Shown: positions 1 through 35,723 of the stretch, piece by piece
Layout of the letters: the number at the start of each line of letters is the position of its first letter
Numbering within the stretch: position 1 is the stretch's first letter
NCBI GenBank assembly: GCA_027081355.1
Contig: JALWKP010000147.1
Coordinates: 1 to 35,723, forward strand
Direction of reading: 5' to 3'
Source of the DNA: Campylobacteraceae bacterium
GTDB lineage: Bacteria > Campylobacterota > Campylobacteria > Campylobacterales > Sulfurovaceae
Length of the DNA: 35,723 nt
Made by a program: the position numbers and the translations under genes
Notes under the pieces: generated by a model
Told to the model about the DNA's origin: nothing
Databases searched by the model: none
Seen by the model: the letters and a program-made list of their open reading frames with translations, nothing else

Positions 1-241
1 CTGTAATTACCAAAACTTTTGTTTCCGGTTTTTTTTGCTTAATTTCGTTTACAAAACGCTCCATTGCGTATTTCATCTTTTCATCAACAATAATAATTAA
101 TTCGTAATGTCTAAAATAGGTAAAATTCGTTGCATCATAAAGATCTTCGGCACTGTCTAAAATACAGATAAAATACTCTGAAATCTCTTTTTCCAATTTT
201 TTTGCAAACTCTTCTGAAAAGCCTATAGTTAATATTCTCAT
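1..241 (-). CDS. Atypical response regulator, N-terminal part (HsrA/HP1043-like), cut by window edge
   Basis: The minus strand reads open from an ATG at 241-239 to the window edge, giving the first 80 residues (MRILTIGFSEEFAKKLEKEI...). The fold pattern is that of a receiver domain, but the place of the phospho-acceptor Asp at the end of strand beta-3 is Val52, followed by Asp53 (LIIIVDEK). From memory, Helicobacter HP1043/HsrA has the same arrangement with Ser then Asp at these two positions. I therefore read it as an orphan, phosphorylation-independent OmpR-type regulator. The DNA-binding C-terminal half lies outside the window, so the subfamily is inferred from the N-terminus only. It lies downstream of dnaX on the same strand, behind a 189-bp gap large enough for its own promoter. 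A canonical but diverged response regulator is the alternative. Confidence 0.6.
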   Translation of the reverse strand, partial: MRILTIGFSEEFAKKLEKEISEYFICILDSAEDLYDATNFTYFRHYELIIIVDEKMKYAMERFVNEIKQKKPETKVLVIT

Positions 242-430
242 ATCCCCGCCAATTCCCCTTATAATATATTGGGAGTAAAATGTATTAAATTTATTTCACT
301 AGCATATTTATATCTAAATTAAGCTTATTTAAAAATAAAAGTGCCTAAATTAAATATTTTTTTATGGTTAATTTAAGGTTTGTAAGAAATAGAATATATT
401 TAGTAAGATATGCATTAAAACAATTCCATT
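242..430 (-). promoter_or_regulatory. Promoter/operator region of the response regulator
   Basis: This gap between dnaX and the response regulator is very AT-rich. On the plus strand CTAAATTAA occurs at 314-322 and 345-353 (31 bp apart, about three helical turns). A related inverted copy, TTAATTTAAGG, lies at 368-378. On the minus strand a TATATT/TATTAT-like -10 element lies near 263-268, followed by a G-rich leader (AAGGGG, GCGGGG) before the ATG. Repeated TTAAG/TTTAAG-like boxes are the kind of site HP1043-type regulators bind, so autoregulation is possible. This is inference from sequence only. Confidence 0.35.
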
Positions 431-2116
431 TTATGTTTTTTGTTTAACAATTACTCTTTTTGGTTCTAAAAACTTTATGAACTCTTGAATCATAGGCTCG
501 TTAAGCAGTTCTTTTGGGTCTTTGTCTATGCTTGCTTCGCTGTCGCCCGGGGGCATTATGCAACTGTTTGTCTGTGGCTGGGAAGCGCTTTGAATTTCTT
601 TTGTCTCTTTAATATTTTCCTCTTTAGCCGGAGAATTTAATTTTTTTTTTGATTCAATTTCTGTATTTATTCCAAACAGTTCTTGAACAAAAAGTTTAAT
701 TACATTCCACCCCTTTATAAGCCTTTTTTTATCTTCGCCTTCGGCTTCCGATTCCCAAGTCAGCTTGCCGTTTTCAAAGCTTATAAAATGTATGTTTCGT
801 TCAAACACTTCGCCAAGTTCATAATTTCTGTCGTAAATTTTTTCTATTAATGTTTTAAATATCAATTCACCGCTGTTTTGTGCGGTTATATTTTGAATAG
901 GCTTTTGCACTTTTTTTTCTATTGCTGTTTGCGGCTCTTGGCTCTGTTTTTGAATATTTTGCGTTATAGAGGCTGTTCTTTCGTTTTGCGTGACTCTCTC
1001 TCTTTTAGCAGAAGGTGCCGTTACTGCAGCGCTTTTTGAAACTGCCGTTGAAGAGTTGAGTTCGTTTTGCAATTTGTTTATCATATCGTCTATATCGTGA
1101 ATATTTAGCGACTCTACCATTTTAAAAAGTGTCAATGTAAGCACAAATTCGCTATTGCTGCCGATACTTAAGAGGTTTTTACCGTCTGCTAAAATTCTAA
1201 AAAATCTATCTATTAAAAGAACCGATAAACGCCCTTTGCTATTTATGAGCTCATCCTGCAAATAGAGTGTTAATTCATCAATAATCATTTCGGCTTCAAA
1301 TTCTGCATACTTTTGTATAAAATTTAAAATGGCCTCTTTATCTTTATTTAGTATGGAATCTACTAGCGAGCTTAGAGTATTTGGGTCCACAATGCCCAGC
1401 ATATTGGTAACAGTTTTAGTATCTACTTTGCCGTCAGCATATACGATAGCCTGGTCTAAGAGTGTTAAAGAATCTCTTAAAGAGCCTTGACCGCTTCTTG
1501 CAAGAATATCAAGCGCTTCGTGCTCAAAATCGACACCTTCTTTATTTAGTATAAATTCCAGATGCTCGCTGACAGTTTTAATCGGCAGTTTTTTAAATCT
1601 AAAATGCTGTGTCCGGCTTAAAATGGTAGCAGGCAGTTTAAGCGGGTCGGTGGTTGCTAAAATAAATTTAACAAATTCCGGCGGCTCTTCTAGGGTTTTT
1701 AAAAGCGCATTAAATGCGGCGGTTGTAAGCATATGGACTTCGTCGATAATAAAAACTTTAAAACGCCCGATAGAGGGCTTATATTTAGTGTGCTCTATTA
1801 ACTCTTTTATATCTTCTATACCGCGGTTGCTAGCGGCATCCATTTCGATAATATCGATATGCCGCCCCTCGTTTGCCATAACGCACTGCTCGCAACTCTG
1901 GCAGGGCTGGCTGGTTGGACCGTTTTCGCAAAGCAGCGCTTTAGCAAAAATTCTAGCTGTAGAGGTTTTGCCGCTTCCTCTAATGCCCGAAAACAGGTAT
2001 GCGTGCGATAGTTTAGAACCGTCAAGCGCAAGAGAAAGCGTTTTAGAAACCGCTTCTTGCCCGATAAGTTCAGAAAATGTGGATGGTCTGTATTTTCTAG
2101 CTAAAGCCTCTGCCAA
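431..2116 (-). CDS. dnaX: DNA polymerase III subunit gamma/tau
   Basis: Clamp-loader ATPase of the replicative polymerase, 561 residues from the start chosen here. The reading frame is open further upstream, but residues before the start look like translated intergenic repeat. A TTG at 2116-2114 follows AAGGG at good spacing and gives the family N-terminus AEALARKYRPSTFSELIGQ. Visible: Walker A (SGIRGSGKT, about 43-51), zinc-module cysteines C63, C72, C75 and C78, Walker B/DExH-like IIDEVHML near 123-130, and the sensor region with LATTDPLKLP. The C-terminal third is Gln/Ser/Lys-rich and ends in a putative alpha-binding segment. Codons 489-492 contain a run of ten A (641-650 in plus coordinates), a possible slippage site. 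It is divergent from leuS. Confidence 0.96.
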   Translation of the reverse strand: MAEALARKYRPSTFSELIGQEAVSKTLSLALDGSKLSHAYLFSGIRGSGKTSTARIFAKALLCENGPTSQPCQSCEQCVMANEGRHIDIIEMDAASNRGIEDIKELIEHTKYKPSIGRFKVFIIDEVHMLTTAAFNALLKTLEEPPEFVKFILATTDPLKLPATILSRTQHFRFKKLPIKTVSEHLEFILNKEGVDFEHEALDILARSGQGSLRDSLTLLDQAIVYADGKVDTKTVTNMLGIVDPNTLSSLVDSILNKDKEAILNFIQKYAEFEAEMIIDELTLYLQDELINSKGRLSVLLIDRFFRILADGKNLLSIGSNSEFVLTLTLFKMVESLNIHDIDDMINKLQNELNSSTAVSKSAAVTAPSAKRERVTQNERTASITQNIQKQSQEPQTAIEKKVQKPIQNITAQNSGELIFKTLIEKIYDRNYELGEVFERNIHFISFENGKLTWESEAEGEDKKRLIKGWNVIKLFVQELFGINTEIESKKKLNSPAKEENIKETKEIQSASQPQTNSCIMPPGDSEASIDKDPKELLNEPMIQEFIKFLEPKRVIVKQKT

Positions 2117-2171
2117 AACAAAACCCTTGTATTTATTTTTTACTATTGTATTAAAAAAGTGCTTAATAATA

Positions 2172-2305
2172 GGATTGAGGTTTGAGGGTTGAGGGTTGAG
2201 AAATTGATAGTGGGTGATTTTGTTTTTGTGCGGAGTGGCGGGATGTGCTTTTGGCGGCTTTATAAAAAAGTGCCAAAACCTCAATCCTTAGCCCTCAACC
2301 CTCAT
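2172..2305. repeat. Inverted arms of 7-bp repeats between dnaX and leuS
   Basis: The left arm, 2172-2199, is four tandem heptamers: GGATTGA, GGTTTGA, GGGTTGA, GGGTTGA. The right arm, 2281-2301, is TCAATCC, TTAGCCC, TCAACCC followed by TCATT, the reverse complement of the same unit. The arms lie about 80 bp apart and could pair as an imperfect long stem. A shorter inverted pair, TTTTGGC/GCCAAAA (about 2249-2279), lies inside. The same GGRTTGA unit recurs at 6719-6739 and as GAGGTTT at 20624-20637. The array lies outside both coding regions. Confidence 0.8.
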
Positions 2306-2324
2306 TTTTCTAAAGCGATTTGGA

Positions 2325-2330
2325 TATAAT
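2325..2330 (+). promoter_or_regulatory. -10 element of leuS promoter
   Basis: TATAAT at 2325-2330 in the context TTTGGATATAATTGC, 30 bp before the leuS GTG. No good -35 box is seen, as is usual for the main sigma factor in Campylobacterota. It abuts the right heptamer arm. Confidence 0.65.
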
Positions 2331-2359
2331 TGCTTTTAAATTTTATTTGGAGAGAAAAA

Positions 2360-4792
2360 GTGAGTTATAATCCAAAAGATATAGAGAGCAAATGGCAAAA
2401 GATTTGGGAGGAAAACAGGGCGTTTGAGCCAAGCGGCGACCACAGTTTGCCTAAAAAGTATATTTTAAGTATGTTTCCGTATCCAAGCGGGCGCATACAT
2501 ATGGGGCATGTTAGAAATTATGCAATCGGCGACGCGCTGGCGCGCTATTACAGAAAGCAGGGGTTTAATGTTTTGCATCCAATAGGCTGGGATGCTTTTG
2601 GTATGCCTGCGGAGAATGCGGCTATTAAACATAAACTGCACCCTAAAAAGTGGACTTACGAAAATATCGATTATATGAGAGATGAGCTTAAAGCTCTGGG
2701 GCTTTCGTTTTCTAAAGAGCGCGAATTTGCAACCTGCGACCCTCTATATACGAAATGGGAGCAGGAGTTTATTATTAAAATGTATGAAAGCGGGCTTCTT
2801 TATAGAGAGAGCACAACCGTAAACTGGTGCGAAAGCTGCCATACAGTGCTTGCAAACGAGCAGGTAGAAGACGGCAAATGCTGGCGCTGCGATAATGAAG
2901 TGCTGCAAAAAGATATGCCGGGTTACTATTTGGATATTTTAAAATATGCCGAAGAGCTGCTGCAAGATTTAAAAAAGCTAGAGGGCAAATGGCCAAGCCA
3001 GGTTTTAACGATGCAGAGCAACTGGATAGGCAAATCGCAGGGGCTTGAGTTTGAATTTGAGCTATCTAAAGAGTCAAAAGAGAAGCTAGGCGGAAAATTC
3101 GACAAATATACCGTATTTACAACCCGCCCCGATACGATTTTTGGAGTTACTTACTCTGCATTGGCGCCAGAACACCCGATTGTAAAATATCTTTTGGATA
3201 ACAATCTTTTAGAAGCCGAAGTTGCGGAAAAAATCGAAGCAATTTTAAATATGCCTGAAGTTGAGCGCGCAAAACAGGACAAAGAGGGGTATCCGCTTGG
3301 AATTAGCGTTATCCATCCGCTAACAGGCAAAGAGGTGCCTGTGTGGGTTGCGAACTTTGTTTTGGCAAGTTACGGCGGCGGGGCTGTTATGGCGGTTCCT
3401 GCGCATGACGAGAGAGATTTTGAATTTGCAACTAAATACAATTTGCCAATTGTGCGTGTAATTAGCGGCGGCGAGCTGCCGCATACTAGCGAAGGGGTGC
3501 TTGAAAACAGCGGCGAGTTTGACGGAATGCCTAATAAGCAGGCGCAAAAAGAGATTATAAAACTGTTTGAGAGCAAAGGGCTTGGAAAAGGAACAGTAAA
3601 TTACAAACTTCGCAACTGGGGTATAAGCCGCCAGAGATACTGGGGCGCGCCGATACCTTTTGTGCATTGTAAAGTTTGCGGTCTTGTGCCTGAAAAAATC
3701 GAAAACCTGCCGGTAACTTTGCCTGATGATGTGGAGATTACAGGCGAGGGCAACCCGCTAGATACCCACCCGACATGGAAGCATTGCAAATGCCCTAAAT
3801 GCGGTGCAGATGCCATTAGAGAAACCGACACAATGGATACATTTGTCCAAAGCAGCTGGTATCAGCTCCGCTACACTCTTGACCCTGCAAAATGGGAAGA
3901 GAGTGCGCTTGATAAAGATGACTGCAAATACTGGATGAATGTTGATCAGTATATCGGCGGAATCGAGCATGCGATTTTACACCTGCTTTATGCAAGATTC
4001 TTTACAAAAGCGTTGCGCGATTTGGGATACTGCGGTGTGGATGAGCCGTTTGAAAGGCTTTTAACCCAGGGAATGGTGCTAAAAGACGGCGCAAAAATGA
4101 GTAAATCTAAAGGCAATGTGGTTGATCCAGATGCTATTGTTAAAACTTACGGGGCAGATACCGCAAGGCTTTTTATGCTATTTGCAGCGCCGCCTCAAAA
4201 AGAGCTTGAGTGGAATGACAGCGCAGTTGAAGGGGCGTATAGATTTTTAAAGAAACTCTATTCTAAAAAGGATAAAGTTACACACAAAAGCTTGCCTCAA
4301 ATAGAGCACAAATCGCTTAACCAAAAGGAGCAGGAAGCTCGCGCAAAAGTTTACGAAGCGCTGAAAAAAGGTGTTGAGGTTTATGAAAAGACATTTGCTT
4401 TCAATACCCTGATTGCTGCCTGTATGGAGGCGCTAAATTCCCTTGATAAGCAAAATAATGCAGAGGTTTGGAGCGAGGGAATTTACATAATTTTGCACCT
4501 TTTAGAACCAATTGTTCCGCATATTGCTTATGATATGAGCCAAAAATTATTTGACCTTAAGAATTTAGAAGGTAAAATAGAGATTAAAGAAGAGGTTTTT
4601 GTTAAATCGACAGTAACTTATGCGGTTACCATAAGCGGCAAAAAAAGAGCCGAAATTGCAGTAGATGCAAATTTGGGCAAAGATGAAATTATAGCTGCGG
4701 CAAAAGAAGCGGCTGCAAAGTGGCTTCAGGGTAAAGAAATTAAAAAAGAGATATTTGTGCCAAACAAATTGGTAAATTTTGTAGCGATTTAG
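2360..4792 (+). CDS. leuS: Leucyl-tRNA synthetase
   Basis: Class I aminoacyl-tRNA synthetase charging tRNA-Leu, 810 residues from the chosen start. GTG at 2360 is preferred because TTTGGAGAG lies 8-10 bp upstream and the product begins [17 protein letters not shown], the family N-terminus. An earlier ATG at 2330 would sit on the -10 box. Signature HIGH motif is HMGH at about 47-50; KMSKS is present exactly at about 579-583. The CP1 editing domain ([12 protein letters not shown], later [14 protein letters not shown]) lies between about 240 and 350, and two CxxC zinc-like pairs occur (CESCHTVL with CWRCD; CKVCG with CPKCG). First gene of leuS-lipoprotein-folC; 8 bp separate it from the lipoprotein gene. 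Confidence 0.98.
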
Positions 4793-4800
4793 GGGGATAT

Positions 4801-5613
4801 ATGAGATTTGTGCTTGCATTTTTGTTTAGTTTGGTGTTAATTGGCTGCAGTGATGGCGGATATGAGCCAACTGTAAAATATTCTAAAACAATTTTTAAAG
4901 AGCCGGTTTTGGTTCATGTAAAAATAGACCCGGAAGACCCCGATACCGGTGAATATTTGCAAGATGAAATTACCAAAATGGCAATAAACAGGCTGAATTT
5001 AAGAACCACAAAAGATGTAAATGAAGCCAAAAACTATATTTTGGTAAATATATATACTATAAACACAACACCTACGAATAAAGATGATAAAGGTAATGTA
5101 ATAAGATACAGCGTTAATGCGGCAATTAAATTTGCAACACAAGATAAATATGGATTTTGGAGTAAAAATATAGTTGCAAGCGAATATGTTCCGGTTAAAG
5201 CTAAATCATCTATAAGCGAATCGGCAAAAGAGAAAGCTTCAAGAGTTGCTATTAAAAAAGCTTTAGATGAGTATGTTTATGCAGTAATTCAGCGCGGTCA
5301 AAAGATGGCAAAAAAGCATGCAAAAGAGGATAAGCAAGGTAATGCGCCTCAAAATAGCAGCAATACGGATACTCAAAATATGCAAAACAGCAATATGGAT
5401 ACACAAAGCAATTCTTTAGGACAAGAGAATAACGATTCGTCTTTATCTGATAATAGCGATATTTTAAATAGCAGCAGTGTTTCAGATACTAATATGGAAG
5501 ATTCGGATGCTTTAAATATTAAAGTAGTAGATACACAAGATGAGTCTATGAAGCTTGTAATGCCAGATACCGATACAGATGAAAACAACATTAGCGAAGT
5601 TTCTGGATACTAA
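4801..5613 (+). CDS. Outer-membrane lipoprotein, LptE-like, with Asn/Ser/Asp-rich tail
   Basis: 270-residue predicted lipoprotein. The N-terminus is a type II signal peptide with lipobox LIGC and acylated Cys at 16. The next about 150 residues (TVKYSKTIFKEPVLVHVKI..., then a KASRVAIKKALDEYVYAVI helix) resemble the LptE/DUF-type lipoprotein found beside leuS and folC in Campylobacterota, which plugs LptD in lipopolysaccharide export. LptE-like proteins are usually near 170 residues; here about 100 extra residues (from about 165) form a low-complexity tail rich in N, S, D, Q and T. The 3' end overlaps the folC start by 35 bp. The LptE assignment rests on neighbourhood and general shape, so it is moderate; the lipoprotein call is strong. 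Confidence 0.7.
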   Translation: MRFVLAFLFSLVLIGCSDGGYEPTVKYSKTIFKEPVLVHVKIDPEDPDTGEYLQDEITKMAINRLNLRTTKDVNEAKNYILVNIYTINTTPTNKDDKGNVIRYSVNAAIKFATQDKYGFWSKNIVASEYVPVKAKSSISESAKEKASRVAIKKALDEYVYAVIQRGQKMAKKHAKEDKQGNAPQNSSNTDTQNMQNSNMDTQSNSLGQENNDSSLSDNSDILNSSSVSDTNMEDSDALNIKVVDTQDESMKLVMPDTDTDENNISEVSGY

Positions 5614-6739
5614 ACCGATTTACTATAAAGAGTTCGACCCGACTCGCATAGTTAAAGCTTACGATTTAATAAAGAAGAAAATCAAACACCCAAAGCGGAT
5701 GCAGTTAATCGGCACAAACGGCAAAGGAAGCACCGGGCGCACAATTGCGCACCTTGCAAGCAAAAGCGGTTTGAGCGTGGGGCATTTTAGCTCACCGCAT
5801 ATTTTGGATTTTAAAGAGCGCTTTTGGATTGACGGCAAAAATGCAAGCGAAGAGGCTTTGGAAAAGGCGCATATAAGGCTTTGGAATCTTTTGGGCAGTG
5901 AAGTTGCAGAATCGTTAAGCTACTTTGAATATCAGAGCCTTTTAGCTTTTGTGCTTTTTGAAAATTTGGATTTACAGGTAATAGAAGCGGGGCTTGGCGG
6001 AGAGTATGACGCAACAAGCGTTGCGGATTTCGAGCTTACAGTCGTTACGCCTATTGGCTTTGACCACAGTGACTTTTTGGGCAACAGTTTAGAAGAGATA
6101 GCAACAACTAAACTAAAAGCTATAGCCAAAAAAGCGCTTATTGCAAAACAGGAAGATATAGTTTACAAGGTTGCTGAAAAAATTGCTAGAGAAAAAGGCA
6201 GTAAGCTTTACTTTTATGAAAAAACAGAGTGCAAAAATAGGGCACAGATTGAAGCAATAGCAAAAGAGAAGGGCTTTGCGCCCTATTTAACCGAAAATAT
6301 AATAAATGCCGTTATAGCGCTTGATATTTTGGGAATTGATTATAATATCGAAGATTTAAAAAGCCTCGAACTCTTTGGCAGATTTTACAAACTGCTGCCA
6401 AATGTAACAATAGATGTAGGGCACAACCCCTTAGCTGCAAAAGCCATTGTCGGCGCGCTAAAGAGCAAAGTAACCCTGATTTTCAATATATTAGGCGATA
6501 AAGATTTAACTCAAACCCTGCAGATTTTAAAGCCGAAAATCAAAGAGGTAGAGATAATAAAAATCGACACCCAAAGAGCAGCAGATTTAGAAAAAATAGA
6601 AAAGTTGCTAAAGAGCCTGGGGCTTAAACAGAGCTATTTTAACGGAGAGATTAAAGAAGATAAAGAGTATCTGGTCTTTGGCTCGTTTTATGTTGTGGAG
6701 GCGTTTTTGAAAAAAATAGGGTTGAGGATTGAGGGGTGA
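5579..6739 (+). CDS. folC: Bifunctional dihydrofolate/folylpolyglutamate synthase
   Basis: Mur-ligase family enzyme that adds Glu to dihydropteroate and then to folates, 386 residues. Motifs: P-loop GTNGKGS at about 45-51, SSPHILDFKERF at about 71-82, EAGLGGEYDATS, and TPIGFDHSDFLG; the C-terminal ligase domain shows TIDVGHNP. The ATG overlaps the lipoprotein gene by 35 bp, implying coupling. The last residues (GLRIEG) are encoded by the first units of a heptamer array that runs past the stop codon, so the C-terminus appears altered by repeat DNA. With folP at 15823 the window carries two consecutive folate-pathway functions, though not adjacent. Confidence 0.96.
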   Translation: MKTTLAKFLDTKPIYYKEFDPTRIVKAYDLIKKKIKHPKRMQLIGTNGKGSTGRTIAHLASKSGLSVGHFSSPHILDFKERFWIDGKNASEEALEKAHIRLWNLLGSEVAESLSYFEYQSLLAFVLFENLDLQVIEAGLGGEYDATSVADFELTVVTPIGFDHSDFLGNSLEEIATTKLKAIAKKALIAKQEDIVYKVAEKIAREKGSKLYFYEKTECKNRAQIEAIAKEKGFAPYLTENIINAVIALDILGIDYNIEDLKSLELFGRFYKLLPNVTIDVGHNPLAAKAIVGALKSKVTLIFNILGDKDLTQTLQILKPKIKEVEIIKIDTQRAADLEKIEKLLKSLGLKQSYFNGEIKEDKEYLVFGSFYVVEAFLKKIGLRIEG

Positions 6740-6880
6740 GGGTATAGGTTTTGTTTTTACTGTGAAAGTAAGAGAGTGGTTTTTGTATACTGGTGTATTT
6801 GTTATTGGTATACTGGTTATTGGTGTATGTTGGTTAAACTTTTCCAATAACCAATATACTAGTCAACCAGTCAACCAATT
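6719..6880. repeat. Composite array of 7/8-bp repeats between folC and mfd
   Basis: Three blocks fill most of the 207-bp gap. Block one, 6719-6746, is GGGTTGA, GGATTGA, GGGGTGA, GGGTATA and begins inside folC. Block two, about 6785-6836, consists of imperfect repeats of GGTATACT, GGTTATT and GGTGTAT. Block three, 6844-6880, reads CCAATAA, CCAATATA, CTAGTCAA, CCAGTCAA, CCAATT and is broadly the reverse complement of block two, so they could form a hairpin with a short loop near 6837-6843. After it, 6881-6946 holds only AT-rich sequence and the mfd ribosome-binding site. Confidence 0.8.
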
Positions 6881-6946
6881 CCCGTTATTTCTTAAAATAG
6901 GAATTTAGAACATAGCACAAAGAACATCTAAACAAAAAAGGCAAAT

Positions 6947-9922
6947 ATGAATCAGGCGGCACTTTTTGAATTTTTGAAAAACAAAAACAGCACTAAAATA
7001 TTGGTTGTGGCAGATAGCAAAGAGGCTAATGAGGCTAAAGCGGTTTATGACTATTTGGATAAAAAGGCGTTTGTTTTGCCAGATATAAGGCTTCTTCCGG
7101 GGGATGATACGCGAAGTTATTTAAGTGATATATCAAAAGCGTTTGCCAATTTAAAAGAGTTTCACAAATATGGCTCGGCTACGCTTATTGCGCCTTTTAG
7201 GACGCTGACTTTCCCGCTGCCAAAGCCTGAGTATTTAAAAAGTTTTACGGTAGAGTTTGGCGCCACTTTGGATATAGAGCAGCTAAAGCAAAAGCTTTAC
7301 TATTGGGGCTACAATTTTGTAGATGTTGTTTCTGCCCCGACAGAAGTGAGCTTTCGCGGCGATATTATCGATATATTTCCAAGCAATTTAGAAGAGGCGG
7401 TGCGTATTTCGCTTTTTGATAACGAAGTGGAAGAGATTAGATATTTTGATGTATCAACCCAAAAGCGCCAAAAAGACGAACTGGATGAAATAGAGATAAC
7501 CCCTGCGTTTTTAGCGCTTGAAAAAGAGCAGTTTGAAGCGCTGCAAAACAGGGTAGAGCGCTGCAGCTACGAGAGTTTTGTAAAAGATGCCGCCTCTTTG
7601 GGGCTTTGGGTGCTTGCCGATTTGGCGGATAATTACTTAAATATTTACGAGCATAAACTTTCGCGCAATTCGCTAAAAGAGGAGATTGCAGAGTTTTACG
7701 AAATTCACAGCGACAATGAACCGCTTATTGGAATAGAAAGTTTTGGCAGCGCGGCAATCCCCGAGCCCAAAGAATACAGAGAGTTAGAAGTCGTAAATTT
7801 AAACGCAATTATCGAGGCTAACAAAGATAAAAAGATAACTATAATCTCTAGAAACGAGAGCCAAATCAGAGCCAGTATGCTGCCGAATTTAGATAGCCTT
7901 AATTATAAATATATTGATGGAATCTTAAATATTGCAAGCAGCAAAGAGCTTATTTTATCGCTAAATAAAAAGCAAAAACAAAAACGCGTTAAAAAGCCGA
8001 CCCTGATTTTGGACGAAATCAAACCCGGCGAATATGTTGTGCACGAAAATTACGGCATAGGTATCTTTAAAGGGATAGAAAAGCGCGAGGTTTTGGGGCG
8101 TTTTAGAGAGTTTGTCGCACTTGAGTATCAGGGCGAAGATATGCTTTATATTCCGGTAGAAAACCTTGAAGTAATCGACAGATATGTCGCTTCAAGCGGT
8201 TCTCTGCCGGCACTGGACAGGCTTGGAAAACAGAGCTTTGCCCGCTTAAAAAGCAAGGTTAAAGAGAAACTTTTTGCAATTGCGCACGAACTTATGGAGA
8301 TAAGCGCAAAGCGGCTTTTGCAAGAGGGAATTAAAATTGTAATCGATAGAAACCTGCAGCAGGCGTTTTTAAACGATGCCGGCTTTATCCACACAGCCGA
8401 CCAGATACGCGCAATCGAGGATATTTTAGACGAAATTAGCAGCGGGCGTATAATGGACAGGCTGCTTAGCGCAGATGTGGGCTTTGGTAAAACCGAAGTG
8501 GCGATGAATGCGCTTTTTGCCGTGGTAAAAAACGGTTATCAGGGGGCGGTTGTTGCGCCTACTACGCTGCTATCTTCGCAGCATTTTAAAAGTTTAAAAG
8601 AGCGGCTGCAGAAGTGGGATATTAAAATTGCAAAACTGGATAGATTTACTTCGGCAAAATCGAAAAAGGCTATTTTGCAAGGGCTGGCAGATGGGACAAT
8701 AGATGTGGTTGTCGGCACCCATGCGCTGCTAAATGCCAAGTTTAAAAAGCTGGCTTTGGTTGTGATTGACGAAGAGCATAAATTCGGGGTAAAACAGAAA
8801 GAAAAACTGAAACAGCTTACAATAAACACCCATCTTTTGAGTATGTCTGCAACCCCGATACCGCGCTCATTAAATATGGCGCTGTCGCAAATTAAGACAT
8901 TCAGCGAAATATTCACCCCGCCTGTGAACCGCAAAGGGGTTAGAACTTTTGTTAAAAATTACGACATTAAAGCGGTTGCCGAAGCGGTGCGAAGAGAGCT
9001 GCGCCGCGGCGGGCAGGTGTTTTATGTATTTAACTCAATCGCTGCAATCGAGCAAAAGCGCGACGAGCTTTTAAAAGAGATGCCAAATTTAAGGTTAAGC
9101 GTGCTGCACTCTAAAATCCCAGCCGCAACAACCGAGCGCGAAATGCTAAAATTTGAGCAGGGGGAATACGACTTGCTTTTAAGCACCTCTATTGTGGAGT
9201 CGGGAATTCACATACCAAATGCCAACACAATAATAATAGACGGAGCCCAAAATTTCGGAATAGCCGACCTACACCAATTGCGCGGACGCGTAGGGCGCGG
9301 CGGGGCAGAGGGTTACTGCTACTACTTTGTCCACGATAAAGAAAAACTAAACGAAAACGCCAAACGCCGCCTGCTGGCACTAGAGAGCCATAGCGACCTT
9401 GGCAGCGGGGCAGTGCTTGCAATGCACGATTTAGAAATTAGAGGGGGCGGAAACCTAATAGGCGAAGCCCAAAGCGGACACATCAAACAAATCGGCTATT
9501 CGCTATACCTAAAAATGCTAGAAGACGCCATAAAAACCTTAAGCGGCAAAACCGAAGAAAGCAAAGGCGTAGAGTTAAAACTGATAGTCGATGCCTACTT
9601 AAGCGACGAATTAATAACCGAAGACCGCTTAAGACTAGAACTCTACCGCCGCCTCTCCCAATGCAAAAACCTGCAAAAGGTTTACGAAATAGAAGAAGAA
9701 ATCGAAGATAGATTTGGCAAACTGGATAAAATGACAAAGCAATTTATAGATTTAATGGCAATAAAAGTGCTGGCAACCGAGAAAAATATTAAAAAAGTCT
9801 CAAGCTACGAACAAAGAGTATTCATAGAATTCAACGACGAAAAAGAACGCGTAATCCTAAACTCCCCAAGCAAAGACAGCGACGACATTATCGCCACGGC
9901 TATGGGGTATTTGAGGGGATAA
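6947..9922 (+). CDS. mfd: Transcription-repair coupling factor
   Basis: DNA translocase that displaces RNA polymerase stalled at lesions and recruits UvrA, 991 residues. This is shorter than the roughly 1150 residues in E. coli, mainly in the N-terminal UvrB-like part. Seen in order: UvrB-homology region with PTEVSFRGDIIDIFP (about 140-155), RNA-polymerase-interacting CarD-like domain PGEYVVHENYGIGIFKGIE (about 360-380), helicase motif I DVGFGKTE (about 510), DEEH box VIDEEHKFGVKQ (about 607), SATPIPRSLNMAL, and RecG-like motif VI LHQLRGRVGRG. The ATG follows AAAAGGCAAAT. Nothing unusual in the motifs. Confidence 0.97.
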   Translation: MNQAALFEFLKNKNSTKILVVADSKEANEAKAVYDYLDKKAFVLPDIRLLPGDDTRSYLSDISKAFANLKEFHKYGSATLIAPFRTLTFPLPKPEYLKSFTVEFGATLDIEQLKQKLYYWGYNFVDVVSAPTEVSFRGDIIDIFPSNLEEAVRISLFDNEVEEIRYFDVSTQKRQKDELDEIEITPAFLALEKEQFEALQNRVERCSYESFVKDAASLGLWVLADLADNYLNIYEHKLSRNSLKEEIAEFYEIHSDNEPLIGIESFGSAAIPEPKEYRELEVVNLNAIIEANKDKKITIISRNESQIRASMLPNLDSLNYKYIDGILNIASSKELILSLNKKQKQKRVKKPTLILDEIKPGEYVVHENYGIGIFKGIEKREVLGRFREFVALEYQGEDMLYIPVENLEVIDRYVASSGSLPALDRLGKQSFARLKSKVKEKLFAIAHELMEISAKRLLQEGIKIVIDRNLQQAFLNDAGFIHTADQIRAIEDILDEISSGRIMDRLLSADVGFGKTEVAMNALFAVVKNGYQGAVVAPTTLLSSQHFKSLKERLQKWDIKIAKLDRFTSAKSKKAILQGLADGTIDVVVGTHALLNAKFKKLALVVIDEEHKFGVKQKEKLKQLTINTHLLSMSATPIPRSLNMALSQIKTFSEIFTPPVNRKGVRTFVKNYDIKAVAEAVRRELRRGGQVFYVFNSIAAIEQKRDELLKEMPNLRLSVLHSKIPAATTEREMLKFEQGEYDLLLSTSIVESGIHIPNANTIIIDGAQNFGIADLHQLRGRVGRGGAEGYCYYFVHDKEKLNENAKRRLLALESHSDLGSGAVLAMHDLEIRGGGNLIGEAQSGHIKQIGYSLYLKMLEDAIKTLSGKTEESKGVELKLIVDAYLSDELITEDRLRLELYRRLSQCKNLQKVYEIEEEIEDRFGKLDKMTKQFIDLMAIKVLATEKNIKKVSSYEQRVFIEFNDEKERVILNSPSKDSDDIIATAMGYLRG

Positions 9923-9951
9923 AATCTTTTAATATAATCAAGGAAAATTAT

Positions 9952-10725
9952 ATGCCAATTTTAAATGATATTAAAATAAATGTTGATCCTATTAAAGAGT
10001 GGCCAATGTATGCAATAAGAAAAACTCATTCTTATATATTGAGAGAATTTTTTATGTCATCTAATTATAAAATTTGTATAGAAAACTCTCAAGATTATTA
10101 TGAAAAGAATAAATTTATTTTAAATGAAATAAAAAAGACAAATAAATCTTTAGGTTTAGATGAAGAAATTTTTTTGGCTAATGCTAAAGAAATATCAGAT
10201 TGGACATTAGAAATGGAGAAAGAAGATTATAATGATTTGTATATACATTCATTCATAGGTATGTGGTCGGCATTAGAAACGGGTATAGAAAATATTTTTA
10301 AAGATTTTGTAAAAAATGATATTATTAGTGCGAAGAACATAATTACAAAATTCAAATTGGGTAAATATAATATAAATAATTGGCCATGGAATGATTCCAC
10401 TTGTTATGAAATTGCTTCTAATTTAGAAAAAAGAGTTAGGCAACTTAATAGCAATAAAAATTTAGGAGTTAATTACTATGAAAGAATTAAAATTGTTTTT
10501 TCTTGGTTCGAGTTGGAATACAATTTAAATAATGAAGATATTTATTATTTAAATGAAGCAAATAGGGTAAGAAATATAATACTACATCGATATGGAAATA
10601 TTGAAGAAAAAGATATATCGGATTTCCCGAGATTGAGACAATATAAAAATAGATTAATTCATATTAATGAAGAACTTTTTAATAGATATTATAGTGCAAT
10701 TATGAATATGTTAATTGAAGTTTAG
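9952..10725 (+). CDS. HEPN-type putative ribonuclease, no recognised partner
   Basis: 257-residue soluble, mostly helical protein that I recognise only by pattern. Near the C-terminus lies RVRNIILHRYGNI, containing R207-N-I-I-L-H212, the Rx4-6H motif of HEPN ribonucleases. An upstream helix, WSALETGIENIFKDFV (about 105-120), is typical of the first helices of large HEPN proteins of the RiboL-PSP/MAE_28990 kind. Composition is clearly lower in GC than flanking mfd (many ATA, TTA, AAT, AGA), suggesting acquisition. The start has AAGGA at 9940-9944; TATAAT at 9933-9938 is close by, so either promoter or ribosome site may be fortuitous. No MNT nucleotidyltransferase lies next to it; it faces vapC tail to tail. 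RNase activity is inference. Confidence 0.55.
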   Translation: MPILNDIKINVDPIKEWPMYAIRKTHSYILREFFMSSNYKICIENSQDYYEKNKFILNEIKKTNKSLGLDEEIFLANAKEISDWTLEMEKEDYNDLYIHSFIGMWSALETGIENIFKDFVKNDIISAKNIITKFKLGKYNINNWPWNDSTCYEIASNLEKRVRQLNSNKNLGVNYYERIKIVFSWFELEYNLNNEDIYYLNEANRVRNIILHRYGNIEEKDISDFPRLRQYKNRLIHINEELFNRYYSAIMNMLIEV

Positions 10726-10794
10726 AATAGTATAGTTGAAAGAATATCAAGAGATAAATTAATTGAAAATTGGGATTAAATTTATTCTCCACTT

Positions 10795-10885
10795 GCTCCC
10801 AAATTGCATTTGGGAGTGTATAGGGCTTATCTGTCAAATAAAGCTTGTAATTGGTGGGCAATTGCTCCCAATATAATTTGAGAGC
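10795..10885. repeat. Twin-hairpin element A (intact copy, 91 bp)
   Basis: Two palindromes 69 bp apart in phase: CTCCCAAAT-TGC-ATTTGGGAG at 10796-10816 and GCTCCCAA-TATAA-TTTGAGAGC at 10864-10885. The 47 bp between them are also conserved in a second copy at 33955-34213 (about 85 percent identity by eye, no gaps once an insertion there is removed). A third, partial head GCTCGCTCCCAAATT lies at 35597-35611. No reading frame. It resembles paired REP-type elements, located in the tail-to-tail gap after the HEPN gene. Confidence 0.8.
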
Positions 10886-10913
10886 GAGTAAAAATTACAT
10901 ATCAAAAATAACC

Positions 10914-10998
10914 GTAGGGTCGATTTATCGACTATAAATAATAATGTAATTGTTTCAATAATTTATCGTTTACCAATTGGTCGGTAAACCGACCCTAC
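10914..10998. repeat. Twin-hairpin element B (85 bp)
   Basis: Begins GTAGGGTCGATTTATCGAC (10914-10932; palindrome GTCGAT-TT-ATCGAC) and ends GGTCGGTAAACCGACCCTAC (10979-10998; palindrome GGTCGGT-AA-ACCGACC). The two ends are also inverted copies of each other (GTAGGGTCG... / ...CGACCCTAC), so the element can fold as two small hairpins or one long one. The middle is AT-rich and non-coding. Unrelated in sequence to element A but the same architecture. Confidence 0.8.
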
Positions 10999-11044
10999 AT
11001 TTTTCAATATGATGAATATTCCTAATAAATTATATTCTCTCTTA

Positions 11045-11121
11045 TTTCATATCTCCTGATATGGAACATAAACCTTACTGCAATTTATGACTGTATGTAT
11101 TCCGCATCAGGAGATACGGAA
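11045..11121. repeat. Twin-hairpin element C (77 bp)
   Basis: Left end has palindrome CATATC-TCCT-GATATG (11048-11063) followed by GAAC. Right end TTCCGCATCAGGAGATACGGAA (11100-11121) is an imperfect palindrome and, reversed, matches the left end at about 18 of 22 positions. A third sequence family with the paired inverted design. From here to the vapC stop, 11122-11185, I see no gene or clear terminator. Confidence 0.75.
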
Positions 11122-11185
11122 CGAGGAAAAAATCTCAAATTGTGCAGGAACAGCAAATAAATTTGCCGTAAATCGAGTAGCTTTC

Positions 11186-11551
11186 CTATTTTTTTACCAA
11201 TTCACCTATTTCAACAGCTTTAACAAATCCAGAATTTAACAGCTGTTTATCTGATGTTACTAAAATTGCACTGTTGCATAAGGAGCTAGCTACTATTATG
11301 CTGTCTGGCAGTTTGATTTTGGAGTTTTTTCTTATTTCGATGGTTTTATCTTTAATACAATTGGTAATGTTGACAGTTGTGAATTTAGATAAAACCTCTT
11401 TTAAAACTTGCTCATCTTGCGATGATAGTTTGCTGTAAGAAAGTAGTTCGATTTCTGTAATAATGGATATTAGATATTGAGCTTTTGGAAGAGAGAGTTC
11501 TTGATTTATAGCATAGATAATGCTGTTTGTGTCTAGCAGATATTTTCGCAT
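11186..11551 (-). CDS. vapC: VapC-type PIN-domain toxin
   Basis: 121-residue PIN-domain endoribonuclease, the usual size. Acidic residues of the metal-binding pocket are visible: Asp7 in YLLDTNSII, Glu33 in IITEIELL, Asp83 in KLPDSIIVAS and Asp101 in LVTSDKQLL. It is the second gene of a pair: its ATG overlaps the stop codon of the antitoxin gene by one base (TAATG), a common toxin-antitoxin layout. VapC toxins cut tRNA or rRNA in known cases; the target here is unknown. High confidence in family, moderate in activity. Confidence 0.88.
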   Translation of the reverse strand: MRKYLLDTNSIIYAINQELSLPKAQYLISIITEIELLSYSKLSSQDEQVLKEVLSKFTTVNITNCIKDKTIEIRKNSKIKLPDSIIVASSLCNSAILVTSDKQLLNSGFVKAVEIGELVKK

Positions 11552-11796
11552 TATCTATCCCATTCACTGCGCAGTTCTTGTTGCCATTTGACCGGGTCGG
11601 TTATATTTTTGAAAGAGTTTATTTTATATTTAGAAAAAGATATTTCGCTATTTACGTCTTCATTAATAAAAGGGTTTTGTTTTTCTTTATTCTTTTTTAA
11701 ACTCTCTTTAATAAATTTTGTAAAGGCTTTAATATCGCTTTTAAACTCATTAATAAAAATAGCTTCTATTTGAGGATCGTTTATTTTTATTGTCAT
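11551..11796 (-). CDS. vapB: VapB-type antitoxin
   Basis: 81-residue protein upstream of and overlapping vapC. The frame is open further upstream, but the ATG at 11796 has AAGGA seven bases before it and a -10 box at 11821-11826, so upstream codons are rejected. The sequence begins MTIKINDPQIEAIFINEF, resembling a short ribbon-helix-helix-like or AbrB-like DNA-binding head, followed by a charged helix (KAFTKFIKESLKKNKEKQ) and a C-terminal tail with two Trp residues (VKWQQELRSEWD) likely to wrap the toxin. The antitoxin role is inferred mainly from position, size and overlap with vapC. Confidence 0.75.
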   Translation of the reverse strand: MTIKINDPQIEAIFINEFKSDIKAFTKFIKESLKKNKEKQNPFINEDVNSEISFSKYKINSFKNITDPVKWQQELRSEWDR

Positions 11797-11820
11797 TTTT
11801 ATCCTTTTTGAGTTTTGTTT

Positions 11821-11826
11821 ATTATA
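11821..11826 (-). promoter_or_regulatory. -10 element of vapBC promoter
   Basis: On the minus strand ATGTTATAAT gives an extended TG-n-TATAAT box (11821-11826), placing transcription start near 11814 and the vapB ATG about 18 nt later. It lies in the 47-bp gap behind hemW, so vapBC can be transcribed independently of hemW. No obvious operator palindrome is seen beside it. Confidence 0.55.
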
Positions 11827-11843
11827 ACATATTTTTTGCAAAT

Positions 11844-12899
11844 TTACTGCATAATAAAAAGTGCCAGTTCGTCGCTTAGGAAGTATTCTTTGTTGTAGTA
11901 AGCGCCGTTTTGGAAGCATAGTTTGTTTTCTTTTAGTAAAATATCGGCTTGGGTTTGCATTTTGTCTGTTAAGATGGATTTCTTTACTCCAACGCATGAG
12001 CGCAAGCCTAAGAAGATTTTTTCGGTTAGCAAGTCGTTGGGGCTTAGGTTTTCGGTTTTGGCAAATTTTGGGTTTTGGATGTATTTTTCTACATTTGCGT
12101 GCGGATAGTAGCGGGTGTTATTTATAAAGCCCACGGCTCCGGCGCCGACTCCTAAATAGTTTTTGTGCTGCCAATAGCCTAAATTGTGGAGGCTTTTGTA
12201 TTTGCCGTAATTTGAAACTTCATATTGTATTAAACCTAAACTTTGCACCTCTTCGCGAAAAAAATACCCCAACTCTTCGCTTTCCTTTTTAACGCTTGGG
12301 TTTTTGCTGAAATTTGTGCCGCGCTCGATTGTGAGTTCGTAGCTTGAGAGATGGTTAATAGGCAGTTTGGAAGCAATTTGCAAATCGTTTTTTAAAAGCT
12401 CTTTGCTGTCTAAATAAAAGTCGTAAATTATATCTATGGAGATATTTTTTATTCCTGTTTTTGCGGCGTTTTCTACCGCTTGAATTGCCTCTTTGGCGCT
12501 GTGGGCGCGGTTTAGGGCTTGCAGTTTTTTATCGTTAAAGCTTTGCACCCCGAAACTGATTCGGTTTACGCCTAAATTTTTCATATCTTTTAGCCACTCT
12601 AAGTTTGCCGAATTTGGATTTGCTTCGCTTGTTATTTCTATATTTTTTTGCATATACGGCGTTAAAATTTCAAAAATTTTTTCATAAAATTTCGGCTCTA
12701 CGCAAGAGGGGGTTCCTCCTCCGAAAAAGATTGTTTCTATTTCGCCTTTTTTAATATTGAATCGATTTAAATCCCATTCTAGCTGAGTATATAAAGCTCT
12801 CATATAATCTGCAATTTTATCTTGCAAATTGGCATAAGAGTTAAAAGAGCAGTAAAAACATTTCGAATCGCAAAAGGGGATATGAATATATAAAAGCAT
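11844..12899 (-). CDS. hemW: Radical SAM heme chaperone HemW
   Basis: 351-residue radical S-adenosylmethionine protein formerly called a HemN-like coproporphyrinogen oxidase; HemW proteins bind and deliver heme. The [4Fe-4S] motif CDSKCFYC gives C10, C14 and C17; the SAM-binding FFGGGTPS lies at about 58-65, and NRISFGVQSF follows. The C-terminal HemN-like domain includes NLGYWQHKNYLGVGAGAVG. The HNLGYW motif, and the lack of the longer N-terminus of true HemN, favour HemW over oxidase. Divergent from rppH, separated by a 77-bp region containing a palindrome. Confidence 0.9.
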   Translation of the reverse strand: MLLYIHIPFCDSKCFYCSFNSYANLQDKIADYMRALYTQLEWDLNRFNIKKGEIETIFFGGGTPSCVEPKFYEKIFEILTPYMQKNIEITSEANPNSANLEWLKDMKNLGVNRISFGVQSFNDKKLQALNRAHSAKEAIQAVENAAKTGIKNISIDIIYDFYLDSKELLKNDLQIASKLPINHLSSYELTIERGTNFSKNPSVKKESEELGYFFREEVQSLGLIQYEVSNYGKYKSLHNLGYWQHKNYLGVGAGAVGFINNTRYYPHANVEKYIQNPKFAKTENLSPNDLLTEKIFLGLRSCVGVKKSILTDKMQTQADILLKENKLCFQNGAYYNKEYFLSDELALFIMQ

Positions 12900-12923
12900 T
12901 AGTAATCTTTTTGTAATTGGATT

Positions 12924-12944
12924 TTAGATAGAATTCTATCAAAT
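12924..12944. promoter_or_regulatory. Palindrome between divergent hemW and rppH
   Basis: GATAGAATTCTATC (12927-12940) is a perfect 14-bp palindrome inside a 21-bp near-palindrome TTTAGATAGAATTCTATCAAA. It contains TAGAAT on both strands (12929-12934 on plus), so it could serve as a shared -10 region for both genes, or as a repressor site. Its centre is about 40 bp from each start codon. Confidence 0.45.
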
Positions 12945-12976
12945 TTTAGATAAGTTATGAATAGCAGGGGTAAATT

Positions 12977-13450
12977 ATGAATATTAAAAAAGATTATCGC
13001 CCCAATGTTGCAGCAGTTATTTTGTCACCCGATTTTGAAAACGATAGAAAATTTCTCTTGGCAAAACGAAAAGGAATTAGAAGAGCTTGGCAATTTCCGC
13101 AAGGCGGTATAGACGGCGAAGAAACGCCTAAAGAAGCGCTTTTAAGAGAGTTAAAAGAAGAAATCGGCACAAATGATGTAGAAATTTTAGCTGAGTTTCC
13201 CGAGTGGATAAGCTATGAATTTCCAAACAGTAAAAGCGATAAAAAATATCCGTATAAGGGGCAGAATCAGAAATATTTTTTGGTTCGGTTGAAAAAGAGC
13301 GCTGTTATAAATTTAAAACTTGACAAAACACCAGAGTTTGAAGATTATATGTTTGTAACAGAGGCAGAACTCTTTAAAAAAGCGCTTTATATGAAGCGCC
13401 GCTCATATAAAAGGGTTATAGAATACTTTAAAAAAGAGGGATTCATTTAA
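12977..13450 (+). CDS. rppH: RNA pyrophosphohydrolase (Nudix)
   Basis: 157 residues. Removes pyrophosphate from 5'-triphosphate mRNA ends and may also hydrolyse dinucleoside polyphosphates (NudH/IalA type). The Nudix box is complete: G43-x5-E49-x7-R57-E-L-K-E61-E62-I-G64. WQFPQGGIDGEE just before it and the C-terminal FKKALYMKRRSYKRVIEYF helix match RppH. Start ATG behind CAGGGGTAAATT. The stop overlaps the lysC ATG by one base (TAATG); first gene of the coupled set rppH-lysC-hobA-holB-folP, an order also known in Campylobacter. Confidence 0.93.
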   Translation: MNIKKDYRPNVAAVILSPDFENDRKFLLAKRKGIRRAWQFPQGGIDGEETPKEALLRELKEEIGTNDVEILAEFPEWISYEFPNSKSDKKYPYKGQNQKYFLVRLKKSAVINLKLDKTPEFEDYMFVTEAELFKKALYMKRRSYKRVIEYFKKEGFI

Positions 13451-14655
13451 TGTTAATTGTTCAAAAATACGGCGGAACAAGCGTAGGCTCTTTAGAGAGA
13501 ATAGAAAATGTAGCAAACAGGGTTGCAAAAGCGCGCAAAGAGGGGAAAGATTTAGTAATAGTCGTTTCTGCGATGAGCGGCGAGACAAATAAACTTATTG
13601 AGTATGCTCACCATTTTTCTAAAACTCCAAGCAAAAGAGAGATGGATATGCTGCTTAGTTCGGGCGAGCGGGTAACTGCTGCGCTGCTGGCGATTGCACT
13701 TAACGAAATGGGGCATAAAACCGTTGCATTAACAGGACGGCAAGCCGGTATTAAAACTGATAATTCTCACACATATGCCAGAATAGAATCTATTAATACC
13801 GAAAGATTGAAAAAAGAGATTAATGATGGCAATATTGTAATAGTTGCAGGTTTTCAGGGTATTAATAATAACGGCGAAGTTACAACACTTGGGCGCGGCG
13901 GGAGTGATTTGAGCGCGGTTGCATTAGCCGGTGCATTAAATGCCGATGCGTGCGAAATTTACAGCGATGTTGATGGTGTTTATACAACTGATCCTCGCAT
14001 TGAACCAAAAGCTAAGAAACTGGATTTTGTATCTTATGATGAAATGCTGGAACTCTCTAGTCTTGGGGCAAAAGTGCTGCAAAACCGCTCGGTTGAATTG
14101 GCTAAAAAGATGGGCGTAAAAATTATTGCAAAAAGCAGTTTTACCGACGGCGAAGGAACAGTTATTGCAGATAAAGGAGATAATATGGAAGAGGTTTTAG
14201 TAAGCGGCGTTGCTTTGGATAAAAATCAAGCCAGAGTTTCTTTAAGAGATGTTGAGGACCGCCCCGGCATTGCGGCAGAAATTTTTAATAAATTGGCTGA
14301 TGAAAATATAAATATAGATATGATTATTCAAAACGCAAGCGAAAACGGAACTACAAATTTAGGCTTTACTGTGCCGCAAAGCGATATAGAGAGAGTAAAA
14401 AAAGTTATGGATAGCTTTAAAAATGAATTTGGCTCTTGCGATTACGACGAAAGCGTTGCGAAAGTTTCTATTGTGGGCGTAGGTATGAAAAGCCACAGCG
14501 GAGTTGCAGCAAAAGCGTTTGAAGCGCTTGCTAAAAACGGCATAAATATAGAAATGATTTCTACTAGCGAAATTAAAGTATCTATGATAATAGATGAAAA
14601 GTTTGCCGAGCTGGCAGTAAGAGTTTTGCACGATACATTCGGGTTAGATAAATAA
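13450..14655 (+). CDS. lysC: Aspartate kinase
   Basis: 401 residues. Phosphorylates aspartate, the first step to Lys, Thr, Met and diaminopimelate. Kinase domain signature KYGGTSVGS at 5-13, then SAMSGETNKLI and LGRGGSDLSAVALA; GVYTTDPRI. Two ACT regulatory domains fill about 260-400 (ASENGTTNLGFTVP; MISTSEIKVSMII), so allosteric control by lysine and/or threonine is expected. The start overlaps the rppH stop and its stop overlaps the hobA ATG (TAATG), indicating translational coupling. No anomaly. Confidence 0.97.
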   Translation: MLIVQKYGGTSVGSLERIENVANRVAKARKEGKDLVIVVSAMSGETNKLIEYAHHFSKTPSKREMDMLLSSGERVTAALLAIALNEMGHKTVALTGRQAGIKTDNSHTYARIESINTERLKKEINDGNIVIVAGFQGINNNGEVTTLGRGGSDLSAVALAGALNADACEIYSDVDGVYTTDPRIEPKAKKLDFVSYDEMLELSSLGAKVLQNRSVELAKKMGVKIIAKSSFTDGEGTVIADKGDNMEEVLVSGVALDKNQARVSLRDVEDRPGIAAEIFNKLADENINIDMIIQNASENGTTNLGFTVPQSDIERVKKVMDSFKNEFGSCDYDESVAKVSIVGVGMKSHSGVAAKAFEALAKNGINIEMISTSEIKVSMIIDEKFAELAVRVLHDTFGLDK

Positions 14656-15194
14656 TGGATTTTAAAGATTGGACTTTAAGCGCAATCAGGGAAGAGGGCA
14701 CTTGCTTTAGCTGGATGGAGGAGTTGCGCTTTAGCTGGATTCCGCAAGTTCAAGGGGCGATTAAGAAAATTTTAGAGGGTTACAGCGTAATTATAATTAC
14801 CGACAGAGAGTTTAAATGGTTTGGTGATTATATTTTAGACAGAATTAATAAATTGGAAAAAAACAGACCCTTTATACCGATATATAATATAGACGGAATC
14901 TTTCCTTCGGCTTACAATCTGCAAGATGCAAACGAGCTTGACTTTTTGTATGATATGTTAGATATTTCTTTTGTAAACGGTTATCTGTTTTGGTATATCG
15001 GGCGCGGAGAGCATAAACATTACGAATATATCGAGCAGGATAAAAGCAGCCTGATTTGGCGTTTGAATAAAGAGATTGAGGGACTTTTTAGCCTTAACGG
15101 AAATGACCCGCTTATAGATATTAAGCTGATTCAGGCATTTAGGCTCTTTGAGGGGGCTTTGGATGCTGCGCTTATTGGAGAGATAGAGCTTTGA
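14655..15194 (+). CDS. hobA: DnaA-binding initiation factor HobA
   Basis: 179-residue protein of the HobA family (Helicobacter HP1230), which binds DnaA domain I, bridges DnaA molecules at oriC and is restricted to Campylobacterota, where it replaces DiaA. The N-terminal stretch FKDWTLSAIREEGTCFSWME and the SIS-like segment SVIIITDREFKWFGDYIL fit what I recall of the family. Position between lysC and holB is the conserved one. It overlaps holB by 4 bp (TTGA). The gene is one of the best lineage markers in the window. Confidence 0.9.
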   Translation: MDFKDWTLSAIREEGTCFSWMEELRFSWIPQVQGAIKKILEGYSVIIITDREFKWFGDYILDRINKLEKNRPFIPIYNIDGIFPSAYNLQDANELDFLYDMLDISFVNGYLFWYIGRGEHKHYEYIEQDKSSLIWRLNKEIEGLFSLNGNDPLIDIKLIQAFRLFEGALDAALIGEIEL

Positions 15195-15826
15195 GAATAG
15201 AGCCTGTAAGCCAAGTTTTAATTACCGATGACTTTTTGGGCGCAATAGATAAGTTAAAAGAGGTTGCGCCTTCTGGCAGCGGGTTTGAATTGTTTATAAG
15301 AGATGAAACCAATTTTATAGTTGCCGATGCAAATGAAGTGATAGCAAAAGCTCACTTAGCTTCGCAAAATAAAATTTTTTTCTGCCTTGCAACCAAACAG
15401 TTTAGCGATGTTGTGCAAAACAGGCTTTTAAAAGTTATAGAAGAGCCGCCAAAAAATAAAGAGTTTATACTTATTACACCTTCTAAATCTTCGCTTCTGC
15501 CCACTATTAAATCGCGCCTGCCTGTTAATGTTTTGCAAAGTAATACGGAAACTTTGGATTTGGGCTTGAATTTTAACAATTTAAGTCTTGATGAGGTTTA
15601 CAATTTTGTGCAGGAGAATAAGCGCCTAAAGCCTAAAGAGGCGATGCCTGTTGTTGAAGAGATAGTAAAAGAGGCGATAAAAAGCGGGGCGTTTAATTTA
15701 GATGCCGCTTCGTTTGATTTAATGCAAAATGCAAGAAAAGCGCTGGATGTCGGCTCGCCTGCGGATTTTGTAATTACTACGGTTTTACTGAAGCTTTTAG
15801 CAAGAAAGAAAAAGGCAAAAAGATGA
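15191..15826 (+). CDS. holB: DNA polymerase III subunit delta' (short form)
   Basis: 211 residues, shorter than the roughly 330 of E. coli HolB, as usual in Campylobacterota. TTG at 15191 is chosen because it overlaps the hobA stop as TTGA and no better start follows before conserved sequence. The clamp-loader-like core is visible as QNRLLKVIEEPPKNKEFILIT, with LLPTIKSRLPV after it, matching the delta'/DnaX motif LLKTLEEPP...TILSR. No Walker A motif, consistent with delta' being ATPase-inactive. Partner of DnaX at the left of the window. Overlaps folP by 4 bp (ATGA). Confidence 0.85.
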   Translation: MRIEPVSQVLITDDFLGAIDKLKEVAPSGSGFELFIRDETNFIVADANEVIAKAHLASQNKIFFCLATKQFSDVVQNRLLKVIEEPPKNKEFILITPSKSSLLPTIKSRLPVNVLQSNTETLDLGLNFNNLSLDEVYNFVQENKRLKPKEAMPVVEEIVKEAIKSGAFNLDAASFDLMQNARKALDVGSPADFVITTVLLKLLARKKKAKR

Positions 15827-16959
15827 TAGCTTACGAAATTAGCAAGCCTGGCGATGTGTTAAATCACCTTACGAAACTTGGGGCAGATAGAAGCGGTGCG
15901 CAGATAATGGCGCAAAAAGCCGATATGATTTTTTTGAAAATAAAAGATTTAAAAACCCCGGCAGTTAATATTTTAAAACAGGATGCTTTGAGTGTCGGGG
16001 CGGAATTGGCGGTTCCAAGCGGTGTAATATTGTGCGAAAAAGAGAGATATGACTGCCTGCTTTTTGGAACAAAGCGGCAGCTTGCGCGTTTGGCAAAAAA
16101 AGAGAAAGCGCAGCCTTTTGGTTTAAAAAATATTGCTTCGATTTTAGAGAGCCTGCTAAATAGCAAAAGTTTTGAGCTTAAAATTATGGGCGTGATAAAT
16201 GCAAACAGCGACAGCTTTTACAGCGGCAGCCGCTTTTTGGGCAGCGAAGCGGTTGCAAAAATCGAGCAAATGATAGAAGATGGAGCAAAAATTATAGATA
16301 TAGGCGCGGTATCAAGCCGCCCCGGTTCTAAAGCGGTCAGCGAAGATGAAGAGCTTGCAAGGGTGCAAGATATTTTACAAGCTATTAAAGAGCAGAAACT
16401 TTACGAAAAAGCCGATTTTAGCATAGACTCTTACACTCCAAAAGTTATTGATTTGGCACTTAAGAGCGGATTTAAAATAGTAAACGATATTACGGGTGCA
16501 AGAGACGGCGAAGTTGTAAAGCTGGCAGTAGAATACGGCGCAAAACTTTGCATAATGCATATGCAGGGAAGCCCCGAAAATATGCAAAAAAATCCGCACT
16601 ACGAAGATGTTGTAAGCGAAGTAGATGATTTTTTCAAAAAACAGATAGCCAAATGCGAAGCTTTGGGTTTAGGCAGAGATGATATTATTTTAGATGTAGG
16701 CATAGGCTTTGGCAAAACGCTGGAGCACAATTTGGCGCTTTTAAAATCGCACCGCCACTTTACCCGTTTTGGCTGCGAACTACTAATAGGCGCAAGCCGA
16801 AAATCGATGATAGATATGATAACCCCAACCCCGACCCAAGAGCGCCTGCCCGGAACCTTAATAATCCACACTAAAGCGGTAGAGAGAGGCGCCAGTATTG
16901 TCCGCTGCCACGATGTTAAAGAGCATTATCAAGCATTTAAGGTTTTAGAAAAATTGTAA
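15823..16959 (+). CDS. folP: Dihydropteroate synthase with N-terminal extension
   Basis: 378 residues. Condenses p-aminobenzoate with hydroxymethyl-dihydropterin pyrophosphate. The catalytic TIM barrel starts near residue 120 (LKIMGVINANSDSFYSGSRF) and shows GAVSSRPGS, DSYTPKVIDLAL, NDITGARDGE, CIMHMQGSP and the C-terminal IGASRKSMI. About 115 residues precede the barrel, a feature of Campylobacterota FolP with no assigned function. Last gene of the rppH operon, followed by a tail-to-tail gap with the XRE regulator that contains twin-hairpin element D. Confidence 0.95.
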   Translation: MIAYEISKPGDVLNHLTKLGADRSGAQIMAQKADMIFLKIKDLKTPAVNILKQDALSVGAELAVPSGVILCEKERYDCLLFGTKRQLARLAKKEKAQPFGLKNIASILESLLNSKSFELKIMGVINANSDSFYSGSRFLGSEAVAKIEQMIEDGAKIIDIGAVSSRPGSKAVSEDEELARVQDILQAIKEQKLYEKADFSIDSYTPKVIDLALKSGFKIVNDITGARDGEVVKLAVEYGAKLCIMHMQGSPENMQKNPHYEDVVSEVDDFFKKQIAKCEALGLGRDDIILDVGIGFGKTLEHNLALLKSHRHFTRFGCELLIGASRKSMIDMITPTPTQERLPGTLIIHTKAVERGASIVRCHDVKEHYQAFKVLEKL

Positions 16960-16979
16960 TAAGATTTGGGATTTGGGAT

Positions 16980-17081
16980 GCAGGGGCAGACCTGTGTGCC
17001 TGCCCGTGCAAGTGTAAAAGTGTGGAAGCTTATAACGGCAAATAGTTACTCTCGCGGGGCGACACATCGATTGCCCTCTAC
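16980..17081. repeat. Twin-hairpin element D (about 102 bp) between folP and XRE gene
   Basis: Left end has GGGCAG (16984-16989) pairing with CTGCCC (17000-17005) around a 10-base loop. Right end GGGGCGACACATCGATTGCCC (17056-17076) followed by TCTAC is an inverted, diverged copy of the left end. A related half copy, GTAGGGGCAGACCTATGTG and following bases, lies at 31552-31577. Two GATTTGG heptamers precede it at 16963-16976. May act as a bidirectional terminator, though there is no T-run. Confidence 0.7.
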
Positions 17082-17084
17082 AAT

Positions 17085-18521
17085 TTACTCTTTTTCCAAT
17101 AGATAAATAAATTTTCCACTGCTGCCTATACTTGGGTGGATGTTGGACTTTTGGATTATTTTGAAGTTGTTGTCTTTGGCGTAGTTTTCTATTAGGGTTG
17201 TTGTTTTTAAATTGACAACTCGGTTGTATTCTCTAATTAATGCTTTTAATTTATATATAATTTCTGCATACATTTTTATACTATTGGCGTATTCTATTTC
17301 TAGTTTTAAAGATTTTAGTAAAGTTTCAACGGTATTTATTGCCAAGGTTGTTTCTTGGTTTTTGGCAAAATAAAATGCCCTTGGAAGCTGTTCTCTTATT
17401 TTTGTATAAATTTCCAACTCTTCTGTTGTCATTTCTTGCTCTTTAAATTGAAACATTAACTCCAAAGCACGGTATAATTTAATAGCTACTGATAACTTTT
17501 TAATATTGTGGATATTCTCTTTTGCATCAATTAATTCATCTATTAGAATAACTCTTTTAGATGTTTTAAACTCTTTTCGGATTAAATCTTTAGCTTCTAT
17601 ACTTTCTGCCCGGTTTGCTTTTGAAATTGCCAAAAAAGTTAAGTTTTCTATTCTTTCAATAGGATTAAAATCTATATTCTCAAAATCTTTTTTAAGAAGT
17701 TCATCTTCTTTTGTTGCTTTTTTTATAAATTCTAATAAAACGTTTAACTTTTTATCGGCTTTTATATTAGCTTCTTTTAGCGTCTCATATATTGAGCCTG
17801 TAAAGCCTGTTAATGTGGTCAGAATGTAGTAATGAACCTCTTTTTTTGTTAAACGCTCTATGATTTGGGTGTATTGTTTTTTGGGCGGGTGTTCAATCGG
17901 GTAAATAGAGCGGAAAATTGCTCTTGATATGAGTTCCGATTGTGTTGATTGTGCAACCGAATTTATTATATTTGCAGTAGGTTTATCGTAAAAAAGGTCG
18001 CTTTTTATATAGACATTTTCATCATTTTCCTTGATTTTTACAATTGCCGTAGCACCCTTGCTTAAAGCTTTTATTTTAGCTTTAGAATCCAGTTTTACAC
18101 TGTCATTTATATCTAAAATTTTAGAATCATTCAGCGAAACCAGACTGCCGTTTAAAAGCTCCAGCTCTATTTGACTGTTGATTTTTTCGTTAAATTCAAA
18201 AAACTCTTGCGCCAGCAGAGTCAATTTATAAATAGAGGTTGAGCTTTGCTCATCTTTGCTGATTAGGGTAAAATTTACTCTGCTTTCGCTGTCGCCGTCG
18301 TTATCTCCAAGCAGTTCTGTAAGCTTAATATTAAGTGTCTGCGCTATATTTATAAGCGTAGAAATAGTAGGGTTTGAACGCCCTTCTTCTAAACCAAAAA
18401 GTGTAGATTTAGAAATTTTTGCCTCTTTTGCCAAACTTGAAAGTGAAACATTATTTAAGTTTCTGTAGTATTTAATTTTTAATCCTATATTATTAATTGT
18501 GTTATCTATGTTATTCATCAT
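17085..18521 (-). CDS. XRE-family regulator with cupin-like region and unknown helical C-terminal domain
   Basis: 478 residues from the ATG at 18521, chosen because AGGA lies four bases upstream; in-frame starts at 18581 (GTG), 18557 and 18542 are possible. Residues about 12-70 are an XRE helix-turn-helix (IGLKIKYYRNLNNVSLSSLA, then ISKSTLFGLEEGRSNPTIST). Residues about 80-170 look like a degenerate cupin-type sensor (EFFEFNEKINSQIELELLNG...). The remaining about 300 residues are helix-rich, with HYYILTTLTGFTGSIYETL and YRALELMFQF, and I do not recognise them. XRE-cupin regulators are normally near 180-200 residues, so this is an unusual extension. It lies alone between folP and obgE; target genes unknown. 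Confidence 0.7.
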   Translation of the reverse strand: MMNNIDNTINNIGLKIKYYRNLNNVSLSSLAKEAKISKSTLFGLEEGRSNPTISTLINIAQTLNIKLTELLGDNDGDSESRVNFTLISKDEQSSTSIYKLTLLAQEFFEFNEKINSQIELELLNGSLVSLNDSKILDINDSVKLDSKAKIKALSKGATAIVKIKENDENVYIKSDLFYDKPTANIINSVAQSTQSELISRAIFRSIYPIEHPPKKQYTQIIERLTKKEVHYYILTTLTGFTGSIYETLKEANIKADKKLNVLLEFIKKATKEDELLKKDFENIDFNPIERIENLTFLAISKANRAESIEAKDLIRKEFKTSKRVILIDELIDAKENIHNIKKLSVAIKLYRALELMFQFKEQEMTTEELEIYTKIREQLPRAFYFAKNQETTLAINTVETLLKSLKLEIEYANSIKMYAEIIYKLKALIREYNRVVNLKTTTLIENYAKDNNFKIIQKSNIHPSIGSSGKFIYLLEKE

Positions 18522-18585
18522 TCTATCCTGAAACTGCGTCATTTTAACTCTTTGCATTGTTTTTTTATAATAAAAATACACCTCT

Positions 18586-18651
18586 ATTATAACAATGAAA
18601 TTAAAATTTGATTTAAAAAATAACTATATGAAATTTGAATTTTGATATAAT
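18586..18651. promoter_or_regulatory. Divergent promoters of XRE gene and obgE
   Basis: The minus-strand -10 for the XRE gene is TATAAT at 18591-18586 (TTGTTATAATAGAG). The plus-strand -10 for obgE is TATAAT at 18646-18651 in TTTTGATATAATTTCAG, 31 bp before the obgE ATG. The 54 bp between them are AT-rich and would be the natural place for an XRE operator; no clear dyad is visible. Confidence 0.6.
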
Positions 18652-18682
18652 TTCAGCAGTTTTTTTAAAGGGTGTCCATAAA

Positions 18683-19789
18683 ATGTTTATTGATAAGGTT
18701 GAACTGACAGTTAGCTCAGGAAAGGGCGGAGCAGGGTGTGTTTCGTTCCATACGGAAAAATTTGTTGTAAAAGGCGGTCCCGACGGCGGAGACGGCGGAA
18801 GAGGGGGGTCTGTATTTTTTGAAGTTGACGCAAATACAGACACACTCTCTTACTACCGTGGAAAACGCCATTTAAAAGCTAAAAACGGGCGTCCCGGGGA
18901 GGGCAGAAAAAGAACGGGCAAAAGCGGCGAAGATTTAATTTTGACAGTGCCGCCGGGAACTCAGGTAATAGATGCCCAAACCGGTGAGCTTTTGCTTGAT
19001 TTAACTGAAAATAAGGCAAAGGTAGAATTTTTAAAAGGCGGAAAAGGCGGGCTTGGAAATACACATTTTAAAGGTCCTTCAAATCAGCGTCCGACTTATG
19101 CGCAGCCGGGTTTGCCGGGTGAAACAAAAGAGATTAGGCTGGAGTTGAAATCGATTGCAGATGTCGGGCTTGTCGGATTTCCGAATGTTGGAAAATCAAC
19201 TCTTATCTCTTCTGTTTCCAATGCCAGACCCGAAATTGCAAATTATGAATTTACAACGCTGACGCCAAAGCTTGGTGTTGTGCAAGTTAGCGAGTATGAA
19301 TCGTTTTTAATGGCGGATATTCCCGGAATTATAGAAGGGGCAAGCGACGGCAGAGGTTTGGGGCTGGACTTTTTGCGTCATATTGAACGGACAAAAACTC
19401 TGCTGTTTATGATAGATGCAACAAATTATCGCGAGATGAAATATCAATTTGAGAATTTAAAAGCAGAACTTAAGCGATATTCAAGCGAGTTGAGCGGCAG
19501 GGCTTTTGCAATTGCAATTACAAAAATCGATGCGCTCTCACCCGATGAAGCAAACAGTAAAACCGAAGAGTTTATTACCGGTTTGGGGTTAAGCGCAAAC
19601 TCTGTTGCTGCAAAATTCGGTGCCGATAGTAAATTGAAATCTTTTGTGCAAGAAGTGGAAGAGTGGGAGAGGTTAGATTTAAGTAAACCGCTTTTTGTTT
19701 TGCCTGTATCTGCAGTTTCTCATGTAAATTTAGATGCTTTGAAATATCTGTTGTTTGATTTGGTTAAAAAGAGTAAGGAAGAGGGATGA
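18683..19789 (+). CDS. obgE: Obg-family GTPase
   Basis: 368 residues from the ATG at 18683; the frame is open upstream but the -10 box overlaps that part, and [20 protein letters not shown] is the family N-terminus. Gly-rich Obg fold about 1-158 ([17 protein letters not shown]), then the G domain with G1 GFPNVGKST (about 165), G3 DIPG (about 212), and TKID as G4 (about 282). It lacks the long C-terminal extensions of some bacteria. Acts in late 50S subunit assembly and growth control. First gene of the long obgE-tolA run; overlaps proB by 4 bp (ATGA). Confidence 0.97.
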
Positions 19790-20550
19790 AACGGATAGTA
19801 ATAAAAGTAGGTTCGCATGTTTTAACCGAAGAGGGTAAAATTGCAACTAAGCGCCTTAGCGCTTTGGTTGAAATGCTTGCAAAACTGCATAGTGCAGGCA
19901 AAGATGTGATTTTGGTAAGTTCAGGCGCGGTTGCAGCAGGATTTACCAAAATACATTTAGATAAAAAAAATATAGCGCAAAAGCAGGCTCTTGCGGCAAT
20001 AGGGCAGCCTTTTCTGCTAAAAGAGTATCAAGATAGATTTGATAAATTCGGAATTTTAACAGCACAGGTTTTATTGACTGCAGACGGTTTTGATTCAAGA
20101 AAAGTTACAAAACACGCAAGAAATGCAATAGAAGCGCTTTTGGCTAACAATATTTTACCTATTATAAATGAAAATGATGTAACAGCAACCGAAGAACTTC
20201 TTTTTGGCGATAACGACAGATTGTCTGCACATGTTGCATACTATTTTGATGCCGATATTTTGGTTATACTTTCAGATATAGATGCTTTATACACAAGCGA
20301 CCCGCATAAAAATGCCGATGCAAAACCCAGAAAGATGGTAAATAAACTTTTGCCTCAGGAATTGGAAGATAAATGCACCCCAAATGGAGAATTTGCAACG
20401 GGCGGAATAGTAACAAAACTGCAAGCTGCACAATTTTTGATGGAAAAAGGAAAACAGATGTTTTTAGCAAGCGGATTTGATTTGAGTGATGTTTATTCGT
20501 TTTTATTAGAAGGCGAGCATAAGGGAGGAACGGTTTTTATTAGCAAATAG
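19786..20550 (+). CDS. proB: Glutamate 5-kinase, PUA-less form
   Basis: 254 residues: first step of proline synthesis. The amino-acid-kinase fold is complete ([67 protein letters not shown]-like [10 protein letters not shown]). The roughly 100-residue PUA domain at the C-terminus of E. coli ProB is absent, as in other Campylobacterota. The stop TAG at 20548-20550 falls within a tandem AGCAAAT repeat (20542-20555). No proA is seen here. A stem with T-run follows at 20595. Confidence 0.94.
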
Positions 20551-20682
20551 CAAATAATGAAGAGTGATAGTGGGGAGTGATAGTGATAGTTTTGAAATAT
20601 TGCTTTGCGATATTTTTTTAATTGAGGTTTGAGGTTTATGTGTTGTTCAACTTCAATTATACCAATAACCAATAACCAATAC
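20542..20682. repeat. Heptamer arrays between proB and fmt
   Basis: Several short period-7 blocks share this 146-bp gap: AGCAAAT twice (20542-20555, spanning the proB stop), AGTGATA-type repeats at about 20562-20589, GAGGTTT twice (20624-20637) and CCAATAA, CCAATAA, CCAATAC (20662-20682). The GAGGTTT block matches the GGRTTGA family at 2172 and 6719; the CCAATAA block matches 6844-6857. The fmt ribosome-binding site AAAGGA directly follows the last block. Confidence 0.75.
20595..20619 (+). terminator. Possible intrinsic terminator after proB
   Basis: AAATATTGC-TTT-GCGATATTT forms a nine-base-pair stem with one G-U wobble and merges into seven T (20613-20619). The stem is AT-rich and therefore weak, so partial termination between obgE-proB and fmt is likelier than a full stop. 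Confidence 0.4.
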
Positions 20683-20696
20683 ACAAAAGGAACCGA

Positions 20697-21608
20697 ATGA
20701 TAAATATAGTATTTATGGGGACGCCGGAGTATGCTAAGGTAATTTTGGAAGCGTTGATTAATTATAAAGAGATTAATGTGACTTCGGTTTTTACTCAGCC
20801 TGATAGACCTGTGGGCAGAAAGAAAGTTTTAACCCCGCCGCCTGTTAAGGTTTTGGCGCAAGAACACGGCATAGAGGTGTTTCAGCCTTTGACTTTAAAA
20901 GATAAAGAAGTTGTTTCAAATATAAAGAGCCAAAAGCCTGATTTTATTATAGTTGCGGCATATGGGCAGATTTTGCCTAAAGCGGTTTTGGATATCGCGC
21001 CTTGTATTAATTTGCACGCTTCTATTTTGCCAAAATACCGCGGCGCATCGCCAATTCAGCAAGCTTTGCTTAACGGAGACGAATATAGCGGAGTTACGGC
21101 AATGCTTATGAATGAAGGGTTGGATACCGGCGATATTTTAAGTTTTAGTTTTGTCCAAACAAGCGAAGCTCCAACACTTGATTTGATGATGAAAAGACTA
21201 AGTTTTTTAGCCGCAAATTTAATAATTTACACAGTTGAAGAGTTTGATAATATCAATCCAATTCCACAAAACGGAAGTATGTCATCAAAGTGTCAAAAAA
21301 TTAAAAAGCAAGACGGTTTAGTGGATTTTAGCAATGCGCAAAAATTATATAGAAAATATTGTGCTTTTTTAGGATGGCCGGGAATTTTTTTGGAAAACGG
21401 AATGAAACTGCATGGAGTTGAACTCTTAGAAAACAGAAGCAAAAACAAAATGGGAGAAATATTGGAAATTAATGACAAATATATTACAATCGGTTGCAGC
21501 AAAGGTTCTATAAAAGTAGAAAAACTGCAGCCGCCATCAAAAGCAAAAATGGATGCAAAAGCATATTTAATAGGAAAAAGGCTTAAAATTGGAGACTATT
21601 TGGTATGA
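20697..21608 (+). CDS. fmt: Methionyl-tRNA formyltransferase
   Basis: 303 residues. Formylates initiator Met-tRNA from 10-formyltetrahydrofolate. Rossmann-like N-terminal domain MINIVFMGTPEYAKVILEAL, catalytic Asn-His-Asp set seen as INLHASILPKYRGASPIQ and the later GVTAMLMNEGLDTGD; C-terminal OB-like tRNA-binding domain about 205-300. ATG preceded by AAAAGGAACCG, just after a heptamer array. The 3' end overlaps birA by 20 bp. Confidence 0.97.
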   Translation: MINIVFMGTPEYAKVILEALINYKEINVTSVFTQPDRPVGRKKVLTPPPVKVLAQEHGIEVFQPLTLKDKEVVSNIKSQKPDFIIVAAYGQILPKAVLDIAPCINLHASILPKYRGASPIQQALLNGDEYSGVTAMLMNEGLDTGDILSFSFVQTSEAPTLDLMMKRLSFLAANLIIYTVEEFDNINPIPQNGSMSSKCQKIKKQDGLVDFSNAQKLYRKYCAFLGWPGIFLENGMKLHGVELLENRSKNKMGEILEINDKYITIGCSKGSIKVEKLQPPSKAKMDAKAYLIGKRLKIGDYLV

Positions 21609-22224
21609 GTGTTTAGATTCTACACAAAAATATTTGCTAAAAGCGATAAAAAGTGGAAAATTGAAACCAAATATTGCAGTTGCAGCTAAAAAACAGACAG
21701 CAGGAATAGGAAGTAGAAATAACTCTTGGAGCTCGGATACAGGGGATTTGACAGTATCTTTTGCTATAAAGAAAGAGGAACTTCCAAGCGATCTTCCGCT
21801 AAGTTCTGCTTCGATATATTTTGCATATTTAATGAAAGAAGTGCTGTCAAGTTTAGGGCAGGAGTGTTGGTTAAAATGGCCTAATGATATTTATATAAAG
21901 AACAAAAAAGCAGGAGGTGTTATAACCCAACTGACAGGGGGAATCTATGTAGTCGGGATGGGTATAAATTTTACAAAAAAAAGCAAAGAGTATGCGTCGT
22001 TTAAAATAGATAAAAGTGTAGAAAAAGTGTTAGATTCATATTTTATACTATTGAAAAAGAGGATAAAATGGCAGGAAATTTTCAGTAAATATAAGGTAGA
22101 ATATGAAAAGATAAATGGGATTGTAACTACAATAAACGGAAAAAAAATCAAACTTACAAATGCTACACTTTGCGAAGATGGAGCACTGTTAATAGAAAAT
22201 GAAAGGATATACAGCTTAAGATGA
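21589..22224 (+). CDS. birA: Biotin-protein ligase, catalytic domain only
   Basis: 211 residues. Attaches biotin to acetyl-CoA carboxylase carrier protein and similar targets. TTG at 21589 is chosen, with AAAGG upstream; the protein then starts METIWYECLDSTQKYL, matching the family's DSTQ motif. GIGSRNNSWSS (biotin/ATP loop) and LKWPNDIYIKNKKAGG (catalytic Lys region) are present. There is no N-terminal helix-turn-helix, so it is a group I enzyme without repressor function. Its stop overlaps the parA ATG (ATGA). Confidence 0.93.
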   Translation: METIWYECLDSTQKYLLKAIKSGKLKPNIAVAAKKQTAGIGSRNNSWSSDTGDLTVSFAIKKEELPSDLPLSSASIYFAYLMKEVLSSLGQECWLKWPNDIYIKNKKAGGVITQLTGGIYVVGMGINFTKKSKEYASFKIDKSVEKVLDSYFILLKKRIKWQEIFSKYKVEYEKINGIVTTINGKKIKLTNATLCEDGALLIENERIYSLR

Positions 22225-23000
22225 GTGAAATAATAAGTATAGCCAACCAAAAAGGCGGAGTAGGAAAAACAACAACTGCTGTTAATTTAGCTGCATCATT
22301 AGCTAGAAAAGGGAAAAAAGTTCTATTAATAGATGCCGACCCGCAATCAAATGCGACAACAAATTTAGGCTTTAAAAGAAGCGATTATGAATTTAATATT
22401 TATCACGTTCTTATGGGAACTAAAAAATTAACTGATATTATTTTAAAAACGGGTATTAAAAATTTAGATTTAGCACCGTCAAATATCAGTTTAGTCGGTA
22501 TCGAAAAAGAGTTTTACGATAAAAAAAACAGAAAAAGGGAATTAATCCTTAAAGAGAGCTTGGCAAAAATTGAAGATGTCTATCATTATATAATAATAGA
22601 TTCTCCTCCGGCGCTTGGACCTATTACAATAAATGCATTAAGCGCTTCAGATTCGGTAATTGTTCCTATTCAGTGTGAATTTTTTGCTCTTGAAGGGCTT
22701 GCCCAGCTGTTAAATACGATAGGACTGATTAAAAAATCAATAAATCCAAAGTTGAAAATTAAAGGCTTTTTACCTACAATGTATTCGGGGCAAAATAACC
22801 TTTCTAAGCAGGTATTGGCAGATTTAGAGTATCACTTTAAAGATAAGCTTTTTAAAGTAAAAAAAGACTATATTGTAGTTCCTAGAAATGTTAAAATTGC
22901 AGAAAGCCCAAGCTTTGGCGAACCTGTTGTGACTTATGCTCATAAGTCAAAAGGATCTATAGCATACAGAGCGTTAGCAGCTGCAATACTCAAGAGTTAA
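22221..23000 (+). CDS. parA: Chromosome-partitioning ATPase ParA/Soj
   Basis: 259 residues. Deviant Walker ATPase that positions ParB-parS complexes along the nucleoid. Deviant Walker A KGGVGKTT at 11-18, followed by DADPQSNATTNLG, and Walker B-like YIIIDSPPALGPIT. No N-terminal DNA-binding extension, so it is the chromosomal Soj type. Overlaps birA upstream and parB downstream, which implies coupled synthesis of the partition pair. Confidence 0.97.
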   Translation: MSEIISIANQKGGVGKTTTAVNLAASLARKGKKVLLIDADPQSNATTNLGFKRSDYEFNIYHVLMGTKKLTDIILKTGIKNLDLAPSNISLVGIEKEFYDKKNRKRELILKESLAKIEDVYHYIIIDSPPALGPITINALSASDSVIVPIQCEFFALEGLAQLLNTIGLIKKSINPKLKIKGFLPTMYSGQNNLSKQVLADLEYHFKDKLFKVKKDYIVVPRNVKIAESPSFGEPVVTYAHKSKGSIAYRALAAAILKS

Positions 23001-23893
23001 TGATGGCAAAAAAGACAGGATTGGGTCGCGGACTTGGCGACATACTTGATGAGATAGGCTCTACTTACGAGACTCAAATCGAAGAGGTTCCAAGCGAGGA
23101 ACTTGGAGAAATGGTGGCAGAAATCGATATAAACAGTATCGAGCCAAACCCTTACCAGCCAAGAAAACATTTTGACGAAGAGAAACTGCAAGAGCTTTCT
23201 GACTCTATTAAAAAGCATGGGCTGCTTCAGCCGATTGTTGTAATTTCTCATGAAGACAGATATATATTGATTGCCGGCGAAAGAAGACTTAGAGCTTCTA
23301 AAATGGCACAATTTGAAACAATTAAAGCCATCATTGCGCAAGTTGAACTTGATGAACTGCGCCTTCGGGAATTGGCGCTGATAGAGAATATTCAAAGAGA
23401 AAATTTAAACCCAATTGAACTTGCAGTGTCTTATAAAGAGCTTATTGAAGTGCACAAAATTACACATGAAGAGCTTTCTAACATTGTGCATAAAAGCCGT
23501 TCGCAAATTACGAATACTTTAAGATTGCTAAATTTAGGAGATTACGCTCAAGAAGCTGTAATTGCAGGCAAAATATCACAAGGTCATGCAAAAATTTTAG
23601 TCGGATTGGAAAAAGATAAGCAAAAACTGATAATAGACACAATTATCGGGCAAAAATTAAGTGTTAGAGAGAGTGAAGATTTAATTAAAAAAATAAAAGC
23701 AAAAGATTTAAAAAACACAAAAGAAATAGAGAGTGTAACGAAAAGTAAATATAAAATTCCAAAAGATAAAATTGCCGAAATAAAGGAATTACTTCCATTT
23801 GATGCGAGAGTAAAAAAATCCAGTGTAGAAATTCTGCTTCCTTCAGAAGAAATTTTAATACAATTTATAAGCTTCCTTAAAAAACAGGGCTAA
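23000..23893 (+). CDS. parB: Chromosome-partitioning protein ParB/Spo0J
   Basis: 297 residues. CTP-dependent DNA clamp loading at parS. N-terminal KKTGLGRGLGDIL interacts with ParA; the CTP-binding box is seen as NPYQPRKHF and GERRLRASKMA; ALIENIQRENLNPIELA follows, then the helix-turn-helix LSNIVHKSRSQITNTLRLL and a C-terminal dimer domain. ATG occurs twice in a row (23000 and 23003); the first overlaps the parA stop. I did not see a canonical parS palindrome within the window. Confidence 0.96.
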   Translation: MMAKKTGLGRGLGDILDEIGSTYETQIEEVPSEELGEMVAEIDINSIEPNPYQPRKHFDEEKLQELSDSIKKHGLLQPIVVISHEDRYILIAGERRLRASKMAQFETIKAIIAQVELDELRLRELALIENIQRENLNPIELAVSYKELIEVHKITHEELSNIVHKSRSQITNTLRLLNLGDYAQEAVIAGKISQGHAKILVGLEKDKQKLIIDTIIGQKLSVRESEDLIKKIKAKDLKNTKEIESVTKSKYKIPKDKIAEIKELLPFDARVKKSSVEILLPSEEILIQFISFLKKQG

Positions 23894-23921
23894 TTTAACC
23901 CCCCTTTAAAAAGCAAAATGA

Positions 23922-23927
23922 TAAAAT
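23922..23927 (+). promoter_or_regulatory. -10 element of atp operon promoter
   Basis: ATGATAAAATTGC gives an extended TG-n-TAAAAT box at 23922-23927, 26 bp before the atpF' ATG, in the only gap (59 bp) between parB and the ATP synthase genes. A CCCCCC run lies just upstream. Without -35 evidence this is a moderate call. Confidence 0.5.
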
Positions 23928-23952
23928 TGCGGATATTTTTACAGGAGGGCGA

Positions 23953-24375
23953 ATGCTAGATCTGATACCGTCGTTGATGCTGATAGTTTTGCTTGTTTTT
24001 TTAGGATTAATTTTCTATTTAAACAAAGCGCTTTATCAGCCGCTCGTTAATTTTATGGAACAGCGCGACGCTACTATTTCTAAAAATCGCAGTGAGTCCG
24101 AAGCTTTAAGCGGCAGTGCCGATTCTTTAAAGCAAGAGGCTGATGAGATTTTAAATAGAGCTAAGCAAGAGGCTATTGCGCTTAAACAGGCTGCAATTGA
24201 GGAAGCAAATACTCAAGCTGCTAAAATAATCAGCAGCAAAGAAGCTGAGTTGGAAAAAGCTTATGAAGAGTTTTTAAGCAAATTGGAAGTTGAAAAAGAA
24301 GAGATTAAAAACGGTGTTCTTGCTCAAGTTCCTCAGCTTAAAGAAACTCTTAAAGCTAAATTTTCACAGCTGTAA
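23953..24375 (+). CDS. atpF': ATP synthase F0 subunit b'
   Basis: 140 residues. One N-terminal membrane helix (MLDLIPSLMLIVLLVFLGLIF) followed by a long coiled coil rich in Ala, Glu and Lys. This is the second-stalk subunit found as a b/b' pair in Campylobacterota and phototrophs. It has no signal-like N-terminus, unlike the b subunit next to it. The ATG follows AGGAGGGCG, a strong ribosome site. The a and c subunits (atpB, atpE) are not in the window and are normally elsewhere in this group. Confidence 0.92.
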   Translation: MLDLIPSLMLIVLLVFLGLIFYLNKALYQPLVNFMEQRDATISKNRSESEALSGSADSLKQEADEILNRAKQEAIALKQAAIEEANTQAAKIISSKEAELEKAYEEFLSKLEVEKEEIKNGVLAQVPQLKETLKAKFSQL

Positions 24376-24385
24376 AAGGATTGAC

Positions 24386-24931
24386 ATGGGTAAGTATTTA
24401 AAAATATTTATTGCATTGGCAATACCGGCTTTGCTAATGGCAGGAGAAGGAGAAGCGGCTCAAAAGTATTTTGAATTAACCGGAAGACATACAGATTTTG
24501 TTCCTAGAGTTTTTAACTTTATTCTCTTGGCGGGGCTTTTGGTATATCTTTTAAAAGAACCTCTTAAGAAAATGCTGCAAGAGAGAACCGATTTAATTGC
24601 TAGTGAATTAAATGAAATAGAAGCTAAAAGGCAAGCTGCCAAGGATGAAAAAATCAAGGCAGAAAAAGCTTTAGAAGCAGCAAAAACAAGAGCAGCTGAA
24701 ATAGTAGAAGATGCAAAAAAAGAAATTGCATTAATCAAAGATAACATTCAAAAGCACACAGAGCAAGAGTTGCACTCTTTAGAAAAAATATTTAACGATA
24801 AATGTGAAATCGAGAGCAGAAAAACAATTAGGGAAACCACTTTAAAGGTTTTAAATGAAAATATCGGTGCTGAAGATATTCCTTTAGATGCGCAGAAAAT
24901 CGTTAATATAGTTACGAAAGAGGTGGCATAA
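24386..24931 (+). CDS. atpF: ATP synthase F0 subunit b
   Basis: 181 residues from the ATG at 24386, preceded by AAAGGATTGAC; the upstream open frame is read-through of another frame. The N-terminus MGKYLKIFIALAIPALLMAG looks like a cleavable signal, as noted for Campylobacterota b subunits. The membrane anchor (FNFILLAGLLVYLL, about 48-61) and a long helical stalk follow. Forms the peripheral stalk with b' and delta. Its stop overlaps the atpH ATG (TAATG). Confidence 0.93.
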   Translation: MGKYLKIFIALAIPALLMAGEGEAAQKYFELTGRHTDFVPRVFNFILLAGLLVYLLKEPLKKMLQERTDLIASELNEIEAKRQAAKDEKIKAEKALEAAKTRAAEIVEDAKKEIALIKDNIQKHTEQELHSLEKIFNDKCEIESRKTIRETTLKVLNENIGAEDIPLDAQKIVNIVTKEVA

Positions 24932-25461
24932 TGAATTTAATTGCAAAAAAATATGCTAAAGCTCTTTTGGAGTTAAAAGATATTGATTTAAATAAGACAC
25001 TGTCGGAACTTTCCGCTATTGCTAAAGTCATAAACGACAATAGCGAAATTGAAACTTTTTTAAACTCTCCATTGGTAAAAAGCGATAAAAAATACGAAGC
25101 TTTGATTGCCCCTATCGAAGATAAATTAGATAGTAAAGCGGTTAATCTTCTTAAGCTGATGGCTCAAAAAGGAAGACTTGCTTTAATTCCGGATTTGGCT
25201 AATATTTTATCTAAAGAAATTATGTTAAAAAGCAACGAGTTTACCGGAATTGTAGAAAGCAATGAAGATATCGACTCTTCTTTAATTGAAAAATTAGAAA
25301 AAAAACTAGCTGCATACAGCGGTTCTTCAATTAAGCTAGAGAGTAAAAAAAGCGATTTAGACGGCATTAAGGTAGAAGTTGAAGATTTGGGCTTAGAACT
25401 GAGCTTTTCAAAACAGAGTGTCAAAAATGCACTTTTAGAGCATATTCAAAAAGCACTGTAA
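24931..25461 (+). CDS. atpH: ATP synthase F1 subunit delta
   Basis: 176 residues. Links the peripheral stalk to the alpha3-beta3 head. N-terminal six-helix bundle (IAKKYAKALLELKDIDLNKT) and C-terminal strand region, where the usual G-hydrophobic signature is relaxed (LDGIKVEVEDLGLELSFSK). Length is normal for OSCP/delta. One-base overlap with atpF; 24 bp before atpA. Confidence 0.93.
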   Translation: MNLIAKKYAKALLELKDIDLNKTLSELSAIAKVINDNSEIETFLNSPLVKSDKKYEALIAPIEDKLDSKAVNLLKLMAQKGRLALIPDLANILSKEIMLKSNEFTGIVESNEDIDSSLIEKLEKKLAAYSGSSIKLESKKSDLDGIKVEVEDLGLELSFSKQSVKNALLEHIQKAL

Positions 25462-25485
25462 GTTAAGATTGAGAAAGGAGAATTT

Positions 25486-27000
25486 GTGGCAACTAAACTG
25501 CAAGCAGACGAAATTAGCTCTTTAATTAAAGAGAGAATTGAGAATTTTGAAATTCAAGTGGATATTAATGAGGTAGGTAAAGTAGTTTCTATTGGTGACG
25601 GTATTGCAAAAGCTTATGGCTTAAGCAATGTTATGGCCGGTGAAATGGTAGAATTTGAAAACGGTGCCAAAGGTATGGTTCTTAACCTGGAAGAGTCTAG
25701 CGTAGGTATCGTTGTTTTAGGTAAATACGAAACTATCCGCGAGGGTATGAATGTTAAAAGACTAGGTCAATTATTAAAAGTGCCGGTCGGAGATGAAATG
25801 GTTGGGCGTATTGTCAATCCTCTAGGCGAGCCAATTGACGGCAAAGGTCCAATTGATGCTAAAGAATTTAGATTTGTTGAAGAAAAAGCCCCTGGTATTA
25901 TGGCTAGAAAATCTGTTCATGAACCGCTTCAAACAGGTATTAAAGCTATTGATGCGCTTGTTCCGGTCGGAAGAGGGCAAAGAGAGCTTATTATCGGCGA
26001 TAGACAGACAGGTAAAACAACTTTGGCAATTGATACAATTATCAATCAAAAGGGCAATGGTGTAACTTGTATTTATGTTGCTATTGGTCAAAAGCAATCA
26101 ACTGTTGCTAATTTAGTTCAAAGATTGGAAGAAGCTGGTGCTATGGAATATACGATTGTAGTGAATGCAGGTGCTTCTGACCCTGCGGCAATGCAATTTT
26201 TAGCTCCATATTCCGGTGTTACAATGGCTGAATATTTTAGAGATAACGGCAGACATGCGGTTATTTTCTATGACGACTTATCTAAACACGCAGTTGCTTA
26301 CCGTGAAATGTCTTTGATTTTAAGAAGACCTCCGGGACGCGAAGCTTATCCGGGTGATGTTTTCTATCTACACTCAAGACTGCTAGAGAGAGCTGCAAAA
26401 CTTAGCGATGAGTTAGGTGCTGGTTCTATTACTGCATTTCCTATTATCGAAACTCAAGCAGGGGATGTTTCTGCTTATATTCCAACAAATGTTATATCTA
26501 TTACAGACGGTCAGATTTTCTTAGAAACTGACCTATTTAACTCAGGTATCCGCCCTGCGATTAATGTTGGTTTATCTGTTTCTCGTGTTGGGGGTGCTGC
26601 GCAGATTAAAGCTACTAAGCAAGTTTCAGGAACATTAAGACTTGATCTTGCATCTTATAGAGAATTGCAAGCTTTTGCTCAGTTCGCAAGCGACCTTGAC
26701 GAATCTAGCCGAAAACTGCTAGAGAGAGGTCAAAGAATGGTAGAGGTTCTTAAACAGCCTCCGTATTCTCCGATTCCAATTGAAAAACAGGTAGTTCAAA
26801 TTTATGCGGGAACAAAAGGTTTCTTAGATGATATTCCGGTATCAGCAGTAACAAAATTTGAAGAGGAATTAACAACATTTATTGATTCAAAATATCCGCA
26901 AATTTTAGAAGCAATTAGAACTTCTAAAAAATTAGACAGTGATGTAGAAGAAGAATTAAAAAGCGCTATTGAGGATTTTAAATCTCAATTTGTTGCGTAA
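25486..27000 (+). CDS. atpA: ATP synthase F1 subunit alpha
   Basis: 504 residues; GTG start with AAAGGAG upstream. Non-catalytic nucleotide-binding subunit. Walker A GDRQTGKT at about 170-177, the [12 protein letters not shown] stretch before it, and signature [14 protein letters not shown] with the catalytic Arg (SRVG) near 360-370. N-terminal beta barrel about 25-95. Codon choice is more uniform than in neighbours, as expected for a highly expressed gene. Confidence 0.98.
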
Positions 27001-27011
27001 AAGGCTAAAGT

Positions 27012-27893
27012 ATGGCTAGCTTAAAAGATATTAAAAGAAAAATAAAAAGCGTTAAAGGCACAGAGAAAACAACTCGTGCTATGAAGCTGGTATCATCTGC
27101 AAAGCTAAGAAGAGCTGAGCAGGTTGCAAAAGCTTCTAAAGCGTATGCTGTGAAAATTACGGAAATGATTGAAGAGATTTCGGCTAATTTAGCTAAATCT
27201 AAAGACAGTCTGGATAATCCTTATTTTAAATCTGTTGCAAATCCTAAGACTGTTGATATAATTGCAATAACTTCAGACAAGGGTTTGTGCGGTGGATTTA
27301 ACTCTCAGACAATTAAGCATGTAAACAGCTTAATTGAAGAGTTTGAAAAAAAAGGTGCAAAAATCAGACTGAGGGTTATAGGTAAAAAAGCTATCGGTTA
27401 CTACCGTTTCCAAAAAAGAGAAATGGCTGATGAGATAGAAGGTTTAAGTTCTGCACCGAATTATCAAGATGCTGCAAGCTTTATTAAAGGGGTTGTAGAG
27501 TCTTATTTAAACGGTGAAACAGATAAAGTTGTTATGGTTCATAACGGTTATGTAAATATGATTACTCAAGAGATTAGAATCGATAATTTGTTGCCGTTAG
27601 ACCCTGATGAATTTGATGTAAAAGCGGTATCAACTTCAGAACTCGAAATGGAGCCGGATGACGACTCTTTATTAGAAGAGTTGGTAAACAGATATATTGA
27701 ATATTCAATGTATTACGCTTTAATTGACTCTTTAGCTGCAGAGCATGGGGCTAGAATGCAAGCGATGGATTCTGCAACAAATAATGCCAAAGAGATGGTT
27801 AAAACCTTGACTGTTGCTTATAATAAGGCAAGACAAGAGGCGATTACTACAGAATTAATCGAAATAATCAGCGGTGTTGAATCGTTGAAATAA
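27012..27893 (+). CDS. atpG: ATP synthase F1 subunit gamma
   Basis: 293 residues. Central shaft. The N-terminal helix has KDIKRKIKSVKGTEKTTRAM and the C-terminal helix the family signature with ALIDSLAAEHGARMQAMDSA and TNNAKEM. Rossmann-like middle domain contains ITSDKGLCGGFN. Starts 11 bp after atpA and ends 16 bp before atpD. Confidence 0.97.
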   Translation: MASLKDIKRKIKSVKGTEKTTRAMKLVSSAKLRRAEQVAKASKAYAVKITEMIEEISANLAKSKDSLDNPYFKSVANPKTVDIIAITSDKGLCGGFNSQTIKHVNSLIEEFEKKGAKIRLRVIGKKAIGYYRFQKREMADEIEGLSSAPNYQDAASFIKGVVESYLNGETDKVVMVHNGYVNMITQEIRIDNLLPLDPDEFDVKAVSTSELEMEPDDDSLLEELVNRYIEYSMYYALIDSLAAEHGARMQAMDSATNNAKEMVKTLTVAYNKARQEAITTELIEIISGVESLK

Positions 27894-27909
27894 GAAAGGG
27901 AGAGAATAG

Positions 27910-29316
<1,407 letters not shown>

Positions 29317-29332
29317 GCCTAAAGGAGCCAAA

Positions 29333-29719
29333 ATGAGCACATTAAAGCTTGAAATTGTAACACCTCAAGGTGTTATTTACGAAGGTAACGTAAAAATCGT
29401 TACTTTATGCGGCAAAGACGGTGAATTTGGTGTTTTACCTGGACATGCTGCAGTTGTGAGTCTTTTAGATGCGGGAACAATTTCGGCAACTACCGATGAT
29501 AATAAAGAGATTGTAGTTGCAATTAACGGAGGTTATGCTAAAGTTTCCGAAGAAAAAGTCAGCTGTATAGTTGATGGAGCCGTAGCAATTACCGATGAAG
29601 AAGGTGATTTATCCGCAAGCTTAAAAAAAGCTAAAGAACTGTTAAAGAGTGCACAGGCGGCAGATACTACAATAGCAGCGACTGTCAGCAAAGTGGAATC
29701 TATCAAGAAAAAAAGATAA
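29333..29719 (+). CDS. atpC: ATP synthase F1 subunit epsilon
   Basis: 128 residues. N-terminal beta sandwich (LKLEIVTPQGVIYEGNVKIV, GEFGVLPGHAAVVSLL) and a short C-terminal helical hairpin, consistent with the inhibitory epsilon subunit. The stop overlaps the tolQ ATG by one base, tying the ATP synthase operon to the tol genes, an arrangement known in Campylobacter. Confidence 0.95.
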   Translation: MSTLKLEIVTPQGVIYEGNVKIVTLCGKDGEFGVLPGHAAVVSLLDAGTISATTDDNKEIVVAINGGYAKVSEEKVSCIVDGAVAITDEEGDLSASLKKAKELLKSAQAADTTIAATVSKVESIKKKR

Positions 29720-30285
29720 TGGGTATTGCAAACTATTTATCTCAAAGCAGTGCGATAACTATATTAGTTATAACCGCACTGTCTATTTATTTTATTGCTA
29801 CATTTTCTATTTTTATTTACCGTTATAAAATTGTCAATAGGCGTTTAAAAGTCGAGCATAAATCTTTGGCTAAGCTTTATACGTCAGATGAAAATATGCC
29901 TGCGGATGATTCTATTCTTTATAGTTATATTAATAGGTCAGAAGGAAATTTATCAAAAATTTTACAAGCGGCAATTAACGATACTATAAGAGTCAGCACA
30001 CAAGGTTTAACCCAGCTTTCTATAATTGCATCTACTTCTCCGTTTATAGGATTGTTTGGAACAGTTGTAGGAATTTTAGATGCTTTTGGAAAGCTAGGTA
30101 ATTTAAAAAGTGCATCATTAAATATAGTTGCACCCGCAATTAGCGAAGCTTTGATTGCAACTGCAGTAGGCATATTTGTTGCCGTGTTTGCTTATGCATT
30201 TAATTTACTTTTAAAAAGAAAGGTTTACGAGTTAAATTCTACCTTGGAATCAGCTGCAGAAATTATAGTTAGCAGGAATGAGTAG
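29719..30285 (+). CDS. tolQ: TolQ/ExbB-type proton channel protein
   Basis: 188 residues, inner membrane. Three membrane helices: about 12-34 (AITILVITALSIYFIATFSI), about 105-125 (ASTSPFIGLFGTVVGILDAF) and about 140-165 (ISEALIATAVGIFVAVFAYA). The MotA/TolQ/ExbB signature with TSPFIGLFGTVVGI is clear. Its place after atpC and before tolR and a TolA/TonB-like gene favours the Tol-Pal role, but Campylobacter annotations use exbB for the same position, so the symbol is a choice. Confidence 0.9.
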   Translation: MGIANYLSQSSAITILVITALSIYFIATFSIFIYRYKIVNRRLKVEHKSLAKLYTSDENMPADDSILYSYINRSEGNLSKILQAAINDTIRVSTQGLTQLSIIASTSPFIGLFGTVVGILDAFGKLGNLKSASLNIVAPAISEALIATAVGIFVAVFAYAFNLLLKRKVYELNSTLESAAEIIVSRNE

Positions 30286-30692
30286 TGAAATTCAATTGGG
30301 ACGATAATCCGGATTTAAATATTACCCCATTTGTTGATGTTATGCTTGTTCTAATGGCTATACTTATGGTTACTGCTCCGACTATGACTTATCAAGAGCA
30401 GGTAGATTTGCCTCAAGGCACCCAAACAAAAGAAGCAAAAAAACTGGCTGATATTACTATTAGAATGGAAGCTAACGGCAGAATTTCACTTTATATAAAC
30501 GGTAAAAAAAGAGACAGTTATGACTCTGTTCGTGATTTTAGAGACAATTTTATGTTAAAATCTAATGAATTTAATCTTAATTCTACTGTTTATATCGATG
30601 CAGATAAGCGCTTAATTTACGAAAAGGTTATGGAGCTTTTAAGAAGTGTAAAAGATGTAGGGTTTACCAAGGCTTCCCTTATAACGCAATGA
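30285..30692 (+). CDS. tolR: TolR/ExbD-type protein
   Basis: 135 residues; GTG start overlapping the tolQ stop by one base (TAGTG). N-terminal membrane helix with the conserved proton-carrying Asp18 in LNITPFVDVMLVLMAILMV, followed by a periplasmic domain (DITIRMEANGRISLYINGK). Works with TolQ to energise the TolA/TonB protein. The 4-bp ATGA overlap with the next gene continues the coupling. Confidence 0.91.
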   Translation: MKFNWDDNPDLNITPFVDVMLVLMAILMVTAPTMTYQEQVDLPQGTQTKEAKKLADITIRMEANGRISLYINGKKRDSYDSVRDFRDNFMLKSNEFNLNSTVYIDADKRLIYEKVMELLRSVKDVGFTKASLITQ

Positions 30693-31438
30693 GCAGGTTA
30701 AAACTAGAAGCAATAGCGTATTCAGTCGCACTGTATTTAATAGTTGTTGTTGCAATAATGTTTGGCATAATTTATGAGCCAAGCACACCTAAAGCCAAAA
30801 CTTATGTTGCAAAAAATAGCGAAATTATCGAAGTATCACTAGGAAAGCCACTTGCTCGTAAAAGTTATAAACAATCAAGAAAAAAGAAATCTGCAAAATC
30901 TAAAAAAAATAAAAAGCAAATTAAACCAAAAGAGAAAAAAAGAAAAAAAATACCTAAAAAATTGCGCAATATTGCAGACAAGAAGCCGGTTAAAAAGATT
31001 GTTAAGAAAAGTAAAAAAGCTAAGGCTAAGGTAATCAAAAAACGTGCAAAAATAGATGCAAGTTCTCTTTTTAGCAAATTGCCTAGTAATATTAAAGCTG
31101 ATTCTCCTGTTCAAAAAGCACAGCCAAAAGGGAATGCCGGAAAATCTCTTAAAAAATCCGATCGGGCAAAGGGCATAGTAAATAAATATTTTGCAAAAGT
31201 TCAAAGCACCTTGCGCGGATGGCCTGCACAGAGTAATTTTGTAGGTGAAACTATTAAAGTCGAGCTTACAATTTACAATAATGGAATGTTCGATTACAAA
31301 ATATTGCGCCGCTCCCTAAACCCGGAATTTAATAATGCCCTAAAAGAGTATTTAGAGCAGTTAAAAAAATTCGGTTTCGGACCGCATAATAACCCTACAC
31401 CTTATCATATTATTGTAGAGTTTGTGGCTAAAGGGTAA
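30689..31438 (+). CDS. tolA: TolA/TonB-like energy-transducing protein
   Basis: 249 residues. One membrane anchor (about 8-28, AIAYSVALYLIVVVAIMFGI), a very Lys-rich spacer from about 55 to 125 and a C-terminal TonB/TolA-type domain (about 165-249: STLRGWPAQSNFVGETIKVE, with YNNGMFDYKILRRSLNPEF). The spacer is strongly basic rather than the Ala/Lys/Glu helix of E. coli TolA. In Campylobacter tolB, pal and ybgF-like genes follow this gene; here they are missing and a repeat-filled gap plus an arsenic cassette follows. Confidence 0.85.
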   Translation: MSRLKLEAIAYSVALYLIVVVAIMFGIIYEPSTPKAKTYVAKNSEIIEVSLGKPLARKSYKQSRKKKSAKSKKNKKQIKPKEKKRKKIPKKLRNIADKKPVKKIVKKSKKAKAKVIKKRAKIDASSLFSKLPSNIKADSPVQKAQPKGNAGKSLKKSDRAKGIVNKYFAKVQSTLRGWPAQSNFVGETIKVELTIYNNGMFDYKILRRSLNPEFNNALKEYLEQLKKFGFGPHNNPTPYHIIVEFVAKG

Positions 31439-31443
31439 TTTTG

Positions 31444-31577
31444 GTGAATAGTGAAAAGTGAAGAGTTTTGGTTGCGTTATTTTATAACACTTTTGTTTAG
31501 CGGATTAAGAAAAAACAGATTATATGTTTTTCAGTATTCCGTATTCGGTATGTAGGGGCAGACCTATGTGTTTGCCC
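31444..31577. repeat. Heptamer repeats and half of element D between tolA and arsR
   Basis: GTGAATA, GTGAAAA, GTGAAGA at 31444-31464 and GTATTCC, GTATTCG, GTATGTA at 31534-31554 are two separate period-7 blocks. GTATG runs into GTAGGGGCAGACC and following bases (31552-31577), a near copy (about 22 of 26) of the left half of element D at 16980. A small dyad GTTAT-TTT-ATAAC lies near 31475-31487 but has no T-run, so I do not call a terminator. No gene is seen between 31439 and 31643. Confidence 0.7.
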
Positions 31578-31612
31578 GCTAGCCATAAAATAAATACCTT
31601 AATCTTTATCTA

Positions 31613-31636
31613 TATATCAAGATATATTGATATAAT
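31613..31636 (+). promoter_or_regulatory. ArsR operator overlapping the -10 box of the ars operon
   Basis: TATATCAA-N6-TTGATATA at 31613-31634 contains the ATCAA-N6-TTGAT dyad known for ArsR-type repressors. The -10 hexamer TATAAT (31631-31636) begins inside the right half-site, so bound ArsR would block RNA polymerase. Only seven bases separate the -10 from the arsR ATG and no ribosome site fits, suggesting a leaderless or nearly leaderless arsR message. Confidence 0.75.
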
Positions 31637-31643
31637 TACAGTT

Positions 31644-31994
31644 ATGAATAAAAAAACAGAAGAACTAGAAGCATTGGAGGATTTTTTAAGAACCACCGGC
31701 GCTTTGTATGATGAAACTAGAGTGAAACTGCTGAAATTTATCGATAAGCACGGCGCACTATGTATTTGCGATTTGCAAAATTCGTTTGATATGCTCCAAT
31801 CGCGCCTTTCGCGTCATATAAAGATACTTAAAGAGAGCGGTTTTTTAACTGTCAAAAAAGAGGGCAGATGGGCTTATTACTCTATCCGCACTCCGATAGA
31901 CAGATTTAGGCTGCAGGCAATAGAAGAGATACGAACCCTGCCGATAGAACTGCCGGAGCTTAAGAGGTTATCAGATAGCTGTAATATAGATTAA
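31644..31994 (+). CDS. arsR: ArsR-family arsenite-responsive repressor
   Basis: 116 residues from the ATG at 31644. The frame is open upstream, but those codons run through repeats and the operator. Winged helix with the metal-site motif ALCICDLQ: C40 and C42 match the CxC of the classical ELCVCDL As(III) site. The recognition helix is about 52-66 (SRLSRHIKILKESGFL), then the wing KKEGRWAYYSI. Promoter arrangement indicates autorepression relieved by arsenite or antimonite. First gene of arsR-trx-arsP-arsC. Confidence 0.93.
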   Translation: MNKKTEELEALEDFLRTTGALYDETRVKLLKFIDKHGALCICDLQNSFDMLQSRLSRHIKILKESGFLTVKKEGRWAYYSIRTPIDRFRLQAIEEIRTLPIELPELKRLSDSCNID

Positions 31995-32005
31995 AAGGAG
32001 AAAAA

Positions 32006-32239
32006 ATGAAAATAGAAATTTTAGGAACAGGCTGCGCTAAATGTAAAGCGTTAGAGAAAAATGCAATGGAAGCGGTTGCAAAAAGCGGTAAGTTTGCTTT
32101 AATTGAAAAGGTAGAAGATATTACTAAAATTATGGAATACGGCGTAATGAGCACTCCCGGGCTCGTGATTGACGGCAAAGTTGTAAGCACGGGCAAACTT
32201 TTAAGTCCTGATGAGATTGTTGGGTTGATTAGTGATTAG
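32006..32239 (+). CDS. Small thioredoxin-like protein (redox-active disulfide family)
   Basis: 77 residues, half the size of a normal domain family partner but typical of TIGR00412-type proteins. Active site CAKC (C10, C13) follows the first strand MKIEILGTG; the cis-Pro loop is STPGLVIDGK. In ars clusters such proteins often sit beside ArsP-type permeases. It may supply reducing equivalents to ArsC (a thioredoxin-coupled type here) or handle trivalent arsenic; this is inference. AAAGGAG precedes the ATG. Its last codons (ISD, stop) are made of GATTAGT heptamers that continue past the stop. Confidence 0.85.
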   Translation: MKIEILGTGCAKCKALEKNAMEAVAKSGKFALIEKVEDITKIMEYGVMSTPGLVIDGKVVSTGKLLSPDEIVGLISD

Positions 32240-32293
32240 TGATAGTAGTGTGCGGTGCCTCACCGCACCAAAGCTCTAAGCTCTAAGCTTAAA
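32227..32293. repeat. Heptamer blocks and hairpin between thioredoxin-like gene and arsP
   Basis: GATTAGT, GATTAGT, GATAGTA at 32227-32247 span the stop codon. A perfect hairpin GTGCGGTG-CCT-CACCGCAC follows at about 32250-32268. Then GCTCTAA, GCTCTAA, GCTTAAA at 32273-32293 precede the arsP ribosome site AAGGA. The hairpin has no T-run and may protect or separate messages inside the operon. Confidence 0.7.
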
Positions 32294-32304
32294 TAAGGAT
32301 TATA

Positions 32305-33264
32305 ATGTTTGATTGGTGGCAAAAAATAGTAGATAGTCTAGTTTACGGCAAGCTTGGACTCGATAGCAAAAGCGCGCTTGGGAGTGCTTTGGATTTTTTT
32401 CTTTTCGATACGGCAAAGATATTTTTGCTTTTAACGGTAATTATATTTGTTGTAACGGTTATTAGAAGCTATTTCCCAACCGAAAAGGTGCGCGATTACC
32501 TAGAAGGTAAGCATCCGCTTGTGGGGCATATTGCTGCAGCGCTTTTTGGGATTATAACGCCTTTTTGCTCTTGCTCGGCTATTCCGCTATTTTTGGGCTT
32601 TATTCAGGCTAGAATTCCGCTTGGGGTTACCTTTAGCTACCTTATTTCTGCGCCGATGAATAACGAAATTGCAATAGCGATGCTCTTTGCGCTATTTGGC
32701 TGGAAAATTACGGCGCTTTATATCGGCTTTGGGCTTTTAGTTGCAATAGTTGCAGGTATTGTTATTGGCAAAATGGATTTAGAAGATGAAATTTTAATAA
32801 AACCGCCCGCAGCCAAACCGCCAAAACTAGAAGAGGTAAAAATACCATTTAAAGAGCGCGCCAAAGAGGCTTGGGATTACACCAAAGATATACTCAAAAA
32901 AGTGTGGCTTTATATTATAGCCGGTGTAGGAATAGGCGCATTTATCCACGGCTATGTGCCAACAGAGACAATTGTAAAATACGCTGGCGGCGATGCTTGG
33001 TATGCGGTGCCAATTGCCACAGTTTTAGGCGTGCCGATGTATTCAAACGCAGCCGGCGTTATGCCGCTTATTGAAGTTTTAACCCAAAAAGGAATGCTGC
33101 TAGGCACAGCGCTTAGCTTTATGATGGCAATAACTGCACTAAGCCTGCCCGAAGCGATGATATTAAAAAAGATTTTATCGATAAAGCTAATTAGCATATT
33201 CTTTGGCGTAGTAGCGCTTGGGATTATGGCGATTGGGTTTATATTTAATGGAATATTGGGGTGA
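32305..33264 (+). CDS. arsP: ArsP-type permease (DUF318/YraQ family)
   Basis: 319-residue inner-membrane protein with about eight to nine hydrophobic segments in two groups (about 35-165 and 205-319) separated by a charged loop rich in Lys/Glu/Pro. The first group carries FCSCSAIPLF with C88 and C90, and SAPMNNEIAIAML, both family hallmarks; the second repeats the pattern as GVPMYSNAAGVMPLIEVL. ArsP of Campylobacter exports trivalent organoarsenicals. Linkage to arsR and arsC supports an arsenic role; other DUF318 permeases have unknown substrates. The stop lies inside a TGG-rich 7/8-bp repeat block. Confidence 0.85.
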   Translation: MFDWWQKIVDSLVYGKLGLDSKSALGSALDFFLFDTAKIFLLLTVIIFVVTVIRSYFPTEKVRDYLEGKHPLVGHIAAALFGIITPFCSCSAIPLFLGFIQARIPLGVTFSYLISAPMNNEIAIAMLFALFGWKITALYIGFGLLVAIVAGIVIGKMDLEDEILIKPPAAKPPKLEEVKIPFKERAKEAWDYTKDILKKVWLYIIAGVGIGAFIHGYVPTETIVKYAGGDAWYAVPIATVLGVPMYSNAAGVMPLIEVLTQKGMLLGTALSFMMAITALSLPEAMILKKILSIKLISIFFGVVALGIMAIGFIFNGILG

Positions 33265-33396
33265 TTGGTTGACTGGTTACTGGTTACTAGTGACAGAAGC
33301 AGTTATATTTGTTCCTCTAATCAGCCAGTTCACCAGTATACAAGTTAACCAGTATACCAGTCAACAAATACACCAGTTAACCAGTCAACCAACATC
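33255..33396. repeat. 7/8-bp repeat arms between arsP and arsC
   Basis: The left block (33255-33290) is built from TGATTGG, TTGACTGG, TTACTGG, TTACTAG units and starts before the arsP stop. The right block, 33325-33396, is nine consecutive octamers of consensus CCAGTNAA (CCAGTTCA, CCAGTATA, CAAGTTAA, CCAGTATA, CCAGTCAA, CAAATACA, CCAGTTAA, CCAGTCAA, CCAACATC). The blocks are complementary in sense and could pair. The arsC ribosome site AAAGGAG begins on the next base. Confidence 0.82.
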
Positions 33397-33407
33397 AAAG
33401 GAGAAAA

Positions 33408-33815
33408 ATGAAAAAGGTCATTATTTTATGCACAGGCAACAGCTGCCGCTCAATTATTGGCGAAGCGGTTATTAATAAAGAGTTAGGGGCGCAAGGTGTT
33501 AGAGCATTTAGTGCCGGTTCAAGCCCGAGCGGACGGGTTAATACTAACGCTAAAAAGGTTTTAGAAGCAAATGGCGCTTGGGATGAGAGATATTACTCTA
33601 AAACAATCGAAGAGGCAGAGAAAGAAGCGCCGTTTGATTTAGTAGTAACGGTTTGCGACAATGCCAAAGAAGCGTGTCCTATGTTTCCTGGAGCAAAAAA
33701 ACAGATCCATCTAGGTTTTGAAGACCCCGATGGCAAGCCATATGAAGCATTTGAAGAGACTTACAAGCTAATTAAAGACAAACTTGTAAATCTTGTAAAA
33801 AAAGAGTTGTTCTAA
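33408..33815 (+). CDS. arsC: Arsenate reductase, thioredoxin-coupled LMW-phosphatase type
   Basis: 135 residues. P-loop CTGNSCR (C8 to R14, CX5R) starts the protein; the relay cysteines C83 and C90 in VVTVCDNAKEACP correspond to C82 and C89 of the Staphylococcus plasmid enzyme. Reduces arsenate to arsenite using thioredoxin. Low-molecular-weight tyrosine phosphatases share the fold but lack the cysteine pair, so ArsC is the firm call. The stop (TAA) overlaps the ATG of the arsB remnant by one base. Confidence 0.95.
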   Translation: MKKVIILCTGNSCRSIIGEAVINKELGAQGVRAFSAGSSPSGRVNTNAKKVLEANGAWDERYYSKTIEEAEKEAPFDLVVTVCDNAKEACPMFPGAKKQIHLGFEDPDGKPYEAFEETYKLIKDKLVNLVKKELF

Positions 33816-33948
33816 TGTTGGCTTTTGCGCTTTTTTAATTGTTTTGGTGCTGGTAATTACTCAGCCAAGGGGGTTGCAAATTGGCACAACGGCAGTAATT
33901 GGCGCAGCGGCTGTTTGGGCTTTGGGGATTGTCCATATAAATGATGTT
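33815..33948 (+). pseudogene. arsB: arsB remnant (frameshifted and truncated arsenite efflux pump)
   Basis: ATG at 33815 overlaps the arsC stop. It reads MLAFALF then stops; restoring one T to the T6 run at 33831-33836 gives MLAFALFLIVLVLVITQPRG and then LQIGTTAVIGAAAVWALGIV ending HINDV. From memory this matches the first about 45 residues of ArsB (pattern IVIFLLTLIFVIWQPKGLDI in the Staphylococcus protein). Homology ends at about 33948, exactly where twin-hairpin element A' begins. The remaining about 380 codons are absent. A 62-codon open frame at 33844 is only the shifted remnant running into the repeat. Confidence 0.78.
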
Positions 33949-33954
33949 CTGCTC

Positions 33955-34213
33955 GCTCCCAAATTACATTTGAGAGTGTATAGGGCTTTTCTATCAAATC
34001 AAGTTTATAATGAGACCACTGCACAACAGTAAGCCCAAATTACGGCACTATAAAATATCATAAATCAAAAAAATTCCTCTGGGCTTAGCTTTGGTTAGGC
34101 TTTCGAGTAATTTTATTTAATTTCTGATACTTTCTATTACCATACTTTGGAACTAACTATTGTGCAGTGGTCTCATAATTAGTCGGTAAATGCTCCCAAA
34201 TACAATTTTGGAT
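33955..34213. repeat. Twin-hairpin element A' (second copy), interrupted
   Basis: Starts with CTCCCAAAT-TAC-ATTTGAGAG at 33956-33976 and ends with GCTCCCAAATACAATTTTGG and following bases at 34192-34213. Without the 168 bp of the inserted MITE plus one target copy it is 91 bp and aligns to element A (10795-10885) without gaps, the two GCTCCC starts being 69 bp apart in both. Differences are mostly single substitutions (about 11 in 76). It replaces the rest of arsB. From 34214 to 34263 I see no feature. Confidence 0.85.
34011..34175. mobile_element. 165-bp MITE-like insertion, IS5-family-like ends
   Basis: Terminal inverted repeats TGAGACCACTGCACAA (34011-34026 and, inverted, 34160-34175) are perfect for 16 bp and continue weakly. 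Flanking TAA at 34008-34010 and 34176-34178 is a 3-bp target duplication, proved by comparison with the empty element A at 10795-10885. There is no open frame long enough for a transposase, so it is non-autonomous. A 3-bp TNA duplication and GAGACC-type ends suggest mobilisation by an IS5-family transposase encoded elsewhere; the family assignment is inference. Confidence 0.85.
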
Positions 34214-34263
34214 AAACTAATAGAGTTTTGCAACAAGTTTTTATTACCAATTTACAAACAAGT

Positions 34264-35508
34264 CTAAGCAAAATACTCCCAAAAACTAACCACGCGAACC
34301 CCCTCGCTCTCTTCATTTTGATTATATGTTAAAACAATTTTTTCATCCACTTCAAAAGGCAGTTTTTTTAAGCCGTTAAACTCTCGTTTTCTATTTTGAC
34401 TGGTTAATTCATAACAAACTTGTATAGCAATTATTCTGTTCTCTTTTTGGGCAATAAAATCACACTCGAAATTTTTATTATAAAAGTAAACTTCATACCC
34501 CTGTTTTAAAAGTTCAGTAAAAACCAAATTTTCAAGGAGTTTGCCATAGTTAGATAAAAACTTAAAGCTTAAAAGCAAAAAGCCATTATCGCTAAAGTAA
34601 AGCTTTTTCTTTGCATTCTGCTGCTCTTTGAGTGAAAAAGAAAACTGTTTCAACTCGCTGCAAAGATAACACTCTTCGAGATAAGAGACATACTCTTTTG
34701 CACTTTTATCATGAATAGTCACTGCCTTAGCCAAAGAGCTGTATGAATAAAGAGAACCAACATTGCTTAAAAGATAATAACTTAACTCTTTAAAACTTTT
34801 AATATCGCGAATAGCATTGTTTGCTACACCATCTTTAAGCAAAATAGTTTGATAGTAACTCATTAAAATATTACGCTTAAAAGCTTTGTCGCTTTCATAA
34901 ACTTCCACAAAAGAGCCGTATTCCATTATATCATCAACCAATTTTAATACCTTTGGCTGCTCTTTAACAAGCTGCATATAATTAGAAATATTGTTAATTT
35001 TCAGTATCTCTTTAAAACTCAAAGGGTAAACTTGCACAGATAAGAAACGACCTGTTAAAAGAGTGGCTAACTCCCCCTCTAGCAGTGTAGAGTTTGAGCC
35101 TGTAACAAAAATTTTAAGAAAAAGTTCGCTATCGTAAACACTTTTTACATAACGCTCCCACCCCTGAATATTTTGCACTTCGTCTAAAAATAGGTATTTT
35201 ATCTCTTTTTGGGTCATTTTTTGAGCTTCGGTAATAATATCATAAAATTTAGTTGCATCTTTTTGATAAGGGGTAAAAAACGGGTCGTCAAGATTAATAT
35301 ATAGTATCTCTAAAGGGTCAACATTTTTGCAAAGATAATTAATGAGCAATTTAAAAAGAGTCGATTTTCCGCTGCGTCTTATACCTTGAATAACTTGTAT
35401 ATGCTTAGTTTGCAAATTTTGCACAAGAGTTTTAAAAACATCACGCTCATAAAGATTTTTATACGGCTCGCTCCAGTGTCTGTTTTGCGCAAGTATAACA
35501 TTTCTCAT
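34264..35508 (-). CDS. AAA ATPase with DUF4143-type C-terminal domain
   Basis: 414 residues. Walker A GIRRSGKST at 42-50 and Walker B YLFLDEVQN at about 105-113 with an adjoining IQGWERYVKSVYD; FVTGSNSTLL is sensor I. The C-terminal half, with KLYFSDNGFLLL, LVFTELLKQGYEVYFY and ECDFIAQ...IAIQVCYEL, resembles the DUF4143/PD-(D/E)xK-like module common in this family (Asp and Gln/Lys positions partly kept). These widespread proteins have no settled function; links to defence or mobile DNA have been suggested. It lies alone, tail to tail with the arsB remnant. AGGG eight bases before the ATG. Confidence 0.88.
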   Translation of the reverse strand: MRNVILAQNRHWSEPYKNLYERDVFKTLVQNLQTKHIQVIQGIRRSGKSTLFKLLINYLCKNVDPLEILYINLDDPFFTPYQKDATKFYDIITEAQKMTQKEIKYLFLDEVQNIQGWERYVKSVYDSELFLKIFVTGSNSTLLEGELATLLTGRFLSVQVYPLSFKEILKINNISNYMQLVKEQPKVLKLVDDIMEYGSFVEVYESDKAFKRNILMSYYQTILLKDGVANNAIRDIKSFKELSYYLLSNVGSLYSYSSLAKAVTIHDKSAKEYVSYLEECYLCSELKQFSFSLKEQQNAKKKLYFSDNGFLLLSFKFLSNYGKLLENLVFTELLKQGYEVYFYNKNFECDFIAQKENRIIAIQVCYELTSQNRKREFNGLKKLPFEVDEKIVLTYNQNEESEGVRVVSFWEYFA

Positions 35509-35540
35509 ATTATAATCCCTAAAATAGCTTCTTTTTATAC

Positions 35541-35546
35541 ATTATA
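35541..35546 (-). promoter_or_regulatory. -10 element of the AAA ATPase gene
   Basis: On the minus strand CGTATTATAATG contains TATAAT (35546-35541), giving a leader of about 26 nt before the ATG at 35508. A second TATAAT directly before the ATG (near 35509-35517) is too close to be useful. Confidence 0.5.
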
Positions 35547-35596
35547 ATACGAGAAAACTCTATTTTTGCTTAAAATTGCTTATAATTTTCCGCTCC

Positions 35597-35669
35597 GCTC
35601 GCTCCCAAATTGTGAGACTGTGAAAAAACCTTCTTAACCAAACCTTAAGAAGCAATAGTTTCACAGTCT
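35597..35669. repeat. Half of element A fused to a nested inverted repeat
   Basis: The head of element A, GCTCGCTCCCAAATT (35597-35611), is followed by an 11-bp perfect inverted repeat AGACTGTGAAA / TTTCACAGTCT (35615-35625 and 35659-35669). Inside it is a second perfect stem CTTCTTAA-CCAAACC-TTAAGAAG (35630-35652). The 55-bp nested structure differs from the MITE at 34011. No T-run follows, so a terminator is unlikely. 35670-35723 shows only AT-rich sequence to the window edge. Confidence 0.65.
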
Positions 35670-35723
35670 AATACTGCCTGTAAAATCACTAAAATATAAC
35701 CAAATATATGCTATAATAAATTA

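Follow-up and report, generated by a model that had tools for sequence, protein, structure and literature searches.

We observed that the gap between two convergent genes in the window (the whole stretch of 35,723 nucleotides analyzed here, from a member of the Sulfurovaceae) holds three side-by-side inverted palindrome twins, A, B and C, which are very probably REPINs, i.e., miniature, non-autonomous, inverted pairs of REPs that are moved by RAYT (TnpA_REP) single-strand nucleases. Element A (10,792–10,888; 97 bp) has its left arm at 10,792–10,816 on the plus strand and its right arm at 10,865–10,888 on the minus strand; element B (10,914–10,998; 85 bp) has its arms at 10,914–10,933 (+) and 10,979–10,998 (−); and element C (11,041–11,125; 85 bp) has its arms at 11,041–11,066 (+) and 11,100–11,125 (−). 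With these coordinates, which include the 4-base tags, the spacers are 25 bp between A and B and 42 bp between B and C. An earlier note on this DNA had described the three stacked twins between a gene that it called HEPN and vapC; all of them are present at that place, and the sizes that it gave for the elements and spacers are right to within the tags.

Each of the stacked twins consists of two inverted REPs and a spacer and folds into hairpins, which is what makes a REPIN. The folding is not due to chance, with RNA fold z-scores of −3.5 for twin A, −6.9 for B and −6.2 for C, and all six arms also fold independently. The canonical tetranucleotide GT[AG]G stands at the foot of B, whereas A and C carry CTCG as their common outer tag, which has decayed to CTTG in the left arm of A and to CTTA in the left arm of C. 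We file B as a GTAG-class REPIN and the other two elements as a CTCG variant. The upstream gene (9952–10,725, plus strand) has its stop codon facing the stack; it gave zero Pfam matches and no convincing NCBIfam match, which leaves the HEPN label unconfirmed. On the other side, the 3′ end of a vapC-like PIN-domain gene (11,186–11,551, minus strand; Pfam PF01850, 34.7 bits against a cut-off of 23.6) faces the stack. REPs are reported to sit commonly between convergent genes (PMC3733652).

When the gap was used as a query against its own genome (an assembly of 1.86 Mb in 181 contigs, 95.6% complete), many partial copies were found. A pattern search allowing up to 3 mismatches returned 20 arms of B, 4 of A and 4 of C, and the same patterns read backwards gave 0 matches; the recurrence on which the earlier note had staked its interpretation is thus borne out. 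These numbers, as well as the 15 arms that fit the strict CTCG pattern given below, stay under the 100 copies per genome that REPs are described as usually exceeding (PMC2817692). At up to 2 mismatches, B arms number 18 in the own genome, 44 and 59 in two congeners (G004 and G005) and 2 each in three others (G003, G008 and G009), and they are absent from 6 of the 12 genus genomes. Twins with their tags outward hold 10 of the 18 own B arms and 76 of the 127 B arms in the genus, where they are 61–99 bp long; four arms of G003 and G008 lay outside the pairing script and are taken as unpaired within the 127. The palindromes are therefore not mostly unpaired, the outcome that the earlier note had named as fatal to its idea. 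All five B twins in the own genome join unlike arms; however, a heterodimer rule for B is unsupported, since unlike arms occur in 20 of 38 twins (mostly GATTTATC with GGTTTACC; p = 0.27 overall against shuffled arms).

A second copy of element A lies within the window at 33,952–34,212 (plus strand), as two BLAST pieces, one of 60 bp at 86.7% and one of 33 bp at 81.8%, that are separated by an insert at about 34,012–34,174. The insert is ~163 bp long, with 27-bp terminal inverted repeats (GAGACCACTGCACAA..) and ATAAT flanking it on both sides, and its ends also adjoin element copies on contigs C73 (L032) and C91 (L033).

The own genome carries two genes named REP-associated tyrosine transposase (NCBIfam NF047646, cut-off 80 bits), namely RAYT-1 of clade R1 (L025:2087–2554, 154.4 bits) and RAYT-2 of clade R2 (L028:985–1518, 106.7 bits). 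The HUH motif together with a score above the curated cut-off places them among the RAYTs, and the sole PDB match of either is the E. coli TnpA_REP (4er8; E = 1.7e-23 for R1 and 4.3e-4 for R2). A complete B twin directly follows the stop codon of RAYT-1, and more B arms lie on both sides of the gene, which supports the guess of a REP-associated tyrosine transposase made in the earlier note from the design of the elements. RAYT-2 is flanked by a third palindrome, CCCAAAGCT..AGCTTTGGG, with the tag CTCG. Furthermore, the congener G004 has an R2 RAYT (L064) with the palindrome, tag and tail of A (CTCG-CTCCCAAATTGCATTTGGGAG-TGTATA) on both sides, and palindromes of the C type flank the R2 RAYTs L067 (G022) and L093 (G005). 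A RAYT flanked by the same REP was thus found for B in the own genome, for A in G004 and for C in G022 and G005, while zero intact RAYTs with A-type or C-type palindromes were found in the own assembly at its 95.6% completeness.

At L028:2879–3250, a second, chimeric RAYT-2 fragment consists of the C-terminal half of the gene behind unrelated sequence, with more palindromes, and at L064:831–2013 in G004, there are two tandem R2 RAYT copies, the first of them broken by stops, with A-type REPs between and around them. G004 has 44 B arms, yet its best RAYT match is of the R2 class, with no R1 above the cut-off among the matches listed; these arms are either an orphan population or reflect an assembly gap. 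Consequently, an abundance of B is not always paired with the presence of a RAYT.

RAYTs above the cut-off occur in 26 of 99 relatives, all of them within the window's own family. We counted all 256 tetranucleotides 5′ of the hairpins that flank a sample of 36 R1-like and 19 R2-like loci. GTAG tops the flanks of R1, where it was present at 32 of 36 loci (on both flanks at 24; the median tetranucleotide scored 3), and it was found at 0 of 19 R2 loci. CTCG leads the flanks of R2, tied with the overlapping TCGT, with 17 of 19 loci (both flanks at 8; median 1) compared with 3 of 36 R1 loci. The expected tag was missing in this strict scan at 4 of 36 R1 loci and 2 of 19 R2 loci; in looser listings, L047, L108 and L067 have the expected tag and L065 has TTCG.

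In the tree, R1 and R2 fall on opposite sides of one branch with a support of 100/100, and the palindrome type tracks the RAYT subclade, as L067 and L093 with C-type palindromes are sisters (98/90) and L028 and L092 with the CCCAAAGCT type are sisters (99/89). The R1 proteins have both HUH and WQ in 36 of 36 cases. The R2 proteins, with a median open frame of 181 codons, all have NH[LIV]H (19/19); their third motif is YIH[QN]NP in 13 of 19, YIHHNP in 4, YIHENP in 1 and none in 1, and at the WQ position there is WQ in 7 of 19, WE in 5 and no regex match in 7. B is of the R1 kind, and A and C are of the R2 kind. The description of the three elements as unrelated in sequence accordingly holds for B against A or C; A and C, on the other hand, are not unrelated, because they have the CTCG tag in common, and palindromes of both the A and the C type lie on the flanks of R2 RAYTs in relatives. 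The idea of one common mechanism behind three unrelated sequences gives way to two RAYT clades with two tag classes, A and C belonging to the same class.

The CTCG class has further regularities. The strict pattern (CTCGYYCC, 8–18 bases, GGRRYGYATA) gave 48 matches in 7 of the 12 genus genomes and 0 in the control; with the foot and tail base left free, the pattern is present in 80 of 120 family genomes, with a few control matches. From 24 of these 80 genomes, 150 matches were listed, and related copies among them are not independent. Among these listed matches, 146 of 150 have palindromic bodies, a C at the stem foot goes with the tail GTATA in 24 of 26 (24 of 24 if the C is paired with G), and a T at the foot goes with the tail GCATA in 114 of 123. 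The coupling of foot and tail in the C/T table has a Fisher p of 3e-19, or 1.6e-11 for distinct sequences, with kinship ignored in both values. There were 12 inverted CTCG pairs in total among the matches listed. All nine pairs of 79–85 bp join one GCATA end with one GTATA end, and the three longer pairs (113, 154 and 185 bp) are GCATA/GCATA. The pairs that flank RAYTs are, by eye, mostly of the same type on both sides. The tails of A (TGTATAG and CAATTG) and C (TACATAC and CATAAAC), also read by eye, do not show the mixed-end rule cleanly, and therefore the rule rests on the other CTCG twins.

We considered CTCG as a mark of the whole RAYT subclass and rejected it. One relative from the gammaproteobacterium Salinivibrio (55.7% identical) has CTCG..GCATA palindromes, whereas the motif is absent at four Bacteroidota relatives (29 to 33% identical), and CTCG thus marks a subclade. 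A literature search did not find the tag described, and the main texts of PMC3733652, PMC6006769 and PMC2817692 contain no instance of "CTCG", although Table S1 of PMC6006769 may hold the motif. What is new here is a CTCG tag that goes with a separate RAYT clade, the coupling of the stem foot to the third tail base, and the 79–85 bp CTCG twins of unlike ends. We tentatively propose, as a reading that falls somewhat short of probable, that CTCG REPs form a third tag superfamily with a dedicated RAYT clade, that the RAYT reads a joint code made up of the CTCG tag, the stem foot base and the third tail base, and that a mobile REPIN needs one end of each type and would thereby have a defined left and right, as in IS200/IS605. 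RAYTs are domesticated single-strand transposases, and how they select their substrate is understood for GTAG tags. A second RAYT clade with a distinct tag and with foot–tail covariation offers a ready experiment on how cutting sites are chosen.

How might such twins move? From their anatomy, their recurrence and the association of RAYTs with tags, we infer the mobility, the cutting and the route of stacking as follows. By analogy with the E. coli TnpA_REP and IS200/IS605, the arms would fold on a single strand, for example the lagging-strand template, and the RAYT would bind the folded REP, with the 5′ tag, GTAG in B and CTCG in the other two elements, guiding a nearby cut. The twin could then be excised or copied and joined elsewhere. 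For the E. coli TnpA_REP, the GTAG tetranucleotide is reported to be required for cutting and to act as a guide (PMC8266576); by the same logic, R1 should read GTAG and R2 should read CTCG on folded single strands, and the foot–tail coupling would be compatible with a guide touching both. B would be served by the R1 RAYT of its own genome. Since the closest matching RAYTs of A and C sit in relatives, these two elements may be orphans here, or they may be cross-mobilized by the R2 RAYT of this genome, whose tag is the same but whose palindrome is different. The low copy number of A and C, the lack of a matching RAYT in the own assembly, the many B arms of G004 beside a best match of the R2 class, the absence of an empty site from the congener stretches compared and the few RAYT loci that lack the expected tag count against the REPIN account.

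Could the twins instead be selected RNA elements, acting as bidirectional terminators or 3′-end protectors of the convergent genes, with mobility only as the route of arrival? They sit between two convergent stop codons and fold strongly as RNA, and the right palindrome of B, together with the CTACATTTTT that follows it, scores as terminator-like, a type of site found twice in 1 kb compared with 0.4 expected. However, five of the six arms have no T-run behind them, copies of these elements lie on the flanks of transposase genes and close to other genes, and an RNA hairpin needs no conservation of a tag outside its stems. Furthermore, no Rfam family reaches its gathering score within the window, and the five weak matches in the gap are to microRNA and ribozyme models far below their cut-offs. 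We consider a selected RNA function unlikely. The short length, AT-rich middle and inverted ends would also suit ordinary MITEs belonging to a DDE insertion sequence bounded by terminal inverted repeats, but here each end is a palindrome in its own right and carries a fixed outer tag, the genes that have the same ends are HUH Y1 RAYTs, and the MITE-like insert inside the second copy of A has quite different ends, all of which makes an origin as MITEs highly improbable.

The REPIN account leaves room for two histories of the stack, three independent arrivals or one BIME-like composite that moves as a unit. The order A-B-C is common to the window, contig C120 (C half, B half, A) and contig C60 (A arm, B twin, C twin), and contig C99 has the order A-B with an A–B junction identical to that in C120. 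On the other hand, the orientations of B and C vary among the stacks, the window and C60 differ in their junctions and spacers, and contigs C43, C58, C9 and C177 carry B without A or C. A single composite is thus rather unlikely. The odds of the clustering by chance are 1e-6 to 1e-3 for 3 of 4 C arms near B and 3e-4 to 0.03 for 2 of 4 A arms near B, values that are indicative only, because the share of the genome taken to lie close to a B copy (0.7 to 7%) was a guess. Mosaics of REPs and hybrid dimers have been described before (PMC3733652; PMC2817692). The stack probably formed as REPINs arrived repeatedly in a single convergent gap that tolerates them, together with the spread of ready-made composites.

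What remains of the 3′ end of an R1 RAYT gene, now decayed, lies in the B–C spacer (10,999–11,041, minus strand). Positions 11,000–11,041 are identical to the 3′ end of RAYT-1 at 31 of 42 bases in the same register; the TAG within the GTAG tag serves as the stop codon of RAYT-1. In a scan of 71,362 window positions on both strands, with the true site included, only one scored as high. Because this decayed RAYT tail lies beside B, B arrived with a RAYT copy, was left by it or replaced it. For the corresponding site in congeners, mfd served as the landmark, with matches in 11 of the 12 genus genomes at E ≤ 0.001 (a weak paralogue only in G008 and G001). No empty site was found among 10 stretches from 8 congeners, in which HEPN, vapC, its partner, hemW and nudH are missing beyond mfd and several contigs end shortly after mfd.

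How do these elements compare with known systems? B resembles the GTAG REPs and REPINs with their RAYTs (Bertels & Rainey 2011, PMC3116915; Nunvar 2010, PMC2817692) in its GTAG tag and short perfect palindrome, in its inverted twins (61–99 bp in the genus) and leftover single arms, and in the inverted copies that flank a RAYT. It differs in its low copy number (18 in the own genome, 44 and 59 in two congeners) and in its phylum, as the RAYTs that qualified in the 2010 screen are given as Gammaproteobacteria only (PMC2817692). The present case extends the RAYT/REPIN partnership in detail to Campylobacterota.

The R2 proteins compare best with TnpA_Y1 subclass 2.6, or RAYT group 5, described as having "atypical secondary structures", tags other than GT[AG]G and a mostly Bacteroidetes distribution (Quentin 2018, PMC6006769), and as marked by NH[LIV]H, WQ, YIH[QN]NP and a length of about 179 residues. 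R2 fits the motifs in large part (NH[LIV]H in 19 of 19, YIH[QN]NP in 13 of 19, WQ in 7 of 19) and has a tag that is not GT[AG]G and copies elsewhere in the genome. However, subclass 2.6 is described with weaker structures and mostly from Bacteroidetes (PMC6006769), whereas R2 comes from Campylobacterota and one gammaproteobacterium and has strong palindromes, the CTCG tag and the GCATA/GTATA tail. The CTCG class may be an example of what lies behind the "atypical structures" described for one RAYT subclass.

The statement in the earlier note that no such set had been described in Campylobacterota was too strong. GTAG and CGTC REPs are reported to coexist in Sulfurovum sp. NBC37-1 (Di Nocera 2013, PMC3733652), and REPs in this phylum are therefore not new. 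Like the CTCG class, the CGTC REPs have a non-GTAG tag that coexists with GTAG REPs, form twins and form heterodimers. Unlike it, they are described with AT at the stem foot and a CCA tail, and with the transposase absent (PMC3733652), whereas CTCG REPs carry a YG[CT]ATA tail and go with a RAYT clade of their own. A and C carry the CTCG tag, have no CCA tail and have the same ends around RAYTs, which sets them apart from CGTC REPs.

Further palindromes were seen in passing. On contig C108 (L044, about 240–272), a palindrome of the form CGTC-ATTCCC..GGGAAT-CCA resembles the CGTC REP type, and thus the genome may hold three tag classes. Within the window, a twin-like pair at 16,980–17,081 combines GCAGGGGCAGACCTGTGTGCCTGCCC with an inverted, CTAC-ended GGGGCGACACATCGATTGCCC, one at either end, and looks like a further REPIN of the GTAG class; a related single GTAGGGGCAGACC palindrome lies near 31,550.

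Follow-up and report, generated by a model that had tools for sequence, protein, structure and literature searches.

The window analysed here is the whole 35,723-nt stretch, contig C147 of a draft genome (G000) that comprises 1.86 Mb in 181 contigs. At positions 33955-34213, a copy of a repeat that we call repeat A is interrupted by an inserted element whose terminal inverted repeats are perfect. The features of the locus, together with the uninterrupted copy of repeat A elsewhere in the window, are as follows.

33408-33815, plus strand: arsenate reductase-like gene (LMWPc domain), upstream of the arsB remnant
33835-33960, plus strand: arsB remnant, N-terminal part, about 42 of the pump's roughly 425 residues (PF02040, NCBIfam ArsB)
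33955-34006, plus strand: left part of repeat A, consisting of the REP-like palindrome GCTCCCAAATTACATTTGAGAG (33955-33976) and spacer
34007-34011, no strand: left copy of the target site duplication ATAAT, 5 bp (from copy comparison)
34012-34174, no strand: MITE, 163 bp, no ORF, nearly self-complementary throughout (boundaries from 31 copies)
34012-34026, plus strand: left terminal inverted repeat GAGACCACTGCACAA (from the window sequence)
34160-34174, minus strand: right terminal inverted repeat, its reverse complement identical over 15 bp (from the window sequence)
34175-34179, no strand: right copy of the target site duplication ATAAT, 5 bp (from copy comparison)
34180-34213, plus strand: right part of repeat A, with the second GCTCCC at 34192
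34264-35508, minus strand: AAA_14/DUF4143 ATPase gene, convergent neighbour
10795-10885, plus strand: uninterrupted, paralogous copy of repeat A, used as the empty-site reference

The arsB piece is preceded by genes for an ArsR-type regulator, an ArsP-type permease and an ArsC-like reductase. It matches PF02040 just below the 22.2-bit cut-off (E 4.8e-4, 20.0 bits) and NCBIfam ArsB with an E-value of 3.4e-9, and these two matches confirm that it is a truncated arsB, as the initial annotation had proposed. The reading frame of an ATG at 33815 differs from that of the remnant. The arsB piece stops where repeat A starts, so truncation of the pump gene had already happened at or before the REP. The MITE, which arrived afterwards or independently, did not cause it. 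Downstream of the ArsP-type permease gene lies an AACCAGT-type direct-repeat tract (33331-33392), which recurs at 6849-6878, upstream of a gene at 6947. Just two perfect inverted pairs (15 bp or longer, no more than 250 bp apart) are present in the window: one pair forms the MITE ends, and the other, a 15-bp pair, belongs to the low-complexity tract at 33265-33392.

Repeat A was assessed through its palindrome. The sequence GCTCCCAAATTGCATTTGGGAG is found in sister genomes, often paired about 70 bp apart, and in one of them (G004, contig C65) it lies on both sides of a gene for a REP-associated tyrosine transposase (L312:943-1476; NF047646, 105 bits against a cut-off of 80), which identifies repeat A as REP-type. 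A second, truncated copy of the transposase gene is located just upstream (L312:298-618). A high REP copy number was not found in G000, where we detected four hairpins and only three whole or nearly whole copies. A partial REP, GCTCCCAAATTG, is present at 35572-35612 of the window, beyond the ATPase gene as seen from the MITE.

The presence of an insertion follows from the spacing of the GCTCCC motifs. In the interrupted copy, they start 237 bp apart (33955 and 34192), and in the uninterrupted copy 69 bp apart (10795 and 10864), so that removal of 168 bp restores the 69-bp spacing exactly. On this point, our measurements agree with the initial annotation, which had placed the insertion inside a copy of repeat A. 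It had further taken the window alone to prove the boundaries and the duplication. However, an element of 165 bp with a 3-bp duplication and one of 163 bp with a 5-bp duplication both add up to 168 bp, and thus a single empty site is unable to choose between them. Moreover, as these two copies of repeat A are only about 80% identical, the copy at 10795 represents a paralogous empty site rather than the true pre-insertion locus. We found no genuinely orthologous empty site, and the third copy of repeat A (on C120) had diverged too far to refine the paralogous one.

The boundaries were therefore established by comparing 31 two-ended copies of the element, which start with GAGACC, end with GGTCTC and are usually 162-165 bp long. 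An exact 5-bp duplication flanked 20 of the 31 copies, and 24 had a duplication with at most one mismatch; when flanks were shuffled among copies (2000 trials), the mean number of exact duplications was 2.2 and the maximum nine. The exact duplications included ATAAT (five copies), TTTAA, TAAAA and ATTGT (two copies each) as well as others, and the duplication sites were AT-rich. The comparison places the window element at 34012-34174 with ATAAT as its duplication. The alternative has a length of 165 bp, TGAG...CTCA ends and a TAA duplication of 3 bp, like the TNA-targeting IS5 subgroups. In its favour, the window copy does have TAA on both sides of a perfect inverted repeat of 16 bp, and 165 + 3 bp fits the empty site equally well. 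Yet only 14 of the 31 copies combine a T ahead of GAGACC with an A behind GGTCTC, and copies with TTTAA, TAAAA, AATAA or ACAAA duplications exclude this version; the T...A match in the window copy arises from the sequence of its ATAAT target. We consider the 3-bp version refuted by the 31-copy comparison and assign it next to no probability. The ends of the initial annotation (165 bp, 16-bp repeats beginning TGAGACC, TAA duplication) are accordingly off by one base on each side; its terminal repeats are indeed perfect, over 15 bp rather than 16.

The element with 5-bp duplications belongs to a multi-copy family. A genome search of G000 returned about 40 whole or partial copies in both orientations, 92-97% identical to the window MITE, which in the same search matched its own reverse complement with 72-76% identity. 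The window copy was 97.5% identical to a consensus of 20 copies, and the mean pairwise identity among the 20 best copies was 95%. The end sequence GAGACCNYTGCACAA had 51 exact matches in G000, compared to none for the reversed control pattern. No ORF of at least 80 aa was detected inside the MITE. Nearly all compared copies were intergenic, and 19 of the 20 best copies were not spanned by an ORF of at least 150 aa after removal of the element. In sum, the element is short, lacks a transposase gene, possesses terminal inverted repeats and a target duplication, occurs in dispersed copies and has an empty site, the latter paralogous only. With these copies and ends, and the palindrome context in G004, the earlier description of a MITE nested in a REP-like repeat holds. 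The insertion is real, and the element was mobile in the past.

Shortened forms of 81 bp (C32:10670-10750, L009), 84 bp (C50:17957-18040, L013) and 47 bp (C50:4805-4851, L012) were found in G000, with both ends intact and a duplication of exactly 5 bp around them; they are either mobile themselves or were shortened after insertion. Several contigs of G000, C135, C86 and C167 among them, end in or near MITE copies, and the family thus probably breaks the assembly. The MITE was absent from the plasmid and phage collections searched; viral contigs had single matches to the end sequence only, which were treated as chance.

Both strands of the MITE fold far more strongly as RNA than shuffled sequence does (-57.3 kcal/mol, z -8.5; other strand -71.3 kcal/mol, z -12.5). 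Such folding, along with the intergenic position of nearly all compared copies, could be read as signs of an immobile element that was spread by recombination: a structural RNA that is conserved, or a hairpin with a regulatory role such as stabilising 3' ends or being processed by RNase III. A precedent for processing is offered by the Correia elements, also MITEs, transcribed copies of which are cleaved by RNase III (PMC10969869). We nevertheless find this account very unlikely. Strong folding is a trivial outcome of a near-palindromic sequence and is by itself no evidence of RNA function, Rfam gave sub-threshold matches only (to plant microRNA hairpin families), and exact duplications of 5 bp, found at unrelated sites, are the hallmark of transposition. 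A hairpin role, moreover, does not compete with mobility, as a MITE could acquire such a role.

The same element is present in the sister genome G008. Elements whose ends are identical or almost identical but whose interiors differ were detected more widely in Campylobacterota (G019, G095, G115, G190, G260, G356, G376, G387 and the named drafts L095, L101 and L102), and several of these have 5-bp duplications. Exact GAGACCNYTGCACAA was found in 13 of 399 genomes drawn from the order, with some of the matches being chance matches inside genes (e.g., G162, G248, G443). In L099, near position 3594 (HM1-3a), a GAGACC-ended MITE is apparently interrupted by an element starting with AAGGGAACCTCTATT.

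We searched for a transposase that could have moved the family. Searches of G000 with PF01609 (DDE_Tnp_1), NF033581 (IS5_4) and a transposase fragment from G387 yielded nothing, in a draft of 181 contigs that may lack repeated ISs. No transposase adjoined the solo ends present in G000 (L018, L025 and others). Hence, of the two things that the initial annotation expected from a whole-genome search for the ends, further copies were recovered and a full IS was not. IS5-type transposases of relatives (L103-L152) were rejected as candidates, their ends being different (e.g., GAACCCTCTGAAAAAC or TATTTATTCAAGGAAC), and an apparent GAGACC end in L126 was dropped as chance because it lay inside an ORF.

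The start of one contig in G387 (C43) encodes the last 66 residues of an IS5_4-type transposase, and a GAGACCACTGCACAA end (TTGTGCAGTGGTCTC) lies 126 bp further on. This partial IS end (L328:1-450) directly adjoins part of a gene resembling the AAA_14/DUF4143 ATPase; that the window MITE has such a neighbour too is probably a coincidence. When used as a query, the G387 fragment matched one plasmid gene, with 77% identity, on Aliarcobacter cibarius pACIB. The gene belongs to an IS5-family IS of 1,529 bp (L363:1310-2838) with ends GAGACCACTGCA/GAGCCCACTGCA and flanks ATATA/ATATA. Its transposase (WP_151029581.1, 421 aa) contains DUF772 and DDE_Tnp_1 domains and scores 179.8 bits against IS5_4 (cut-off 140). 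The ends of the MITE thus match those of the transposase-bearing pACIB IS and of the partial IS in G387. The MITE interior is no deletion product of the pACIB IS; the common part is limited to approximately the outer 12-18 bp.

Outside Campylobacterota, a Neisseria gonorrhoeae record (NZ_CP119140.1) contained GAGACCTTTGCAAAA-ended elements with 5-bp duplications at at least four loci. Database loci were fetched with a Neisseria IS5 transposase sequence that served as a probe only and that a match of 86.5% identity showed to be usable. The record is a 2.17-Mb sequence that is filed as a plasmid and is chromosome-like. Ends of the form (A/G)AGACCTCTGCAAAA occur in a Prevotella IS whose transposase is related. 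The duplication length of 5 bp is common to the MITE, the pACIB IS and the Neisseria elements, and ends, duplication length and transposase class are thus associated with one another across three phyla. One could also invoke a mobilising transposase from a different class whose ends match by coincidence, given that the G000 draft lacks an IS5-type transposase. This is highly improbable, as in both the A. cibarius IS and the G387 fragment these ends occur together with an IS5_4 transposase, and the 5-bp duplication accompanies them in several phyla.

Our observations, namely a multi-copy family with exact ends and a 5-bp duplication, a nested position, and same-ended relatives that carry or adjoin an IS5_4 transposase, lead us to state with high confidence that the insertion is one copy of a 163-bp MITE family, probably moved in trans by an IS5_4-group DDE transposase with a 5-bp duplication into the spacer of a REP. 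As G000 yielded no IS5_4 or DDE_Tnp_1 transposase, we infer from the related elements that a transposase of the IS5_4 class moved the family; the source IS would have been lost, or would be missing from the draft assembly. In the proposed mechanism, the IS5_4 DDE transposase (an NCBIfam name; IS5 group) would cut and join the GAGACC/GGTCTC ends in trans, and staggered cuts of 5 bp at AT-rich sites would create the duplication, here ATAAT. At this locus, the element sits in the spacer of the REP-type palindromic repeat, 3' of arsC and the arsB remnant and opposite the convergent ATPase gene. A broader proposal, which we put forward as a speculation with a low chance of being correct, is that the GAGACC-ended MITEs of Campylobacterota (those of G000, G008, G019, G095, G115, G260, G387 and others), which differ in their interiors and have the ends and the 5-bp duplication in common, are a set of parasites that outlive their IS, would depend for mobilisation on an IS5_4 element brought in by a plasmid such as pACIB, and would form strong hairpins at the 3' ends of genes when transcribed.

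The MITE family in Campylobacterota is apparently undescribed, a review naming none in this phylum (PMC10969869); its kind, an IS5-related MITE, is already known and ordinary. The analysis ties the ends and the 5-bp duplication of the family to a defined IS5 subgroup. It also carries a lesson: one insertion and one paralogous empty site cannot fix boundaries, and the use of many copies shifted both the boundary and the duplication length.

Among known systems, the pACIB IS resembles the MITE in its GAGACCACTGCA-type ends, its AT-rich 5-bp duplication (ATATA) and its Campylobacterota host, and differs from it in its length of 1,529 bp, its 421-aa transposase and an interior that the two do not have in common. 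The 181-bp GAGACCTTTGCAAAA element of N. gonorrhoeae (NZ_CP119140.1, L282:1501-1681; flanks AGGCC/AGGCC) is similar in size and ends, whereas its interior is unrelated; it is probably a known Neisseria AT-rich repeat. The ends of the IS5-family elements ISPg1/ISPg9 and ISNme1 are GAGACCATTGCA and GAGACCTTTGCAAAA, and the Porphyromonas gingivalis MITEs BrickBuilt and MITEPgRS/MITE464 have such ends; for BrickBuilt, a 5-bp AAAAA duplication was reported for one copy, and reported duplication lengths vary (PMC4596501). These systems share with the window MITE the GAGACCATTGCA/GAGACCTTTGCAAAA terminal repeats and, for the MITEs, the lack of a transposase gene, but they reside in Bacteroidota or Neisseria hosts, and BrickBuilt contains internal tandem repeats. 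Finally, the REP/RAYT palindromes resemble repeat A in the GCTCCCAAATTGCATTTGGGAG sequence, the pairing at about 70 bp and, in G004, the location beside the REP-associated tyrosine transposase gene, a likeness that concerns the insertion target and not the MITE.
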